Source: Rhodoferax sp.
GTDB lineage: Bacteria > Pseudomonadota > Gammaproteobacteria > Burkholderiales > Burkholderiaceae_C
Direction of reading: 5' to 3'
Assembly (NCBI RefSeq): GCF_023700745.1
Contig: NZ_JAMPYG010000009.1
Location: 62,001 to 126,000 of the forward strand
Length of the DNA: 64,000 nucleotides
In this document: positions 1 to 64,000 of the stretch, piece by piece
How the letters are laid out: every line of letters begins with the position of its first letter
Position numbering within the stretch: the stretch's first letter is position 1
Program-made: the position numbers and the translations under genes
The notes under the pieces: model-generated
The model's input: the letters and a program-made list of their open reading frames with translations, nothing else
What the model was told of the DNA's origin: nothing
Database searches by the model: none

Positions 1-512
1 TTCATGGAAAGCGCCCTCGGCCACCGCACCCTCACCAAAAAAACAGGCGGTCAGGGCACTGCGGCCGCTGAGCTTGTCGGCCAGTGCCAGCCCGGCTGCC
101 AGTGGCAGGCCACCGCCGACGATGGCCTGGCCGCCATAAAAGCGGCTGGCGCGGTCGAACAGGTGCATGGAGCCGCCATGGCCGCGCGAACAGCCCTCCT
201 GCTTGCCAAACATCTCGGCCATGATGGCGTTCATGCCAACACCGCGCAGCAGCGCATGGCCATGCTCGCGGTAGGTGGCCACCACGTTGTCCTGTGGCTG
301 CAAGGCCCGCAGGGCACCGGTGGCCACCGCTTCCTCGCCAATGTAGAGGTGCAAAAAGCCGCGTATCTTTTGCTGCCCGTACAGCTCGATCGTTTTTTCT
401 TCCATGCGCCGGATACGCAGCATGTCGGCCAGCGTGGCCAGCGCAAAGGCCTTGTCCCAGGGCACCGGGCCGGTCGGGGGCGCGGGCAGTTCAGCCAGAT
501 TGGTGTTGGTGT

Positions 513-516
<4 letters not shown>
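1..516 (-). CDS. TPP-dependent dehydrogenase E1 alpha subunit (PdhA-like), partial
   Basis: This is the N-terminal 172 codons of an E1-alpha subunit of a 2-oxo acid dehydrogenase complex, cut by the window's left edge. The protein begins [11 protein letters not shown] and contains a glycine-rich stretch with [14 protein letters not shown], then [13 protein letters not shown] and the start of the thiamine-diphosphate motif ([14 protein letters not shown]), all typical of PDH/acetoin-dehydrogenase E1 alpha. The family decarboxylates pyruvate or a related 2-oxo acid and passes the acyl group to a lipoyl E2. The ATG overlaps the stop of the upstream acyl-CoA ligase by ATGA, implying coupled translation. 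Whether the substrate is pyruvate or acetoin cannot be settled, because the E1 beta and E2 genes lie outside the window. Confidence 0.85.
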
Positions 517-2291
<1,775 letters not shown>

Positions 2292-2305
2292 GGCAGAACC
2301 CGCCG

Positions 2306-2770
2306 TCAAATCGGCTTGGCCATCGGTTCACGTGTCTCACGGTCCCGGGCGCTGCCCAGATCGACGGCCAGCTCGGCCAGCTCACGGGTCAGCAGGGCCA
2401 GCACGTCTTCGATGGTCACGATGCCGGCCAGATGCTCCGTGGCGTCCATGATGACCAGCCGCCGCAAGCGGTACTTTCGCATCAACTGCACGGCATCCAT
2501 GGCGTCCATGTCAGGGCTGGCAGAGACCAGATCGACCGACATGATGTCCCCGGCTGTGAACACCGCCGGATCGAGACCTTCGGACATGAGTTCGAGCACC
2601 AGATCGCGGTCGGTGACGATGCCTACCGGCTTGTTTTTATCGCGGGCATCCACCACCACCAGCGCGCCAATGTGGTGCCGGCGCATGAGCTGCGCCACCA
2701 CCCGTGCCGAGGTTTCCGGCTCGACCACAGCGACCAAGCTGGTCGCAAACTCCTTGAGCTTCATTGCCAT
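2306..2770 (-). CDS. CBS-domain protein
   Basis: A 154-residue cytoplasmic protein made of a tandem CBS pair (roughly residues 5-60 and 75-130), the module that binds adenine nucleotides and reports energy state. Visible signatures are [10 protein letters not shown] with GIVTDRDLV in the first repeat and RRLVIMD with GIVTIEDVL in the second. There is no attached catalytic domain. The start was placed at the ATG at 2770 because a clear ribosome-binding site (AGGAG) lies just upstream; a longer TTG-started frame to 2809 has none. It heads the operon with the acyl-CoA synthetase and E1-alpha subunit, which suggests, as inference only, that it senses ATP/AMP for acetate or pyruvate activation. 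Confidence 0.85.
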
Positions 2771-2911
2771 GGCGACTCCTGTTCTCAATAGATCCGTGAA
2801 GAACTTCAAGAATAGTGATCGCAGCGGACGAGGGGATGCGAATAATCAAGGCAGGCGCGGGAAGCGACTGCGATCCGTGGCGCCGATGAAGCGCCGCGCG
2901 ATCCGGGCGCA

Positions 2912-5900
2912 CTACACCAGCTGCGTCCAGGCTTTTTCCAGCCGTTTCACACTCACCGGCTGCGGCGTGCGCAGTTCCTGGGCGAAAAAGCTCACGCGCA
3001 GTTCTTCGAGCAGCCAGCGGAATTCCTGCAGGCGTTCGTCCACTACGCCCTTGCGCTCGGCCAGCAGGCGAGCGTAACGCTGCTCCAGCGGCTGCAGCTC
3101 TTTGAGCCGGGCCAGGTCGCGGGCCGGGTCGGCACGGTATTTGTCGAGCCGCGCCGTGATGGCCTTGAGGTAGCGGGCAAAGTGGTGCAGGCTGGCCCAG
3201 GGCGTCACGCTCAAAAAGCGCTTGGGCATCAGGCGCGCCAGTTGCTGGGCGGCGTCCTGGGTGGCCTCCGGCGCGTTTTTGGTGTCCTTGATCTTGCGCG
3301 CGGCGAGCGCGTACTCGGCCAGGATGACAGCGGCCAGCCGGGCCACTTCGGTCGCAATCAGGGTCAGGCGGCCGCGCCCCTCGTCGATGCGTTTTCTGAA
3401 GGCAAACTCGTCAGCCGGCAGGGGCTCAAGCAAAAAGGCCCGGTCAAGCGCCACCGCAATGATCTGCTCGCGCAGTTCTTCGAGCGTGCCGCCGGTCCCG
3501 CTGCCGTCCGGGTTTTTGCCGACCTGCATGTAGGTGACTGCCATCTTTTGCAGGTCAGGCACGTTTTTTTCGAGGTACTTGAGTGCGTCCTTGATTTGCA
3601 GGGCAAACAGGCGGCGCAGGCCGGCGCGGTGTTTGGCAGCGGCCACGTCAGGCTCGTCAAAGACCTCGATGGTGACGGCGTCGCCCGCGTCAACCAAGCC
3701 GGGGTAGCCAATCAGCGTCTGGCCGCCCTTGCGGATTTCGAGCAGTTCGGGCAATTCGCCAAAGGTCCAAGCGGTATAGCGCTGGCTGGCCACCGAGACC
3801 GGCGGAGGGGCCTCAGCGCGCGGCTGCTGACCATGGCGATCCGTGCCTGCGGACTTTGTGGCGGGCTGCGCCTGGCCCGCCACGACGGGAGGCGCGCCAG
3901 CGCTGGCCGCGCCCTGCCCCAGCTTGAGCCCGGCCAGCGCCTGGAATGCGCCGCGCGCCCTGGCGCCCAACTCGGCCTTGAGGGCGCCCAGGTTGCGGCC
4001 CTGCCCAAGCTGGCGGCCGTGTTCGTCGATCACCCGGAAATTCATGAAAAAGTGCGGACTGAGCATGTCGACCTTGATGTCGGCGCGCGCCACGTCCACG
4101 GCGGTGGCGGCGCGCACCTGTTTCAGAACGGCATCAAGCAGCGCGCCGTGGCCAAACAGCTCGGGCGTGTTCAGCGTTTCGGCCATCTTGCGGGCGCTCT
4201 CGGGCAGCGGCACCAGGCGCGAACGCGGGCGCTGGTGCAGGGTTTTCAACAGCGCCTGGATCTTGTCCCTGAGCATGCCGGGCACCAGCCATTCACAACG
4301 CTCTTCATTGACCTGGTTCAGCACAAACAGCGGCACGGTCACGGTCAGGCCGTCGCGCGCGTCGCCGGGCTCGTGCAGGTACGTGGCCGCGCAATCCACA
4401 CCGCCCAGGCGAATCACTTTGGGAAAAGACTGGGTGGTGATGCCCGCCGCCTCGTGGCGCATGAGTTCTTCGCGGGTCAACAGCAACAGTTTGCTGTTGC
4501 TGGTGGGGGCCGCACCGCGCACCGGCATCGGCATCAGGTACTCGGGCTTTTTGCAGGCGTCGCGGTACCAAGCATCAAAACTGTAACCACTACAGACGTC
4601 CGGTGGCAACTGCTGGTCGTAAAAGGCGTAGATCAGTTCATCGTCCACCAGCACGTCCTGGCGGCGCGCCTTGTGCTCCAGGTCTTCCACCTGCGCGATG
4701 AGCTTCTGGTTGGCCTGCAAAAACGGCCACTTGCAGTCCCATTGACCGTTCACCAGCGCTTCGCGGATGAAAATTTCGCGCGCACCGACCAGGTCAACCC
4801 GGCCGTAATTGACGCGCCTGCCGCTGTAGACCACCAGCCCATAGAGCGTGGCGCGCTCCAGCGCATTGACCTCGGCTGACTTCTTTTCCCAGTGCGGGTC
4901 GAGCAGCTGTTTTTTGAGCAAATGGCCACCCACCTGCTCCAGCCACTGCGGCTCAATGGCGGCAATGCCGCGGCCAAACAGGCGCGTGGTCTCGACCAGT
5001 TCGGCGGCCACGATCCAGCGACCCGGTTTTTTCACCAGATGGGCACCAGGGTGCGGGTAAAACTTGATGCCGCGCGCGCCCAGGTATTCGCCACCGCTGC
5101 CTTCGGTCTCTAGTTTGCAGCCAATGTTGCCCAACAACCCGGCCAGCATCGACAAATGCAATTGTTCATAGCTGGCCGGCAAGGTGTTCAGACGCCACTT
5201 GTGCTCGGCCACCACCGTGTGCAATTGCGAGTGGATGTCGCGCCACTCACGCACGCGGCGCATGCTGACGAAGTTTTGGCGCAGCAACTGTTCATATTGA
5301 CGATTGCTGAGCTTGTGTTGCCCTTCGCCGCCCTTGCTCTCGTTGATCCACTTCCACAACTTCAGGTAGCCGCTGAACTCGCTCTTTTCGTCGTCGAACT
5401 TGGCATGCGCCTGGTCGGCCTGCTGCTGCGCGTCCATGGGCCGGTCGCGCACGTCCTGCACGGAAAGCGCCGAGGCAATCACCAGCACCTCGTCCAGCGC
5501 CTCCCGCGTTCGCGCTTCCAGGATCATGCGGCCCACACGCGGGTCCAGCGGCAACTTTGCCAATTCCTGGCCGGTGGCGGTCAGCTCGTTGGCGTCGTCC
5601 ACGGCACCGAGTTCGTTGAGCAACTGGTAGCCGTCGGCAATGGCACGGCCGGAGGGTTTCTCGATGAACGGGAAATCCTCCACCACGCCCAGGTGCAGCG
5701 ACTTCATGCGCAGGATCACACCCGCGAGCGAGCTGCGCAAAATTTCGGGGTCGGTAAATTTGGGACGGCTGGCAAAGTCTTTTTCGTCATAGAGCCGGAT
5801 GCAAATGCCGTTGGCCACCCGGCCGCAACGCCCGGCGCGCTGGTTGGCCGAACTCTGGCTGATGGGCTCCACCAGCAATTGCTCGACCTTGCTGCGGAAA

Positions 5901-6904
5901 CTGTAGCGCTTCATGCGCGCCGTGCCCACGTCAATCACGTAGCGGATACCCGGTACCGTGAGGGAGGTTTCGGCCACATTGGTGGCCAGCACGATGCGAC
6001 GCCCGGTGTGACCGTCAAAAATGCGGTCCTGCTCGGCCTGGCTCAGGCGGGCAAACAACGGCAGCACCTCGGCATTGCGAAAAACAGGCTGGTGACTCAG
6101 GTGGCCGCGCAGGTGGTCAGCGGCCTCACGGATTTCGCGCTCGCCCGGCAGGAAGACCAGGATGTCACCACCGTTGTGGGCATCGCGCCAGAGCTCGTCA
6201 ACGGCATCGGCGATGGCGTTGTTGAGGTCGTAGTCACGCGCCTCTTCAAAGGGCCGGTAACGCTGCTCGACCGGAAACATGCGCCCCGACACCATGATGA
6301 TGGGTGCTGGACCTTTCCTGCTTGAAAAATGCTCGGCAAAACGCTCGGCGTCAATGGTGGCCGAGGTCACCACCACTTTCAGGTCGGGGCGACGCGGCAA
6401 AATTTGGCGCAGGTAGCCAAGCAAAAAGTCGATATTGAGGCTGCGTTCGTGCGCCTCGTCGATGATCAGGGTGTCGTAGGCTTTCAGCAACGGGTCGGTT
6501 TGCGTCTCGGCCAGCAAAATACCGTCGGTCATCAATTTCACCGAACTGTCCCGGCTCAGCCGGTCCTGAAAACGCACCTTGAAGCCGACCACGTCGCCCA
6601 GCGTGGTGTGTAACTCCTCGGCGATGCGCTTGGCCACGCTGCTGGCGGCAATGCGCCGCGGCTGGGTATGGCCGATGAGCTTGCCGGGCGGGGCACGCGT
6701 GCCATCGGGGTGGGTCAGCGGGTAATTGAGTTTGCCGCGCCCCAACGCCAGTGCGATCTTGGGCAACTGGGTGGTTTTGCCCGAGCCGGTTTCGCCACAG
6801 ACGATGATGACCTGGTGCGCCTGCATGGCGGCCATGATCTCTTCGCGCCGGGCGGAGACCGGCAGCGATTCGGGAAACTCGATTTTCAGAGGTGTAGCAA
6901 TCAA
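2912..6904 (-). CDS. hrpA: ATP-dependent RNA helicase HrpA
   Basis: A 1330-residue DEAH-box helicase, close to the roughly 1300 residues of Escherichia coli HrpA. The Walker A motif GETGSGKTTQ lies near residue 37, then the TQPRR motif, the DEAH box (IIDEAHERS), the SAT motif (VVTSATIDAERF) and motif VI (QRAGRCGR) in the second RecA domain. The long C-terminal half matches the HrpA-specific DUF3418 region. It is thought to act on mRNA-bound stalled ribosomes. No good ATG is seen at the N-terminus; the frame can begin at TTG 6904, and the true start could be a few codons away. Divergent from argA with about 60 bp between. Confidence 0.93.
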   Translation of the reverse strand: MIATPLKIEFPESLPVSARREEIMAAMQAHQVIIVCGETGSGKTTQLPKIALALGRGKLNYPLTHPDGTRAPPGKLIGHTQPRRIAASSVAKRIAEELHTTLGDVVGFKVRFQDRLSRDSSVKLMTDGILLAETQTDPLLKAYDTLIIDEAHERSLNIDFLLGYLRQILPRRPDLKVVVTSATIDAERFAEHFSSRKGPAPIIMVSGRMFPVEQRYRPFEEARDYDLNNAIADAVDELWRDAHNGGDILVFLPGEREIREAADHLRGHLSHQPVFRNAEVLPLFARLSQAEQDRIFDGHTGRRIVLATNVAETSLTVPGIRYVIDVGTARMKRYSFRSKVEQLLVEPISQSSANQRAGRCGRVANGICIRLYDEKDFASRPKFTDPEILRSSLAGVILRMKSLHLGVVEDFPFIEKPSGRAIADGYQLLNELGAVDDANELTATGQELAKLPLDPRVGRMILEARTREALDEVLVIASALSVQDVRDRPMDAQQQADQAHAKFDDEKSEFSGYLKLWKWINESKGGEGQHKLSNRQYEQLLRQNFVSMRRVREWRDIHSQLHTVVAEHKWRLNTLPASYEQLHLSMLAGLLGNIGCKLETEGSGGEYLGARGIKFYPHPGAHLVKKPGRWIVAAELVETTRLFGRGIAAIEPQWLEQVGGHLLKKQLLDPHWEKKSAEVNALERATLYGLVVYSGRRVNYGRVDLVGAREIFIREALVNGQWDCKWPFLQANQKLIAQVEDLEHKARRQDVLVDDELIYAFYDQQLPPDVCSGYSFDAWYRDACKKPEYLMPMPVRGAAPTSNSKLLLLTREELMRHEAAGITTQSFPKVIRLGGVDCAATYLHEPGDARDGLTVTVPLFVLNQVNEERCEWLVPGMLRDKIQALLKTLHQRPRSRLVPLPESARKMAETLNTPELFGHGALLDAVLKQVRAATAVDVARADIKVDMLSPHFFMNFRVIDEHGRQLGQGRNLGALKAELGARARGAFQALAGLKLGQGAASAGAPPVVAGQAQPATKSAGTDRHGQQPRAEAPPPVSVASQRYTAWTFGELPELLEIRKGGQTLIGYPGLVDAGDAVTIEVFDEPDVAAAKHRAGLRRLFALQIKDALKYLEKNVPDLQKMAVTYMQVGKNPDGSGTGGTLEELREQIIAVALDRAFLLEPLPADEFAFRKRIDEGRGRLTLIATEVARLAAVILAEYALAARKIKDTKNAPEATQDAAQQLARLMPKRFLSVTPWASLHHFARYLKAITARLDKYRADPARDLARLKELQPLEQRYARLLAERKGVVDERLQEFRWLLEELRVSFFAQELRTPQPVSVKRLEKAWTQLV

Positions 6905-6964
6905 GGCAATAACTTGGTAGAGAATCGGTGATTATCCCAACCCTTTTCACTTCTGCCTGCCGAC

Positions 6965-8314
6965 ATGTCGTCCATCTTCAACTTCACCTTTGTGCCCTGG
7001 TTCCGCTCGGTGGCGCCTTACATCCACAAGTTCAGACACCAGACCTTTGTGGTGGGCGTGTGTGGCGAGGCAATTGCGGCTGGCAAACTGCCCAATCTGG
7101 CGCAGGACCTGGCACTGATCCAGAGCATGGGCGTCAAGGTGGTGCTGGTGCATGGCTTTCGTCCGCAAGTCAACGAACAACTCCAAGCCAAGGGCCACAC
7201 GCCGCGTTATTCCAGAGGCATCCGCATCACCGACGAGGTGTCGCTGGATTGTGCGCAGGAAGCCGCCGGCCAGTTGCGCTACGAGATTGAAGCGGCCTTC
7301 AGCCAGGGCCTGCCCAATACGCCCATGGCCGGTGCCACCGTGCGGGTGATTTCAGGCAACTTTTTGACAGCGCGCCCGGTCGGCATTGTGGATGGCGTGG
7401 ATTTTCAGCACTCGGGCGTGGTGCGCAAGATTGATACCGCAGGCATCATGCGCTCGCTCGACATGGGTGCGCTGGTGCTGATGTCGCCGTTCGGCTTTTC
7501 GCCCACCGGCGAGGCTTTCAACCTGACCATGGAAGAAGTCGCCACCTCGGTGGCCATCGCACTGCAAGCCGACAAACTGATATTTGTCACAGAGGTGGCA
7601 GGCATTCCCACCCACATCGGACAGCCGGTGAGCGAAGACAACCCGATCGATACCGAGTTGCCGCTGGCTGCCGCAGAAAAGCTGCTGGCTGATTTGCCCA
7701 GTGCCAACACCCCCGCCGACACGGCGTTTTACTTGCAGCACTGCGTCAAGGCCTGCAAAGGCGGCGTCGAACGTAGCCACATCATCCCGTTTGCGGTTGA
7801 TGGCTCGATCTTGTTGGAGGTCTATGTGCACGATGGCATTGGCACCATGGTGGTCGATGAAAAGCTGGAAAGCCTGCGTGAAGCCTCGGTCGACGACGTT
7901 GGCGGTATCCTGCAATTGATTGAGCCGTTCGAGAAAGACGGCACCCTGGTCAAGCGCAGTCGCACCGAAATAGAGCGTGATGTCGGCCTGTACACCGTGA
8001 TCGAACACGACGGTGTGATTTTTGCCTGCGCCGCGCTCTACGCCTACCCCGAGGCGCGCACCGGCGAGATGGCCGCGCTCACCGTGTCGCCCCAGGTGCA
8101 AAGCCAGGGCGACGGCGAACGTGTGCTCAAACGCATCGAGCAGCGCGCCAAACTGGCTGGTCTCGACAGCATTTTTGTCCTGACCACACGCACCATGCAC
8201 TGGTTCCTGAAACGCGGGTTTGTCCAGGTCGATGCCGACTGGCTGCCTGAAGCCCGCAAGCGCAAGTACAACTGGGACCGCAAAAGCCAGGTGCTGGTCA
8301 AGAAAATCACCTGA
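6965..8314 (+). CDS. argA: Amino-acid N-acetyltransferase (N-acetylglutamate synthase)
   Basis: A 449-residue enzyme that acetylates glutamate with acetyl-CoA, the first step of arginine biosynthesis. Residues about 20-290 form the amino-acid-kinase-like regulatory domain (VVGVCGEAI, VVLVHGFRPQVNEQL, VDFQHSGVVRKID). Residues about 300-449 form the catalytic GNAT domain (MAALTVSPQVQSQGDGERVL, the acetyl-CoA loop). This two-domain layout and length match proteobacterial ArgA. The start ATG lies 60 bp from the divergent hrpA start. Feedback inhibition by arginine is expected from the family; nothing in the DNA shows an ArgR box clearly. Confidence 0.93.
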   Translation: MSSIFNFTFVPWFRSVAPYIHKFRHQTFVVGVCGEAIAAGKLPNLAQDLALIQSMGVKVVLVHGFRPQVNEQLQAKGHTPRYSRGIRITDEVSLDCAQEAAGQLRYEIEAAFSQGLPNTPMAGATVRVISGNFLTARPVGIVDGVDFQHSGVVRKIDTAGIMRSLDMGALVLMSPFGFSPTGEAFNLTMEEVATSVAIALQADKLIFVTEVAGIPTHIGQPVSEDNPIDTELPLAAAEKLLADLPSANTPADTAFYLQHCVKACKGGVERSHIIPFAVDGSILLEVYVHDGIGTMVVDEKLESLREASVDDVGGILQLIEPFEKDGTLVKRSRTEIERDVGLYTVIEHDGVIFACAALYAYPEARTGEMAALTVSPQVQSQGDGERVLKRIEQRAKLAGLDSIFVLTTRTMHWFLKRGFVQVDADWLPEARKRKYNWDRKSQVLVKKIT

Positions 8315-8351
8315 ACTGGCTGCGTCAAAGCGATGAATCTTTCGGCGCCTT

Positions 8352-8406
8352 GCCTATTTAATAGGCTTGCGGGTCAGACCACTCACGCAGCGACGTGCTC
8401 TGACCC
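8352..8406. terminator. Paired hairpins between convergent argA and dsbB
   Basis: The 95-bp gap between the convergent argA and dsbB ends holds two inverted repeats: GCCTAT-TTA-ATAGGC at 8352-8366, and GGGTCAGA (8371-8378) pairing with TCTGACCC (8399-8406). There is no long T-run. They may act as a bidirectional transcription stop or simply be an intergenic repeat; the outer stem resembles that at 15335-15372. Confidence 0.5.
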
Positions 8407-8409
8407 GAA

Positions 8410-8922
8410 CTAATTAAGACGCTTGCGCCAGATCATCAGGCTGGCCAGCCCGAACACCAGGCAAAAGATCAGAAAAGCCCAGTTGGCGATGGAGCCTCCC
8501 AAAAATGTCCAGTCAATGGCTGAACAGTCGCCACTGCCCTTGAAGATCATGGGAATGGCACGGTTGAGAGGGAAGTTTTCAATCATGCCGTAAAAGTCAC
8601 GGCCACAGGTGGCCACCTGGGGCGGATACCACTGCAGCCAGCTTTGTCGTGCCGCCACAAAAGCACCAAAACCGGCTGCCAGCAGCAGTACAAAGGAGCC
8701 CCAAAAGTGGACGCGCCTGGCGCTGCTCGCACTGAGCAAACCGGCGATGATGGCGACTGAGAAAAGCGCGTAGCGCTGGACGATGCACATCGGGCAGGGC
8801 TCCAGCCCCTGGCTGTGCTGCAAATACAAGCCAAAGGCGAGCATGGCCAGGCAAACCAGGCTTAAAAATGCAAAAACGCGCCGAGGCGCGTTTTCCAGAA
8901 TCACCAGGAATCCGTTCGTCAT
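8410..8922 (-). CDS. dsbB: Disulfide bond formation protein B
   Basis: A 170-residue inner-membrane protein that reoxidises DsbA and hands the electrons to quinone. Four hydrophobic helices are visible. The first periplasmic loop carries the CxxC pair as CPMC (EPCPMCIVQRY). The second loop carries the other two cysteines, in VATCGRDF and GSGDCSAI. Length and cysteine spacing match DsbB. The ATG at 8922 gives the expected short N-terminus; the open frame extends 44 codons further upstream but without DsbB similarity and partly over the next small gene. Convergent with argA. Confidence 0.92.
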   Translation of the reverse strand: MTNGFLVILENAPRRVFAFLSLVCLAMLAFGLYLQHSQGLEPCPMCIVQRYALFSVAIIAGLLSASSARRVHFWGSFVLLLAAGFGAFVAARQSWLQWYPPQVATCGRDFYGMIENFPLNRAIPMIFKGSGDCSAIDWTFLGGSIANWAFLIFCLVFGLASLMIWRKRLN

Positions 8923-8936
8923 GCGTTCAAACCCTG

Positions 8937-9167
8937 TTACTTGGACGCTTCGTCGAGTGCCTTGCAAGAGGGCGAACAAACCGCCTGAGACTTGCCCAGA
9001 ATTTTCTTGGAAACCATCTGGGATCGTGCGCGGTGCTTGCCACACAGGAAACACGACATGGTCGCGGCACCAAATGAGGTAGCGGCAGTGAAAGGCGAAC
9101 CCGACACTTTGGATTTGTAACGCAGGCCATCGGCCACGATTTTGGTTTTGGTATCTGCTTTTGACAT
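8937..9167 (-). CDS. Small cysteine-rich hypothetical protein
   Basis: A 76-residue basic protein that I do not recognise. Its distinctive region is MSCFLCGKHRARSQM followed about 20 residues later by AVCSPSCKALDE. Four cysteines arranged CxxC...CxxxC, with a nearby histidine, look like a small zinc-binding treble-clef or ribbon. The ATG at 9167 is preceded by a continuing frame, but residues upstream add only nine codons. It lies 14 bp upstream of dsbB on the same strand, so the two are probably co-transcribed. The function is unknown; a zinc-binding or redox role is inference from the cysteines alone. Confidence 0.65.
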   Translation of the reverse strand: MSKADTKTKIVADGLRYKSKVSGSPFTAATSFGAATMSCFLCGKHRARSQMVSKKILGKSQAVCSPSCKALDEASK

Positions 9168-9250
9168 ATGCTGGATTTTAACGCAGGTGCGCACTTGATG
9201 AAAAACCTTGCTACAGTTACACGCTTTGACTCCATCCTTGAAAGATTGTT

Positions 9251-9523
9251 ATGGCGCGCACTGTGAATTGCATCAAATTGGGTACTGAAGCCGAAGGGCT
9301 CGACTTTCCTCCCTATCCGGGGGAATTGGGCAAGCGCATCTGGCAAAGCGTCAGCAAGCAAGCCTGGGCCGACTGGCTCAAGCACCAGACCATGCTGGTC
9401 AACGAAAACCGCCTGAATTTGGCCGACGCGCGTGCCCGTCAATACCTGGCCCGGCAAATGGAAAACCACTTTTTTGGCAATGGTGCCGATGCCGCCCAAG
9501 GCTATGTGCCACCCAAGGAATAA
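9251..9523 (+). CDS. yggX: Fe(2+)-trafficking / oxidative damage protection protein YggX
   Basis: A 90-residue protein of the YggX family, which protects iron-sulfur clusters from superoxide and handles labile iron in the cytoplasm. The start [19 protein letters not shown], with the conserved cysteine at position 7 and the [10 protein letters not shown] segment, is diagnostic, and the C-terminal QMENHFFG matches the family end. The length is exactly typical. The gene is divergent from the small cysteine-rich gene and sits 9 bp before mnmC, with which it may be co-transcribed. Confidence 0.93.
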
Positions 9524-9532
9524 CCCTAAACC

Positions 9533-11272
9533 ATGGCGGTTAACCCAGAAAAACCGCAGCCAACAAACCTCCGCAAAAACCCTGCGCATGCGTGGCAAGG
9601 GCTGGCTTGCTGGCGCATGCTGGACACGCAGTTTGAGCAGGGCACACGCTTTTTAAAAACCTGGCAAGCTTGGCGCACAGACCCACAGCGTTCGCGCCTG
9701 TTGCACTATGTCGCGTTGACGCAATCTCTCCCCACCGGCCCGGAACTGTCCAGCGCCGTCGGAAATAATCCGGCGCTGATCCCATTAGCGCAAGCGCTTG
9801 CCGGCCAATGGTTAGGGCTGCTGCCAGGTTTTCACCGTTTTTTGCTGAACCAGGGCCAGGTCGTGCTGACGCTGTGCGTGGGCGACACCCTCGCCTTGCT
9901 ACGCCAGCAACAGTTTGAGGCGGACACGGTGGCACTGAGTCTGGACCACGCTGACGCAGCTTCGCTTTGGACCCTCAAGGCGCTGGCGCGCTGCTGTCGC
10001 CGTGGCACCCACCTGACGGTGCGGGCGCCGCAGGTGCGCGCCCTGTCAGATATTGCGCGGAATTTATCTCAATGCGGCTTTGAGATACGGCTGCCAGAGG
10101 CCGCCACTGCCAGCCCGGCGCCAGTCACGCTTGAAGCCAGCTTCAGCCCGCGCTGGACCCTGAAAAACAGCCGGCAAAACGCCATCGAAACCGCTTTACC
10201 CCTGGGCAGCTGTGCCGTCATCGGCGCGGGCCTGGCCGGGACCGGTGTGGCAGCAGCACTGGCGCGGCGTGGCTGGCAGGTCACCGTGCTGGACCGGGCC
10301 GAGGCCCCGGCCGCAGGCGCCTCCGGCCTGCCGGTCGGCCTGGTAGTGCCGCATGTCTCGGCGGACGACTGCGCCTTGTCTCAGCTGTCGCGCAGCGGCG
10401 TGCACCTGATGCTGCAGCAGGCCCGCAGCCTGCTGGTGGCAGGCCAGGACTGGTCGCCGACCGGTGTGCTGGAACGTGATGTTGCTGACAGCCACATCAG
10501 CCAGAAAGACATCTGGCACTCGCAAGGGGCCTGGCTCAAACCCGCGCAACTGGTGCGGGCCTGGCTCAGTCAGCCTGGGGTTTCTTTCATGGGCAATGCA
10601 GAAGTTCGCCAACTGCGTGCGCGCAATGGCACCTGGGAATTGCTGGATGCGCAGGAACAGGTCCTGTGCCGTGCCGAGCGTGTGGTGCTGGCCAATGCCT
10701 GCGGTGCGACAACGCTGCTACAGCGCTTACAACAGGACGAGCCGCTGCGCGCTCGGGACTTGGCCCGGCTTCCCGCCATGCATGGCATGCGCGGCCTGTT
10801 GAGCTGGGCCTTGCACGACGACACCAGCGCGGCAGTTTTCCCGCCCCACCCGGTCAATGGCTCAGGCAGTCTGGTGCCCCGGATTCCCATCGACGGCGGA
10901 ACCGCGTGGTTCATGGGTTCGTCGTACCAGCCGGCCAATCAAACCGAGCGCCCCGACCAGGACAACCACCGCAGCAATTGGCAGCATTTGCAGCCCTTGC
11001 TGCCTGAACTGGCCCAGCAGTTACAGCAGAGATTCGAGTCGGGCGAACTCCGAAGCTGGAAAAACACCCGCTGCGTCACCGCCGATCGCTTGCCTGTCGT
11101 TGGCCCCCTTGAGGCGTCGGATGCGTCCGGCTTATGGATCTGTGCCGGGCTGGGCTCGCGCGGCTTGAGCTTCTCGGTGCTGTGCGCCGAGCTGCTCGCC
11201 GCGCGCTGGGGCGCCGAACCCTGGCCGGTAGCGGCGCGCCTGGCCAAAGCCTTGAACGCCTTGCGCAGCTGA
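9533..11272 (+). CDS. mnmC: MnmC-like tRNA-modification protein with decayed methyltransferase half
   Basis: A 579-residue homologue of bifunctional MnmC, which finishes mnm5s2U34 in tRNA. The C-terminal FAD oxidoreductase (about residues 220-579) is intact: dinucleotide fold VIGAGLAGTGVAAALARRGW, then GASGLPVGLVVPH and the FAD-closing end ITADRLPVVGP-type segment followed by GLGSRGLSF. The N-terminal methyltransferase half is abnormal. It lacks the usual first 50-60 residues; the SAM loop, GFGTGLNF in E. coli, reads QFEQGTRF; and the FLDGFAPAKNPDMW catalytic stretch is replaced by LSLDHADAASLW. I therefore expect only the cmnm5-to-nm5 oxidation activity. No frameshift is visible, so this is gradual decay rather than a break. 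Confidence 0.8.
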   Translation: MAVNPEKPQPTNLRKNPAHAWQGLACWRMLDTQFEQGTRFLKTWQAWRTDPQRSRLLHYVALTQSLPTGPELSSAVGNNPALIPLAQALAGQWLGLLPGFHRFLLNQGQVVLTLCVGDTLALLRQQQFEADTVALSLDHADAASLWTLKALARCCRRGTHLTVRAPQVRALSDIARNLSQCGFEIRLPEAATASPAPVTLEASFSPRWTLKNSRQNAIETALPLGSCAVIGAGLAGTGVAAALARRGWQVTVLDRAEAPAAGASGLPVGLVVPHVSADDCALSQLSRSGVHLMLQQARSLLVAGQDWSPTGVLERDVADSHISQKDIWHSQGAWLKPAQLVRAWLSQPGVSFMGNAEVRQLRARNGTWELLDAQEQVLCRAERVVLANACGATTLLQRLQQDEPLRARDLARLPAMHGMRGLLSWALHDDTSAAVFPPHPVNGSGSLVPRIPIDGGTAWFMGSSYQPANQTERPDQDNHRSNWQHLQPLLPELAQQLQQRFESGELRSWKNTRCVTADRLPVVGPLEASDASGLWICAGLGSRGLSFSVLCAELLAARWGAEPWPVAARLAKALNALRS

Positions 11273-11277
11273 AGCCT

Positions 11278-14004
11278 TTATGACGTAAGTGCCGCCTGGG
11301 CCGCCGCCAGCCGCGCAATCGGCACCCGGTAGGGCGAGCAGCTCACATAATCCAGGCCCGCCTGGTGAAAAAATGCTACCGAAACCGGGTCGCCGCCATG
11401 CTCACCGCACACACCCACTTCGAGATCCGGGCGTGCGCTGCGACCTTTTTCAACCGCCATCTGAACCAGCACGCCAACACCTTTCTGGTCGATGGAGCGA
11501 AACGGGTCATGCTCGTAAATACCCCGCTTGAGGTACTCGGGCAGGAACTTGCCGGCATCATCGCGTGAAAAACCCAGTGTCATCTGTGTCAGGTCATTGG
11601 TGCCAAACGAGAAAAATTCGGCCTCCCGGGCAATGCTATCGGCCATCAGTGCGCCGCGCGGTGTTTCGATCATGGAGCCCAACAGGTAGTCAAGTGTTTC
11701 GCCGCGCTCGGCAAACACGGTAGCTGCGGTGCGCCGAATCACGTCGGACTGGGCATTGAACTCGCGCACCGTCCCCACCAGCGGCACCATGATCTCGGTC
11801 TTGACGCGGATGCCCGCGGCACGCACGTTGAGCGCCGCTTCAAAGACGGCACGAGCCTGCATTTCGGTAATTTCGGGGTAGCTGATGCCGAGGCGGCAGC
11901 CGCGGTGCCCCATCATCGGGTTGAATTCATGCAGTTCTTCCACGCGCATCCTGATTTTGCCCAGTGACACGCCCATCTCCGTGGCCATGGCGCGCTGGTT
12001 GGCTTCGTCATGCGGTAAAAACTCATGCAGCGGTGGGTCCAACAGGCGGATGGTGACCGGCAGGTCGTGCATTTCCCGGAACAGGCCCTCGAAGTCGCCG
12101 CGCTGCATGGGCAGCAGCTTGGCCAGGGCCTTACGTCGACCCGCCTCGTTGTCGGCCAGAATCATTTCGCGCACCGCCAGAATACGCGCACCCTCAAAAA
12201 ACATGTGCTCGGTACGGCACAGGCCAATGCCGGCGGCGCCAAAATTGCGCGCCACCCGGGCCTCGTCAGGGGTATCGGCATTGGCGCGGATGTCCAGGCG
12301 CTTGTACTGGTCGGTCAAAGCCATGAGCTTGCCAAAATCGCCGCTCAACTCGGCGTCTTTGGTGGCGATCTTCCCGGCATACACCTCGCCGGCAGAACCA
12401 TCCAGCGAGATCCAGTCGCCCTCGTGGTAAACCGCTTCGCCGATGCTCATGGTGCGGGCCTTCAGGTCCACATGCACCGCACCCGCGCCCGACACACAGC
12501 ACTTGCCCATGCCACGTGCCACCACTGCCGCGTGTGATGTCATGCCACCACGCGCCGTCAAAATACCCCTGGCCACACTCATGCCACGCAGGTCTTCCGG
12601 CGAGGTTTCCTGGCGCACCAAAATCACGTCTTTGCCGACCTTGGCCCAGGTTTCAGCTTCATCTGCATGAAACACGATCTGCCCCGTGGCAGCACCGGGC
12701 GAGGCCGGCAGACCGCGCGCCAAAATCTCCGCCGCCTTGCGTGCTCCGGAGTCAAATATCGGGTGCAGCAGCTCGTTGAGGCGCTCGGGGGCGACGCGCT
12801 GCAACGCCGTTTTCTCGTCAATCATGCCTTGCTGCAACATCTCCATGGCAATACGCACCATGGCCGACCCGGTGCGCTTGCCATTGCGGGTTTGCAGCAT
12901 CCAGAGCTTGCCTTGTTGAATGGTGAATTCGATGTCCTGCATGTCCCGGAAGTGGTTTTCCAGCGTGGTCTCGGCATGCAACAGCTGCTGGTAAATGTCG
13001 GGCATCAGCTCTTCCAGCGACGGGTAGTGCAGGCGGCGTTCTTCTTCGGTCACCAGCGCCAGTTCGGCCCAGCGCCGCGACCCGACCAGCGACACCTGCT
13101 GCGGTGTGCGGATGCCGGCCACCACGTCTTCGCCCTGAGCGTTGACCAGAAACTCGCCGTTAAAAAGGTCCTCGCCGGTGCCGGCATCGCGCGAGAAAGC
13201 CACGCCGGTGGCGCTGTGGTCACCCAGGTTGCCAAACACCATGACCTGCACGTTCACCGCCGTGCCCCAGGAGGCGGGAATGTCATTGAGCTCGCGGTAG
13301 ACACAGGCGCGCTCGTTGTTCCAGCTCTCGAACACCGCCCAGACCGCACCCCAAAGCTGTTCCCACGGGTCAGTGGGAAAGTCGCGGCCAATGCGCGCCC
13401 GAATCAGCGACTTGAAGCGCTGCACCAGTTCCTTGAGGTCATCGGCGTCCAGCTCGGTGTCCTGCTTCACGCCTTTTTGCGCCTTCACCATGTCGATGAT
13501 GACTTCGAACGGGTCGTGGTCTTCCTTGGACACGGGTTTCAGGCCCATCACCACGTCGCCATACATCTGCACAAAGCGGCGGTAGGAGTCCCAGGCAAAG
13601 CGGGCATCATTGGTCTTGCGCGCCAGGCCCAAAACGGCCTCGTCGTTCAGCCCCAGGTTCAGAATGGTGTCCATCATGCCGGGCATGGAGGCGCGCGCGC
13701 CGGAGCGCACCGACAACAGCAGGGGGTCGCTGGCGTCGCCAAAGGTCTTGCCCATCTCCAACTCAAGAAACTTCACGCCCGCCAGCACTTCACCCTGGAT
13801 CAGCTCAAAAACGGCCTCGCGGCCCTGTTCGGTAAAGGCGGTGCAGGCTTCGGTGCTGATGGTGAAGCCCGAAGGCACCGTGATCCCCAAGCGGCACATT
13901 TCGGCCAGGTTGGCGCCCTTGCCACCGAGAAGGTTTTTCATGGCGGCAGCGCCTTCGGTGCGGCTGCTGCCAAACACGTAGACAAATTTCTCAGGAGTTT
14001 TCAT
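11278..14004 (-). CDS. ppdK: Pyruvate, phosphate dikinase
   Basis: A 908-residue enzyme that interconverts pyruvate + ATP + phosphate with PEP + AMP + pyrophosphate. The nucleotide-binding domain starts KNLLGGKGANLAEM. The central swivelling domain carries the phosphohistidine loop GGMTSHAAVVARGMGKCCV, and the C-terminal PEP/pyruvate barrel carries GIGLCRTEHMFF and GTNDLTQMTLG. The cysteine in GVCGEHGGDP is the proton donor expected in the family. The start at 14004 follows a good ribosome-binding site (GAGGA); a longer frame to 14139 is unconvincing. It is slightly longer than the usual 870-880 residues. No PPDK regulatory-protein gene is adjacent. Convergent with the mnmC-like gene, 5 bp apart. 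Confidence 0.95.
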   Translation of the reverse strand: MKTPEKFVYVFGSSRTEGAAAMKNLLGGKGANLAEMCRLGITVPSGFTISTEACTAFTEQGREAVFELIQGEVLAGVKFLELEMGKTFGDASDPLLLSVRSGARASMPGMMDTILNLGLNDEAVLGLARKTNDARFAWDSYRRFVQMYGDVVMGLKPVSKEDHDPFEVIIDMVKAQKGVKQDTELDADDLKELVQRFKSLIRARIGRDFPTDPWEQLWGAVWAVFESWNNERACVYRELNDIPASWGTAVNVQVMVFGNLGDHSATGVAFSRDAGTGEDLFNGEFLVNAQGEDVVAGIRTPQQVSLVGSRRWAELALVTEEERRLHYPSLEELMPDIYQQLLHAETTLENHFRDMQDIEFTIQQGKLWMLQTRNGKRTGSAMVRIAMEMLQQGMIDEKTALQRVAPERLNELLHPIFDSGARKAAEILARGLPASPGAATGQIVFHADEAETWAKVGKDVILVRQETSPEDLRGMSVARGILTARGGMTSHAAVVARGMGKCCVSGAGAVHVDLKARTMSIGEAVYHEGDWISLDGSAGEVYAGKIATKDAELSGDFGKLMALTDQYKRLDIRANADTPDEARVARNFGAAGIGLCRTEHMFFEGARILAVREMILADNEAGRRKALAKLLPMQRGDFEGLFREMHDLPVTIRLLDPPLHEFLPHDEANQRAMATEMGVSLGKIRMRVEELHEFNPMMGHRGCRLGISYPEITEMQARAVFEAALNVRAAGIRVKTEIMVPLVGTVREFNAQSDVIRRTAATVFAERGETLDYLLGSMIETPRGALMADSIAREAEFFSFGTNDLTQMTLGFSRDDAGKFLPEYLKRGIYEHDPFRSIDQKGVGVLVQMAVEKGRSARPDLEVGVCGEHGGDPVSVAFFHQAGLDYVSCSPYRVPIARLAAAQAALTS

Positions 14005-14166
14005 GGTCAATCCTCGTTCAACGTACTGCCGACATGATGACCATCCCCTACCCGGCGCACCTTGATGAACCGCAAGCTTTATGTCAAACCCATACCGAAC
14101 AAACCCGGCGTTAAACACCGCCTGATGGCGGATGGTCATGCCCCTCGCGTCGGACTCACCACCCGC

Positions 14167-15318
14167 TTACAAGCGCTGCAACTTTTCCAGCGCCAATTGC
14201 AAAGTGGCAGTTTTTTTGCCAAAACAAAACCGTACCACTTGCTGGTCGAAGCCATCGCCATAAAAAGCCGACAACGGAATGGCGGCCACACCGATCTCGG
14301 TGGTCAACCATTTGCAGAAATCAGCTTCTCCCATGTCATTGATCGCCGATGTGTCCACGCACTGGAAATAGGTGCCTTCACAGGGCAACAGCTTGAACCT
14401 GCTGTCTTTCAGCCCGGAGCGGAACAGGTCGCGTTTTTCCTGGTAGAAGGCAGGCAGATTCAGGTAGGCGTCCTGATGGTCCATGTAGGCCGCCAGACCG
14501 TACTGCACCGGGGTGTTGACGGTGAACACATTGAACTGGTGTACCTTGCGGAATTCATGCGTGAACGCCGCCGGGGCCGCCACATAACCCACTTTCCAGC
14601 CGGTCACATGGTAGGTCTTGCCAAAACTCGAGACCACAAAGGCACGCTCGGCCAGGCCCGGAAACAGGGCCGCACTCTGGTGCTTCTGGTCGTCAAAAAC
14701 CATGTGCTCATACACCTCGTCGCTGATCAGCAGCACGTTGGTGGGCGCCAGCAAAGCCTCCAGCTGACGCATCTCTGCCGCCGTCCAGACCGTGCCACTG
14801 GGGTTGTGCGGTGAGTTGACGATGATGGCCCGTGTTTTGGGTGTGATGGCCGCCGCAATTTTCTGGAAATCCGGGCGGAAGCTGCCAGGGGTCAAGGGCA
14901 CGCGCACCGTCACACCACCGGCCAGCTCGATGTTGGGCACATAACTGTCGTAGCAAGGCTCCAGCACAATCACTTCGTCGCCGGGGTGCACTACCGCCAG
15001 AATGATCGTCAGAATGGCCTGCGTGGCGCCAGCCGTGATGGTGATCTCGGTGGCTGCGTTGTATTGGCGGTGGTAAAGCGCAGCGATCTTGGCCGCCACG
15101 GCTTCGCGCAGCACGGGCACGCCAATCATCGGTGGATACTGGTTTTTCCCCTGCTGCATGGCCTGGGTGACGGCATCGACCAACTTGGGGTCGCAGTCAA
15201 AATCCGGAAAACCCTGGCCCAGATTGACCGCATTTCTTTCTGTGGCCAAGGCCGACATGACGGTAAAAATGGTGGTGCCGACGTTGGGGAGTTTGCTGTG
15301 GAGGGTAATGGAACTCAT
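14167..15318 (-). CDS. Pyridoxal-phosphate aminotransferase (YbdL/methionine aminotransferase type)
   Basis: A 383-residue class I/II aminotransferase. Signatures are NLGQGFPDFDCD at the N-terminus, the NPSGTVW substrate-binding stretch (SPHNPSGTVW), the ISDEVYEHMVFD aspartate/tyrosine region and the PLP lysine in SSFGKTYHVTGWKVGY. This combination is typical of YbdL, a methionine/glutamine transaminase that works in the methionine-salvage direction. The family assignment is secure, substrate less so. The ATG at 15318 gives MSSITLHSKLPNVGTTIF, the usual start. It lies downstream of cysB on the same strand with a hairpin in the gap, so it may be separately expressed. Confidence 0.88.
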   Translation of the reverse strand: MSSITLHSKLPNVGTTIFTVMSALATERNAVNLGQGFPDFDCDPKLVDAVTQAMQQGKNQYPPMIGVPVLREAVAAKIAALYHRQYNAATEITITAGATQAILTIILAVVHPGDEVIVLEPCYDSYVPNIELAGGVTVRVPLTPGSFRPDFQKIAAAITPKTRAIIVNSPHNPSGTVWTAAEMRQLEALLAPTNVLLISDEVYEHMVFDDQKHQSAALFPGLAERAFVVSSFGKTYHVTGWKVGYVAAPAAFTHEFRKVHQFNVFTVNTPVQYGLAAYMDHQDAYLNLPAFYQEKRDLFRSGLKDSRFKLLPCEGTYFQCVDTSAINDMGEADFCKWLTTEIGVAAIPLSAFYGDGFDQQVVRFCFGKKTATLQLALEKLQRL

Positions 15319-15334
15319 GGTGTTAAGTGGTTGA

Positions 15335-15372
15335 GGACAGAGCAAATTTGCTTCGCAAATCTTGGTCTGTCC
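15335..15372. repeat. Nested inverted repeat between cysB and the aminotransferase gene
   Basis: GGACAGA at 15335-15341 pairs with TCTGTCC at 15366-15372, enclosing a second stem built on GCAAAT/ATTTGC around CTTCGC. It lies in the 63-bp gap behind cysB and resembles the outer stem at 8371-8406. It could act as a terminator or attenuator, or be a dispersed palindromic repeat; there is no poly-T tract. Confidence 0.5.
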
Positions 15373-15381
15373 GGCAAGGTT

Positions 15382-16335
15382 TCACAATTCATAATCATTG
15401 ACTTGTCCGGTCATGGCGCGGGCGACCAGATTGCGGGTGAGGCGTGAACTGAGCAGTTCGGCAAATTGATAAACAAAATTGCGCAGGTAAGCACCACGCT
15501 TGAAGGCGACACGAGCCACGTTCTGCCCAAACAACTGACCAGCCGGCCGGACCACCAGATCGGCGTTGACACCACCTTCCACCAGATCACGCATCGACAT
15601 TTCGGCGGCGATGCCCACGCCCAGCCCGAGCTTGACATAGGTCTTGATCACGTCCGAATCAATCGCTTCGAGCGCAATGCGGGGTTCTAGCTTGCGCGTG
15701 GCAAAGGCATGGTCGATTTTGGTGCGACCGGTGTAGGACGGGTGGTAGGTGATCAGCGGCTCATGGGCAATGTCTTCCAACGTCAGATGCTCCTTGGTGC
15801 ACAGCGGATGCCCGACCGGCAGCACCAGCACATGTTGCCATTCATAACAAGGCAAACTCACAAGTTCGTCAAAACCATCGAGCGACTCGGTGGCGATGCC
15901 GATTTCGGCCACCTCGTCCATCAACATCTGCGCGACCTGGGTGGGTGAGCCCTGATGCAAACTGACGTTGACCTTGGGGTAGGCCAGACGCAACTTGGCC
16001 ACCGGTTCGGGCAACACATAACGCGCCTGGGTGTGGGTGGTGGCGATCGACAGGGTGCCGCTGTCCTCGGAACTGAACTCATCACCAATGCGCTTGAGGT
16101 TGGTGACTTCGCGCATGATCAGCTCAATGCTCTTGAGCACCTGCTGGCCGGGCTCGGTGATACGTTTCAGGCGCTTGCCATGGCGCGCGAAAATCTCGAT
16201 GCCAAGTTCTTCTTCAAGCTCGATGATGGCCTTGGACACCCCGGGTTGGGAGGTGTGCAGGGCCTTGGCCGTCTCGGTGAGATTGAGGTTACGCCGGACG
16301 GCCTCCTGGACAAAGCGGAATTGGTGCAAGTTCAT
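15382..16335 (-). CDS. cysB: LysR-type regulator of the CysB family
   Basis: A 317-residue transcription factor. The N-terminal winged helix-turn-helix reads NLTETAKALHTSQPGVSKAI, the residues expected in CysB/Cbl, and the C-terminal periplasmic-binding-like domain contains THTQARYVLP and GLGVGIAAEM. CysB proteins activate sulfate assimilation when sulfur is limiting, with N-acetylserine or O-acetylserine as inducer. Its ATG overlaps the stop of the CbiX-like gene (ATGA), so the two are co-translated, which fits a link to sirohaem and sulfite reduction. It could instead be a Cbl-type paralogue; sequence alone does not separate them here. Confidence 0.9.
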   Translation of the reverse strand: MNLHQFRFVQEAVRRNLNLTETAKALHTSQPGVSKAIIELEEELGIEIFARHGKRLKRITEPGQQVLKSIELIMREVTNLKRIGDEFSSEDSGTLSIATTHTQARYVLPEPVAKLRLAYPKVNVSLHQGSPTQVAQMLMDEVAEIGIATESLDGFDELVSLPCYEWQHVLVLPVGHPLCTKEHLTLEDIAHEPLITYHPSYTGRTKIDHAFATRKLEPRIALEAIDSDVIKTYVKLGLGVGIAAEMSMRDLVEGGVNADLVVRPAGQLFGQNVARVAFKRGAYLRNFVYQFAELLSSRLTRNLVARAMTGQVNDYEL

Positions 16336-16718
16336 GCCGTTACCCTGTCCTTTGCCGTTGTACCGGACAGGGCAATCTGCGCCAGAAAATCAACGACACG
16401 GGCGTCTTCACCCACCGAGGGCTGCAACAAAAACCGCACTGTCGGGTAGTCATTCTGAAGCGCTTTCACCAGCATCGGCAAATCCTCTCGGGCATGGCGG
16501 CCGACCCCCAGAAACATGGGAACGATGGTGATGCTGCTGGCGCCCAATGCGACCAGTTCGGCCGTGGTGCTGGCCAGGTCAGGTGCGGTAATCTCCAGAA
16601 AGGCACAGCGAACGCAGCACTGCGGGTCAATCGTCAGCATGCGCTGCGCAACCCGATCCATCGGGACACGCCAGAGCGGATCACGCGAACCATGTCCAAA
16701 CAGGATCGTTGCTTGCAT
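16332..16718 (-). CDS. CbiX-like sirohydrochlorin chelatase (single-domain)
   Basis: A 128-residue protein of the short CbiX/SirB family, which inserts cobalt or iron into sirohydrochlorin. The start MQATILFGHGSRDPLW contains the metal-binding histidine (FGHGSRD). The second conserved region, VPMFLGVGRHAREDLP, has the second histidine, and the stretch LLQPSVGEDARVVDFLAQ closes the domain. The length matches the homodimeric CbiX-S form. It overlaps cysB by ATGA. Iron insertion, giving sirohaem for sulfite or nitrite reductase, is the likelier role given the cysB neighbour; this is inference. Confidence 0.85.
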   Translation of the reverse strand: MQATILFGHGSRDPLWRVPMDRVAQRMLTIDPQCCVRCAFLEITAPDLASTTAELVALGASSITIVPMFLGVGRHAREDLPMLVKALQNDYPTVRFLLQPSVGEDARVVDFLAQIALSGTTAKDRVTA

Positions 16719-16764
16719 AGGTCAATGGTCTTCAGTAAAAAAGATAAAAATAATCGCCGGTTTC

Positions 16765-17871
16765 TCAGCGCCTGAGCACCAGCCAGCCAAAAGCCATCAG
16801 CGACACCACTGAATAAATCATGCCAGGCATGGCCGCTGTCAGCCAGGGCTGCCAGTTTTGCAAATTCCCAATATAACCAAAGACGTTATTGAGCAAAAAG
16901 AAACTGATGCCTGCCATGACGCCACCAAACACATAGGTGGTGATACTGCCCGAGCGAAAGTGCAGATAAGCAAAAGGCAAAGCCAGCACCACCATGACCA
17001 GGCAACTCAAGGGGTAAAAAACCTTTTTCCAGAACTCGATTTCGTAGCGCTGCGCAGCCTGCGCATTGCTTTGCAAATGCTGAATGTATTGAAACAGGTC
17101 AATGGTGCGCATGCGCTCAGGCTTGAGCAGCGCGGCTGACACCATCTCGGCGCTGAGGTGATTCGGCCAGCGCAACGTCTCCATTTGGGTACGGTCAATG
17201 CCGACTGTGGTAGCCCCGGCAGGCGGGAACTCGGTGCGACTGACTTGCGTTAATTGCCAAGACTCATCGTCTGACACCGAAGCTGATTGGGCCCGCATCA
17301 TCGACGACAGAAAACCACGGTTGTCAAACTCGAAAATCCGGATATCGTGCAATACCCCATCTGACGCGAGTTGCCCCACATTGACGGCGTACTGACCGTA
17401 ATCCTGTCTTTCCTTGAGCCAGGCCCCCGTCTGTCCGACCGTTATGCGGCCGGTATAGCGAGCCTTGAGCAACTGGGCGGTCCGGTCTGCGATGGGTGAA
17501 ATGTAATCGCCCAGGGCAAAAGTGAACATGACAAAACCCAGCCCCAAAATCAGCAGGGACCTGAGGGCGCGCCACGGACCCAGCCCACTGGTGCGCAAAA
17601 TGGTGAATTCGGAACTCTGCGCCAGTCGCGCCATGACAAAAATCGTGCCAATCAACACCGCGATGGGCATGAGTTCGTAGAGATGCGTGGGGATAAGCAG
17701 GGACACATAGGTCAGCGCGTGTGTCAGCGTGTAACCTGTTGCCGTGTAGCGCCCCAGGGATTCGATTTCCTCGACCAGATCGAAGAAAAAAAACAGGGAC
17801 AGGAAACCCAGGATGACAAAAGCCCCCGCATAGAGGATTTCCCAATAAACCAGCCGACGGATGGTTTTCAT
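16765..17871 (-). CDS. lptG: LPS export ABC transporter permease LptG
   Basis: A 368-residue inner-membrane permease of the Lpt bridge that extracts lipopolysaccharide for export to the outer membrane. It has the YjgP/YjgQ layout: one N-terminal helix after MKTIRRLVYWEIL, three helices, a large periplasmic beta-jellyroll (about residues 120-280), then three C-terminal helices. The ATG at 17871 overlaps the lptF stop by ATGA; upstream residues in the open frame belong to shadow reading of lptF. It works as a heterodimer with LptF and needs LptB, which is not in the window. Confidence 0.92.
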   Translation of the reverse strand: MKTIRRLVYWEILYAGAFVILGFLSLFFFFDLVEEIESLGRYTATGYTLTHALTYVSLLIPTHLYELMPIAVLIGTIFVMARLAQSSEFTILRTSGLGPWRALRSLLILGLGFVMFTFALGDYISPIADRTAQLLKARYTGRITVGQTGAWLKERQDYGQYAVNVGQLASDGVLHDIRIFEFDNRGFLSSMMRAQSASVSDDESWQLTQVSRTEFPPAGATTVGIDRTQMETLRWPNHLSAEMVSAALLKPERMRTIDLFQYIQHLQSNAQAAQRYEIEFWKKVFYPLSCLVMVVLALPFAYLHFRSGSITTYVFGGVMAGISFFLLNNVFGYIGNLQNWQPWLTAAMPGMIYSVVSLMAFGWLVLRR

Positions 17872-18980
17872 GGCAACGCCGCTCCGCGACGCAAATGCAG
17901 CAAAACCAACAGTTCGCGCCACTGCAAGTTGTAATGGATCCTGGCGAGCAACAGCAGCGCCAATACGAAAACGCTGCCATGCAGACCCAGCATCACAGGT
18001 GTAAAAGTGAGCCTGCCGGACGAAATCATGTTTTGACCGAAACCGAGCAGGTTGTAATAGAGTACAAAAGTAAACAAGGCAAAAACCAGGTTGCTACTGC
18101 GCCCCATGCGCGGATTGACGCTCGACACCGTAACCCCGATGATCACGAAGTTGAACGAAGCCAGGATCAGGCCCAGTCGCCACGACATTTCTGCCCAATG
18201 CACAGGCGTCAGGTCCTTGAGCAGCTCAGCCGTGGTGCGGGTTTTGACCGGCACATAGTTCATCTCGGCGAGGGTTTCCTGGCTGATCTGGATCCCGTAT
18301 TGCTCAAACTCGCTGAGCTTGATGTCTTGCGAACCTGTGGTGCGCTCCAGTCGCTGGCCGTTGTTGAGCATCAAAAAGCGCCCTTCCGGCCGATTTTCAA
18401 CACGTCCACTGCGCGCCGAGGTGACGGTTTCCTTGCCCCCGTCTGTGGTGGCGATAAAGACATTCGCACCCACCTGATTCCCTGACGCTTCTTTTTCAAC
18501 AAAAAATACCCGCGATCCGTCAGCGGATTCCTGGAACCGGCCCGCTTCAACACGTTCCAGATCGCCGCGCTGCTGGTATTGGTTTTTGAGTTCTTCAATG
18601 CGCAAATTGGTCCAGGGCAGGATCAGCAAGGCCAGACCTGCCACCACGGCAAACACCGGCCAGGCAAACCGGAACAAGGGCTTAATCAGGGAAAACAGGC
18701 CCTGCCCGCTCGACTGCCAGATCACCATTTCGCTGTCACAGAACATCCGTGTCAGGGTTGAAATAATGGCAATGAACAGGCCCAGCGTCAACAGCGTGGG
18801 CAGGTAAGCCAGCACGGTGTAGCCCATGACCAAAAATACGTCTGAGGGGTTGAAACTGCCGCGCGAGGCCAGGCCCAGGGTGCGGATCAAGGTCATGGTC
18901 ATAACCACCGTGACCAGCACAATCAGGGTCGCACCAAAACTTCGGGACAGCTCTTTGCGTAAGGATGAATGGAATAACAT
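17868..18980 (-). CDS. lptF: LPS export ABC transporter permease LptF
   Basis: A 370-residue YjgP/YjgQ-family permease, partner of LptG in lipopolysaccharide extraction from the inner membrane. MLFHSSLRKELSRSFGATL begins the protein, followed by three transmembrane helices, a periplasmic domain (about residues 125-270) and three C-terminal helices (GLILASFNFVIIG onward). The ATG at 18980 is preferred to an in-frame start 23 codons earlier that would overlap the divergent pepA. lptF and lptG overlap by 4 bp. The lptFG-pepA divergence is common in proteobacteria. Confidence 0.92.
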   Translation of the reverse strand: MLFHSSLRKELSRSFGATLIVLVTVVMTMTLIRTLGLASRGSFNPSDVFLVMGYTVLAYLPTLLTLGLFIAIISTLTRMFCDSEMVIWQSSGQGLFSLIKPLFRFAWPVFAVVAGLALLILPWTNLRIEELKNQYQQRGDLERVEAGRFQESADGSRVFFVEKEASGNQVGANVFIATTDGGKETVTSARSGRVENRPEGRFLMLNNGQRLERTTGSQDIKLSEFEQYGIQISQETLAEMNYVPVKTRTTAELLKDLTPVHWAEMSWRLGLILASFNFVIIGVTVSSVNPRMGRSSNLVFALFTFVLYYNLLGFGQNMISSGRLTFTPVMLGLHGSVFVLALLLLARIHYNLQWRELLVLLHLRRGAALP

Positions 18981-19004
18981 TGCGTCAATAGGAAAGGCTG
19001 AATT

Positions 19005-20453
19005 ATGAACTTTGAACTGCTGGATTTGGATGCTGCGCAAGCTGGCCATGAAAAATGTGATGTTTTGCTGATGCTGCTCTCAAGCAGTTTCAAGGCGGGT
19101 AGAAGTCCTTTATCTTCGCTGATCAGCAAGGCCCTGAAGGCCGGCGACCTGGCAGACAAGCCCGGCAGTCTGCTCGACATCTACCGCCCCGCCGGACTGG
19201 CTTGCGCTCGACTGGTGTTGGTGCAGCTGGGTGATGGCAAGCCGAGCAACGTGCGCAAAGGCGTGACAGCTGCCATCGCCCTGCTCAAATCAGCCAAACC
19301 CAGGCAAATCACCTTGTGCTTTGACCAGGCCCCTGATGGCCAGGCGCTTCACGTGGCATTGACCAGCCTGGCTGCGACCAGTTATGTCTATGCCACCACT
19401 GTAAGCAAGGCCGAGGTGCGCACGATAGCGTTGGTCAAGGTCGGCGTCCCCAACAGCACCGACATGGCCGCGCCCTTTGCACAAAGCGTGGCCACCGTGC
19501 GGGGCATTGAACTGGCCAAGGAATGGGCCAATCGCCCGGCCAATCACGCCACACCCAGCCATCTGGCGCGTGCCGCCCAGGCACTGGCCAAATCGCCGCG
19601 TATCAAATGTGAGGTCATGAACCTCAAAGACGTCGAAAAGCTCGGCATGGGCGCCTTTTTGGCGGTTGCCAAAGGTTCAGCCGAGCCCCTGAAATTCATT
19701 GAATTGCACTACAAGGGCGCGCCTAAAAGCCAGCCGCCGGTGGTGCTGGTGGGCAAGGGCATCACCTTTGACAGCGGCGGCATTTCCATCAAGCCTGCCG
19801 CCGAAATGGATGAGATGAAATACGACATGAGCGGTGCCGCCAGTGTGTTGGGAGTCTTCAAGGCACTGGCCGAATTGCAGCCCGGCATCAACGTCGTCGG
19901 CCTGATTCCCGCTTGCGAAAATTTGCCCGGCAGCCGCGCGGTCAAACCGGGGGATGTCGTGACCAGCATGAGCGGCCAAACCATCGAAATTCTCAACACC
20001 GATGCCGAGGGCCGGCTGGTGCTGTGCGATGCCCTGACCTACGCCGAACGCTTCAAACCGCAGGCCGTGCTCGACATTGCCACGCTCACCGGCGCCTGCG
20101 TGATTGCCCTGGGCGGCGTGCGCAGCGGCTTTTTCTCAAACGACGCAGCGATGACGGCGGCTATGGCACAAGCCAGCGAGTCCTCGCAGGACCTGTGCTG
20201 GCCCATGCCGCTTGATGACGACTACGCCGAGGGCCTGAAAACGAACTATGCCGATGTGGCCAATGTCGCTGGGCGTCCCGGTGGTGCCATTACTGCAGCC
20301 AAATTTTTGCAACGCTTCACCGGCAAGTACCCTTGGGGGCATCTGGATATCGCCGGTTCTGCCTGGAAAAGCGGTGCCGCCAAAGGCGCCACCGGCCGTC
20401 CCGTGGGCTTACTGTTGCACTATGTGTTGTCTTTGCAAACTCGTGTCGCCTGA
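19005..20453 (+). CDS. pepA: Leucyl aminopeptidase
   Basis: A 482-residue M17-family metallo-aminopeptidase that removes N-terminal residues from peptides in the cytoplasm; in some bacteria the same protein also binds DNA in site-specific recombination. The C-terminal catalytic domain has GKGITFDSGGISIKP (metal-binding lysine and aspartate), YDMSGAASVLG and the signature NTDAEGRLVL. A ribosome-binding site AGGAAAGG precedes the ATG. The stop overlaps the holC start as TGATG, so pepA and holC are coupled. Confidence 0.95.
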   Translation: MNFELLDLDAAQAGHEKCDVLLMLLSSSFKAGRSPLSSLISKALKAGDLADKPGSLLDIYRPAGLACARLVLVQLGDGKPSNVRKGVTAAIALLKSAKPRQITLCFDQAPDGQALHVALTSLAATSYVYATTVSKAEVRTIALVKVGVPNSTDMAAPFAQSVATVRGIELAKEWANRPANHATPSHLARAAQALAKSPRIKCEVMNLKDVEKLGMGAFLAVAKGSAEPLKFIELHYKGAPKSQPPVVLVGKGITFDSGGISIKPAAEMDEMKYDMSGAASVLGVFKALAELQPGINVVGLIPACENLPGSRAVKPGDVVTSMSGQTIEILNTDAEGRLVLCDALTYAERFKPQAVLDIATLTGACVIALGGVRSGFFSNDAAMTAAMAQASESSQDLCWPMPLDDDYAEGLKTNYADVANVAGRPGGAITAAKFLQRFTGKYPWGHLDIAGSAWKSGAAKGATGRPVGLLLHYVLSLQTRVA

Positions 20454-20890
20454 TGCCTGTGACCAAGGTAGAGTTCCACACCCAGGCACCTGACCGGCTG
20501 CTGTATGCCAGCCGCCTGCTGCGCAAGGCCGCGGCCAGTGGCGCGCAGGTAGGGGTGACTGCAGATGAAACCACACTGCGGCAGTTTGACCAGCTCCTCT
20601 GGACATTTTCAGGCACCGATTTTGTGCCCCACTGTTTTCAGGACGCGCCAATGCAAGTGCTTGCAAACTCACCCATTGTGCTCAGTCAAAATCCGCAAAC
20701 CCTTGCGCGCTCGATCCTGCTCAACCTGGGCTCCGATGTACCCGTAGATTTTGAGCAGTTCGCGCGCATCATTGAAATCGTGAGCGAAGACGCCGATGAC
20801 AAACGTCAGGCACGCAATCGCTGGAAGCGCTACGCCAGCTCGGCTTGTGAATTAAGCAACCACGTTCTGCAAGCCACAGCGCCGCGATGA
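20453..20890 (+). CDS. holC: DNA polymerase III subunit chi
   Basis: A 145-residue chi subunit of the clamp-loader complex, linking the replisome to single-strand-binding protein. Recognisable segments are VEFHTQAPDRLLYASRLLRK at the start, LWTFSGTDFVPH in the middle and NLGSDVPVDFEQFARIIEIV near the end. It follows pepA directly (TGATG overlap), as in many proteobacteria, and its end overlaps the next small gene by ATGA. Confidence 0.9.
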   Translation: MPVTKVEFHTQAPDRLLYASRLLRKAAASGAQVGVTADETTLRQFDQLLWTFSGTDFVPHCFQDAPMQVLANSPIVLSQNPQTLARSILLNLGSDVPVDFEQFARIIEIVSEDADDKRQARNRWKRYASSACELSNHVLQATAPR

Positions 20891-21165
20891 ACACACCCAC
20901 ACGCCAGCCGCCCAGATTTGTCCCCACCCTGACCGAGGTGGTGGATGCGCCCGATCTGCGTCAGACCAGAACGCCTCCCCATCTCGAAGTTGAGCCCCTG
21001 ATTGCAGCAATTTGTCAACAATTCCAACCCCTGCTGGCACAACATTTGCATGAAATCAATGCCCGCATGCAAAGTGACATTGAGTTGCTGGTGCGCCAGG
21101 CTGTAATGGATGCTTTAAAGACCCAAAACCAACCCGGCCCGACCGCTGCACCTGTCAAAATTTGA
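20887..21165 (+). CDS. Hypothetical protein downstream of holC
   Basis: A 92-residue protein with no family that I recognise. The first 35 residues are proline-rich and probably disordered; residues about 36-82 form an amphipathic alpha-helical segment (LEVEPLIAAICQQFQPLLAQ onward). The start overlaps the holC stop by ATGA, so it is translated with pepA-holC. The position and helical region would fit a small scaffold or replisome accessory protein, but that is only inference from location. Confidence 0.7.
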   Translation: MNTPTRQPPRFVPTLTEVVDAPDLRQTRTPPHLEVEPLIAAICQQFQPLLAQHLHEINARMQSDIELLVRQAVMDALKTQNQPGPTAAPVKI

Positions 21166-21274
21166 GATTGATGCACCATATTGGTGACTTCCCTATGGCG
21201 CGGAACATCAAACTAGGCTATCGTGCACAGTTGGAATTTGTTACTGCAATTTTCTTTTTAAAAATGGAGTTTTT
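21166..21274 (+). promoter_or_regulatory. Upstream region of the binding-protein gene
   Basis: This 109-bp gap separates the holC operon from the highly expressed-looking binding-protein gene. It is AT-rich towards its end, and a ribosome-binding site (ATGGAG) lies 8-12 bp before the ATG at 21275. A promoter is expected here, but I see no pair of hexamers good enough to place it. Confidence 0.35.
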
Positions 21275-22474
21275 ATGCACATTAAAAGTACCTTGACCCT
21301 GATCGCTGCTGCCACCCTGCTTGTTGCTTGCGGTAAAAAAGAAGAAGCTGCACCCGCCCCTGCTGCTGCCCCGGCAGCCGCACCCGCACCCGCACCCGCT
21401 GGCAATGTTGTCAAAATTGGTCACGTTGGCCCGACCAGCGGCGCCATTGCCCACCTGGGCAAAGACAACGAAAACGGCGCGCGCCTGGCCATCGACGAAC
21501 TCAATGCCAAGGGTGTCATGCTGGGCGGTCAAAAAGTAACTTTCGAGCTACTGGCTGAAGACGATGCTGCCGATCCAAAACAAGGTACTGCTGTCGCGCA
21601 AAAATTGGCTGACGCCAAAGTGGCCGGTGTGGTGGGTCACCTGAACTCAGGCACCACCATTCCTGCCTCCAAGATTTACAGCGATGCAGGCATTCCCCAA
21701 ATTTCGCCCTCGTCAACCAACCCCAAGTACACCCGTCAAGGCTTCAAGACCACCTTCCGTATGGTGGCTGACGACACCCAGCTGGGTGGCACACTGGGCA
21801 AATATGCGGTGACGACCCTCAAAGGCAAGGCCATTGCCGTGATTGATGACCGTACCGCTTATGGCCAGGGCGTTGCAGAAGAGTTTGCCAAGGCAGTTGA
21901 AGCCGCTGGCGGCAAAGTGGTCGCCAAGGAGTTCACCACCGACAAGGCAACCGACTTCACCTCCATCCTGACCACCATCAAAGCCAAGAAACCCGATGTG
22001 GTGTTCTTCGGCGGTATGGACGCAGTGGCCGGTCCCATGCTCAAGCAAATGAAAGCCCTGGCCATGAAGCCCAAGTTCATGGGTGGCGACGGCATCTGCA
22101 CCACTGAACTGGTCAAGCTCGGCGGCGACGCCATTGCCGACAACCAGGTTTACTGTGCTGAAGCCGGTGGCGTTGATGGCGAAGCCAAGGTTGGCATGGA
22201 TGAATTCAAGGTCAAGTACCAGGCCAAGTTCAACACCGACGTGAAGCTCTATGCACCGTACGTCTATGACGCCGTCAACGTCATGGTGGCGGCCATGGTC
22301 AAGGCTGACTCGGCTGATCCTGCCAAATACCTGCCCATGCTGGCGACCACGGCAGATTTCAAAGGCGTGTCTGGTCCAGTGGCATTTGACGAAAAAGGCG
22401 ACATCAAAAATGGTGCTTTGACCCTCAAGACCATTCGCGCTGGCCAACTGGAAACCCTGTCTGTGCTGCGCTAA
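21275..22474 (+). CDS. Branched-chain amino acid ABC transporter substrate-binding lipoprotein (LivK/BraC-like)
   Basis: A 399-residue periplasmic binding protein of type I fold. The signal peptide ends in the lipobox LLVAC, with the lipidated cysteine at residue 19, followed by an Ala/Pro-rich linker to about residue 42. The ligand-binding domain then starts VVKIGHVGPTSGAIAHLGKD, the Leu/Ile/Val-binding signature, with SSTNPKYTRQG and AIAVIDDRTAYGQG later. It captures branched-chain amino acids or a related ligand for an ABC importer. No permease or ATPase gene is adjacent, so it presumably serves a transporter encoded elsewhere. A terminator follows. Confidence 0.92.
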   Translation: MHIKSTLTLIAAATLLVACGKKEEAAPAPAAAPAAAPAPAPAGNVVKIGHVGPTSGAIAHLGKDNENGARLAIDELNAKGVMLGGQKVTFELLAEDDAADPKQGTAVAQKLADAKVAGVVGHLNSGTTIPASKIYSDAGIPQISPSSTNPKYTRQGFKTTFRMVADDTQLGGTLGKYAVTTLKGKAIAVIDDRTAYGQGVAEEFAKAVEAAGGKVVAKEFTTDKATDFTSILTTIKAKKPDVVFFGGMDAVAGPMLKQMKALAMKPKFMGGDGICTTELVKLGGDAIADNQVYCAEAGGVDGEAKVGMDEFKVKYQAKFNTDVKLYAPYVYDAVNVMVAAMVKADSADPAKYLPMLATTADFKGVSGPVAFDEKGDIKNGALTLKTIRAGQLETLSVLR

Positions 22475-22517
22475 GACGCGAGCCAGGCCGCGCTGACACC
22501 ATGGCGTGTCAGCCAGC

Positions 22518-22552
22518 AAGGGAAGCAAACCTGGGTTTGCTTCCCTTTTTTA
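22518..22552 (+). terminator. Rho-independent terminator after the binding-protein gene
   Basis: GGGAAGCAAAC (22520-22530) pairs perfectly with GTTTGCTTCCC (22535-22545) around a 4-base loop, and a run of T residues follows at 22546-22551. This is a textbook intrinsic terminator for the upstream lipoprotein gene. Confidence 0.93.
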
Positions 22553-22634
22553 ATGCTTATTGTGTGTCGCCTGTAAATTTCTATCGCCACCAAGCCCGAA
22601 ACCATCCGTCCGGGCAGGTAGAATCCCGTGCTCT

Positions 22635-22724
22635 GGAGCGGTGGATGAGTGGTTTAAGTCACACGCCTGGAAAGCGTGCGAGGGGTAAAACCCTCCGGGG
22701 GTTCGAATCCCCCCTGCTCCGCCA
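22635..22724 (+). tRNA. tRNA-Ser (anticodon GGA)
   Basis: A 90-nt tRNA with the CCA end encoded. The acceptor stem GGAGCGG pairs with CTGCTCC, the discriminator is G at 22721, and the T loop is GTTCGAATC. The anticodon arm CACGC-CTGGAAA-GCGTG presents GGA, and a long variable arm (about GCGAGGGG...CCCTCC) confirms class II, as expected for serine. It reads UCC/UCU codons. It lies 0.45 kb before glnS; no integrase or attachment-site duplication is seen beside it. Confidence 0.97.
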
Positions 22725-22728
22725 GAAC

Positions 22729-22761
22729 AAACCCCCAAGTGATTAATTTACTTGGGGGTTT
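22729..22761. terminator. Hairpin between tRNA-Ser and the convergent DUF1653 gene
   Basis: AAACCCCCAAGT (22729-22740) pairs perfectly over 12 bp with ACTTGGGGGTTT (22750-22761) around a 9-base loop. It directly follows the tRNA and abuts the stop codon of the convergent DUF1653 gene, so it probably ends transcripts from both sides. Confidence 0.85.
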
Positions 22762-23048
22762 CAAAAGCCCTTGCTTCCCTGTGGAGCCGGGGCTTTTTCA
22801 TGGGCATCTGCAATTGGCACAAACCGCATGACCAGGCCCTCGGCCGTGGCGATCTGGTCATGGAATTCCGCCAACGGGCGCATCCAGGTCACGTCCTGGC
22901 TGTCACCCTGGAGCGGCTTGTACAGTACACCCGGCTGCAGGGTCGCCTCGATCAGGCAGCTACCAACAACGGTGTAATGCCCACCTTTGTAGTGCCGAAG
23001 CTGTGTGCCGGGCGGGAAAGGCTGGGGATGTGCTGGCTTTGATGGCAT
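22761..23048 (-). CDS. DUF1653 domain protein
   Basis: A 95-residue cytoplasmic protein of the DUF1653 family. The core runs from GTQLRHYKGGHYTVVGSC through GVLYKPLQGDSQDVTWMRPL, with the characteristic HYKGxxYxVV and VLYxxL pattern followed by WxRPLxxF. The family's biochemical role is not established. A ribosome-binding site (AGGAG) lies just before the ATG at 23048. It is transcribed towards the tRNA-Ser gene and ends at the shared hairpin. Confidence 0.88.
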   Translation of the reverse strand: MPSKPAHPQPFPPGTQLRHYKGGHYTVVGSCLIEATLQPGVLYKPLQGDSQDVTWMRPLAEFHDQIATAEGLVMRFVPIADAHEKAPAPQGSKGF

Positions 23049-23177
23049 CGGAACTCCTGGATTGCTTTGAGATGGCTTGTGAAACCTTGCGGGACAGACC
23101 GCAGTAGACCAACTCTGTCCTCAACAGATTCAATGGCAGGTCTCACTTTATACCTGCTGCCGCCTAAAATCTGTGTC

Positions 23178-25004
23178 ATGAGCCTGCCTACCCCCACCCA
23201 AAACAAGCCTGCTGCCAGCGCAGCGGCTACCGACGTCGTCAAACCCAGCAATTTTTTGCGTCAGATCATCGAATCCGACCTGGCCAACGGCACCTATGCC
23301 AGCCGCAAATGGGGTGGCAGCCCCGGAGATGCCGCACACCATGCGGCCGGCCAGCCCGACCCCGCCAAAGTCCGCACCCGCTTTCCGCCCGAACCCAACG
23401 GCTACCTGCACATTGGCCACGCCAAAAGCATCTGCCTCAACTTTGGCCTGGCGCGTGACTACGGCGGCGTGTGCCACCTGCGCTTTGACGACACCAACCC
23501 CGAAAAAGAAGACACCGAGTACGTCAACAGCATCATCGACGCGGTGAAATGGCTCGGCTTTGAGTGGAACGGCGCCGCCAATGCCGCGCCTTACCAGGCC
23601 AGCGACTACTTCGACTTCATGTACCGCGCGGCGGAATACCTGATCGAGGCCGGCCACGCCTATGTGGACGAGCAAACCGCCGAAGAAATGCGCCTGAACC
23701 GCGGCGACTTCGGCAAGCCCGGCATCAACAGCCCTTTCCGCGCCCGCACCCCGGCCGAGAACCTGCGTCTCTTCCGTGAGATGCGCGACGGCCAGCATGA
23801 AGATGGCGCCATGGTGCTGCGCGCCAAAATTGACATGGCCAGCCCCAACATCAACCTGCGCGACCCGGCCATTTACCGCATCCGCCGCGCCACCCACCAC
23901 AACACCGGCGACAAATGGTGCATCTACCCGATGTACACCTACGCGCACCCGATTGAGGACGCGCTGGAGCAGATCACCCACAGCATCTGCACGCTCGAAT
24001 TTGAAGACCAGCGTCCGTTTTACGACTGGTTGATGGAACGGCTCATCGAGGGCGGCCTGCTCGCCAGCCCACCACCGCACCAGTACGAATTTGCCCGGCT
24101 GAACCTAACCTATGTCATCACCAGCAAACGCAAGCTCGCGCAACTGGTGTACGACCACAAAGTGAGCGGCTGGGACGACCCGCGCATGCCCACCATCGTC
24201 GGCCTGCGCCGGCGTGGCTACACCCCGGCCAGCCTGCAACTGTTTGCCGAGCGCATTGGCGTGACCAAGAGCGACAGCTGGATCGACTACAGCACGCTGG
24301 AAGGCTGCCTGCGCGAAGACCTCGAACTCAAGGCGCACCGCGGCATGGCCGTGCTGAACCCGGTCAAGCTGGTCATGAGCAACTGGGACGAAGTTATGGG
24401 CGCCGGCCACCTGGAGCCCTGCAGCCAGCCTGCCCTGCCCCATGCCGCCGAAGGAATGGAAGTGCCCACCCGCCGCTTTAGCATCGGCAAAGAGGTGTGG
24501 ATTGACCGCGAAGACTTCGAAGAAGTGCCACCCAAGGGCTACAAGCGTTTGTTCCCCGGCAACAAGGTGCGGCTGAAAGGTGGCTACGTGATCGAATGCA
24601 CCGGCTGCAACAAAGATGCGAGCGGACAGATTACCGAAGTGCTGGCCACCGTGGTGCCCGACACCAAGAGCGGCACGCCCGGCAGCGAAACCGTCAAGGT
24701 CAAGGCCGCCATCACCTGGGTCGGCGTGGCCAACGGCGTCAACGCCGAAGTGCGCCTGTACGACCGCCTATTCAGCGATGCCCATCCCGACGCAGGCGGC
24801 AAGGACTTCATCGAGAGCCTGAACCCGAACAGCCTGAAGGTGGTGACTGCAATCGTGGAGCCTTCGTTGGCGAACGCGTTGCCGGATCAGAAGTTTCAGT
24901 TTGAGCGGCACGGGTACTTTGTGGCGGATCGGGTGGATCACGTGCAAGGAACAAAGCCAGTGTTTAACTTGGCGGTGGGGTTGAAGGATAGTTGGGGGAA
25001 GTGA
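23178..25004 (+). CDS. glnS: Glutaminyl-tRNA synthetase
   Basis: A 608-residue class I aminoacyl-tRNA synthetase charging tRNA-Gln. The HIGH motif occurs in PEPNGYLHIGHAKSI near residue 78, and the KMSKR-equivalent is ITSKRKL. The C-terminal anticodon-binding beta-barrels begin around RRFSIGKEVWIDREDF. It is longer than the E. coli enzyme (554) because of an N-terminal extension of about 20 residues and a small insert (GSPGDAAHHAAG). The ATG at 23178 was chosen by the onset of family similarity. The next gene begins only 21 bp after the stop, at the boundary of an AT-rich island. Confidence 0.95.
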   Translation: MSLPTPTQNKPAASAAATDVVKPSNFLRQIIESDLANGTYASRKWGGSPGDAAHHAAGQPDPAKVRTRFPPEPNGYLHIGHAKSICLNFGLARDYGGVCHLRFDDTNPEKEDTEYVNSIIDAVKWLGFEWNGAANAAPYQASDYFDFMYRAAEYLIEAGHAYVDEQTAEEMRLNRGDFGKPGINSPFRARTPAENLRLFREMRDGQHEDGAMVLRAKIDMASPNINLRDPAIYRIRRATHHNTGDKWCIYPMYTYAHPIEDALEQITHSICTLEFEDQRPFYDWLMERLIEGGLLASPPPHQYEFARLNLTYVITSKRKLAQLVYDHKVSGWDDPRMPTIVGLRRRGYTPASLQLFAERIGVTKSDSWIDYSTLEGCLREDLELKAHRGMAVLNPVKLVMSNWDEVMGAGHLEPCSQPALPHAAEGMEVPTRRFSIGKEVWIDREDFEEVPPKGYKRLFPGNKVRLKGGYVIECTGCNKDASGQITEVLATVVPDTKSGTPGSETVKVKAAITWVGVANGVNAEVRLYDRLFSDAHPDAGGKDFIESLNPNSLKVVTAIVEPSLANALPDQKFQFERHGYFVADRVDHVQGTKPVFNLAVGLKDSWGK

Positions 25005-25025
25005 CCGCCCATTTCTATATTCACT

Positions 25026-25823
25026 ATGGCATTCTTACGATGGGCTGGAAGTAAAAAGCAAATTCTTGGAACGGTGTCCCAGGCTTGGTATGCATCTGGT
25101 GCAACTGGGCGATATATTGAATCGTTCTCAGGATCTGCAGCCCTGTTCTTCTACATTTCTCCACCGAAATCGATCCTCATAGACTGCAACCCGCATCTTC
25201 AAGAATGCATGTCAGTCTTAAAGAGAAGACCAATAGCCGTTTCCACGCTATTGCAACGATACTCCGGTGACGAAGCAGAGTATTACAAAGTTAGATCCAC
25301 AGACCCTTGCCTACTGTCACCCGAAGAACGATCTGCAAGATTCATTTACCTAAATCGATTCTGCTTCAATGGCTTATATAGAACCAACTCCAAAGGTTGG
25401 TTTAATGTCCCTTATGGCGGACACAAAAGTGGCGAATTGCCGAATGCAGACAAGTTGAAATATTATTCAGATATCCTAAGAAACACCACAATTGTTTGCG
25501 GAGACTTCTATACACAAACAAAAAAATACGTCGAATCAGGAGATTTCGTATATCTAGATCCGCCATACGCCAAAACAAATGCAAGCCTCGATTTTCAGTA
25601 TGGACCAAATGAATTTGGCATGAATGATTTAGATCGCCTCAATGAATTAATAAAAATTATTCATAGCAGAGGAGCGTACTTTGTTGTTTCATATGCAAAA
25701 TGCGAAGAAATAGAAATGCTATCTGAAGATTGGTATCAGTATCCTGTGGAGGTTAGACGCACAATCGCAGCGTCGCCACAAAAGCGTCAGGCAGCACCAG
25801 AGCTTCTAATCACAAATCTTTAG
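25026..25823 (+). CDS. D12-class N6-adenine DNA methyltransferase
   Basis: A 265-residue Dam-like methylase of the D12 class, transferring a methyl group from SAM to adenine N6 in a short DNA site. The start FLRWAGSKKQIL and the SAM loop YIESFSGSAALFF (in place of the usual EPFxGxG) are followed by catalytic motif IV DPPY at residues 178-181 (VYLDPPYAKT). RFIYLNRFCFNGLYR is the conserved LNRxxFNGL stretch. It is shorter by about 10 residues than E. coli Dam. It begins 21 bp after glnS, in AT-rich DNA unlike glnS. As first gene of the island operon it may mark host DNA as self; target site unknown. Confidence 0.9.
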   Translation: MAFLRWAGSKKQILGTVSQAWYASGATGRYIESFSGSAALFFYISPPKSILIDCNPHLQECMSVLKRRPIAVSTLLQRYSGDEAEYYKVRSTDPCLLSPEERSARFIYLNRFCFNGLYRTNSKGWFNVPYGGHKSGELPNADKLKYYSDILRNTTIVCGDFYTQTKKYVESGDFVYLDPPYAKTNASLDFQYGPNEFGMNDLDRLNELIKIIHSRGAYFVVSYAKCEEIEMLSEDWYQYPVEVRRTIAASPQKRQAAPELLITNL

Positions 25824-25833
25824 GCGACAAATC

Positions 25834-27078
25834 GTGAAGCTACTTGTAATCAGTGACTTGCATATCGGTGATCATGCTCGGTCCGCCGATTTATGTCCGC
25901 ACACTCTGACGCCAGAACAATTGATAGGACGAGATCAGAATTTCATTGGAGATTTTGAGACATTCATCAATAACACGAAAACACTTTCAAACGGTGTTGA
26001 TGCAATATTGATCACCGGCGACATAAGTAACCGAGCACACGTTGCCGAATTCACTTTAGCCGGCAAGCTATTTAGCAGAATTGCGAAACTCTTAAACACA
26101 ACCGAAGACAACGTCTTTTTCGTACCTGGAAATCACGATGTCCATTGGCCGGTGATGAAGTTAGAGCCCAAGGAATACTGGAAGCAACATCGATATGGAC
26201 CGATCTTGGACTCTGGTGTTTTTTTCCGGTCTCGGTCTGAGGCCGCATCAACTGGGAATATGTTTAAGGAACCATATTTCCAAGTTTGGACGAACGAGCA
26301 AATGTGTGTTGTTGGAATAAACACCGCCTCTCATGACAATCCCCACGAAGCCCACCACCATGGCTTAGTTCCACAACAGGCTATTGATGTGCTATGTACA
26401 CACTTGAGTGGCGTTGAAGGACTTCAAAACAAATTGAAGATTTGCCTAATGCACCATCATCCCATTATTTATTCTGATGTGATAGCGAATTTTGCAGATC
26501 TCAGCTCAGCTGCGAACGCTGAAAATTTAATGTCAATGCTAGCTAAATTTAGCTTTGATATGGTGATTCATGGTCATAAACATAACCCAAGATTGAACTA
26601 TCAAACAATCAACAACGCACACCCCTGTTTGATATTTGGGGCAGGAAGCTTCTCATCGCTTCTAGATCCAGTGAATTTCAATGGTATACCAAATTTATTT
26701 CATGTTATAGAAGTTAATGGACGGGATCAAAAAACAAACGGCATCCATGGAAAAGTAGTTAGCTGGGCATATGATGGGCAGACTTGGAGTGAGAAAATTC
26801 ATAATTCAAAACTCCCACATGTAGAGGTATTTGGTGCTGCAGTAACTCAACATGAGGTTATTGAAAGTTTTAAGAATATCATTGAATCCGAGTTTAAATC
26901 AATCAATGTCCTTAAATGGCCTCAGATAATTGCGATTGCACCAATTTTGGACAGAGTCAATGTAAATCTAGTTTGGAGTTGTCTAGAAACCGCTGCGAAA
27001 GACTTGGGGCACGAACCAGTGGGTGCCGTGTCTCTTGCTAAAGAAAGATGGGTTGTTTTGAGAAACGACAAATTATGA
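25834..27078 (+). CDS. Calcineurin-like metallophosphoesterase of the island
   Basis: A 414-residue protein whose first 270 residues form a calcineurin-like phosphoesterase. All metal-binding motifs are present: SDLHIGD (residues 7-13), GDISN (62-66), GNHDVH (99-104), the MHHHP histidines (206-210) and HGHKH (246-250). The family includes Mre11/SbcD nucleases and cyclic-nucleotide phosphodiesterases. The C-terminal 140 residues are unassigned. It starts with GTG at 25834, 10 bp after the methylase, and its stop overlaps the ATPase start (ATGA). A nuclease or signal-nucleotide hydrolase paired with the ATPase is the natural reading, but the substrate cannot be told from the sequence. Confidence 0.85.
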   Translation: MKLLVISDLHIGDHARSADLCPHTLTPEQLIGRDQNFIGDFETFINNTKTLSNGVDAILITGDISNRAHVAEFTLAGKLFSRIAKLLNTTEDNVFFVPGNHDVHWPVMKLEPKEYWKQHRYGPILDSGVFFRSRSEAASTGNMFKEPYFQVWTNEQMCVVGINTASHDNPHEAHHHGLVPQQAIDVLCTHLSGVEGLQNKLKICLMHHHPIIYSDVIANFADLSSAANAENLMSMLAKFSFDMVIHGHKHNPRLNYQTINNAHPCLIFGAGSFSSLLDPVNFNGIPNLFHVIEVNGRDQKTNGIHGKVVSWAYDGQTWSEKIHNSKLPHVEVFGAAVTQHEVIESFKNIIESEFKSINVLKWPQIIAIAPILDRVNVNLVWSCLETAAKDLGHEPVGAVSLAKERWVVLRNDKL

Positions 27079-28964
27079 GCAAGATTAATAATTCCTTGGT
27101 CAGAAACACAGTGGCACAAGAAAAGGTTAGTGCAAAAGGTATGCATCGACGCGCACAACCCGCTATATCGGCGGACTGGTCGGCCTTTGCCCTCGACAAT
27201 GGCAAGCAGATGCAGTTAGAGGAGATAGTCCGTTCGTTCGTTCCTTCTGAAGCTTTCAAGGATCTCTTTAACTCCAAGAATCAAATTTTGTTGGGTTCAC
27301 GTGGTTCTGGAAAGACGACCTGGGTGAGAATGCTAGCGCATGATCATGTGATGTATGCCTCGAGAATTGCCGAACCAAGAATGCAATATGCACGGGAAGC
27401 ACTTTCTCGAAATTTGATAGGTATATATGTTCCCGCTAGCGCGGCATTCTCAGGAGCGCTAAAGAACAAAGATTGGTCTTCAGAAAAGGAAGCTGAAGAG
27501 CAATTTGTTTGGAGACTAAATCTCCACTGCTGCGCAGCTCTAACTCACATTATTGAAAGTTGTGCCGAGCGTTTCCTGACGGAAGAGTACACAAAGCTTA
27601 AGGCAGTCGCAGATGTTTGTAAGAAACTCTCATTCGACTGGACGCAAGGAAAGCGGACTTGCAACACCATTGGTGAACTGCGTTCACTGCTTACTGAAAT
27701 TGAGTTATCGCATCAAGCGGCTTTGCGAGCCCATAGGGTACGCCACGGGGGAAGATCCGGAGAAATAGCACCCTTGGACTTTTTTGATAATGATGCACTA
27801 CTACCTCTACGTCACGCAATAGAAATAATAAAAAACATCATACATATTCCAGATTCAGCAGTTTGGATGGTTTGTGTTGACGAAGTGGAATACCTAACTG
27901 TACTTCATCACCGCATCCTAAATACCATTATGCGGGCATCAAGTGGAAATATCGTCTTGAAGTTGGCAACAATGCCATTTGCTCATTTGACTCTCGCAAC
28001 AAACGTCGAAGATCCTATTCGCGAGGGTCATGATTTTCAGTATGTGGTCGTCAACCAAGACCCTGTGGATTCGCGAGGAGTATCGGTTGACGGAGGTTTT
28101 ATGCGCTTCGCTCAGGACATATTTCGCCACAGATTTGCAAATCGCAATATTGATCTGGACGGTATATCGCTGAGCAGGCTATTGGGTAGCTCGCCGCTCT
28201 TCATAGACACACAAAAAAATGAAGCAGCCTTTATGGAGCAGCTGCGAAAGTATGGAAATACATCAACTATTGAGCGTGCTGAGCGATTGAAAGGTACCAA
28301 GAAGTTTGGCAGCGAAATATATAGAAAATTGGCTGGAGCCATCACATTGAGAACTGCACTTGATGAGAAGAAAGGTAATTCTAAATTAACCGTATACAGC
28401 GGAGAACAAATGGTGGTACGTTGCTGTGATGGTAATCCACGACGCCTAGTTCGAGTGATTAATTTGCTAGTTCAGCGTGCGGTTAGGTTGGATGGAAAGA
28501 TTCATCTACCTATAGATCCAGCAATTCAGAATGAAGTTTTGGAAGAAACAGCCAGAGATGTACTCGCAAGAACGCCCAGTGAACCTCCTTTTGGCGATCT
28601 TACGGCTAAGTACATAAATGCCATTGGAGCCTATATGGGATGGTTGTTTTCCAGTTCACAAAGAAGGTTGGGGAGTGACCAAGTTACTTCAGTAACGATA
28701 AAAGCAGCTGATGGCGAAGATGCCCAACACTTTATTAAGCAGGCTATTCAACTCTCGCTCATGACACCTAGTAATAACGTGCCAATGAAAACTCCTGATC
28801 AAGTCTGTGAAGGCGACTTTCACTTAGCGTTTTTATTTGCCCCACTATTTAAAATATTACCCAGAAGAAATGAAGTAGTGCGACTACCAAAGGTTCTAAT
28901 GCACGCAAGGGAAATTCAGACTAAGCGAATAATTGTCAACCAAGGTATTTTGGACTTGCAATGA
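27075..28964 (+). CDS. ORC/Cdc6-like P-loop ATPase of the island
   Basis: A 629-residue protein with Walker A GSRGSGKTT (residues 74-82), Walker B-like VCVDEVEYL with Asp-Glu at 269-270, and a sensor-2-like GNPRRL at 453-458. The last is the arginine motif seen in ORC/Cdc6, TniB and ExeA-type AAA+ proteins. About 190 residues separate Walker A from B, a long insertion for this class. No transmembrane helices or nuclease motifs are visible, and the last 170 residues are unassigned. The ATG at 27075 overlaps the phosphoesterase stop, and its own stop overlaps the next gene (both ATGA). It probably powers or gates the complex; a DNA- or invader-sensing role is inference. Confidence 0.75.
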   Translation: MSKINNSLVRNTVAQEKVSAKGMHRRAQPAISADWSAFALDNGKQMQLEEIVRSFVPSEAFKDLFNSKNQILLGSRGSGKTTWVRMLAHDHVMYASRIAEPRMQYAREALSRNLIGIYVPASAAFSGALKNKDWSSEKEAEEQFVWRLNLHCCAALTHIIESCAERFLTEEYTKLKAVADVCKKLSFDWTQGKRTCNTIGELRSLLTEIELSHQAALRAHRVRHGGRSGEIAPLDFFDNDALLPLRHAIEIIKNIIHIPDSAVWMVCVDEVEYLTVLHHRILNTIMRASSGNIVLKLATMPFAHLTLATNVEDPIREGHDFQYVVVNQDPVDSRGVSVDGGFMRFAQDIFRHRFANRNIDLDGISLSRLLGSSPLFIDTQKNEAAFMEQLRKYGNTSTIERAERLKGTKKFGSEIYRKLAGAITLRTALDEKKGNSKLTVYSGEQMVVRCCDGNPRRLVRVINLLVQRAVRLDGKIHLPIDPAIQNEVLEETARDVLARTPSEPPFGDLTAKYINAIGAYMGWLFSSSQRRLGSDQVTSVTIKAADGEDAQHFIKQAIQLSLMTPSNNVPMKTPDQVCEGDFHLAFLFAPLFKILPRRNEVVRLPKVLMHAREIQTKRIIVNQGILDLQ

Positions 28965-29896
28965 ATATAACACTCATTGAATCAGTCGCATCGGATTGTG
29001 TAGATTGGGAATCCTACGATCTAATTATTTTGGCCTCCGGCTTCGAAGAGCGAAGTATTCATATCGCGAAATCACTACCCAAGTCTGTTCACAGTTGTGT
29101 ACATGTTTTCGGATTTTCAAATGAATTAAAAACTCTTAGCCGTGAAAGCAATGACGTCGTATTTCGAAGAATCATCGGTGATAGCATCTTTGTTAGCAAT
29201 AACAAAGGTGAGTGTGAACGTGAATTTTGCAGAGTTTTTTCTACCGCTGCTCAAGGTAAGTCGAAATTGCGTGTTTTTGTCGACTACTCAACAATGAGTC
29301 GCGATTGGTATGGATACATACTAACTTGGGCGAAGTATCAAAACGTCTGCACAACTGTGGAACTAGATTTTGCATACTCACATGGAATTTACGCAAGCTC
29401 ATTTTGCCCTCTTCAAATAAGTGAAATAGTTTGTGTGCCTGGTTTTGAAGGCGGTGGCGCTGGATCACGCGTTACAACTGCTTTATATGGCTTAGGCTTT
29501 GATAGCGCAGCGACCTTAACCGTAAATGAACTAATTGAACCGGATCGAGTTGTTTGCTTCTTAGCCAGAGGCGGCATTTCCGATCCTCATGCGGACATCG
29601 TTTTGCGTGAAAACAGAGAGATGGTGGAAAGTTCGCGCTCCAGCGTCCTTGAATTGCCCATATCAGATATTCGACGATCTACGTCGCTACTGTTGGAGAA
29701 GTTATCAAGTATGAATGAGGCTTCGGAGGAGATTCTTCTGGTTCCCATGGGTCCCAAAACTCACGTTCTAGCTTGTCTGCTCGCGTGTCATATCTTGCCA
29801 AAAATCGCTTGCTTGCATGCGAAGGGAACAAGAAACCTACCTGTTCAGGTTTCCGCTGCGGGCCCCGTCTCAATTTCTCGTGTGGTGTATTGCTAG
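28961..29896 (+). CDS. Unrecognised protein, last gene of the island operon
   Basis: A 311-residue soluble protein I do not recognise. Features that can be seen are IILASGFEERSIHIAKSLP at the N-terminus, VFVDYSTMSRDWYGYIL in the middle, a glycine-rich GFEGGGAGSRVTTALYGLG and, near the C-terminus, VPMGPKTHVLACLLACHILP. The alternation of hydrophobic strands with glycine-rich turns suggests two Rossmann-like folds; the GPKTHVLACLLA segment has a faint look of CARF-domain nucleotide sites, but I would not assign it. Its start overlaps the ATPase stop by ATGA, so it is made with the ATPase and is probably a partner or sensor in the same complex. Confidence 0.75.
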   Translation: MNITLIESVASDCVDWESYDLIILASGFEERSIHIAKSLPKSVHSCVHVFGFSNELKTLSRESNDVVFRRIIGDSIFVSNNKGECEREFCRVFSTAAQGKSKLRVFVDYSTMSRDWYGYILTWAKYQNVCTTVELDFAYSHGIYASSFCPLQISEIVCVPGFEGGGAGSRVTTALYGLGFDSAATLTVNELIEPDRVVCFLARGGISDPHADIVLRENREMVESSRSSVLELPISDIRRSTSLLLEKLSSMNEASEEILLVPMGPKTHVLACLLACHILPKIACLHAKGTRNLPVQVSAAGPVSISRVVYC

Positions 29897-30028
29897 GGAT
29901 CGATCCACCCCAAATTGAGGTTGTAACTGTTAAGAGAAGCACCGTTCGGCGCAGTTAAGCGTTCCCAACGCCTGATAATCTGTGCGACCTGAAGTGGTAG
30001 CTCTTGTAATCTAAAAATAGGCTGGCCC
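29897..30028. other. Intergenic boundary of the island
   Basis: A 132-bp gap where base composition returns from AT-rich to host-like. It must hold the promoter for the restriction enzyme unless that is read through from the island. I see no tRNA fragment, no repeat matching the left boundary at 25005-25025 and no terminator hairpin. Confidence 0.4.
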
Positions 30029-32959
30029 ATGCCCCTCTCCTGGAACGAAATCAAATCCCGCGCGCTCACCTTCAGCCGCACCTGGGCTGACGCGGCGAGT
30101 GAAGACTCCGAGGCAAAACCCTTCTGGATCGATTTTTTCGAGATCTTTGGCATCACCGACAAGCGCGTGGCCACCTTTGAGCACGCCGTCAAAAAACTGC
30201 CCGGCCTGAACGGAGGGAAGGCCAAAACCGACGGTTTTGTTGATCTGTTCTGGCCTGGCATGCTGCTGGTGGAGCAAAAGTCGCGCGGCAAAAATCTGGA
30301 TGCGGCGCTCACGCAGGCGCTGTCCTACTTTCCCGGCATCGCCGAGCGCGATTTGCCGCAGTTGGTCATCGTCTGTGACTTTGCCCGTTTTTGCGTGCAC
30401 CGGCTCAGCACCAATGAGACTTTTGAATTTGCCCTGAAAGACCTGCACAAACACATCAAGCTGTTTGGCTTTGTGGCGGGTTACAAGGTGCAGACCATCC
30501 AGCCGCAAAACCCGGTCAACATCAAGGCCGCCGAGCGCATGGGACGCCTGCACGACGCCCTCAAGGCCAGCGGCTACAGTGACCACCCGCTCGAAGTGCT
30601 TTTGGTGCGCCTGCTGTTTTGCCTGTTTGCCGACGACACCGGCATTTTTCAACCCGCACAGTCGTTTCGCACCTTTGTTGAAGAGCGCACCGCCGCCGAT
30701 GGCTCCGACCTGGGTTCGCGCCTGGGGCAGTTGTTCCAGATTTTGAACACCGCCGAAGACAAGCGCAGCAAGGCGCTCGACGAGCAAGTGGCGGCTTTCC
30801 CCTATGTGAACGGCAAGCTGTTTGAAGAGCCGCTGCCCATGGCCGACTTCAACGCCGCCATGCGCGAGGCGCTGCTGGACGCCTGCGCGCTCGACTGGTC
30901 GGCCATCAGCCCGGCTATTTTTGGCAGCCTGTTCCAGAGCATCATGGACGACAAGGCCCGGCGCAACCTGGGCGCGCATTACACCAGCGAGGAGAACATC
31001 CTCAAACTCATCAAGCCGCTGTTTCTGGACGAGCTGTGGGCCGAGTTTGACAAGGTCAAAAACAACCGCCATCGGCTGTTTGAGTTTCACAAAAAACTGC
31101 GCACCCTCACCTTTTTTGACCCAGCCTGCGGTTGTGGCAATTTTCTGGTCATCAGCTACCGCGAGTTGCGAGAACTGGAGCTGGCCGTGCTGCGCGCCAG
31201 CAACACCTCGGGGCAGCAGACGCTGGACATTCATGGCCTGATTGGCATCAACGTCGATCAGTTTTACGGCATCGAGATTGAGGAGTTTCCGGCCCAGATT
31301 GCGCAGGTGGCGCTGTGGCTGATGGACCACCAGATGAACCTGCGGGTGAGCGAGGAGTTTGGCCTGTACTTTGCCCGCATTCCGCTGCGCACCTCGCCGC
31401 ACATCGTGCATGGCAATGCGCTGCGTCTGGACTGGAACGAGGTCATTCCGGCTGAGCGTTGCAGTTTTGTGCTGGGGAATCCACCGTTTGTCGGCGCCAA
31501 GTTCATGGATGAGGCCCAGCGCGAAGACACCCAACTGGTCTTTGCGGGTGTTGAAAATGCGGGCTTGCTGGATTTTGTGGCGGCCTGGTATGTGAAGGCG
31601 GCGCATTACCTGCGTGATGATGTGCCGGCGAGTACGGGCTGGCCGGCGGGCGCTCATGAACCTTCGGTTTTTAAAATCGCGCCCACCGGCCAGCCCGCAC
31701 TCACCTCTGGTCATGAACGTGCGAACCTCCGCTGCGCCTTCGTTTCCACCAACAGCATCACGCAAGGCGAACAGGTCGGCGTGTTGTGGGGCTGGCTGCT
31801 GGCGCAGGGTGTGCACATCCATTTTGCGCACCGCACGTTTAGCTGGAGCAACGAGGCACGCGGCAAGGCAGCGGTGCATTGCGTGATTGTTGGCTTTGGC
31901 TTGGAAGACCGGCCGGCCAAGGTGATTTACGAGTACGACGACATCAAGGGCGAACCGCATGCGGTGGCTGCGGCGAATATCAATCCGTATTTAGTTGACA
32001 CAACTGATGTCGTACTACCCCGACGTTCCTCACCCATTTGTGCCGTACCAACTATCAGCAAAGGAAATCAACCAACTGACGGCGGGCATCTGATCCTGAG
32101 TGCGACGGAACGTAGTGATTTTCTTTCGCAACATCCAGATGCCGCTCCCTTGGTAAAGCGGTTAATCGGAGCTCGTGAATTTCTGCACGGTGAGAATCGT
32201 TATTGTTTGTGGCTGGTAAACGTTCCACCTAATGTGATACGACGCTACCCTTTTGTGATGCAACGCATTGAGAAATGTCGGAAATTTCGCGCAGAGGAAG
32301 GTATTGCAAGCGACACAATTGCATTGGCTGCGACCCCGTCTCTTTTTCGTGAAACCAGAAATCCATCGCACTATGTCGTTGTACCAAGTGTTTCATCAGA
32401 ACGCAGAGCCTACATCCCATTTGGTTTCGAAACTGCTGACACAATCGCGACCAATTTGTGCCTAGTTATTGACGATGCCGATTTGTACCACTTCGGCATC
32501 CTCTCCAGCACCATGCACAACGCGTGGGTGCGCACCACCTGCGGGCGTCTGAAAAGCGACTACCGCTACTCCAAAGACATCGTCTACAACAACTTCCCCT
32601 GGCCCGACCTGCCGCCAGGTTCAGAGACAAATCAGGCTACAACCCCCGTCCACAAAGCGCAGACAGCCATCAAAACCGCAGCGCAAGCGGTGCTCGACGC
32701 CCGGGCTCAGTTCCAGACCGGCGCACAACCGGCGTCGCTGGCCGACCTGTACGACCCGCTCACCATGCCGCCGGTCTTGCTCAAAGCCCACCTAAGATTG
32801 GATACAGCCGTGGACGCGGCCTACGCGCTCAGCGGTGGCAAGAAGAGCTGGAAAAACGACGCCGAGCGTGTGGCGTTTTTGTTTGAGCTGTACCAAAAGT
32901 ACACCAGCCTGCTGCCTGCCACAACTCCCAAAAACAAACGCAAAGCAAAGACTGCATGA
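30029..32959 (+). CDS. Type IIL (MmeI-like) restriction-modification enzyme
   Basis: A 976-residue single-chain enzyme that both cuts and methylates DNA. The N-terminal nuclease signature fits MmeI spacing exactly: Asp72, nine residues, then Glu82-Gln-Lys84 (VDLFWPGMLLVEQK). The SAM-dependent N6-adenine methylase follows with motif I FFDPACGCGNFL near residue 365 and motif IV GNPPF near 483. Residues about 650-830, where the target-recognition domain lies in this family, are encoded by DNA visibly AT-richer than the rest of the gene. The stop overlaps the NERD gene start by ATGA. The recognition site is unknown. Confidence 0.88.
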   Translation: MPLSWNEIKSRALTFSRTWADAASEDSEAKPFWIDFFEIFGITDKRVATFEHAVKKLPGLNGGKAKTDGFVDLFWPGMLLVEQKSRGKNLDAALTQALSYFPGIAERDLPQLVIVCDFARFCVHRLSTNETFEFALKDLHKHIKLFGFVAGYKVQTIQPQNPVNIKAAERMGRLHDALKASGYSDHPLEVLLVRLLFCLFADDTGIFQPAQSFRTFVEERTAADGSDLGSRLGQLFQILNTAEDKRSKALDEQVAAFPYVNGKLFEEPLPMADFNAAMREALLDACALDWSAISPAIFGSLFQSIMDDKARRNLGAHYTSEENILKLIKPLFLDELWAEFDKVKNNRHRLFEFHKKLRTLTFFDPACGCGNFLVISYRELRELELAVLRASNTSGQQTLDIHGLIGINVDQFYGIEIEEFPAQIAQVALWLMDHQMNLRVSEEFGLYFARIPLRTSPHIVHGNALRLDWNEVIPAERCSFVLGNPPFVGAKFMDEAQREDTQLVFAGVENAGLLDFVAAWYVKAAHYLRDDVPASTGWPAGAHEPSVFKIAPTGQPALTSGHERANLRCAFVSTNSITQGEQVGVLWGWLLAQGVHIHFAHRTFSWSNEARGKAAVHCVIVGFGLEDRPAKVIYEYDDIKGEPHAVAAANINPYLVDTTDVVLPRRSSPICAVPTISKGNQPTDGGHLILSATERSDFLSQHPDAAPLVKRLIGAREFLHGENRYCLWLVNVPPNVIRRYPFVMQRIEKCRKFRAEEGIASDTIALAATPSLFRETRNPSHYVVVPSVSSERRAYIPFGFETADTIATNLCLVIDDADLYHFGILSSTMHNAWVRTTCGRLKSDYRYSKDIVYNNFPWPDLPPGSETNQATTPVHKAQTAIKTAAQAVLDARAQFQTGAQPASLADLYDPLTMPPVLLKAHLRLDTAVDAAYALSGGKKSWKNDAERVAFLFELYQKYTSLLPATTPKNKRKAKTA

Positions 32960-33735
32960 GCACCCTCAAGAAGCGTTCACCCCTGGACCGGGCACCGCCA
33001 CTGCGCGCACCGGGGCAATCGCTAACCGAGCAATTGCAGGACGAGTTTTACGATCATGTTGTTGCGCCAGGGACCCTTGCTTTGATAATGCTCCTCATGG
33101 CCGGGCTGGAGTGGTTTCGTTATTTCACGGCTGCCAAACCCAATCCCGTGATTTACACGGTAGTGGCTGTCCTGGCCGTGGCGTACGCAACTGTCAAGAT
33201 TTGGCGGGCTAAAAAACGCTTGGCGCAAATCAGGCTTGGGCGCGATGGTGAGCGTGCTGTGGCTGAGCATCTTGAATGGCTGCGGCGAAAGGATTTCGTG
33301 GTGTTTCATGACGTACCCAATGGCGACGCGAATGTGGATCATGTGGTGATAGGGCCGCAGGGTGTGTTCACCATAGAAACCAAAACTCATTCAAAACCGG
33401 TGCGGGGCGAATGCAAGGTGACGATGGTAGCAGGCGAAGTTTTCGCCAATGGGCATCGCATTGATCGCAACCCATTGGTACAAGCCAAAGCGCAGGCACG
33501 ATGGTTAGGCAACTTCCTGCGCGAAAACCAGTTTGAACCTTTTGTTTGGCCGGTGGTTGTTTTTCCAGGCTGGTTTGTTGAGTCGTTTGACAATCAAGCT
33601 GAGGGCATTTGGGTGCTGGAGACCAAGGCGCTTGCGAAGTTCCTCGAAAACGAACCCGTGCGGCATTCTCTGGACGACGTTAAGGCCATGGCCGCAGCTT
33701 TGCGCAGTTACGTGCGAGCACAGTCAGCCCAGTAA
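32956..33735 (+). CDS. NERD-domain membrane protein
   Basis: A 259-residue protein with two predicted membrane helices (about residues 38-75: APGTLALIMLLMAG and NPVIYTVVAVLAVAYATV). These are followed by a cytoplasmic NERD (nuclease-related) domain at about 78-200. Its conserved core is visible: LGRDGERAVAEHL, then VDHVVIGPQGVFTIETKTHS, where the Asp and Glu-x-Lys fit a restriction-endonuclease-like fold. The start overlaps the stop of the type IIL enzyme, so the two are co-translated. NERD proteins are often found beside defence genes; the role here is unproven. Confidence 0.85.
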   Translation: MSTLKKRSPLDRAPPLRAPGQSLTEQLQDEFYDHVVAPGTLALIMLLMAGLEWFRYFTAAKPNPVIYTVVAVLAVAYATVKIWRAKKRLAQIRLGRDGERAVAEHLEWLRRKDFVVFHDVPNGDANVDHVVIGPQGVFTIETKTHSKPVRGECKVTMVAGEVFANGHRIDRNPLVQAKAQARWLGNFLRENQFEPFVWPVVVFPGWFVESFDNQAEGIWVLETKALAKFLENEPVRHSLDDVKAMAAALRSYVRAQSAQ

Positions 33736-33804
33736 AAGTGCTTCAATTTTGGTAGCCGCTAACGCATATTCAACGATTGTTGATGGTTAATTTAACCAAA
33801 GTTT

Positions 33805-34325
33805 CTAGGTCTTAGTCACACCAACCGCCCTCCGCCGCACATGCAAGTGCGTCTGCACCGAATCCCCCTCACCCGACTTCACTTCTTTCACCTCCAGATA
33901 CGCCGCCTGCTGGCGGTGTGACCAGTTCGCCGAGTTTGGCCACGCCGTAGTTGCGCGGGTCAAAAGAGGTGTGGCTGCGGTTGATCTGGCTGCCCAGGGC
34001 AGATAGCGTGGACCAGCCGTCTTCGCGAGCGATGGCATTTAATGCGTTCAGGATCATCGGCTTGAGCTTGGGCAGCTCGGCCAACGGCTCCTTGCCGGGC
34101 TTGGCTTCTTCGGGCTCGGTGCGCAAAATTTCGGTGTAGATGAACTTGTCACACGCGGCCACAAAGGGCTCGGGCGTTTTGCGTTCGCCAAAGCCGTAGA
34201 CCACCAGCCCCGCTTCGCGAATGCGGGTGGCCAGCCGGGTAAAGTCGCTGTCGCGCGACACTAGGCAAAAGCCGTCCACCCTGCCAATGTGCAACACGTC
34301 TTGCGTTGCGCCAACACAAGCAAGT
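33805..34325 (-). pseudogene. Decayed NYN / OST-HTH (LOTUS) gene remnant
   Basis: Two frames together read as the C-terminal part of a NYN-domain RNase-like protein with an OST-HTH tail. On the minus strand, LHIGRVDGFCLVSRDSDFTRLA, the last NYN motif with its acidic residues, begins near 34310 and continues through KPMILNALNAIAREDGWSTL to RNYGVAKLGELV near 33925. The frame then shifts; the expected ending (QAAYLEVKEVKSGEGDSVQ and VRRR) continues in another frame to a stop at 33805. The first half of the NYN domain, with its catalytic LIDADN-type aspartates, is missing. So this is a 5'-truncated, frameshifted relic beside the defence genes. Confidence 0.7.
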
Positions 34326-34425
34326 TTGGCCACAAGCGTTGTCGCGGCTAAAACAATTCCAAACCAACCACAAAACGCCTGAACTGTGTAGCATGGCACC
34401 CTTTGCACCTTGAGAGAGGTCCGCC

Positions 34426-34794
34426 ATGTCCACCTACATGCTCCTGATCATTGAGCCACCCGCCCAGCGCGCCACCCGCTCCGAAGCGCAGGGGCGTGAG
34501 GTTTACTCCCGCATGCAAGGTTTTGGCGAAGGCCTGCGCGAGCAGGGCAAGCTGCTGGCGGTGGAGTCGCTGGCCTCGCAAGCCAGCGCGGTGCGGGTAA
34601 GTCGGGTGGACGGCCACAGCCGTGTGCTGGACGGCCCCTTTTCCGAAGCCAAGGAAATGGTGGGCGGTTTTTTCCTGATCGATTGCGCCACCCAAACCGA
34701 GGCTGTCGTCATCGCCCAGCAATGCCCGGCGGCCGAATGGGCCACGGTCGAGGTGCGCTCACTCGCGCCCTGTTTCGACGACAGCCGGGCTTGA
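34426..34794 (+). CDS. YciI/DGPF-domain protein (first copy)
   Basis: A 122-residue single-domain protein of the YCII-related (DGPF) family. The name motif is visible as VLDGPFSEAKEMVGGFFLI, preceded by STYMLLIIEP. The function of this group is not established, although the related YciI fold can bind small ligands. Together with a second DGPF gene at 35849 and an ECF42-like sigma gene it forms a conserved association. A ribosome-binding site (GAGAGG) precedes the ATG. The gene heads the cluster; 143 bp separate it from the SRPBCC gene. Confidence 0.88.
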   Translation: MSTYMLLIIEPPAQRATRSEAQGREVYSRMQGFGEGLREQGKLLAVESLASQASAVRVSRVDGHSRVLDGPFSEAKEMVGGFFLIDCATQTEAVVIAQQCPAAEWATVEVRSLAPCFDDSRA

Positions 34795-34937
34795 TCTGAC
34801 CATTAGGGTTTGTCCCTAGACGCGTTCTGTCGAAAACGCCCAAGCTGTTTCGTCGTACCTACAGAAGCCACTGAACCGACTTCACGTGAGGCACGGCAAA
34901 CCCGCCGCCGCCCGAGTTGACCACTTTGGAGTGCTCC

Positions 34938-35381
34938 ATGAAAACCCAGCATTTCGACATCCTGATCCAGGCCCCGCCCAAGCAGGTATGGGCCACCATG
35001 CTGCAGTCGCCCACCTACGAGCTATGGACCACCGCCTTCTGCGAAGGTTCGCGTTTTGAAGGCTCTTGGGACGAGGGCCAGAAGATCCGTTTTCTCAACC
35101 CTCAAGGCCTGGGCATGGTGGCCGAAATCGCGGCGAACCGGCCGGGGCAGTTCGTCTCAATCCGGCATCTGGGCATGATCGACCAAGGTGTGGAAGACAC
35201 CACCAGCGACGCGGCGGGCGCCTGGGCGCCGTGCTTTGAAAACTACACCTTCACCGACGAGGCGGGCGGCACCCGCTTGCGTGTTGACTGCGACGACTGC
35301 GGCGCTGGCGAGGACTGGATGGTGCAGACTTGGCCCAAAGCCTTGCAGACCCTGAAGACCCTTTGTGAAACCCCAAGCTGA
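34938..35381 (+). CDS. SRPBCC (START-like) domain protein
   Basis: A 147-residue protein of the AHSA1/SRPBCC superfamily, a helix-grip fold with a deep hydrophobic cavity. The N-terminal strand FDILIQAPPKQVWATM and the segment YELWTTAFCEGSRFEGSWDE are typical, as is the closing helix PKALQTLKTLCE. Members bind lipids or small hydrophobic molecules; the ligand here is unknown. The ATG at 34938 (MKTQHF) begins the domain directly. It is 10 bp upstream of the VOC gene and is probably co-transcribed with the DGPF cluster. Confidence 0.85.
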   Translation: MKTQHFDILIQAPPKQVWATMLQSPTYELWTTAFCEGSRFEGSWDEGQKIRFLNPQGLGMVAEIAANRPGQFVSIRHLGMIDQGVEDTTSDAAGAWAPCFENYTFTDEAGGTRLRVDCDDCGAGEDWMVQTWPKALQTLKTLCETPS

Positions 35382-35391
35382 GGAGATCGCC

Positions 35392-35829
35392 ATGACCACC
35401 ACCATTCCCATGTGTGCCGTTGTGCATTTTGAAATGCCCTACAAAGACCGCGAGCGCGCCGCGCGCTTTTACACCGACGCCTTCGGCTGGTCCCACCAGA
35501 TGCTCGGCCCCGAGATGGGCGACTACCTGCTGGTCAGCACCGCCCCGCCCGGCGCACGACCGGCCATGCCACCCGATGCGGCGCTCGGCTCGATCAACGG
35601 TGGCCTGTTTCCGTTCAAACCGGACTGGCCGATGCAGCACCCGTCGGTGGTGATTGGCGTCGAAGACATCCGCGCGGCCATGCAACGCGTCCAGGCGGCG
35701 GGCGGTGAGGTGATGGGCGAACCCATGGCGATTCCTGGCGTGGGCGAGTACGTGTGCTTTGTGGACACCGAAGGCAACCGCAACAGCATGATCCAGCCAG
35801 ACATGGAACCGCCGGCCTGCAACACCTGA
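35392..35829 (+). CDS. VOC/glyoxalase-like protein (first copy)
   Basis: A 145-residue protein of the vicinal-oxygen-chelate superfamily. The paired beta-alpha-beta-beta-beta units begin VVHFEMPYKDRERAARFYTD and SVVIGVEDIRAAMQRVQAAG. The ending GEYVCFVDTEGNRNSMIQP carries the usual DTEGN segment. Family members use a bound metal for glyoxalase, dioxygenase or resistance reactions; the substrate cannot be inferred. A ribosome-binding site (AGGAG) lies within the stop region of the preceding gene. It is one of two VOC genes in the cluster. Confidence 0.88.
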   Translation: MTTTIPMCAVVHFEMPYKDRERAARFYTDAFGWSHQMLGPEMGDYLLVSTAPPGARPAMPPDAALGSINGGLFPFKPDWPMQHPSVVIGVEDIRAAMQRVQAAGGEVMGEPMAIPGVGEYVCFVDTEGNRNSMIQPDMEPPACNT

Positions 35830-35848
35830 GCCACCAAGGAGAACTCCC

Positions 35849-36271
35849 ATGCGATTCATGATCATCGTCAAGTCCTGCCCCGCGTTCGAGGCCGAGGTCA
35901 CACCAGCGGCTCCCGAAGAACTGATGGCCGAGATGGCTGCCTACCACGAAGAACTGATGCGCGCCGGCGTGCTGCTTGACGGCAGTGGCCTGCACCCCAG
36001 TCGCACCGGTTGGCGCGTGCACTATGGCCCCGAGGGCAAACGCATCGTGGACGGCCCGTTTGCCGAAGCCAAGGAACTCATCGCCGGCTACACCCTGATC
36101 CAGGTGCGCACCCGCGAAGAAGCCCTGGAATGGAGCCGGCGTTTTCCCAACCCAGCCGGGCGTGGCATGGAGGCGGTGATCGAGCTGCGCCAACTCATCG
36201 AACTCGACGAGTTTCCGCCCAGCCCGGCGCTGGACAAGTTCAAGCAGATGGACGCCCACCAGAAAACCTGA
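35849..36271 (+). CDS. YciI/DGPF-domain protein (second copy)
   Basis: A 140-residue YCII-related protein. MRFMIIVKSCPAFEA is the standard start, with KRIVDGPFAEAKELIAGYTL carrying the DGPF motif and RTREEALEWSRRFPNPAG following. It is longer than the first copy at 34426 by a C-terminal acidic helix. DGPF proteins are known neighbours of ECF42-type sigma factors, consistent with the gene at 36728. A ribosome-binding site (AAGGAG) precedes the ATG by about 8 bp. Confidence 0.9.
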   Translation: MRFMIIVKSCPAFEAEVTPAAPEELMAEMAAYHEELMRAGVLLDGSGLHPSRTGWRVHYGPEGKRIVDGPFAEAKELIAGYTLIQVRTREEALEWSRRFPNPAGRGMEAVIELRQLIELDEFPPSPALDKFKQMDAHQKT

Positions 36272-36307
36272 GCCTCTCACACGAACCAACAACCAGGAGA
36301 ATCCACC

Positions 36308-36718
36308 GTGTTCCGACAAATCTTCATCAACTTGGCCGTCAAGGACATGGCCCGTACACAGACCTTCTTCACGGCCTTGGGCCTCACGTTTAACCAGCGC
36401 TTCACCAACGAGAAAGGCGCTTGCCTGGAGATCGGTGAAAACTTCTACGCCATGCTGCTGGTCGAGCCCTTCTTTCAGGGCTTCACCAAAAAGCCGGTCA
36501 GCGATGCCAACCAGACCACCGAAGTGATCTTGGCACTGTCGGTTGACAGCCGTGCCGAGGCTGAAGAGGTGATCGCTAAGGCCGTGGCCGCTGGTGCCAC
36601 CACGCCAAATCCGCCGCAGGACCACGGTTTCATGTACCAGCACGGCTTTGCTGACCTGGACGGCCACCAGTGGGAGGTGTTCTGGATGGACGACGCAGCA
36701 GCGCCCGCGCAGATGTAA
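36308..36718 (+). CDS. VOC/glyoxalase-like protein (second copy)
   Basis: A 136-residue VOC-superfamily protein beginning with GTG at 36308 after a clear ribosome-binding site (AGGAG). FINLAVKDMARTQTFFTALG opens the first repeat and GFADLDGHQWEVFWMD ends the second, the pattern of bacterial extradiol-dioxygenase-like and PhnB-like VOC proteins. It lies 9 bp before the sigma-factor gene. Its role is unknown; the association with DGPF, SRPBCC and sigma genes suggests a stress- or xenobiotic-responsive unit, which is inference. Confidence 0.88.
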   Translation: MFRQIFINLAVKDMARTQTFFTALGLTFNQRFTNEKGACLEIGENFYAMLLVEPFFQGFTKKPVSDANQTTEVILALSVDSRAEAEEVIAKAVAAGATTPNPPQDHGFMYQHGFADLDGHQWEVFWMDDAAAPAQM

Positions 36719-36727
36719 TCTACTCAC

Positions 36728-38353
36728 GTGCATTGCGCCGTCCACGACACCATTGCCGCCGTTTGGCGCATCGAGTCAGCGCACATCGTCGCTGCAGTGG
36801 CGCGGCGTGTGCGCGACCTCGGTGTGGCCGAAGAACTGGCGCAGGACACGCTGGTGGCCGCGCTGGAACACTGGCCCCGGGACGGCGTGCCGAATAACCC
36901 CGGTGCCTGGCTCATGACCACGGCGATCAACCGCGCACTCGATTGGCTGCGCCACCGCCAGATGGCCCACGCGCGGCTTGGCGACATTGCCAGCGACCTC
37001 GAAGCGATAGAGGCCCATGTGGTGCCCGACTTCACCGACGCGCTGGACACGGCCCGCGCGCACGCCGCCATTGGCGACGACCTGTTGCGCCTGATCTTCA
37101 CCGCCTGCCACCCGGTGCTCTCCAGCGACGCACGCGTGGCGCTCACGCTCAAGCTGCTTGGTGGCCTCACCACGCATGAAATCGCGCGCGCCTACCTGGT
37201 GCCAGAGGCCACCATTGCGCAGCGCATCGTGCGCGCCAAACGCGCTCTGGCCGACGCAAAAGTGCCTTTTGAGGTGCCACAGGGTGAGCAGCTGAACGCA
37301 CGCCTGGGCTCGGTGCTGGAAGTGGTCTACCTGGTTTTCAACGAAGGCTACACCGCCACCAGTGGTGCCGACTGGATGCGCCCCGAACTCTGCTTGGAGG
37401 CCCTGCGCCTGGGCCGCATATTGGCCGAACTGGTACCGCAGCAGGCCCAGGCGCATGGCCTGGTCGCGTTGATGGAATTGCAGGCTTCACGCACGCCGAC
37501 GCGCATCGACATGCAAGGCAACCCGGTGCTGCTCAACCAGCAGAACCGCGCGCGCTGGGATCACTTGTTGATCCGCCGGGGCATGGCCGCGCTGGCGCGC
37601 GCCCAAAGTTTGGGGCAAGCACCAAGCAGTTACCAGCTACAAGCCGCCATTGCCGCCTGCCATGCCCGCGCACCGACGGCGCAAGAGACCGACTGGGCGC
37701 ATATTGCCGCGCTTTACGCCCTGCTCATGCGTGTGGCCCCCTCACCGGTGGTTGAGCTCAACCGCGCGGTGGCCGTGTCCATGCACCAAGGTCCGGCGGC
37801 AGGTCTTGCCATTGTCGAAACCTTGCTGCAAGACAAGGCCTTTCAGCACTACCACCTGCTGCATGCGGTGCACGGTGATCTGCTGCAAAAACTGGGGCAC
37901 CGGAATGAAGCACGGGCAGCGCTGCGCCGGGCTGCGGCGCTGACGGGGAACGAGAAAGAGCGTGCCTTGCTGGTGCAGCGGGCACAGGAGCAGGACGGGT
38001 CAGTTGCGGCCATTGGGCAGCGCAACTGGCTTGCAAATCCTGTGCGGCGTGGTGATACTGCACCTTCTGTTCGAAAGGGCCCCATGGTGACTGTGGAATT
38101 TGCGGCCAGCCTGCGCCGCCATGTGGACTGTGCACCGCAAGACGTGGCGGCGGGCAGCCTGCGCGCGGTGCTTGAGGCGGCTCTGGCGGCGGCCCCCGAG
38201 TTGAGACATTACGTGTTGGATGACCAGGACAACATCCGCAAACATGTGGCTGTGTTTGTCAACAAGACCATGGTGCGGGACCGCCAGAACCTCACCCAAG
38301 CGCTGACCAGCGGCGACAGGGTGCTGGTGGTTCAGGCCCTGACTGGCGGCTAG
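36728..38353 (+). CDS. ECF42-like sigma factor fused in frame to a MoaD/ThiS-like domain
   Basis: A 541-residue open frame. Residues 1-420 are a sigma factor of the DGPF-associated ECF42 kind: region 2 (VAEELAQDTLVAALEHWPRD), region 4 (GGLTTHEIARAYLVPEATIA) and the long helical DUF6596-type tail (FNEGYTATSGADW). It usually ends near the segment KERALLVQRAQEQ. Here the frame continues through a short linker into MVTVEFAASLRRHVDC (residue 453 on), a ubiquitin-fold MoaD/ThiS domain ending in LVVQALTGG. An ATG at 38084 with AAAGGG upstream could also start the small protein alone. GTG start at 36728. The fusion is unusual and could be real or a lost stop codon. Confidence 0.85.
   Translation: MHCAVHDTIAAVWRIESAHIVAAVARRVRDLGVAEELAQDTLVAALEHWPRDGVPNNPGAWLMTTAINRALDWLRHRQMAHARLGDIASDLEAIEAHVVPDFTDALDTARAHAAIGDDLLRLIFTACHPVLSSDARVALTLKLLGGLTTHEIARAYLVPEATIAQRIVRAKRALADAKVPFEVPQGEQLNARLGSVLEVVYLVFNEGYTATSGADWMRPELCLEALRLGRILAELVPQQAQAHGLVALMELQASRTPTRIDMQGNPVLLNQQNRARWDHLLIRRGMAALARAQSLGQAPSSYQLQAAIAACHARAPTAQETDWAHIAALYALLMRVAPSPVVELNRAVAVSMHQGPAAGLAIVETLLQDKAFQHYHLLHAVHGDLLQKLGHRNEARAALRRAAALTGNEKERALLVQRAQEQDGSVAAIGQRNWLANPVRRGDTAPSVRKGPMVTVEFAASLRRHVDCAPQDVAAGSLRAVLEAALAAAPELRHYVLDDQDNIRKHVAVFVNKTMVRDRQNLTQALTSGDRVLVVQALTGG
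38084..38353 (+). other. Possible internal start: free MoaD/ThiS-like ubiquitin-fold protein
   Basis: Within the fused frame an ATG at 38084, preceded by GAAAGGG at about 8 bp, would yield an 89-residue MoaD/ThiS-family protein ending in Gly-Gly, the terminus used for adenylation and sulfur transfer. The next gene encodes a BNR-repeat protein that often accompanies such small proteins. Both products may be made. Confidence 0.55.
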
Positions 38354-38394
38354 CCTTTCATCAATCAAACAGCACAAACCCAAGGAGATCGAAC

Positions 38395-39492
38395 ATGCAA
38401 ACCTTACTCGTCGCCAGCCGAAAAGGCCTGTTTGTGGTCCGTGGTCAGGGCACGCTATGGGAGATCACCGGCCACCACTTTGCGGGCGACCCGGTGTCGC
38501 AGGTGATGGTGGACCCACGCAACGGCCACTGGTATGCCGCGCTGCGCCTGGGGCACTTTGGCGTGAAGCTGCGCAAAAGCTCCGACCAGGGTGCCAACTG
38601 GGCAGAGGTGACTTCGCCCGCTTTCCCACCCAAGCCGCAGATGGGCCCACTGGCCGCAGACACCACACCGTGGAATGTGGAAATGATCTGGAGCTTGGCC
38701 GCGGGCAGCACCGATCAGCCAGACACGTTGTGGGCGGGTTGTATGCCCGCGGGCTTGTTCAAGTCAGAAGACGCTGGCCAAAGTTGGGCGCTGAACACCG
38801 CGCTGTGGGAAAACCCCAAACGCCTTGACTGGCTTGGCGGGGGCAATGACTTTCCCGGCATGCACTCGGTGCTGGTGGACCCGCGCAATCCGGATCACAT
38901 CACAGTGGCCGTGTCCTGCGGTGGGGTCTGGCAAACCACAGACGGCGGCCAGTCATGGCTGTTGACTGCCGACGGCATGAAGGCCGACTACCTGCCCCCC
39001 GACATCGAACAAGACCCCAACGCCCAGGACCCGCACCGCATGGTGCAGTGTGCGGCGCAACCCGATGTGTTGTGGGTGCAGCACCACTGCGGGTTGTACC
39101 GCTCCACCACCGCCGGTCACTTCTGGGAGGGCATTCCCGCGCCCGCGCCATCGGGCTTTGGTTTTGCTGTGGCCTGTGATCCGCTGGACCCGCTGCGCGC
39201 CTGGTTTGTACCGGCGCAAGCCGACACGCACCGCTACGCTGTGGACGGCAAGATGGTGGTGAACCGCACCGATGACGGAGGCGCCACCTTCAAGACCTTT
39301 ACCCGGGGTCTGCCGCAGGCCCATGCCTACCACCTGGTCTACCGCCACTGCCTGGAGCTGGCACCTGACCGCAACACCCTGGCCATGTCGTCCACCACCG
39401 GCGGCCTGTGGATCAGCCCCGATGCAGGCGAGCAGTGGCATTGCGTCTCACGGGACCTGCCGCCAGTGGCAGCGCTGGACTGGTTGCCGTAA
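38395..39492 (+). CDS. BNR/WD40-like repeat protein (exo-sialidase-like propeller)
   Basis: A 365-residue beta-propeller with repeated Asp-box-like motifs: SDQGANWAEV, SEDAGQSWALNT, TTDGGQSWLL and SPDAGEQWHCV, each fitting SxDxGxxW. No signal peptide is visible, so it is probably cytoplasmic, unlike true sialidases, and the catalytic residues of glycoside hydrolases are not evident. A strong ribosome-binding site (AAGGAG) precedes the ATG. It directly follows the MoaD-like domain of the sigma-fusion gene. Its activity is unknown; a protein-interaction or ligand-binding propeller is a reasonable guess. Confidence 0.85.
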   Translation: MQTLLVASRKGLFVVRGQGTLWEITGHHFAGDPVSQVMVDPRNGHWYAALRLGHFGVKLRKSSDQGANWAEVTSPAFPPKPQMGPLAADTTPWNVEMIWSLAAGSTDQPDTLWAGCMPAGLFKSEDAGQSWALNTALWENPKRLDWLGGGNDFPGMHSVLVDPRNPDHITVAVSCGGVWQTTDGGQSWLLTADGMKADYLPPDIEQDPNAQDPHRMVQCAAQPDVLWVQHHCGLYRSTTAGHFWEGIPAPAPSGFGFAVACDPLDPLRAWFVPAQADTHRYAVDGKMVVNRTDDGGATFKTFTRGLPQAHAYHLVYRHCLELAPDRNTLAMSSTTGGLWISPDAGEQWHCVSRDLPPVAALDWLP

Positions 39493-39622
39493 GGCTGAAG
39501 CCAAGCACCGTGTGGCACCGCGCGCTGTCCCCATCGAGCACACGGTGAGTTGCGGCTAGTCGCGGCCCACAAAGCCCACCACGTCAGCCCTGCCACGTCC
39601 CAGGCACCAGGCGCGTTCGAGG

Positions 39623-40546
39623 TCAAAGTTCTGTCTGGCACACAAAGTCCAGCCCCGCGCACACCGCTGCCACCTGCGCGGCAATGCATTGTTCTGGTGT
39701 AGCGCGGGGGCTGTCGGGGTAGACCTCGGTGGTAGTGGTGAAGCGCGCGCCGGTGATGCCGGCACACAGACCCAGTTCCTTCATGGCGTAGTGGATGACG
39801 CCATGCGCCACCAGGGGTGAACTGATGATGCCGCCCGAGTCATCCGCCGGGGCAATGTGGGTGACGCGCGCCACCGCCTCGATCATGGCCTGCTGGAACG
39901 CAGGTTGGGGGTTGGCCACGTCGTCCACCAGGTAAAAGCCGTCGGGAATGGTGCAAGGCACAAAAGGCTTGCCATCGCGCGCGGCCACGGCGGGGCGGTA
40001 TTCCGACGCGTCGGTGTCGGTGGTTTCGTGCAGGTCGATGTGAGCCACAAACTGCCCGCGCAAAGGCGCCACCAGGCGCATCAAGGCTGCGCACTCCTGT
40101 ACCGGGCTGGCCTCAAAAAACGAGCGGTTGGGGTCGATGGCGTCAAAGTTCCAGCGCTGGATGTGTTCATACGCCCAAGGACTCACGCACGGTGCCACCA
40201 GCAGGTTCAACCTGCCTGCATAGGCGTGGGCATATTCAGCTGCAAAGCGCAGCGCGCCGTGCACGCCACTGGTTTCGTAGCCGTGCACACCGCCGGTGAC
40301 CAGAACGGTGGGCAGGTGCGGCTGCCAGTTTCGGCTGCGGATGGCCAGCAGGGGAAAACGTTCGTCCGCATAAGCCACCTCACCGTAGCTTGATACGTCA
40401 AAACGCTCGCCCAAGCGCTCCATGCTGCTGAGCACATCGTCGGCGTAGCTGCGCTGGCGCACCTGGCGCGCACGCCATTGGGCCAGCTCTGCCGCGCCCC
40501 AGGCAAGGCCAGCGGTACCAATAGAATAAAAATGTGAATCGCTCAT
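39623..40546 (-). CDS. M14-family zinc carboxypeptidase-like protein
   Basis: A 307-residue metallopeptidase of the M14 / succinylglutamate-desuccinylase-like group. Zinc ligands are visible as His and Glu in GGVHGYETSG and the third His in HIDLHETTDT. A later TTTEVYPDSP holds the candidate catalytic glutamate. No signal peptide is present. The start at 40546 (MSDSHFYSIG) was preferred to a long upstream extension of low similarity. The family trims C-terminal or amide-linked residues; the substrate is unknown. It is convergent with the BNR-protein gene and divergent from the small gene at 40681. Confidence 0.85.
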   Translation of the reverse strand: MSDSHFYSIGTAGLAWGAAELAQWRARQVRQRSYADDVLSSMERLGERFDVSSYGEVAYADERFPLLAIRSRNWQPHLPTVLVTGGVHGYETSGVHGALRFAAEYAHAYAGRLNLLVAPCVSPWAYEHIQRWNFDAIDPNRSFFEASPVQECAALMRLVAPLRGQFVAHIDLHETTDTDASEYRPAVAARDGKPFVPCTIPDGFYLVDDVANPQPAFQQAMIEAVARVTHIAPADDSGGIISSPLVAHGVIHYAMKELGLCAGITGARFTTTTEVYPDSPRATPEQCIAAQVAAVCAGLDFVCQTEL

Positions 40547-40680
40547 AGGATGTTTGCCGGGTTGAATGAGGTTTGAAAGTAACAGGATGATTATCCAGGT
40601 GGCGCAAGCTGGCCGGGCTACACTGACCACCCGACGCTGTAAGCAGCCATATCTGGCTGCCAGCCCCAACAGCCAAGCCC

Positions 40681-40953
40681 ATGCATACCCAGGACATTCT
40701 CCATTTCAAAGACCCGGCGCCTGTCCTCACCCTCACCTGCGTCAACGCCAACGTGTACAGCGTGCACCTGGCCGATGGAAGCCACGTTGGCAATCTCAAG
40801 CAGATTGGCGCGTTCTGGAAATTCAAGGCGGTGGGCTATGACGCAACCGGTGGCGTGGAACCCGGTGGCGGACCGTTCACGCATCGGCACAACACGGTGC
40901 TGTCAACACCCGATGTACTGGAGCTCAATGCCAGGCTTTGCCATAGCAATTGA
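40681..40953 (+). CDS. Small conserved-looking hypothetical protein
   Basis: A 90-residue soluble protein that I cannot assign. It has a compact beta-rich look (LTLTCVNANVYSVHLADGSH, then GAFWKFKAVGYD) and a glycine/histidine stretch (EPGGGPFTHRHNT) that might bind metal. There is no signal peptide or membrane segment. Codon use matches its neighbours, supporting a real gene. It is divergent from the M14 peptidase gene and lies 64 bp ahead of nsrR on the same strand; a link to nitric oxide response is possible only by position. Confidence 0.65.
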   Translation: MHTQDILHFKDPAPVLTLTCVNANVYSVHLADGSHVGNLKQIGAFWKFKAVGYDATGGVEPGGGPFTHRHNTVLSTPDVLELNARLCHSN

Positions 40954-41017
40954 CCTGCCACGGCTTGTTGCCCTGGCTTTGTGAGTAACATCAAGCGCTT
41001 ACAAAAAGTTTCAATTT

Positions 41018-41509
41018 ATGCGACTCACCCAACGGACCGATTACACCTTGCGTGTGCTGATGTACTGCGCTGCCTGCGAGGGGCGTGCCAAACTGCCCAC
41101 GGTCAGCGAGATTGCCGAAGCGCATGGTATTTCCCGCAGCCATTTGATGAAAATCGTGATGGACCTGGCCAGCCTTGGCTGGCTGGAAACCACACGTGGT
41201 CGCGGCGGTGGACTGCGTTTGCTGAAGGCGCCTGGCAGCCTGAGCCTGGGTGAGATCGTGCGCCAGACCGAATCCGACATGGACATGGTCGAGTGTTTTG
41301 ACAAACACCTCAACACCTGTCGGCTCGATGGGTTTTGCCGACTCAAGGGCATCGTGAAAAAGGCATCACGCGGCTTTATCGAAGCACTCAACGCCTATAC
41401 CGTGGCTGACTTGCTGGAGCCGACATCGGCGGCCCGGACCTTTAAAGGGCAATTGCCTCACCTGATCCCTTTGAAAAAGCTCCAAAAAGAGGCCGTCCCC
41501 CTGCCCTAA
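41018..41509 (+). CDS. nsrR: Nitric-oxide-sensing Rrf2 repressor NsrR
   Basis: A 163-residue Rrf2-family regulator. The winged helix-turn-helix reads PTVSEIAEAHGISRSHLMKI, with the wing GWLETTRGRGGGLRL. The three cysteines that bind the NO-sensitive iron-sulfur cluster are in MVECFDKHLNTCRLDGFCRL, with NsrR spacing rather than that of IscR. Nitrosylation of the cluster releases DNA, derepressing NO-detoxifying and denitrification genes. It lies convergent to apbE of the nos cluster, overlapping by 4 bp, and candidate operators are seen at 42979-43001 and 52224-52246. Confidence 0.92.
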   Translation: MRLTQRTDYTLRVLMYCAACEGRAKLPTVSEIAEAHGISRSHLMKIVMDLASLGWLETTRGRGGGLRLLKAPGSLSLGEIVRQTESDMDMVECFDKHLNTCRLDGFCRLKGIVKKASRGFIEALNAYTVADLLEPTSAARTFKGQLPHLIPLKKLQKEAVPLP

Positions 41510-42519
41510 GCTGACAGTTTCAACTGCTCGCGCATGCCCGCAGACATCCAGGTTCGGGCCTGCGCATCGACCATCAGGGACTCGACACCTGGCAGCCCGG
41601 AAAGCAAACGCTGGCCCCTGGCGGCACCCATCAGCATGGCCGTGGCACCCCAGCCGTTGACTGCTTGTGGGGTGCGCGCCAGCATCGCCACCCCGCGGAC
41701 GCCCTGCGTGGGAAGACCGGTGTGGGGATCGAGGATATGGTGATAGCGTTTGCCTTCGTAGATGAACGCACGCTCGTAATCACCGGAAGAAGCCACCACA
41801 CCATCACTGAGTTCCAACGTGCCCAGCAGCCGCTCCGGCGCACGCGGGTCGCGCAGACCAATGCGCCAGTCGCGCCCCAGCAGTTGCCCCGTAACCAGCA
41901 CGTCGCCACCGCCATTGAGCATGGCGCCGTCCAGACCATGGGCCTGCAGCACCCGCATGCCGGCCTGCAGAATAGGCAGCTTCGCCACGCCGCCAAGGTC
42001 AACCTTGACGCCGGGTCGCTGCAAACGGGCCTGGCGTTTGACGGGATCAAGCACCAGGTAGCGATGGTTGACCATTGAACGTTCGTGCCGCAATTGGGCG
42101 GCGCTGGGCAGCCGGGGGTTGGCAGGGTCAAAAGACCAGCCCTGGTAGCCGCCTACCGTGATGTCAAAGGCCCCGTTGCTGCGTTGTGACAAATCCAGGC
42201 CGCGCCGGAGCACCGCCAGGGTTTCTGGCGAGACGTCGACCGCCGCCAGGCCGGCGCTTCGGTTCAAGGCCGAAATTTCGCTGTCAGGGCGGTAGCGGCT
42301 CATCAGACGCTCCAACCGGGCCATTTCAGCAAAGGCCTGCGCCGTTGCCTGGCTTGCCTGGCTGCCCTGGGCCACGATGTCGACTCTTGTGCCAAGCAAG
42401 TCGCGCGACGCACGTTGTACATGCGGGCTGGCCAGCGCCGGACGAACAAACATGCCGGTCGCCAGCAGACCGAGTCCGGTCAGGCAGCGACGGCGGCCAG
42501 GCAAGGAAGGCGTCATCAT
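41506..42519 (-). CDS. nosX: FAD:protein FMN transferase (ApbE/NosX type)
   Basis: A 337-residue periplasmic flavin transferase that attaches FMN to a threonine of partner proteins; in nos clusters its target is the FMN domain of NosR. The N-terminus has a twin-arginine-like signal (PGRRRCLTGLGLLATGMF) ending near ALASP. The catalytic core is visible in LMSRYRPDSEISALNR, KVDLGGVAK and DGAMLNGGGDVLVTG, with the DPHTGLPTQGV loop later. It is the last gene of the cytochrome c-apbE pair, 8 bp downstream of the cytochrome gene and convergent with nsrR. The symbol rests on the nos context. Confidence 0.88.
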   Translation of the reverse strand: MMTPSLPGRRRCLTGLGLLATGMFVRPALASPHVQRASRDLLGTRVDIVAQGSQASQATAQAFAEMARLERLMSRYRPDSEISALNRSAGLAAVDVSPETLAVLRRGLDLSQRSNGAFDITVGGYQGWSFDPANPRLPSAAQLRHERSMVNHRYLVLDPVKRQARLQRPGVKVDLGGVAKLPILQAGMRVLQAHGLDGAMLNGGGDVLVTGQLLGRDWRIGLRDPRAPERLLGTLELSDGVVASSGDYERAFIYEGKRYHHILDPHTGLPTQGVRGVAMLARTPQAVNGWGATAMLMGAARGQRLLSGLPGVESLMVDAQARTWMSAGMREQLKLSA

Positions 42520-42527
42520 GGCAAGGC

Positions 42528-42923
42528 TCAGCGTGACAAGGACACCATGTGATCAACCGCGGCCTTGACTTCGTCCACGGTCAGGTTGGCACCACCACCC
42601 TTGGCCGGCATCATGCCCTTGGCACCGGTGAAGCCCTCGATCGCGTGCTTGTAGAGCACATCATTGCCCTGGGCAATGCGCGGGCCCCAGTCGGCCTTGT
42701 CACCCGGCTTGGGCGCGCCGGCCACGTTGGCAGCATGGCACAGTGAGCAGACGCTGCCATAGACTTTCTTGCCAACCACATTTTCTGCCACTTGAGCCGG
42801 TGCTGCGACGGGGGCGGCAACTGGCGCTGCTGGCGCGGCAACCGGGGCGCTGGCTTCTTTTTCGCCACAGGCTGCGAGCGTGGCCGCAAAACCGAGGGCC
42901 AGGAGGAGTTTGGTGTATTTCAT
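42528..42923 (-). CDS. Lipoprotein cytochrome c5-like protein
   Basis: A 131-residue c-type cytochrome with one haem site. The signal peptide ends in a lipobox (GFAATLAAC), followed by an Ala/Pro-rich spacer of about 30 residues, so the haem domain is tethered to a membrane. The haem-binding motif is CSLCH (VYGSVCSLCHAANVAG), and GMMPAKGGGANL provides the distal methionine. The closing helix DEVKAAVDHMVSLS is typical of cytochrome c5. It is an obvious candidate electron donor to NosZ or NosR. A promoter and NsrR-like site lie upstream; the ATG at 42923 follows an AGGA. Confidence 0.9.
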   Translation of the reverse strand: MKYTKLLLALGFAATLAACGEKEASAPVAAPAAPVAAPVAAPAQVAENVVGKKVYGSVCSLCHAANVAGAPKPGDKADWGPRIAQGNDVLYKHAIEGFTGAKGMMPAKGGGANLTVDEVKAAVDHMVSLSR

Positions 42924-42978
42924 GGGTTTTCCTGTCAAGAACAAAGTGAGGTTAAGGTAAAAATCTGATTGTGATTTT

Positions 42979-43008
42979 AATATACAAAATAAATGAATCT
43001 TTGATCAA
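42979..43008 (-). promoter_or_regulatory. Candidate promoter with overlapping NsrR-like operator upstream of the cytochrome gene
   Basis: On the minus strand TTGATC (43003-43008) and TATATT (42979-42984) are 18 bp apart, a fair sigma-70-type pair. A 23-bp near-palindrome at 42979-43001 overlaps the spacer and -10 element; its first half AAGATTCATTT matches the NsrR half-site AAGATGCATTT at 10 of 11 positions, the second half at 6 of 11. A repressor bound here would block the promoter. Confidence 0.55.
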
Positions 43009-43038
43009 TTTATTCAAAATCGAACAGCCAATGCATAG

Positions 43039-43647
43039 TCAGCCGTCGGGATGGGCGTGCGGCGCCAGCTTTTGCAATCCCGGCGGAAGGGATTGGCGCA
43101 ATGCCACCGCCGACGTCAATGCGCCGCCACGCAGCTTCACTAGTGCCAGGGCGTTGGCCTCGGAGGCATACGCGGGCAAATTACCGGCCCGCATCGGCCC
43201 CGGCAAAGTGGAGCCGTGGACATAAATCGCCTGGTCGGCACCGAGCCAATCGCCTGTGGCCTGGTCGCTCACATACAGCGCCACAATGTCCGCTGCCGCG
43301 CGCCCCGGCGTGTAACGTTCAACACGCTGCAAATAATGGAACAGGCTCAGTGGCGAGTCCAGGTACTGCACGGCGCCGTCAGAAAAGATCACCTGCGCTG
43401 CCCAGCGCCGATTGCGGGCCGGAAACATGCCGCAGACCGGGCAACGTGCCTCGGCCGGTACCTCACGGGCCGCCGTTGGCGCCACGCCGGAAGCCGGGTC
43501 GTAGGCAAAGGTGGGGGCGACGATGCAGACATCGTCGATGGCTTCATCGGCGCGCGCTGCATTCGGGCGCCATGCCAGCCAGCCCACGCTGGCCGTGGCC
43601 GCGAGTCCACCCAAAGTGGTCACCAGGATCAGATGACGGCGGCGCAT
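43039..43647 (-). CDS. NosL-like copper-chaperone-family protein (second copy)
   Basis: A 202-residue protein with an N-terminal signal or anchor (RRRHLILVTTLGGLAATASV) and a NosL domain. The key motif is RCPVCGMFPARNRRWAAQVI, followed by SDGAVQYLDSPLSLFHYL, i.e. the CxxCGM form. NosL binds Cu(I) and helps load the copper centres of NosZ. This copy is not an obvious lipoprotein, unlike the neighbour at 43650. It begins 2 bp after that gene's stop. A 115-bp AT-rich gap with the cytochrome promoter follows it. Start ATG at 43647. Confidence 0.85.
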   Translation of the reverse strand: MRRRHLILVTTLGGLAATASVGWLAWRPNAARADEAIDDVCIVAPTFAYDPASGVAPTAAREVPAEARCPVCGMFPARNRRWAAQVIFSDGAVQYLDSPLSLFHYLQRVERYTPGRAAADIVALYVSDQATGDWLGADQAIYVHGSTLPGPMRAGNLPAYASEANALALVKLRGGALTSAVALRQSLPPGLQKLAPHAHPDG

Positions 43648-43649
43648 GC

Positions 43650-44201
43650 TCACATCCGGGTGTCGTGCAAAGCGCCGCCGCTCAGGTCCACCATCTCGGG
43701 CTTGATGTCGGCAAAGCGCAGCAAGCGCCCGCCATAGGTCTGGACAAAGCTCTGCGCTGCGGTTTCTTCTGCAAAACTGGCCGCGGTAGGGCCCATGGAG
43801 CCGTGGCGTTTGCTGCCAAGCACAAACCAGGCGTTGCGGGCCACGATCCACTGCCCCTGCGGGCGGTCCCAGTCGGCCTTGCCCATGTCTTGCACATAGG
43901 CCGCGCGTACGGCACGCACCTGTTCCGGTGCGAGCAGCATCGACAGCAGTTCCACCGTGTCACAAAACCAGTGAACCTGCTTGTCATCTGCATACTGGAT
44001 CTGACCTTTGGGGCCAGGGAAATCTGCCAGCAACATGCCATCCAGCGAGCAACTGGCCATGTGGTCCATGTCGGTGGGTGGCTGGTCGCCTGAAGCGGCC
44101 GGGTCATTGGGCTTGCAGCCCACCAGGCTGAGCGCAGCGAGGCCGGCACAGCCGCACAGCAGGCGGCGCCGATTGAGCGTGAAATGGGTCAACAGTGTCA
44201 T
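43650..44201 (-). CDS. nosL: NosL copper chaperone lipoprotein
   Basis: A 183-residue outer-membrane-type lipoprotein. The signal peptide has arginines (LNRRRLLCGCAGLAALSLVG) ahead of a cysteine in the lipobox LSLVGC. The NosL domain is recognised by CSLDGMLLADFPGPKGQI and VHWFCDTVELLSMLL, and the end segment TYGGRLLRFADIKPEM is typical. It delivers copper for maturation of the NosZ CuZ site. Its ATG overlaps the nosY stop (ATGA). The pair with the CxxCGM-type copy next to it is unusual. Confidence 0.9.
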   Translation of the reverse strand: MTLLTHFTLNRRRLLCGCAGLAALSLVGCKPNDPAASGDQPPTDMDHMASCSLDGMLLADFPGPKGQIQYADDKQVHWFCDTVELLSMLLAPEQVRAVRAAYVQDMGKADWDRPQGQWIVARNAWFVLGSKRHGSMGPTAASFAEETAAQSFVQTYGGRLLRFADIKPEMVDLSGGALHDTRM

Positions 44202-45025
44202 GGTCGGAACCTCCAGGAAGCAAGGGCAAGCGGCCCGACAATCCAGACCAGCATGGCCCCGCCCATCAACCAGGTTTGGCCCAGTGCGGGTGGCACGATG
44301 CTGGCCAGGCCGTAAAGCCTGCGCACGTCGTCGAGCGAAAAAACGTTAAGAATGCGAAAGATGTCGGCTGGATTGAGCAGCAGCAGGTAGGCAAACGCAT
44401 CGCCGCCCAGTTCGCCTGCGCTGTAGACGAGCAGGCCGAGCAGCAGCAGGTCGAACACCAGCACCAGCGCAAACCAGAGCGCAATGGCCAGCCCGGAAGC
44501 CCGGGTGCGGTCACGCGCCAGCACCGACAGCAGCATGGCCAGGCTCAGGAACGCCAGGCCCAGCAAGACCGAACTCACGACAAAACCGAGGTAGTGGTAC
44601 AGGCCGGCAAAACTGAAGCGCTGGAACAACAACAGTGCGACCAAGGCAAAACCCGCCACGGTCGAAAGTGTCAAGGCGCCGGCCAAACCGAGGAATTTGC
44701 CCAGCAACAGTTCGAGCCGGGTGATTGGCAGCGCCAGCAGCAAATCCAGCGAACCGCGCTCGCGTTCACCCACGATGGCGTCAAAGCCCAGCAGCAGCGC
44801 AATCAGGGGGATCAGGTAGATCACCAGGCTGACCAGGCTGGCGATGGTCAGCTCGATCGAGCGTGGCCCAATTTGCCCTTGCACTGCGGCACCAAAATAG
44901 GTGATCAACAGCGAAAACACCGTAAACACCAGGGCCACCGCGAGCACCCAGCGGTTACGAAAACGGTCGCGGAATTCCTTGCCGGCCAGTGACAGCACCT
45001 GGCGCAGTTGCAGTGTGGCGTTCAT
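44198..45025 (-). CDS. nosY: ABC permease NosY
   Basis: A 275-residue inner-membrane permease with six hydrophobic helices, working with the NosF ATPase and periplasmic NosD in maturation of the sulfur-bridged CuZ cluster of nitrous oxide reductase. The start LSLAGKEFRDRFRNRWVLAV and the coupling region GERERGSLDLLLALPITRLE are characteristic of ABC-2 type permeases of this kind. It overlaps nosF and nosL by 4 bp on either side. Length and position within nosDFYL are standard. Confidence 0.93.
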   Translation of the reverse strand: MNATLQLRQVLSLAGKEFRDRFRNRWVLAVALVFTVFSLLITYFGAAVQGQIGPRSIELTIASLVSLVIYLIPLIALLLGFDAIVGERERGSLDLLLALPITRLELLLGKFLGLAGALTLSTVAGFALVALLLFQRFSFAGLYHYLGFVVSSVLLGLAFLSLAMLLSVLARDRTRASGLAIALWFALVLVFDLLLLGLLVYSAGELGGDAFAYLLLLNPADIFRILNVFSLDDVRRLYGLASIVPPALGQTWLMGGAMLVWIVGPLALASWRFRP

Positions 45026-45966
45026 GCTTTTTCCCTCAATCCAAAATACACATCCTCCAGCGAGGGCTCCAGAATCTGCAGGTCATGCAAACCCGCTGGG
45101 GCCAGCAGGCCCAGCAAGTGCATCTTGTGCTCGCGGGCGCAGTGCACCTCAAGGGTGTCGGGTGACGTCTGCTGGATCGAAAGCACGGCGTGATTTGCAT
45201 CGCGTTGCAGCGTCGTCGCCAGTTCGGTCAACCCGGCAGCGGCGCCCGTCACACAGAGCCGGATCGGCATACGGGAGTGCTCGCGCAGCTCAGCCACGCT
45301 GCCTTGCGCCTGGATGCGGCCGTTGCTCAACATGGCCAGCGCGTCAACACGCTGCTGCAGCTCTGCCAGCACATGGGAGCTGATGACAATAGTGACGCCC
45401 TGGGCGCGCAAGCTGTCAAGCTGGTCGTAGAAGTCCCGGATGGCGCTGGGGTCCAGGCCGGTCGTGGGTTCGTCCAGCAGCAGCAATTGCGGGCTGCCGA
45501 GCAGCGCCTGGGCAAACCCCAGGCGCTGACGCATGCCTTTTGAATACTCCCGCACCGGCCGCCGGCCAGCCGACGCCAGGCCAACACGCGTCAGCAAGGG
45601 GGCGCACTGCGTTTTTGGAGCGCCCTTGAGCTGGGCAAAAAATTCGAGTGTTTCCAGGCCCGAGAGGTTGTCGTACAGCACCAGGTTTTCAGGCAGGTAA
45701 CCGATCACACGCCGGGCGGCACGAAAGTCGGGGCCACCCACGGCAATTCCGTTGACGAGAATCTGGCCCTGGCTCGGTGTGATCAGCCCCAGCACCAGCT
45801 TGAACAGCGTGCTCTTGCCCGCGCCGTTATGGCCAATCAGGCCGAACAATTGGCCCCTGGGTACCGTCAGGTCGACCCGGTCCAGTGCCAGCAGCAGGTG
45901 CCCACGCTGGCCGTAGTGCTTGCTCACGCCGCTGAGGTTCAGGGCTTCATCGGAATTGCTTGTCAC
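45022..45966 (-). CDS. nosF: ABC ATPase NosF
   Basis: A 314-residue cytoplasmic ATPase of the NosDFY transporter, thought to drive delivery of sulfur for the CuZ centre. Walker A is GHNGAGKST, the signature motif is EYSKGMRQRLGFAQALLG, and Walker B is LLLLDEPTTGLD, followed by the switch histidine in VISSHVL. I placed the start at GTG 45966, giving VTSNSDEALNLSGVSK and a 20-bp overlap with nosD; an upstream open frame is out of family. The C-terminal 90 residues form the regulatory extension seen in NosF. Confidence 0.92.
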   Translation of the reverse strand: MTSNSDEALNLSGVSKHYGQRGHLLLALDRVDLTVPRGQLFGLIGHNGAGKSTLFKLVLGLITPSQGQILVNGIAVGGPDFRAARRVIGYLPENLVLYDNLSGLETLEFFAQLKGAPKTQCAPLLTRVGLASAGRRPVREYSKGMRQRLGFAQALLGSPQLLLLDEPTTGLDPSAIRDFYDQLDSLRAQGVTIVISSHVLAELQQRVDALAMLSNGRIQAQGSVAELREHSRMPIRLCVTGAAAGLTELATTLQRDANHAVLSIQQTSPDTLEVHCAREHKMHLLGLLAPAGLHDLQILEPSLEDVYFGLREKA

Positions 45967-47221
45967 GCCATTCGCTCCAGTTTTTGTTGAAGGGCACCAT
46001 GGCCGGATAGGGGTCGACCACGCTGGGTACGCGCAGCACGGGGAATTGCTGGCCCAGCAGGCGCAACGCCTGGATCGCCGGGCTGCCCAGCAGCAGCTTG
46101 ACGATCGGGTGGCGGTATTGCAGGCGGTCCACCAGGTCATTGGCCTCGTAAGGCAGGTCGCCCACACCGTTGCCGTCGCGGTCCCAGCCCAGGTAGTTGC
46201 TCCAGTGGTTGCCCTGCCCCGGCTGTTTGCCGCCCCAGCTTTCATCCCTGGCACCGATATAACGCACCTGTTCGCGGTTGGCAATGAAGTCGTTGCCTTC
46301 CACCTTGTTGCGGGTTGAGCCGGCCGACAGATGCACCCCGACATGGTTGTCCACCACCAGGTTGCCGCGCAGGGTGGCGAACTCCACGTCGTAAATGAAG
46401 AAGCCCCGGTTGTTGCCGGCCACGACGTTGTTCTCAACCACCGAGTCCTGCAGCGTGCGCAACATGATGCCGTGGTCCGAATTGCCCCAGGTGCGGTTGT
46501 TCCGCACCACCTGGTTGCGCACTTCCATCAGGGCCAGGCCGCCCCGGTTGTAGTAGCTGTCGTTGTCTTCCCACAGGTTGTGGTAGGAGTTCATGTAGTG
46601 GGTGCCATAGCGGCTGTGGTGCAGCTTGTTGCCGCGGAATTCAGCGTGGTGGGAAACGTCGACATACAGCGCGTCGCGCACAAAGCTGATGTCGTTGCCA
46701 AGGATGCGAGCACCCTGGGTGTTGTAGAGCTGGATGCCGTTGCCGCGCTGCGACGAGTTGAAGTCGCGCAGGCCCGTGATGCGGTTGTTTTCAATGCGGA
46801 CGTCGTTGACCTTCTCGATCCACAGGCCAAACAGGTTGTACACCAGCACACAGTCGCGCACCACCGCCCGGTGCGCGCCGGGCTGGAGATAGATGCCGGC
46901 ATGCTGGTGAAGCAGTTCGGTGCCTGAATCGCGCACGATCAGGCCCTCGATGACCACATCGGGCGAGGTCACGCGAATGGTGTCGCCGCGCTGGCCACCA
47001 CTGAGCGTCGGACGATTGAGACCGCGCAACGTCAGCGGTTTTTCGATACGCAGGTTCTGCGCATAAAAACCGCGCTCGACCTCTACCACGTCACCGCCAG
47101 CAGCCCGGTTGATCACGGCCTGCAAGTCCTGCCCGGGCTGCACCCGCCAGACCGCGGCCCACAGCGGGGTGCAGCACAGCAACAGGCAGGCCAGGGCAAA
47201 CCGGCGCAGATCAGACTTCAC
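45947..47221 (-). CDS. nosD: Periplasmic copper/sulfur-maturation protein NosD
   Basis: A 424-residue periplasmic right-handed beta-helix protein. The signal peptide (RRFALACLLLCCTPLWAA) is followed by many 22-25-residue turns, for example RIENNRITGL, VVRNNRTWGNSDHG and VVENNVVAGNNRG. The end DPYPAMVPFNKNWSEW is typical of NosD. It forms the NosDFY complex that docks apo-NosZ and assembles its CuZ cluster. The GTG at 47221 is the likely start, just past the nosR stop; a TTG overlapping that stop is an alternative. Confidence 0.92.
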   Translation of the reverse strand: MKSDLRRFALACLLLCCTPLWAAVWRVQPGQDLQAVINRAAGGDVVEVERGFYAQNLRIEKPLTLRGLNRPTLSGGQRGDTIRVTSPDVVIEGLIVRDSGTELLHQHAGIYLQPGAHRAVVRDCVLVYNLFGLWIEKVNDVRIENNRITGLRDFNSSQRGNGIQLYNTQGARILGNDISFVRDALYVDVSHHAEFRGNKLHHSRYGTHYMNSYHNLWEDNDSYYNRGGLALMEVRNQVVRNNRTWGNSDHGIMLRTLQDSVVENNVVAGNNRGFFIYDVEFATLRGNLVVDNHVGVHLSAGSTRNKVEGNDFIANREQVRYIGARDESWGGKQPGQGNHWSNYLGWDRDGNGVGDLPYEANDLVDRLQYRHPIVKLLLGSPAIQALRLLGQQFPVLRVPSVVDPYPAMVPFNKNWSEWRDKQFR

Positions 47222-47223
47222 AT

Positions 47224-49839
47224 TCAAGACAGCAACCCCAGAGCTTTCAGAGCCAGGAACAGGGTGGCACCGATCAGCAGGTTCTTGAAACCGACATAGC
47301 TGAGCATGTCCATCCAGTTGGCCTCGCGGTAGCGGGCCTGCCACCAGGGGCCGTCCTTGACGTAGCGCTTGCCGCGCATGCGGATCAGCACTTCATAGAC
47401 GCTCCAGCCGAACCACCAGCCGATGATGGCGCTCTCGGACAGGCGCCCGCTGGCGGTCAGCAGCCAGGCCACGCTGACGGCAATTGCCAGCGAAAAACCG
47501 GCCACCTGCAAGGCGCGCTGGTTTTTCCAGCCGTCGCGGCTCCAGGGCCAGATGTGGTCACGCAATTCGGCCAGCAACCAGCCCAGGCCACGGTGTCCGG
47601 CAGCGTAGCGCGGGACGGCGGGTGCCGTGGGCATGCGGGGGTCAGGACCCTGCGCGGCCCTGGCGCTGATGGCGGGCACCGCATCGATCGGGATGAAATA
47701 GCCGTCACGACCGATCGGTGTGATCAGCAGGCCGTCGCTCTCGCGGCGCTTGCGTTCCTTGGCCAGCGGGGGGCAGCCCTTCTGGTCGGTGTACAGCACC
47801 ATGCAGTCCAGGCAGTGCAGGCACTCGCGGTGGTCGATGCGGCCGTTGGCGTCGATCGCCTGGGCGCCACAACCGACCGCGCAGGCCTTGCAGCTGTTGC
47901 AGTCCTGTTTGCGCCTGAGCCCGAACCAGCGGAAGGTACTGGGCATCGCCAGTGCCGCGCCCAACGGGCAGATGTACTTGCAGTACGGCCGCTCAATAAA
48001 CAGCGACAAGCCAAGCAATACCGCCACAAACAGGCCATAAGGCCAGCTGCGGTTCATCACGCCCACCAGAAAGGTGGTCTTGAAAGGCTCGACTTCGGAC
48101 AGCACTTCGGCCAGCCCCATCGAGAACATTGAGACGCTCAGCAAGCCAAAGAAGATCGCGTACTTGAGCCATTTCAGTTTGTCGTGCAGCGCTTGCGGCA
48201 CCGGCTTTTGCCAGCGTTTGAGGCCCAGCACGCGGCCCACCTTGAAAATGGCCTCAGACAGCGAGCCAAACGGGCACATCCAGCCGCAGAACAGTCCGCG
48301 CCCGAACAGGAACACCGTGACGATGATGAAGATCCAGAACAAAAAGATGAACGGGTCCGACAAAAACAGCGACCAGGTCCACTGGAACAGCAGCGCGTGG
48401 AACCAGGTGAGCACCTGGGTGATGGAGGGTTGCGCCATCACGCCGAAACCCACGAACACGATGCTCAGGGCCCAGGCACTGTATTTGAAGCCATTGACCG
48501 GCCACTTGTTTTTGTGCGTCGACAGCCGGGTCAGGCGCTCACGCAGGGCATAGACCACGCTCACCGCGAGCAGTAAAAATGCAAACAGGCCGATCTCGAG
48601 CGCGCGTGTTTTCCAGATGCGCACCCACGGGGCATCGGGTTCAAGCACCACGGGCCGGCCGCCTTCGAGCAATTCGTCAGCCAGCCAGTATTTGGCTTCA
48701 AAATTGGCAAAACTGCGGTGGCCGGTGGCCCGGTCGACCCGGTTGCCAAGGAAGGCCAGCTTCCAGGGGTAAGCCGCCGAGAAAGAACCGGCGCGGATGA
48801 TGAAAATGCCCGATTCGGTGCTGCTGGGTGCACCCGCCGCCTCAAGGCCGTACAGGTTCAGGTAGTCGAGGTCGCGAAAGGTAAAGGATTCCGCGCCCTG
48901 CTTGACCTGCACCCGGTCATAAATGCCACCCCGCACAAAGCCCGAACCCTTGAAGGATTCCTGACCCGCAGTGCGGATGACAAAAAAGGCGTGGTCGCCC
49001 TGGTTGAGGCGCGAGCGCAGGTTCTCGCTGCCCTGCTTGCCCAGCAGGCTCATGCTGAGGTCGGGGTGATTGAGGTCGCCAAACCAGAGTTCGATAAAGG
49101 GGTCGCTGCCGTCCAGGCCGACCTGTTTGGGCATCACTTTCAGTTGTTTGACGGCGCCGAGCTGGACCAGGTCAGCCCAACTGTAGGCCCGCTTACTTTC
49201 TGCGTAGCGTGCAGGCGCACGCACAGTGGGTTCGATGATGCCCACCTGGCGTGCCACCGCCGAGCCGGACAGTTGCATCACCTGGTTTTGTGCGATCACC
49301 GTGACGGTGGCGCCCGAAATCGCGTCCAGGCCCAGCACGTTTTCATCAGGGCGGGAGGGGCCAACCTCGATCTGGTCCTTGACCGATTTGCCGAGGTACT
49401 GGTTGTTGAAGTCGATCAGTGCCTTTTCCGGGATGCCCAGCAACAAAATGGGTTCGGAGTGCTTGAGCACCTTGACGCCGACATAGCGCCCTTGCATATC
49501 CATGCCGATCAGGGTCACCACCGGCTTGCCGGAATAGGCAGGTGTGTCGGTGATGTCGGTAGACAACATCACGTAGCCAAGCAATTTTTTGCTGGCGGGG
49601 CTCTGGGGGTCGGCTGCGCCGTAGGCCTCTACATAGGGCGGTTGTCCTTTGCGGCTGGAGAAACTGGTAGCGCCCGGAAACACCTCCTGACACGGCACCA
49701 GCGCGCACAGGTCTGCCGCCGTGGCAAGTTCTGCGGGCAGCTTGGCCTCGTAGGCTTGCGCACGCGCCTGGTTGGCCCAAAGGCTCAGGACCATGAAAAA
49801 CGCGGCCAGCGGCAGCGCAAGGAATCTGGGTAATGACAT
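47224..49839 (-). CDS. nosR: Membrane electron-transfer protein NosR
   Basis: An 871-residue protein that carries electrons from quinone to NosZ. After a signal peptide (LALPLAAFFMVLSLWANQARA) the periplasmic FMN-binding domain follows, with the flavin-attachment region LGLDAISGATVTVIA, the target of ApbE. Several helices then carry CGWMCPFGSLSEA and CKYICPLGAAL, and the C-terminal ferredoxin-like part has CNSCKACAVGCG and CLHCLDCM for two 4Fe-4S clusters. A further 140 residues with hydrophobic helices complete it, making it longer than Pseudomonas NosR. It lies downstream of nosZ, not upstream as in the standard order. Confidence 0.94.
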   Translation of the reverse strand: MSLPRFLALPLAAFFMVLSLWANQARAQAYEAKLPAELATAADLCALVPCQEVFPGATSFSSRKGQPPYVEAYGAADPQSPASKKLLGYVMLSTDITDTPAYSGKPVVTLIGMDMQGRYVGVKVLKHSEPILLLGIPEKALIDFNNQYLGKSVKDQIEVGPSRPDENVLGLDAISGATVTVIAQNQVMQLSGSAVARQVGIIEPTVRAPARYAESKRAYSWADLVQLGAVKQLKVMPKQVGLDGSDPFIELWFGDLNHPDLSMSLLGKQGSENLRSRLNQGDHAFFVIRTAGQESFKGSGFVRGGIYDRVQVKQGAESFTFRDLDYLNLYGLEAAGAPSSTESGIFIIRAGSFSAAYPWKLAFLGNRVDRATGHRSFANFEAKYWLADELLEGGRPVVLEPDAPWVRIWKTRALEIGLFAFLLLAVSVVYALRERLTRLSTHKNKWPVNGFKYSAWALSIVFVGFGVMAQPSITQVLTWFHALLFQWTWSLFLSDPFIFLFWIFIIVTVFLFGRGLFCGWMCPFGSLSEAIFKVGRVLGLKRWQKPVPQALHDKLKWLKYAIFFGLLSVSMFSMGLAEVLSEVEPFKTTFLVGVMNRSWPYGLFVAVLLGLSLFIERPYCKYICPLGAALAMPSTFRWFGLRRKQDCNSCKACAVGCGAQAIDANGRIDHRECLHCLDCMVLYTDQKGCPPLAKERKRRESDGLLITPIGRDGYFIPIDAVPAISARAAQGPDPRMPTAPAVPRYAAGHRGLGWLLAELRDHIWPWSRDGWKNQRALQVAGFSLAIAVSVAWLLTASGRLSESAIIGWWFGWSVYEVLIRMRGKRYVKDGPWWQARYREANWMDMLSYVGFKNLLIGATLFLALKALGLLS

Positions 49840-49855
49840 GAATGGGATCCTTGGG

Positions 49856-49889
49856 CCGCTGGCCTGCCCGTACAGGGACAGACCAGCGG
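49856..49889 (-). repeat. Intercistronic hairpin between nosZ and nosR
   Basis: CCGCTGG (49856-49862) pairs with CCAGCGG (49883-49889) in the 59-bp gap between nosZ and nosR. There is no T-run. Such hairpins often protect the upstream part of a message, which would favour more NosZ than NosR; that reading is inference. Confidence 0.5.
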
Positions 49890-49898
49890 TTGTGAGGC

Positions 49899-51818
49899 TT
49901 AGGCCTCGACGATCATGCGCGTGCGCATCTCCAGGTGCAGGGCGTGACAGAAGTGCGTGCAATAGCACCAGAACACGCCTGGCTGGTCGGCGATGAAGGT
50001 CACCGAGGCCGTTTCCTGCGGATTGACAATGAAGTTGACGTTGTAGTTCGGGATCGCAAAGCCGTGCGTCAAGTCTTCAATCTTGTCCAGGTTGGTCAGG
50101 ATCAGCGTGACCTGGTCGCCCTTCTTCACCTTGAACTCACGCAGGCTGAATGCCGGCGCTTGCGAGGTCATCTTGATCGTCACCTTTTTGCCCTGACGGA
50201 AGACACCGGATTCTTTCGGATCCTTGACCGCGTTCGGGAAGTCGTCGAGGGCGTAGACCTGCTTGGGTTTGACCAGGTCGCGCTTGAAGATGATGAAGTC
50301 GTGCGGTTCGCCGCGCACCGGGTGGTCAGCCATCAGCACCATCTTGTCGCCCGAGATGTCGATCAGCTGCTCGTTTTCAGCGTGCAGCGGACCCACTGGC
50401 AGGAAGCGGTCCTTGGAGAACTTGCAACCCACCGCCAGGTACTTGCCGTCGGCGGCGATGGTCTCAGACTGGCTGGCGTTCAAGTGACCCGGCTGGTACT
50501 GAACGTCGATGCGGTCGACCACATACTTGGCGGTCTTGTCGCCGTTGTGGAACTTGATGGCCGCCTCGATGTTCCATTTGACCACCTGGCTGTCCAGGAA
50601 CAAGGTCGTGTAGGCATTGCCACGGCCGTCAAACGCGGTGTGCAGCGGGCCCAGGCCCAGTTCGACTTCGGCGACGATGACCGAATCAAGCTTTTCAAGC
50701 TTGCCATCGAACCAGTCCAGCACCTTGGCGAGTTCCAGCACCGTGCCGGTGGGCGACAGCTTGCCGGCGCAAATGAAGTATTTCTGATCTGGCGATGCAT
50801 TCACGCCATGCGGGTTTTTGGGCACCGAGACATAAGCGGTCAGCGCAGTCTTCGGATCCTTGTTGGCCTCGCGGGAGCCATCCACCACCGGCACTTTGGA
50901 CTGGCCAATGGTCTTGAATTTGCCGGCCTTGACCGCCGCTTCGATGCGGGCAATGTTGAAAAAGAGGCAGGCGTCGCGCTCGGCAGACATCATGTCCTCG
51001 TAGTGCGCACCCATCTCGACGTTGTACTGGTTGGTCGCAGCCAGCTTGCCGTCGTAGGAGGTGGCCACCAGGTCGCAGTTGCCGTCAATCAGCACCTGCC
51101 AACGGACTTCCATGGTCTCGGCATCAACACAGCTGAACAGTGAGCGGTATTTGGTGGCGTCCTCGGAGCCCGTGTTGGGCAGAGGGATGGAGAACTCACC
51201 ACCGCAAAACACGCGGGTGGTGTAGTTGATGGCCGGATCCACCGGGTCACGCTTGTCCGGGAAGATGCCGTGGAAGCCCTGCACGTTGGGCAGCTGGGTG
51301 ATCTTGTCGCAGATGAAATAGTCCAGCCGAACGCGCGCGATACGTGAGTTGATCTTGTCGTTGATCCAGGAGTAACGCCCGTCGTAGTTGCCGTCCTTGT
51401 AGGAAGCGTGGGTGTGGTGTGAGTCGCCCACGGTGTAGCGCAGCGAGCCATCGGCCTTGGTGCCCATGATGGCCTTGGATTCGTTGGTGATGCCCCAACC
51501 GACCAGTGCGTCCGGCACGAAGCAGGGGATGCGCAACAGTTCGCGACCCGAGGGCAGGCCCAGCACGCGCATGTCGCCGGTGTGGCCGCCACTCCAGATG
51601 CCGTAATAGGTGTCGAGTTCACCGGGTTTGAGGTGGGCCGACGCACCGCCATGGCTGCCTGATGGTGCAGGCGTTGCCGCCGGCGCCGCCGTTTCCGGCT
51701 TTTTGTCGGCACAGGCGACAGTACCGAGAGAGAGCCCCGCCAGGGCAGCGGTGTTCAGAAATTTCCGACGTGCCAAACCGGTCGGGCTTGGAGGCGTCAG
51801 TTGAAGTTCATTTTTCAT
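49899..51818 (-). CDS. nosZ: Nitrous-oxide reductase (clade I, Tat-exported)
   Basis: A 639-residue multicopper enzyme reducing N2O to N2 in the periplasm, the last step of denitrification. The signal has the twin-arginine motif LARRKFLNTAALAG, so this is the Tat-type clade I enzyme. The seven-bladed propeller carrying CuZ shows GGHTGDMR, DSHHTHASYKDG and GPLHTAFDGRG. The CuA cupredoxin domain ends FWCYCTHFCHALHLEM, with the ligand cysteines, histidine and methionine. After the Tat helix, GTVAC followed by an Ala/Pro-rich stretch resembles a lipobox. ATG at 51818 chosen by the signal peptide. Confidence 0.96.
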   Translation of the reverse strand: MKNELQLTPPSPTGLARRKFLNTAALAGLSLGTVACADKKPETAAPAATPAPSGSHGGASAHLKPGELDTYYGIWSGGHTGDMRVLGLPSGRELLRIPCFVPDALVGWGITNESKAIMGTKADGSLRYTVGDSHHTHASYKDGNYDGRYSWINDKINSRIARVRLDYFICDKITQLPNVQGFHGIFPDKRDPVDPAINYTTRVFCGGEFSIPLPNTGSEDATKYRSLFSCVDAETMEVRWQVLIDGNCDLVATSYDGKLAATNQYNVEMGAHYEDMMSAERDACLFFNIARIEAAVKAGKFKTIGQSKVPVVDGSREANKDPKTALTAYVSVPKNPHGVNASPDQKYFICAGKLSPTGTVLELAKVLDWFDGKLEKLDSVIVAEVELGLGPLHTAFDGRGNAYTTLFLDSQVVKWNIEAAIKFHNGDKTAKYVVDRIDVQYQPGHLNASQSETIAADGKYLAVGCKFSKDRFLPVGPLHAENEQLIDISGDKMVLMADHPVRGEPHDFIIFKRDLVKPKQVYALDDFPNAVKDPKESGVFRQGKKVTIKMTSQAPAFSLREFKVKKGDQVTLILTNLDKIEDLTHGFAIPNYNVNFIVNPQETASVTFIADQPGVFWCYCTHFCHALHLEMRTRMIVEA

Positions 51819-51834
51819 AGGTTGGTCTTTCAGT

Positions 51835-52203
51835 TCAGGTTGGGAAAACAGAATTGGGTGGGCCACGGGGTGGCGGCGACAGGCAATGGGCAGCTGGCAC
51901 GCGTGAGGCGCTGGCAGTGGCGAGTTGTGCCTGAACCGGCTTGTGAAAGCTGCAAACGGCGAGGTCTTGTGGCGGCAGCACGACGGGCAGGCAGTCGGCA
52001 CAGTCGAGCGTCGTCACGAGAAGTTCGGCAGGATCAGTTTCTGCATCGATCGCCACCAGCACGAGGGCATTTGCACCGGTGCAAACCACGGCCATGGACT
52101 TCGGTTTGACCAGTGGACTGGCGATGGCCAGGCCCATGCAGAACAGCAGGCCCACCACGACCCATCGGGCCTGGCGCAGCATGAAATCGGACTTTAAAAA
52201 CAT
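51835..52203 (-). CDS. Small secreted protein preceding nosZ (DUF2946-like)
   Basis: A 122-residue protein, probably exported: a hydrophobic segment WVVVGLLFCMGLAIA is followed by a mature part with cysteines in MAVVCTGANALVLVAID and TLDCADCLPVVL. The pattern VCTG...LDCxxCL resembles DUF2946 proteins, which are often near copper genes; the match is by eye and uncertain. It is the first gene after the FNR/NsrR-like control region and ends 16 bp before the nosZ ATG, so it leads the nos transcript. The ATG at 52203 may be replaced by one at 52182. A role in copper handling for NosZ is inference. Confidence 0.65.
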   Translation of the reverse strand: MFLKSDFMLRQARWVVVGLLFCMGLAIASPLVKPKSMAVVCTGANALVLVAIDAETDPAELLVTTLDCADCLPVVLPPQDLAVCSFHKPVQAQLATASASRVPAAHCLSPPPRGPPNSVFPT

Positions 52204-52223
52204 GGGCTGAATTCTATGGCTAT

Positions 52224-52246
52224 AAAGTTCAAATTAAATGAATATT
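52224..52246 (-). promoter_or_regulatory. Candidate NsrR operator upstream of the nosZ transcript
   Basis: On the minus strand this 23-bp stretch reads AATATTCATTT, A, then ATTTGAACTTT. It matches the site at 42979-43001 at 18 of 23 positions, and its first half matches the NsrR half-site AAGATGCATTT at 9 of 11. A perfect 6-bp dyad (TTAAAT-4-ATTTAA) lies across it at 52234-52249. Confidence 0.5.
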
Positions 52247-52255
52247 TAACTTGCT

Positions 52256-52269
52256 TTGATCCATATCAA
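52256..52269. promoter_or_regulatory. FNR/DNR-type box
   Basis: TTGAT-CCAT-ATCAA is a perfect match to the FNR/ANR/DNR consensus TTGATnnnnATCAA. It stands 53 bp upstream of the first gene of the nosZ transcript, where it can activate transcription without oxygen. The NsrR-like site lies between it and the gene. Confidence 0.85.
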
Positions 52270-52357
52270 AAAGGGAAATAGACAGCGTCGGACATGGGGC
52301 CCTGACTTTAGGGATGAACCGCGCCCCCGGCAATATTTCAAAAGTACAAGTACTTGC

Positions 52358-52456
52358 AGTTCAAAAGAACTAGACCTATCTGGCCTGATCGGTCTGAATC
52401 TTGGTAGCTGTCACTTTGACGCCGGCGAAGCATCGGGCCACTAGCTCTTTTGAACT
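52358..52456. repeat. 99-bp element with 16-bp terminal inverted repeats
   Basis: AGTTCAAAAGAACTAG at 52358-52373 is matched at 15 of 16 positions by the inverted copy CTAGCTCTTTTGAACT at 52441-52456. Inside, AGACC and GGTCT form another stem. It encodes nothing and lies between the nos control region and the TerB-like gene. It looks like a small palindromic or MITE-like intergenic repeat. Confidence 0.6.
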
Positions 52457-52491
52457 ATGATTCCGACTCTTGCACCACGCCGGTATCAAGC

Positions 52492-52962
52492 ATGCTGAGT
52501 TCATTCAAAAACCTGCTCAACCAATTTTTCATGCCTGACAACGGCAATGCCAGCCTTGATGACGCACGCAGCCTGCAGTTGGCCACGGCGGTGCTACTGG
52601 TCGAGGTGATGCGCTCTGACACCGACGTATCCGCCGCTGAGCGCACCGCGACCGTTTCGGCGCTACGATCCAAATTCGAACTGAGCGAGAACGAACAGAA
52701 CCGGCTGCTGGCGCAGGCAGAGGAAACGGCCAAAAACGCCAACGACTACTTCCGTTTTACCAGCGCCATGAACGAGCAGTTCACGCAGGCTGAAAAAATC
52801 CAGGTGGTGGAACACATGTGGCAGGTCGCTTTTGCCGACGGGCACCTGGACGCCAACGAAAACCACCTGATCAGCAAGATAGCCGGTTTGCTGCACGTAA
52901 CCCATGGCGAGTACATTACGGCCAAGTTGCATGCTAGGGAAGCCGCGCAACGGGGTGCGTAG
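52492..52962 (+). CDS. TerB-family (tellurite resistance-like) protein
   Basis: A 156-residue all-helical protein of the TerB/DjlA-N family. The metal-binding acidic pattern is seen in VEVMRSDTDVSAAERTA, and again as the closing repeat WQVAFADGHLDANENHLI. These two calcium/metal-type helical turns are the family hallmark. TerB proteins are cytoplasmic and linked to stress and metal tolerance, although the precise reaction is unknown. The ATG at 52492 begins the family similarity; an earlier in-frame ATG at 52450 falls within the inverted repeat. Confidence 0.85.
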   Translation: MLSSFKNLLNQFFMPDNGNASLDDARSLQLATAVLLVEVMRSDTDVSAAERTATVSALRSKFELSENEQNRLLAQAEETAKNANDYFRFTSAMNEQFTQAEKIQVVEHMWQVAFADGHLDANENHLISKIAGLLHVTHGEYITAKLHAREAAQRGA

Positions 52963-53040
52963 CGGCAAGCTGCGTGTTGCGCTGCGCTTGTTGTCAAGCC
53001 ATTTCGGTTAATCTCGCCGCCTTAGTAACCAAGGAAAACC

Positions 53041-53289
53041 ATGAAGAAACTCAACGTCACCATCAAGCTGGAAATGTCCGTCCCCGACGACTGGGAATTG
53101 GTTGGGACGTCCGAGGGCGGCCACGTGTTGCAACTGCCCAACGGTCAATTTCTGGACATCGCCATTGAGCCACTGTTTGCCAGCGACCCCGAGGAAACCT
53201 GGAGCAGCACCGAAGACGACGATGTGCTGAACGACCTGCTGGACATGGTGGAGAGCGAAGAAGTCGCCTACGAATTCGTCACCCACTGA
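53041..53289 (+). CDS. Small acidic hypothetical protein
   Basis: An 82-residue very acidic protein (many Glu/Asp in EETWSSTEDDDVLNDLLDMV). The first half looks like a beta-sheet domain (LNVTIKLEMSVPDDWELVG, LQLPNGQFLDIAIEPLF). I do not recognise the family. A good ribosome-binding site (AAGGA) precedes the ATG, and codon use is normal for the window, so it is probably expressed. It stands alone; a short GC hairpin (53290-53306) follows the stop. Confidence 0.65.
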   Translation: MKKLNVTIKLEMSVPDDWELVGTSEGGHVLQLPNGQFLDIAIEPLFASDPEETWSSTEDDDVLNDLLDMVESEEVAYEFVTH

Positions 53290-53777
53290 GCCCGGTCATT
53301 CCGGGCCGAGCCTGGCAATGGTCTCTTTGTCAGGCGTGCTAGGCATAAATAGTTACCCTGATTTTGTGTGTGCTACCTTGTGGATAACTGATGGTACAAG
53401 CGGCGTAAGCCGCGCGGGCTGTGGCTTTCCAGACGGTGCCCAAAAAACAGTCATTCCAAGCGCCTTTTTTTAAATACTCATTGGAGAACGAGATTTTGTG
53501 TTAGCACTTTGAATCCTCGGTATCTGCACCCGGTGCAAGCTGCCGGCCATCAAAGTTACCCATTGAAACTGTGCGCTAGTTTGTGGATAAGCATGTTTAA
53601 AAGCCGCCAAACCCGCGCCAGCACTGGGCTGGCACGCTGTGCTACAAAAAACATCAGCCGAACAACCTTGGTAGCGGCTGGCAATGCCCGTTTCAATGAT
53701 TCCAAGCGCAAAGCTTAATGTTGGACGAGCGGACGCAGCGCAACAAGGTCTCTTTTTCAATCAGATAATCACCGCAC
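53290..53777. other. Gene-free stretch with two DnaA-box sequences
   Basis: No convincing gene lies in these 488 bp. It starts with a small hairpin (GCCCGG-TCATT-CCGGGC). TGTGGATAA, the complement of the DnaA box TTATCCACA, occurs perfectly at 53379-53387 and 53582-53590 in the same orientation. ATTCCAAGCGC occurs twice (53453-53463 and 53699-53709). It may hold the promoter of the YedE pair; no -10/-35 pair is clear. Confidence 0.55.
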
Positions 53778-54251
53778 ATGATCTTTTCAAGCAATCTCTT
53801 TCCTCTGGGCTGGCAGCACTACCTGCTGGGTGGCCTGTTGATTGGCGCGGGCACGGCGTTGCTGTTTGTTTTGACGGGCCGCATTGGCGGGATGAGCACG
53901 GTGCTTTCCAGCACCTGGTCTTTTGTCGTGCAGAGGCCCTTTTTTCAGCAAGCACAGTTTGTCTCTTCACGCGCCTGGCGACTGGTGTATGCAAGCGGGC
54001 TGATACTGGGGGCGCTGCTGTGGTGGCTGGGGTTTGCCGATAGGGCAACGCAAAGCACCAGCGTGCCGGTATGGCAATTGCTGCTGGGAGGTTTTTTTGT
54101 AGGCTACGGAGCCCGCCTGGGCAAAGGCTGCACCTCGGGTCACGGCATTTGTGGTCTGGGTTCGCTGCAATGGCCGTCGCTGTTGGCGGTTCTGACATTC
54201 ATGGCAACCGCATTTCTGACGGCCAATCTGATGGCCAGGTGGCTGGCATGA
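53778..54251 (+). CDS. YedE/YeeE family transporter, part A
   Basis: A 157-residue membrane protein with four to five helices, one half of a split YedE/YeeE (thiosulfate or sulfur-compound uptake) transporter. The family's cysteine motif is visible as GKGCTSGHGICGLG near residue 118, and an opening helix is GGLLIGAGTALLFVLTGRIGG. Its stop overlaps the start of part B (ATGA), so the two halves are made together. The transported substrate (thiosulfate, sulfide or other) cannot be judged from the sequence. Confidence 0.88.
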   Translation: MIFSSNLFPLGWQHYLLGGLLIGAGTALLFVLTGRIGGMSTVLSSTWSFVVQRPFFQQAQFVSSRAWRLVYASGLILGALLWWLGFADRATQSTSVPVWQLLLGGFFVGYGARLGKGCTSGHGICGLGSLQWPSLLAVLTFMATAFLTANLMARWLA

Positions 54252-54670
54252 CGACACACAAGGAGTCGCTGCCGAAAATAATCGCCACGCTGGCAGCGGG
54301 CATGCTGTTTGGCTTCGGACTGTCCTTCTCGACCATGATCCAGCCTGAGGTGGTGCTGAGCTTTTTGCGCCTGCAGGATTTTGGCCTGATGCTGGTCATG
54401 GGCGGCGCCGTCATGGTGGTGCTGCTGACTTACAAATTGGCACCACGACTGCTCTCAAAACCTGTCTTTGACTCGCATTTTCACAGCCACCCAAGCGTCT
54501 GGAACAAAGACACCCTGATGGGTTCGGCGCTGTTTGGTGTCGGCTGGGGCTTGTGCGGTGTCTGTCCCGGACCAGCCATTGCGGCGCTTGGCGTTGGCAA
54601 CGCCGACTTGCTGTGGGCGCTGGCCGGCATGGCGGCCGGAGCGCTGGTACAAGGCCTGCGAGCCAAATAA
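54248..54670 (+). CDS. YedE/YeeE family transporter, part B
   Basis: A 140-residue membrane protein completing the split YedE/YeeE pair. Helices begin IATLAAGMLFGFGLSFSTM, and the second conserved cysteine loop is GWGLCGVCPGPAIAALG, matching the CxGxCPGP signature of the second half. The ATG at 54248 overlaps the part A stop; a longer reading upstream is a shadow of part A. It is convergent with the SirB1-family gene. Confidence 0.88.
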   Translation: MTTHKESLPKIIATLAAGMLFGFGLSFSTMIQPEVVLSFLRLQDFGLMLVMGGAVMVVLLTYKLAPRLLSKPVFDSHFHSHPSVWNKDTLMGSALFGVGWGLCGVCPGPAIAALGVGNADLLWALAGMAAGALVQGLRAK

Positions 54671-54702
54671 TCCCCTGCCAGTCCGCCTGGTCTGATGCTT
54701 TC

Positions 54703-55554
54703 TTACTGTGTGGCGCGTCGCAGTTCGCCCACCCGGGCCGCGATGTCACGACGGTCGCCAGCTTCGGTGGCATTGGCAAGGTAGGTTTCCAGATCTTCCA
54801 GGGCGTGCCCCGTGTGGCCGACTTCAGCATGCGCCAAACCCCGGTCACGGTACTCCGACCAGGCTTGCGGTAACAGCACAATCAGGCGATCCAGCACCAT
54901 GATCAGGCGCGGCCAGTCGCGCTGCGCAGCATGGATGTCCTTGAGGTTGTACAACATGCGCGCAATGATGTCACGGGGGGGCGCAGCCTGCAGATACAGA
55001 CCTAGCGGCAGTTCCTGATCCTCTTCCAGGCCTACCAGGTCTTGAAACGGCGCCAGCCGCTCGGACAGTTCTTCACGGCTGAGGGACTTGCCGGTCAGTG
55101 GGTCGATCACCACCTGGCCCTCGGTCAAATTGACCTTGACCATGAAGTGCCCCGGAAAACTGATGCCACGCACCGTCAGTCCGATCCCCTGGGCCAGTTC
55201 CAGCCAGATCACTGCCAGGGAAATCGGGATCGCGAGACGGGTCAGCAATACCACATGCACGTAGCTGTTATCCGGGTCCATGAAGTTATTGAAATTGCCG
55301 CCAAAGTTCAGGTCGCGGTAAACAAACTGGTTCAGGACACGGAGTTTTTGCAAGGAGCCGGCATCTGCCGGCAAGCGGCGCTTCAGCCGCGCCAGCAACT
55401 GGTCCACATCACCCAGCACCTGTTGCACACTGAGGTCCGGGTACTCATCTTGCGCCAGGCTGATGGCGGCTTCCAGCAGGGGGAAATCTGCATCGCTGTG
55501 CACCAGAGCAGAGAAATACTCCAGTGGGGTGGGAATGTTCAGTGACAGATTCAT
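54703..55554 (-). CDS. SirB1/transglutaminase-like and TPR-like protein
   Basis: A 283-residue cytoplasmic protein of the SirB1 (YchA) family. The N-terminal transglutaminase-like core includes LRVLNQFVYRDLNFGGN, then YVHVVLLTRLAIPISLAVIW and GISFPGHFMVKVN; the active cysteine of true transglutaminases is absent, as usual here. The C-terminal part has two TPR-like helices (WPRLIMVLDRLIVLLPQAWS, AEVGHTGHALEDLETYL). The biological role is not known. It lies 12 bp downstream of murJ on the same strand and is probably co-transcribed. Confidence 0.88.
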   Translation of the reverse strand: MNLSLNIPTPLEYFSALVHSDADFPLLEAAISLAQDEYPDLSVQQVLGDVDQLLARLKRRLPADAGSLQKLRVLNQFVYRDLNFGGNFNNFMDPDNSYVHVVLLTRLAIPISLAVIWLELAQGIGLTVRGISFPGHFMVKVNLTEGQVVIDPLTGKSLSREELSERLAPFQDLVGLEEDQELPLGLYLQAAPPRDIIARMLYNLKDIHAAQRDWPRLIMVLDRLIVLLPQAWSEYRDRGLAHAEVGHTGHALEDLETYLANATEAGDRRDIAARVGELRRATQ

Positions 55555-55566
55555 GGGGCCTATTGT

Positions 55567-57132
55567 CTATCGTCTTAAAAACTGGCGCAGTTTCATGCCA
55601 GCAGCCCATAAGGCGAAAAAGTAAATCAGGCCGGAGGCCAGCAAAATGGATGACAGCAGCCCAATCCGCTTCAAACTTTCAGACCGCAGTGCCGTCCAGG
55701 CAAAGTGGCTGTTCGCCCAAACCAGAAACAGAGCCAGCAAAACGCAGGCAGCCAGAACCTGCAGCACAAACAGGCCCCAGCCCGGCTCAGGCTTGTAGCT
55801 GCCACGTTTCAGCAGACCCAGCAACAGCCACAGCGCATTGACCATGGCGCCAATGCCGATCGACAGGGTGAGTGCGGCATGGGCAAAAACGGGCACCAAA
55901 GCCACGTTCAGCAACTGGGTCAGCACCAACACCACCACCGCCACCTTGACCGGGGTTTTGGTGTCCTGGCTGGCAAAATAACCGGGCGCCAGCACCTTGA
56001 TGGCCACAATGCCGACCAAACCCACACCCCAGCCCATCAGCGCACGCGTGACCTGCTGCACGTCAAAGTCGGTCATGGCACCGTAATGGTAGAGCACCGC
56101 CACCAGCGGCTTCGGAAACAGCAGCAGTGCCAGGGCACAGGGCACGGCCAGCAGAACCACCAGGCGCAGGCCCCAGTCCAGCATGGCCGAATAACGTGCC
56201 GTATCGCCGCTGGCGCGCGCCATGGCCAGCTGCGGCATCAGCACCACACCCATGGCCACGCCCAGCATGGCTGTGGGAAATTCCATGAGCCGATCGGCAT
56301 AGGTGATCCAGCTCACGCTGCCCGGCGCCAGGTAGGAGGCGATCTGGGTGTTGATGAGCATCGACAAATGTGCCACACCGACCCCCAGCAAGGCCGGGCC
56401 CATCAGGATGAGGATGTTCTGAGTGCCCGAATCGGCCCAGGCCTGCTTCAAGGCCGACCAGCGCCAGGCCAGTCGGGGGTTGAGCCCAAGCCGTTTCAAG
56501 GCCAGCCATTGCACCGACAACTGCAGCACACCGCCCAGCAAAACGCCTCCGGCAAGGGCATAAATGGGCTCCAGCCCCAAGGTTTTGAACCAGGGTGCCC
56601 CCAGCCAGGCGGCAAAGATCATGCAGATATTGAGCAGCACAGGGGTGGCGGCTGGCACGGCAAAACGTTTGTAGGTGTTGAGCACCCCCGCGCCCAGCGC
56701 CACCAGCGACATGAAGGCGATGTAGGGAAACATCCAGCGCGTCAAACGCACCGCCACGTCATAGCCATGCGGGTCCTGCTGCATGCCGCTGGCCATGGCC
56801 CACACCATGCCACCGGCGCCCAGCACACCCAGCACGCTCAAGCACAGGAGCGCCCAGGCCAGCACCGTGGCGACACGGTCAATCAGGACCTTGGTTGCGA
56901 CATCACCCTGTTGCGCTTTGGAAGCGGCCAACACCGGCACAAAAGCCTGGCTGAAAGCCCCTTCACCAAAAAACCGCCGGAACAGATTGGGAATGCGAAA
57001 CGCCACATTAAAGGCGTCGGTCATGGCTGAAGCGCCAAACGTAGCGGCGATCAACAGCTCACGCACCAGCCCGGTGATGCGCGACAACAGCGTCAAGCCT
57101 GACACCACAGAGGCGGACTTGAATAAGCTCAC
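55567..57132 (-). CDS. murJ: Lipid II flippase MurJ
   Basis: A 521-residue inner-membrane protein of the MOP family that flips the peptidoglycan precursor lipid II. It has about 14 helices. LFKSASVVSGLTLLSRITGL and the charged-arginine segment RIPNLFRRFFGEGAFSQAFV are diagnostic, and the arginines of the central cavity are expected there. The start is GTG at 57132, whose last bases overlap the stop of a small upstream frame (GTGA). The length agrees with MurJ. Downstream is the SirB1-family gene. Confidence 0.94.
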   Translation of the reverse strand: MSLFKSASVVSGLTLLSRITGLVRELLIAATFGASAMTDAFNVAFRIPNLFRRFFGEGAFSQAFVPVLAASKAQQGDVATKVLIDRVATVLAWALLCLSVLGVLGAGGMVWAMASGMQQDPHGYDVAVRLTRWMFPYIAFMSLVALGAGVLNTYKRFAVPAATPVLLNICMIFAAWLGAPWFKTLGLEPIYALAGGVLLGGVLQLSVQWLALKRLGLNPRLAWRWSALKQAWADSGTQNILILMGPALLGVGVAHLSMLINTQIASYLAPGSVSWITYADRLMEFPTAMLGVAMGVVLMPQLAMARASGDTARYSAMLDWGLRLVVLLAVPCALALLLFPKPLVAVLYHYGAMTDFDVQQVTRALMGWGVGLVGIVAIKVLAPGYFASQDTKTPVKVAVVVLVLTQLLNVALVPVFAHAALTLSIGIGAMVNALWLLLGLLKRGSYKPEPGWGLFVLQVLAACVLLALFLVWANSHFAWTALRSESLKRIGLLSSILLASGLIYFFALWAAGMKLRQFLRR

Positions 57133-57314
57133 CGCGTCCCCAACCCGCTCTGCCAGCCCATCATGGCGCTGGCCACCCACATCCCGATCACCAAGACGCC
57201 ACCCACCAGCGCGATACGGCCAGGATGTGATGGATTAAAACGGATTTTTTGAAAGATTTCATAGAATAAAGACTCGCGCGGATTGTAGTCATGGCTTGAA
57301 AAGCCGGATTCCAT
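57129..57314 (-). CDS. Possible small membrane protein upstream of murJ
   Basis: A 61-residue frame starting ATG at 57314 and ending over the murJ start (GTGA overlap). The first half is polar (SSHDYNPRESLFYEIFQKIR), the second a single membrane helix (GRIALVGGVLVIGMWVASAM). Overlap with murJ and the plausible helix argue for a gene, but I know no family and no strong ribosome-binding site is seen. It may be a leader for murJ. Confidence 0.4.
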   Translation of the reverse strand: MESGFSSHDYNPRESLFYEIFQKIRFNPSHPGRIALVGGVLVIGMWVASAMMGWQSGLGTR

Positions 57315-57408
57315 CTTTTATTTGCAAGTGGCTGGAATAAAACCGTTGCGCGCCCTGTTCATGTGATTGCAAACGTCTGTTTGCTTTTCCCCAACTTAGG
57401 AGTTCATC

Positions 57409-57792
57409 ATGACATTCAAATCACCGACACTTTTCATGACCTCGGTCACTTTTGCCATGCTGACGGCATGCGCCACTGTGGCGTCCGCGCCGGTCAATGT
57501 CTCTGACGGCGTGCTGGTTGGTCCCAACGGCATGACGCTCTACACCTTTGACAAGGATGTAGCCGGCAGCGGCAAGTCAGTCTGCAATGGCCCCTGCGCC
57601 ACCAATTGGCCACCCCTCATGGCAGCCCAGGGCGAGTCCGCCAGCGGTGACTTCAGCATCGTCACCCGGGATGACGGCAGCAAGCAATGGGCGGTCAAGG
57701 GCAAGCCCGTGTATTACTGGGTCAAGGACAGCAAGCCTGGCGACAAAACCGGGGACGGCTTTAATGGTATCTGGCAAGTTGCCAAACCCTGA
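57409..57792 (+). CDS. Secreted-repeat lipoprotein (COG4315 type)
   Basis: A 127-residue lipoprotein: the signal peptide ends at the lipobox MLTAC. The mature part carries the repeat seen in this family, GPNGMTLYTFDKDVAGSGKS with CNGPCATNWPPL, then KQWAVKGKPVYYWVKDSKPG. The two cysteines in CNGPC may form a disulfide. The function is unknown. A strong ribosome-binding site (TTAGGAG) precedes the ATG. It lies 35 bp ahead of an ECF sigma factor, so it may belong to that regulon or operon. Confidence 0.88.
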   Translation: MTFKSPTLFMTSVTFAMLTACATVASAPVNVSDGVLVGPNGMTLYTFDKDVAGSGKSVCNGPCATNWPPLMAAQGESASGDFSIVTRDDGSKQWAVKGKPVYYWVKDSKPGDKTGDGFNGIWQVAKP

Positions 57793-57827
57793 TTGAACAA
57801 CTCAGCCAGCACCCCGGTGATCAACCC

Positions 57828-58379
57828 ATGAGCCGCGAACTCATGGTGGCCCAGATCCCCTCACTGCGCCGTTATGCACGGGCGCTCACGGGCGACACCT
57901 GGGCGGCCGATGACCTGGTGCAGGACACGCTGGAGCGTGCCTGCAACAAATGGCGTTTGTGGCTGGTGGGAAGCAACTTGCGGGCCTGGCTGTTCAGTGT
58001 GATGCACAACCTGTTTGTCAATCAATTGCGCCAGTCAGCAGGCGGCGCACGCGCAACGATGCTCGATATTGACGATCTGGCCGATGTTCTACCGGCCCCA
58101 GCGTCCAACGCTGACCAGACGCTCGACCTGCAACGCTGCCTGCTGCGTCTACCGCCAGAGCAGCGTGAAGTGTTGTTATTGGTCAGCATGGAAGACATGA
58201 GTTATGCCGAGATTGCCAAGGTCACCGGCGTTCCGCTGGGAACCGTGATGTCGCGCCTGTCACGTGCCAGGGCCCGATTGCAGTCCCTGCTGGAAGCACC
58301 CGCACATGTGCCGGCAGACCCGGCCGTCGATCATGCGGCATCGACTTGTTCCGTGACGACGCTACACCGTTTGAAATGA
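57828..58379 (+). CDS. ECF RNA polymerase sigma factor
   Basis: A 183-residue sigma-70-family factor with only regions 2 and 4. Region 2 is visible in AADDLVQDTLERACNKWRLW and LRAWLFSVMHNLFVNQLRQ. Region 4 helix-turn-helix is EDMSYAEIAKVTGVPLGTVM followed by SRLSRARARL. It would direct polymerase to its own regulon when freed from the downstream anti-sigma protein. The two genes are 13 bp apart. The lipoprotein upstream is likely part of the same response. Confidence 0.92.
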   Translation: MSRELMVAQIPSLRRYARALTGDTWAADDLVQDTLERACNKWRLWLVGSNLRAWLFSVMHNLFVNQLRQSAGGARATMLDIDDLADVLPAPASNADQTLDLQRCLLRLPPEQREVLLLVSMEDMSYAEIAKVTGVPLGTVMSRLSRARARLQSLLEAPAHVPADPAVDHAASTCSVTTLHRLK

Positions 58380-58392
58380 ACCGCCCACCACC

Positions 58393-59217
58393 ATGAATCG
58401 CAAGCCCAAGCGCCCACTGTCTGACGATGATCTCCACGCCTTGCTGGACGGTCAGGCTTCGCCCGACGAGCTGGCTGCGCTGCGCACGAGACTGGCAGAT
58501 GACCCTGACGCGCAGGCCAGATTTACGCAGTGGCAGCGCCAGCGCGACACATTGCATCGCCTGCACGCCCAGGTTCTGTCCGAAGCGGTCCCGGCTGCAC
58601 TGGTGCAGGCTGCAACAGCCAGCGCCATACGCACAAGCGGCAGACACTGGGCGCGTTATGGTGGCATGGCGGCCGGTGTGGTGATGGCCTTTGGTGCGGG
58701 CTGGCTGGCCAACGCCAACTGGCAGGACAGGAGCGGGCAGGCTTCCGTGCCACCCGGTATGGCAAGCGCCCAACCCGCGCGTGAATTCATCCATCAGGCC
58801 GTACTGGCCCACGCCGTTTACACACCAGAAAGTCGCCATCCGGTTGAGGTGTCGGCGCAAGAACAACAGCATCTGGTGCAATGGTTGTCCAAACGACTGA
58901 ACAAAACCCTCAAGGTACCTGATTTGACAGCACAAGGCTTTGATCTGGTGGGTGGACGGCTGTTGCCTGGCGAGGCCGGGGCGCGTGCACAGTTCATGTT
59001 CCAGGACGGAGCCGGTCAGCGCGTGACGCTTTACCTGGGTGCAGTACCTCAGACCACAGCAGACCTGTCAAGCCAGGAAACCGGATTCCGCTTCGAGCCC
59101 CAAGCTGCCATACCCAGTTTTTACTGGTTCGACCAGGGATTTGCCTACGCACTGGCAGGCCAATTGCCACGCGCAGCGCTGATGCAGTTGGCCCAAGCGG
59201 TCTACAGCCAACTTTAA
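58393..59217 (+). CDS. Membrane anti-sigma factor
   Basis: A 274-residue protein with a cytoplasmic N-terminal domain of the anti-sigma type (LSDDDLHALLDGQASPDELA, then helical RTRLADDPDAQARFTQWQRQ). One membrane helix lies near residues 92-110 (YGGMAAGVVMAFGAGWLAN), followed by a periplasmic C-terminal domain (from about 130) that presumably senses a signal. No zinc-binding HxxxCxxC motif is present. It follows the ECF sigma gene by 13 bp, the usual order, and would bind and silence it until the signal arrives. Confidence 0.85.
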   Translation: MNRKPKRPLSDDDLHALLDGQASPDELAALRTRLADDPDAQARFTQWQRQRDTLHRLHAQVLSEAVPAALVQAATASAIRTSGRHWARYGGMAAGVVMAFGAGWLANANWQDRSGQASVPPGMASAQPAREFIHQAVLAHAVYTPESRHPVEVSAQEQQHLVQWLSKRLNKTLKVPDLTAQGFDLVGGRLLPGEAGARAQFMFQDGAGQRVTLYLGAVPQTTADLSSQETGFRFEPQAAIPSFYWFDQGFAYALAGQLPRAALMQLAQAVYSQL

Positions 59218-59234
59218 GGGCGGCACAAACAAGG

Positions 59235-60335
59235 TCAGGCCAGTGTGCGCAGTGGGTGGCAATGTGGCAGCCACGGGCTGTCAAAAAATGGCTCCACCAT
59301 CTCCGGCGTGACGTCCTCAATGCGCGCAGGCTGCCATCGCGGCGCATTGTCCTTGTCGATCACCAGCGCACGTATGCCCTCTGCGGTCTCGGTTTGGGCA
59401 CCGCTGCGCGCCAGATGCCTCGGGAAGAAGCAGCGCCGCATCATGTCGCGCTCCATCTGCAAGTCTTGCGCTACCGTAAGGTGGCGCGCCCGGCGGATCT
59501 GTTCAAACGCCACATGCAGCATCAGAGGCGAGCGCTGACGCAACTGCAGGGCGGTGCGCTGAGCCCATTCGGAAGTATCGGCTTCGAGGGCGTGGACGAT
59601 GGCGCAGACTGAATCCAGCGCGAAAAAGGCATCGATCCGGCTCCTGTCCAACCCAGCTTGCCCGTCATGGTGGACAGCAAATACGGCAAGCCATGCCGCC
59701 ATCTGACCCGCGTCCGTAGGATTGATCTCAGCCAGCGCATCCCAGGCTTGTGGCAGCCGTTCGGCATCCAGGCAATGATCGGCCAAACCCTGTTGAATGG
59801 CCTGCGCAGCGCCCAGTGAGGTTCCGGTCAGGGCCAGCCACTCACCCCCATGCCCGGGGCAGCGGCTCAGAAAATAGCCGCCTCCGACATCCGGGAACAG
59901 GCCGATGGTGGTCTCCGGCATGGCCAACTTGCTGCGCGAGGTGACCAGCCGGTAAGATGCGCCCTGGCTCAGGCCCATGCCACCGCCCATGACCACGCCG
60001 TCCATGAAAGCCAGCACTGGCTTGGGGTAGCGATGGATCAGGTGGTTGAGGCTGTACTCCTCGGTAAAAAAATCTTCGGGGGCCGGGTCGCCCGAGAGCA
60101 GGGCCTGGTGAAAAAAGCGGATGTCCCCACCGGCACAAAAAGCGCCAAAAGGCCCGGCCTTGTTGCAACCACGCAGGGCCACAGCCTTGACACGGCCATC
60201 TTCACGCCAGGCCAGCAGGCAAGTGGTCAAGGCCCGGATCATGGGCAGCGTCAAAGCGTTGAGGGACTGCGGCCGGTTCAGGGTGATGAACCCCACCCGG
60301 CCCCGAACCTCGCACAGGACGTCATGCGTTGTCAT
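59235..60335 (-). CDS. Enoyl-CoA hydratase/isomerase family (3-hydroxyisobutyryl-CoA hydrolase-like)
   Basis: A 366-residue crotonase-fold protein of the longer HIBYL-CoA-hydrolase type. The oxyanion-hole region is GAFCAGGDIRFFHQ and the second signature GVVMGGGMGLSQGASYRLV. The segment MPETTIGLFPDVGGGYFLSR, with the catalytic glutamate and aspartate region, is characteristic of the valine-degradation hydrolase rather than short hydratases. Its reaction would be hydrolysis of 3-hydroxyisobutyryl-CoA. It overlaps the transporter gene start by ATGA and is the last gene of the typA operon. It is convergent with the anti-sigma gene. Confidence 0.88.
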   Translation of the reverse strand: MTTHDVLCEVRGRVGFITLNRPQSLNALTLPMIRALTTCLLAWREDGRVKAVALRGCNKAGPFGAFCAGGDIRFFHQALLSGDPAPEDFFTEEYSLNHLIHRYPKPVLAFMDGVVMGGGMGLSQGASYRLVTSRSKLAMPETTIGLFPDVGGGYFLSRCPGHGGEWLALTGTSLGAAQAIQQGLADHCLDAERLPQAWDALAEINPTDAGQMAAWLAVFAVHHDGQAGLDRSRIDAFFALDSVCAIVHALEADTSEWAQRTALQLRQRSPLMLHVAFEQIRRARHLTVAQDLQMERDMMRRCFFPRHLARSGAQTETAEGIRALVIDKDNAPRWQPARIEDVTPEMVEPFFDSPWLPHCHPLRTLA

Positions 60336-61216
60336 CGCGTCACGGCGTTGTTCCGCCAGCCAAGCATTTCGTTGACGACCAGTGCGCCGATGACCAGCGT
60401 ACCGCCAGCCAACACATCCTGACCAAGCACTTCACCCGCGCCTACCCAGGCGAGCAAGATGCCAAAAATGACCTCCAGCAGACCCAGCAGCGCCACTTCG
60501 GGGGCCTTCAGGACGCGGGCGCACGCCACCACCAAAATACAGGGAATGGCCAATTGGCCCAATCCCAGACCAAACAGCAGCGACAAATCATGGGCAGACG
60601 CCTGAAACGGCCAGGCCAGCGGGAGGGTGACCAATGACGACAGCACAGCACCCACCAGCACAGCGGGCATCAGGTCAATGCGTTTGCCGTGTGCTTGCGC
60701 ATACTGGTTGATGGTCCAGTTGGCGGAGCCGGCAATCGGCACGCAAAGCGCCACCAGCGTGCCTGCCAAACTGATACCTTGTCCCAATTGACTGGCATAC
60801 ATGTAAGCAATGCCAGCACCCGCCACCACAATCGCCAGCCAGGTACGCAGCGGAATGCGGTGGCCGATAAAAACGCGCGCCATCAGAGCGGTCAGCAAGG
60901 GTGACAAGGACATGGTCACCAGCACATTGGCGACCGTGGTGAGCATGATGGCCACCATGAAAAAGGTGAACATGCCGCACCAGCACAGGCCGGACAACCA
61001 CAGCGCCGCACCACCATGGCGCATGCGGCTGAACACCTCGCGGCCTTTGAGCAATGGCAATATCACCAGCAGGCACAACATGGTGAAAAAGCTGCGCCAG
61101 AAAGTGACCTCGAACTTCTGCGCATGCTCCAGATGGCGCGTGACAACGCCAGCGGTGGACCACATCAGGGTCACCGCCACCATCAGCCAGACCGCCCGGT
61201 TATGTGTGAGCTTCAA
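60332..61216 (-). CDS. EamA/DMT-family transporter
   Basis: A 294-residue inner-membrane protein with about ten helices in two EamA repeats (first begins WLMVAVTLMWSTAGVVTRH, second around SLAGTLVALCVPIAGSANW). The drug/metabolite transporter family exports amino acids, nucleobases or other metabolites; the substrate is unknown. The start TTG at 61216 lies 1 bp past the typA stop (TAA-C-TTG), and a later ATG is possible but would cut the first helix. The stop overlaps the enoyl-CoA hydratase family gene by ATGA. Confidence 0.85.
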   Translation of the reverse strand: MKLTHNRAVWLMVAVTLMWSTAGVVTRHLEHAQKFEVTFWRSFFTMLCLLVILPLLKGREVFSRMRHGGAALWLSGLCWCGMFTFFMVAIMLTTVANVLVTMSLSPLLTALMARVFIGHRIPLRTWLAIVVAGAGIAYMYASQLGQGISLAGTLVALCVPIAGSANWTINQYAQAHGKRIDLMPAVLVGAVLSSLVTLPLAWPFQASAHDLSLLFGLGLGQLAIPCILVVACARVLKAPEVALLGLLEVIFGILLAWVGAGEVLGQDVLAGGTLVIGALVVNEMLGWRNNAVTR

Positions 61217-61217
61217 G

Positions 61218-63047
61218 TTAGGCGTTACGGCCGGCTTTTTTACGCTCGTGCTCGGACAGGTGGCGCTTGCGCAAACGAATCGACTTGGGCGTGATTTCGA
61301 CCAGCTCGTCGTCCTCGATGAATTCCACACCGTATTCCAGCGTCAACTGGATCGGCGGCGTGATCTTGATCGCATCTTCCTTGCCGCTGACGCGGAAATT
61401 GGTGAGCTGCTTGGTGCGCGTGGCGTTGACCACCAGGTCGTTGTCACGGTTGTGGATACCCACAATCATGCCTTCATAGACGGGGTCATTGGCGGTGACA
61501 AACATGCGGCCGCGGTCGTCAAGCTTGCCCAGCGCATAGTTAAAGATTTCACCGGCATCCATGGAAATCAGCACACCGTTTTTGCGGCCACCAATCTCGC
61601 CCTTGTGCGGCTCGTAGCTGTCAAAAATGTTGGAGATCAGACCCGAGCCACGTGTCAGGTTCAGGAATTCATTGGTGAAGCCAATCAGGCCACGCGCCGG
61701 AATGCGGTACTCCAGGCGGACACGGCCGCGGCCGTCCGGTTCCATATTGACCAGATCACCCTTGCGCTCGCCCAGGGCCTGCATGACGCCGCCCTGATGC
61801 TGTTCTTCGATGTCGGCAGTGACCATTTCAATCGGCTCGTAACGCACGCCGTCAATGTCCTTGAACACCACGCGCGGCTTGGAAACGGCCAGTTCGTAGC
61901 CTTCACGACGCATGTTTTCCAGCAGGATGGTCAGGTGCAACTCACCCCGGCCCATGACTTCAAAGATGCCTTCTTCGTCGGTTTCCTTGACGCGCAGGGC
62001 GACGTTGTGCTGCAGTTCCTTTTGCAGGCGGTCCCAGATCTGGCGGCTGGTGACGTACTTACCTTCGCGACCGGCCAGCGGGCTGGTGTTGACGCAGAAA
62101 TTCATGGTCAGGGTGGGCTCGTCAACCTTGAGCATGGGCAGCGGTGCCGGATTGGCCGGGTCGGTGAGGGTGACACCAATGCCGATGTCGGCCACACCAT
62201 TGATCAGCACAATTTCGCCGGGACCGGCTTCATCGGTCTGCACGCGCTCCAGCCCCTGGAAGGTCAACACCTGGTTGATGCGGCCTTTGACAGCTTTGCC
62301 GTCTGGACCTTCCATCACGACCACGTCCATCATTGGGCGGATCGTGCCCTGGCTGATACGGCCCACGCCGATGCGGCCGACAAAGGTGGAGAAGTCGAGT
62401 GCCGAAATTTGCAGCTGCAGCGGTGCTGCCGGATCACCTTGCTGGTGCGGCACGTGCTCAAGAATGGTGTTGAACAGAGCCGACATGTCGGGACCCCACT
62501 GTTCGCCCTGGCCACCCTCTTCGAGCGAAGACCAGCCGTTGATGCCGGAGGCATAGACCACCGGGAAATCAAGTTGTTCGTCGGTGGCACCGAGCTTGTC
62601 GAACAGATCAAACGCCGCATCCACCACGAATTGGGGACGGGCACCCGGCTTGTCGACCTTGTTCACCACCAGGATGGGTTTGAGGCCCAGTGCCAGTGCT
62701 TTCTTGGTCACAAAACGGGTCTGCGGCATGGGTCCTTCCTGGGCGTCGATCAACAGCACCACGCCGTCGACCATGCTCAGGGCGCGCTCCACCTCGCCAC
62801 CGAAGTCGGCGTGGCCGGGGGTGTCAACGATATTGATGTGGGTACCTTCCCAGGTTACGGCACAGTTTTTTGCCAGGATGGTGATACCGCGCTCTTTTTC
62901 AATCGCGTTGTTGTCCATCACGGTGTCGACCACTTTTTCGTGCTCGGCAAAGGTGCCGGACTGGCGCAGCAGTTGGTCAACCATGGTGGTTTTGCCGTGG
63001 TCAACGTGGGCAATGATCGCGATGTTTCTGATTTGTTTATGGGCCAT
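61218..63047 (-). CDS. typA: Ribosome-associated GTPase BipA/TypA
   Basis: A 609-residue translational GTPase related to EF-G, needed at low temperature and stress for 50S assembly. G1 is AHVDHGKTT (residues 12-20), then [16 protein letters not shown] (G3), [10 protein letters not shown] (G4) and an ordinary G5 region. The C-terminal BipA domain ends [17 protein letters not shown], a typical basic tail. The ATG at 63047 has a fair ribosome-binding site (AAGAGAAAG). It lies downstream of truB and leads into the transporter and hydrolase genes. Confidence 0.95.
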
Positions 63048-63093
63048 GGTTCACTTTCTCTTAAATAAGTTTAATTTGAAAGAACAGCGTCAT

Positions 63094-64000
63094 TCAATGA
63101 CGGTTCTGTTTCATCTGTTCAATTTCAATCGGGCTGAGCAGCCGCCCGGGAATCAATTCACCAGCCACCACCCGGGCCGTGCCCAACAAAGCAGCATCCT
63201 CACCGGCATGCACCACCACCTGTGCCACATCGGGCCAAGACCCACGACGGCGCAAGCCTGACAGGAAGCGCCCGGCATTGTCCGCGTCGAGTGTGACCAC
63301 CTCATGATCACCCAACAAGCTGTCCACCGGTAACAAACAAGCCAGGCGCTGCGCTTCGCTCATCGCTTCCAGTGCCTCCAGCGTGACGCACTGCGACTCG
63401 GCAAAGTCGCCTGTGCCAATGCGTCGCAACGCACTCAAATGAGCACCGCATCCCAGTGCCTCACCGATGTCCTCGCCCAGCGTGCGGATGTAAGTGCCCT
63501 TGCTGCACTTCGCCACCAGCTTGATGAGCGGCGGCGATGCGTCAGAGCGCAGCAACGTCAATTGCAATTCAAAAATCTGCACCTCCCGCGAGGCCCGTTC
63601 CACTTCAATCCCGGCACGCGCATACTCATACAGCGCCTTGCCATCTTTTTTCAAGGCGCTGTGCATGGGCGGCAACTGGCTGATCTTGCCGGTAAACTGC
63701 TGCTGCACCCTTGCCACATCATCGGCTTCCACCACCACCGGGCGGGTCGCAATGATTTCCCCCTCGGCGTCACCCGTGCTGGTCTTGACGCCAAGATGCA
63801 GCACCGCTTCATACGTTTTGTCGGCATCCAGCTGCAACTGGCTGAACTTGGTCGCTGCCCCAAAACACAATGGCAACACGCCTGTGGCCAGTGGGTCGAG
63901 CGTGCCGGTGTGGCCCGCTTTTTCAGCACGCAACAGCCATTTCACCTTCTGCAAGGCATCATTGCTCGACCAGCCCAGTGGCTTGTCGAGCAACAGCACC
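63094..64000 (-). CDS. truB: tRNA pseudouridine(55) synthase, partial
   Basis: The 302 C-terminal codons of TruB, which makes pseudouridine 55 in the T loop of most tRNAs. The frame runs off the right edge of the window; the visible N-terminus begins [20 protein letters not shown], so only a few residues are missing. The catalytic aspartate is in [16 protein letters not shown], and the RNA-contacting segments [20 protein letters not shown] and [19 protein letters not shown] are intact. The PUA-like C-terminal part is short. It precedes typA by 46 bp and probably shares its transcript. Confidence 0.94.

What the first reader, a model, noticed from the sequence alone, without database searches (positions are those of the whole stretch)
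25005..29950. Four-gene methylase-phosphoesterase-ATPase-unknown operon, possible undescribed defence system
Seen: an AT-rich block inserted straight after the glnS stop, with D12 adenine methylase, calcineurin-like phosphoesterase with all metal motifs, a P-loop ATPase with ORC/Cdc6-like GNPRR sensor, and an unrecognised protein; spacing 10 bp, then two ATGA overlaps. Known: methylase plus nuclease-like and ATPase genes in foreign-looking DNA beside restriction enzymes usually means phage defence. I do not recognise this set as a named system. Inference: methylation marks self, and the ATPase/unknown pair senses invading DNA and activates the phosphoesterase.
Basis: partly seen in the sequence, partly recalled or inferred. 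Interest (0 to 1): 0.85.

Follow-up and report, generated by a model that had tools for sequence, protein, structure and literature searches.

The report
Dam-gated nucleotide-attacking defence operon (predicted)
Four linked genes, which recur as a unit in bacteria of several phyla, look like a defence module in which a DNA methylation mark tells self from invader and a nucleotide-attacking enzyme, rather than a DNA cutter, does the damage; no experiment shows this yet.

Summary
Window 25026-29896 holds a Dam-type methylase, a calcineurin-like phosphoesterase (MPE), an ORC-CDC6-like ATPase (PF24389) and a fourth gene that is not unknown: it is a CARF-domain protein (PADLOC CARF6; confident CARF-like model).

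The four genes are a real unit. The same order recurs in 25 of 37 usable loci of a capped scan of one genome per species, in several phyla, and on plasmids. ATPase plus CARF6 is the fixed core. In other clades the MPE slot holds PRTase-CE or HD-CE, and the methylase may be C5 or N4/N6 type.

Main result: all 10 scored operons without an adjacent methylase lie in genomes with a Dam elsewhere; only 1 of 32 with one does (5 of 32 at a looser threshold). This arose at three separated places on the ATPase tree, too few for a tree-corrected test. I infer that methylation, probably of GATC, marks self. The effector resembles nucleotide phosphodiesterases more than Mre11-type nucleases.

In this genus the cassette sits in a defence hotspot behind glnS, but flanks across 18 loci showed no defence enrichment. 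Parts, and probably the general class, have been predicted in print (recalled, not readable here).

The parts
25026..25823 (+). Dam-type D12 N6-adenine DNA methylase; predicted self-marking (probably GATC)
   Evidence: TIGR00571 194.6 bits, cut-off 114.85; closest solved chains DpnII methylase 2dpm (1.3e-37) and E. coli Dam 2g1p (2.4e-25); GATC-contact positions largely kept in 33 linked Dams
25834..27078 (+). calcineurin-like metallophosphoesterase; predicted nucleotide-targeting effector
   Evidence: PF00149 3.6e-15; motif residues invariant in 37 sequences; AlphaFold2 model pLDDT 79.9, fold near Lmo2642, Rv0805, GpdQ, SMPDL3A
27075..28964 (+). ORC-CDC6-like P-loop ATPase; predicted DNA-bound sensor/switch
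   Evidence: PF24389 4.9e-80; Walker A/B and R456 invariant in 36 sequences
28961..29896 (+). CARF6-family CARF-domain protein; predicted sensing partner of the ATPase
   Evidence: PADLOC CARF6 8.2e-38; 10 of 10 partner genes tested also match CARF6 models; model pLDDT 93.2; Foldseek CARF structures Cam1, Csm6, Csa3, Can2 at probability about 1, E-values 1e-3 to 1e-2
25003..29983 (+). extent of the exchangeable AT-rich cassette between glnS and the MmeI-like gene
   Evidence: same-genus genome G1307 is collinear up to 25002 and again from 29984, with about 940 nt of other genes between

Best explanation
A mobile defence operon that works like restriction-modification in how it tells self from non-self, but like abortive infection in what it does. 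Steps: (1) the Dam-type methylase, or in some hosts the cell's own Dam, methylates adenine, probably in GATC, across the host genome [supported by comparative genomics]; (2) the ORC-CDC6-like ATPase, paired with the CARF6 protein, surveys DNA and switches state on unmethylated invading DNA [inferred]; (3) the CARF6 protein, alone or by binding a nucleotide ligand, relays that state [CARF fold predicted; ligand and relay inferred]; (4) this unleashes the adjacent metallophosphoesterase, which hydrolyses free nucleotides or a nucleotide cofactor and stops phage growth, with or without killing the cell [enzyme class supported by fold and by slot exchange with PRTase-CE and HD-CE; substrate inferred].
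For: Unit: same four genes in the same order in 25 of 37 usable scan loci, plus L047, L133 and plasmids L127, L128, L130. Outside the window and L050, the ATPase-CARF gap is at most 12 nt in 45 of 45, MPE-ATPase at most 30 nt in 44 of 45, Dam-MPE at most 16 nt in 30 of 30. Distances of the four proteins correlate across 31 loci, r 0.50-0.83, 0 of 2000 permutations reaching any. Methylation: operons without an adjacent methylase have a Dam over the cut-off elsewhere in 10 of 10 genomes, those with one in 1 of 32 (Fisher 7.5e-9, not tree-corrected); three separated transitions on the ATPase tree, all in that direction. L036 and L048 put a C5 or an N4/N6 methylase before another effector. GATC-contact positions largely kept (contacts from a passage of PMC10073500). 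Effector: the slot before the ATPase holds PRTase-CE (5 loci) or HD-CE (2) in other clades; MPE profile and fold nearest Lmo2642 and Rv0805. Place: behind glnS, same-genus genomes carry other defence-like modules. Operon GC below flank in 44 of 45.
Against: Only three independent transitions underlie the Dam pattern; the tree-corrected sign test gives p 0.25, on a 'quick' tree. The 10 loci without a linked methylase are Vibrionales or Alteromonadales by title, or lie in the order of G680, where a resident Dam may be the rule. At E <= 0.001 instead of the cut-off, 5 of 32 linked genomes have another Dam-like match, L066's at 110.7 bits just under the 114.85 cut-off. Two unscored genomes with the operon at a contig edge (L054, L058) showed no Dam at all. 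PADLOC matches in flanks of 18 loci (117 genes) are no commoner than in control stretches (98 genes) of the same genomes. No synthase for a CARF ligand is recognised in the operon. K9 of E. coli Dam is Arg in 32 of 33 linked Dams and Y138 is not kept. Loci with PRTase-CE plus HAD or PfkB genes (L040, L041, L043) and the MPE locus L038 showed no methylase among the neighbours examined, so not all relatives use methylation. No infection data exist.
Confidence: 0.55

Rival explanations
1. The phosphoesterase is an off-switch, not the effector: it degrades the nucleotide that the CARF protein binds (ring-nuclease-like), and the ATPase/CARF pair itself acts on DNA.
For: The MPE is nearest to Rv0805- and Lmo2642-like phosphodiesterases, and CRISPR CARF proteins bind cyclic nucleotides (established).
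Against: The same slot holds PRTase-CE or HD-CE in other ATPase-CARF6 loci; a phosphoribosyltransferase fold is not a known cyclic-nucleotide hydrolase. No ligand synthase is recognised in the operon.
Confidence: 0.15
2. An unusual restriction system in which the phosphoesterase is a DNA nuclease guided by the ATPase to unmethylated sites.
For: Methylase linkage and the Dam pattern. Short motif-level matches of the MPE to a PADLOC effector labelled endonuclease (4.8e-9, 55 residues), to an SbcD-like PHROG (1.1e-5) and to SbcD/Mre11 chains (2.9e-4 and weaker).
Against: Lmo2642 (4.5e-18) and Rv0805 (4.8e-11) score far better than SbcD/Mre11; no SbcD or Mre11 chain is among the 50 fold matches listed; the slot is exchanged with non-nuclease folds.
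Confidence: 0.15
3. Mainly a selfish addiction cassette: the methylase protects the host from the trio, so loss of the cassette is punished, and phage defence is secondary or absent.
For: Found on plasmids (5 of 72,556 records), below flank GC in 44 of 45 loci, spread across phyla, no enrichment in the flank test.
Against: Behind glnS of this genus the alternatives are defence-like genes; CARF6 is in a defence library, and the nearest NCBIfam equivalog of the MPE is an antiphage phosphoesterase, though far below its cut-off.
Confidence: 0.1
4. The lack of a linked methylase in Vibrio/Alteromonas-type genomes is shared ancestry or chance, not substitution by the resident Dam.
For: Such loci come from one group of related hosts; sign test p 0.25.
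Against: They fall in three separated, supported places on the ATPase tree, next to linked relatives whose genomes have no other Dam over the cut-off, such as Cellvibrio and Halomonas.
Confidence: 0.25

Closest known systems
CARF6 family of CARF proteins (PADLOC CARF6 models; classification by Makarova et al. 2020, recalled)
   Same: Gene 4 and all 10 partner proteins tested match CARF6 models; PADLOC also holds a CARF-kinase-AAA model that L042 matches
   Different: CARF6 is a protein family, not a named system; no operon definition with the methylase and MPE was found in the libraries searched
Nucleotide-targeting effector systems: Calcineurin-CE, HD-CE, PRTase-CE (Nicastro et al. 2023, recalled; not held)
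   Same: PRTase-CE and HD-CE occupy the effector slot beside the same ATPase-CARF6 pair; their Pfam accessions directly follow ORC-CDC6-like (PF24389-24391)
   Different: I could not check whether the Dam-MPE-ATPase-CARF6 set is listed there; no model named Calcineurin-CE appeared in any library answer, so membership of the MPE was not tested
Type II restriction-modification (Dam/DpnII-type methylase)
   Same: Nearest solved relative of the methylase is the DpnII methylase; linkage behaves like a required protective mark
   Different: No restriction-endonuclease family matched; CARF and ORC-like ATPase present
BREX, Dnd/Ssp and related systems with ORC-CDC6-type ATPases
   Same: DNA modification plus ORC-CDC6-clade ATPases (passages of PMC12839542 and PMC10853773)
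   Different: No PglZ, PglX, BrxC, Dnd or Ssp model among the matches of the four genes
Type III CRISPR ancillary CARF proteins (Csm6, Can2, Cam1)
   Same: CARF fold of gene 4
   Different: The effector is a separate protein; the only Cas-type match of the four genes is a weak one (typeIV_Cas11, 7.9e-4, gene 4). CRISPR arrays were not searched for

Membership tests
CARF6 (PADLOC) | sequence match to CARF6 profiles and CARF Rossmann fold | tested here: met
   8.2e-38 for P0004; model pLDDT 93.2, CARF structures at probability about 1
CARF6 (PADLOC) | binds a cyclic or linear oligonucleotide | not testable with these tools
   no ligand data; no synthase recognised in the operon
ORC-CDC6-like (PF24389) | profile match over curated cut-off, Walker A/B, sensor Arg | tested here: met
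   270.3 bits, cut-off 27; residues invariant in 36 sequences
Nucleotide-targeting effector system (Nicastro et al. 2023, recalled) | effector slot shared with PRTase-CE / HD-CE beside the same regulators | tested here: met
   PRTase-CE in 5 and HD-CE in 2 other ATPase-CARF6 loci
Nucleotide-targeting effector system (Nicastro et al. 2023, recalled) | MPE belongs to Calcineurin-CE and hydrolyses nucleotides | tested here: inconclusive
   fold near nucleotide phosphodiesterases; no Calcineurin-CE model met; no assay
Dam (TIGR00571) | over the curated cut-off, catalytic DPPY motif | tested here: met
   194.6 bits, cut-off 114.85; DPPY in 33 of 33 linked Dams
Dam, GATC specificity | GATC-contact residues and methylation of GATC | tested here: inconclusive
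   equivalents of R124 33/33, P134 31/33, L122 as L/V/I 33/33, K9 as R 32/33, Y138 not kept; the methylated site itself cannot be tested here
Restriction-modification | DNA endonuclease acting at the methylase's site | tested here: inconclusive
   no restriction-endonuclease family matched; the MPE has short motif matches to nuclease-labelled models but is nearer to nucleotide phosphodiesterases
BREX / DISARM / Dnd / MADS | core signature proteins | tested here: not met
   no such match to the four proteins among the rows shown in PADLOC and NCBIfam

The most novel reading that the evidence does not exclude
A methylation-gated system that never cuts DNA: GATC methylation, supplied by its own Dam or borrowed from the host's housekeeping Dam, holds an ORC-like ATPase/CARF6 switch off; unmethylated invading DNA flips the switch, and the CARF protein unleashes an exchangeable nucleotide-destroying enzyme. 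It would join restriction-type self recognition to abortive nucleotide depletion.
Probability: 0.35. Interest if true: 0.8.

Novelty: new variant of a known kind. Interest (0 to 1): 0.62.

Why it matters
If right, it answers how a CARF-ATPase system outside CRISPR and CBASS knows what to attack: by the absence of a common methyl mark. The linked-versus-resident Dam pattern makes this directly testable in dam-plus and dam-minus laboratory E. coli, and would explain why the operon can travel with or without a methylase depending on its host. It also gives a bounded four-gene set, with swappable methylase and effector modules, for a group that I know only from prediction.

Tried and rejected
Close-relative searches with the window ATPase gave little: viral contigs none, 1 plasmid, 3 of 300 genomes of the order including the home genome. 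The CARF6 model PDLC01912 rang in only 1 of 299 genomes of the phylum, the home genome, so single CARF6 models are too narrow for a survey. The weaker PF24389 hits L044, L045, L046 and L049 show no CARF6 neighbour, so 10 of the 14 genomes over the Pfam cut-off have the ATPase-CARF6 pair, counting the home genome and L042, where the two are fused. PADLOC test of flanks against controls: no enrichment (the output counts members per family and shows 25 of 34 families in each set, so only a rough comparison). The E. coli genomes and phages collections gave no match to the Aliivibrio ATPase. Literature: in the listings of searches I saw no paper describing this four-gene set; two key papers are not held. 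Behind glnS I read 4 same-genus loci (L159, L160, L162, L165); L161, L163, L164, L166, L173 and L176 were only compared with the window by blastn.

The genome searches score only a few first-look candidates per genome, so misses are likely. Rows left out of the Dam count: L054 and L058 (contig edge), L079 (ATPase cut by the contig end), plasmids L127-L130 (host chromosome not searched). L061 was kept as unlinked although only 495 nt precede its MPE. L064, L074 and L078 were counted as linked although two (L064, L078) have a divergent D12 gene and two (L064, L074) have it on the other strand. The residue table used 9 of 10 resident Dams, because one was not recovered by the script. One of five plasmid hits (H4) was not opened.
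Full report
Observation. The block described is there with the stated spacing. It is AT-rich (GC 0.43 against 0.60). Pfam gives D12 methylase, Metallophos and ORC-CDC6-like for genes 1-3 and nothing for gene 4. PADLOC gives CARF6 for gene 4. NCBIfam places gene 1 in the Dam subfamily over its cut-off, and names an antiphage phosphoesterase as the best match of gene 2, far below its cut-off (91 against 420 bits). Gene 2 also has short motif-level matches to PADLOC models (PDC-S60 4.2e-11; an effector labelled endonuclease 4.8e-9).

The fourth protein. AlphaFold2 on an alignment of 37 sequences gave pLDDT 93.2 and pTM 0.92. Foldseek against the PDB lists CARF structures (Cam1, Csm6, Csa3, Can2) at probability about 1, although their E-values are only 1e-3 to 1e-2 and the single match under 1e-3 is a methyltransferase with poor TM-score. 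A profile search of PDB sequences found no CARF chain. With the PADLOC matches I take the CARF identity as well supported.

Is it a unit? A profile survey of 398 genomes of the phylum gave 14 over the PF24389 cut-off. Ten of these have a CARF6 gene adjacent or fused, counting the home genome. A search with the window ATPase added L047, with all four genes in order, and L048. A scan of one genome per species with the ATPases of window and L047 gave 38 loci; in one (L079) no ATPase was called. Of 37, 25 have methylase-MPE-ATPase-CARF6 in that order (one of them, L050, with a transposase inside the MPE gene), 8 lack the adjacent Dam label, and 4 are cut by contig ends near the operon. Among the 8, three have another D12 or a reversed Dam gene next door (L064, L074, L078). 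Titles of loci with all four genes include Proteobacteria, a Bacteroidetes, a Planctomycetota and a Gemmatimonadaceae bacterium and several Actinobacteria. Of five plasmid hits, four were opened: Cupriavidus, Sinorhizobium (conjugative) and Methylobacterium carry all four genes, Pseudoalteromonas three. Gaps are tight. The distance matrices of the four proteins agree over 31 loci, best for MPE-ATPase (r 0.83) and least for the methylase (r 0.50-0.58). The ATPase tree mixes phyla, as expected of horizontal spread.

Modularity. Outside this clade the gene before the ATPase is PRTase-CE (L035, L040, L041, L043, L048), HD-CE (L036, L039) or another Metallophos (L038). Methylases of other chemistry sit before them in L036 (C5) and L048 (N6/N4), and a C5 methylase lies further upstream in L039. 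L040, L041 and L043 carry HAD-type genes, and L041 and L043 PfkB-type genes as well, with no methylase among the neighbours examined. L042 fuses a kinase-like domain, the ATPase and CARF.

Natural experiment on the methylase. I searched genomes holding these ATPase operons for Dam (TIGR00571; 43 genomes, 6). Forty-two operons of the MPE clade could be scored. All 10 without an adjacent methylase (L055, L060, L061, L065, L086, L087, L123-L126) have a Dam elsewhere, with 293-319 bits. Of 32 with one, only L052's genome has another over the cut-off; at E <= 0.001 five do (L052, L066, L074, L075, L077), L066's at 110.7 bits against a cut-off of 114.85. Fisher's test on 10 of 10 against 1 of 32 gives 7.5e-9, which ignores relatedness. 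On the ATPase tree (quick method) the state changes three times, at supported places, each in the predicted direction; three pairs cannot reach significance (p 0.25). L123-L126 came from a search of 375 genomes of the order of G680, done after the idea arose; all four matches other than the starting genome fitted. In a search of 224 genomes of Cellvibrio's order the one new match has a linked Dam and no other. Two unscored contig-edge genomes (L054, L058) showed no Dam; their assemblies may be incomplete. The simplest reading is that the mark is needed and may be borrowed. Because a Dam or D12 gene is at hand in all 42 scored cases, an attack on methylated DNA is unlikely, so unmethylated DNA is the likely trigger.

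Which site? The closest solved relatives are the DpnII methylase and E. coli Dam, both GATC enzymes (established). Contacts in E. coli Dam are K9, L122, R124, P134 and Y119 (passage of PMC10073500). In 33 linked Dams the equivalents are R (32 of 33), L/V/I (33), R (33), P (31) and F/Y (33); Y138 is not kept. GATC is likely but not shown.

Effector. Motif residues are invariant in 37 sequences. By profile the nearest solved chains are Lmo2642 (4.5e-18) and Rv0805 (4.8e-11), with SbcD/Mre11 at 2.9e-4 and weaker. By fold, apart from a top-ranked integrative model, they are Lmo2642, Rv0805, SMPDL3-type enzymes and GpdQ (model pLDDT 79.9). This fits a nucleotide phosphodiesterase better than a DNA nuclease. 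The substrate is not known.

Place in the genome. In the nearest same-genus genome (G1307) glnS is followed by about 940 nt and then the MmeI-like gene, so the four-gene cassette is absent and the restriction gene is not part of it. The 940 nt hold a small gene pair; one member matches PADLOC PDC-S09, the other nothing, and the pair looks to me like an MNT-HEPN toxin-antitoxin (recalled motifs). Behind glnS, G1308 has AriA/AriB-like genes and G1310 has, third in line, a IIG enzyme; G1314 gave only weak matches. So this looks like a defence hotspot, from four loci. In a wider test over 18 loci, flanks were not richer in PADLOC matches than controls.

Verdict on novelty. No PADLOC or NCBIfam model joins the four genes, and nine paper searches listed no description. 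But the families involved are curated, and I recall that Nicastro et al. 2023 predicted systems with these effectors; the paper is not held (its reference was seen). I rate it a new variant of a known, predicted kind. The Dam substitution pattern is, as far as I could check, the new element.

Noticed in passing
window 25002-29984 and same-genus loci L159/L178, L160/L179, L162/L180, L165/L181: The stretch behind glnS in this genus varies: a PDC-S09-type gene pair, AriA/AriB-like genes, a IIG restriction enzyme or unknown AT-rich genes lie there in different genomes.
   Followed up: partly
window 30029-33735: MmeI-like IIG restriction-modification gene followed, with an ATGA overlap, by a NERD-domain protein; a gene with a similar N-terminus follows the AriA/AriB-like pair in L180.
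   Followed up: no
L040:8508-13475, L041:8348-14493, L043:7167-14340: PRTase-CE + ATPase + CARF6 operons that carry HAD-type hydrolase and, in L041 and L043, PfkB kinase genes, with no methylase seen: perhaps a different self or signal logic in the same family.
   Followed up: no
L042:8494-12213: One 1239-aa protein joins a kinase-like domain, the ORC-CDC6-like ATPase and a CARF6 domain, matching PADLOC CARF_STK_AAA.
   Followed up: partly
L129:2889-4733: On a Pseudoalteromonas plasmid a 614-aa protein with no Pfam match sits where the methylase usually is.
   Followed up: no
L050:4467-7884: In Curvibacter the phosphoesterase gene is interrupted by a Mutator-family transposase, while the neighbouring genes are open frames of the usual length.
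   Followed up: no
L058 and L061: Nearly identical operons in MAGs labelled Nitrosomonadales and Alteromonadaceae; one contig may be mis-binned.
   Followed up: no
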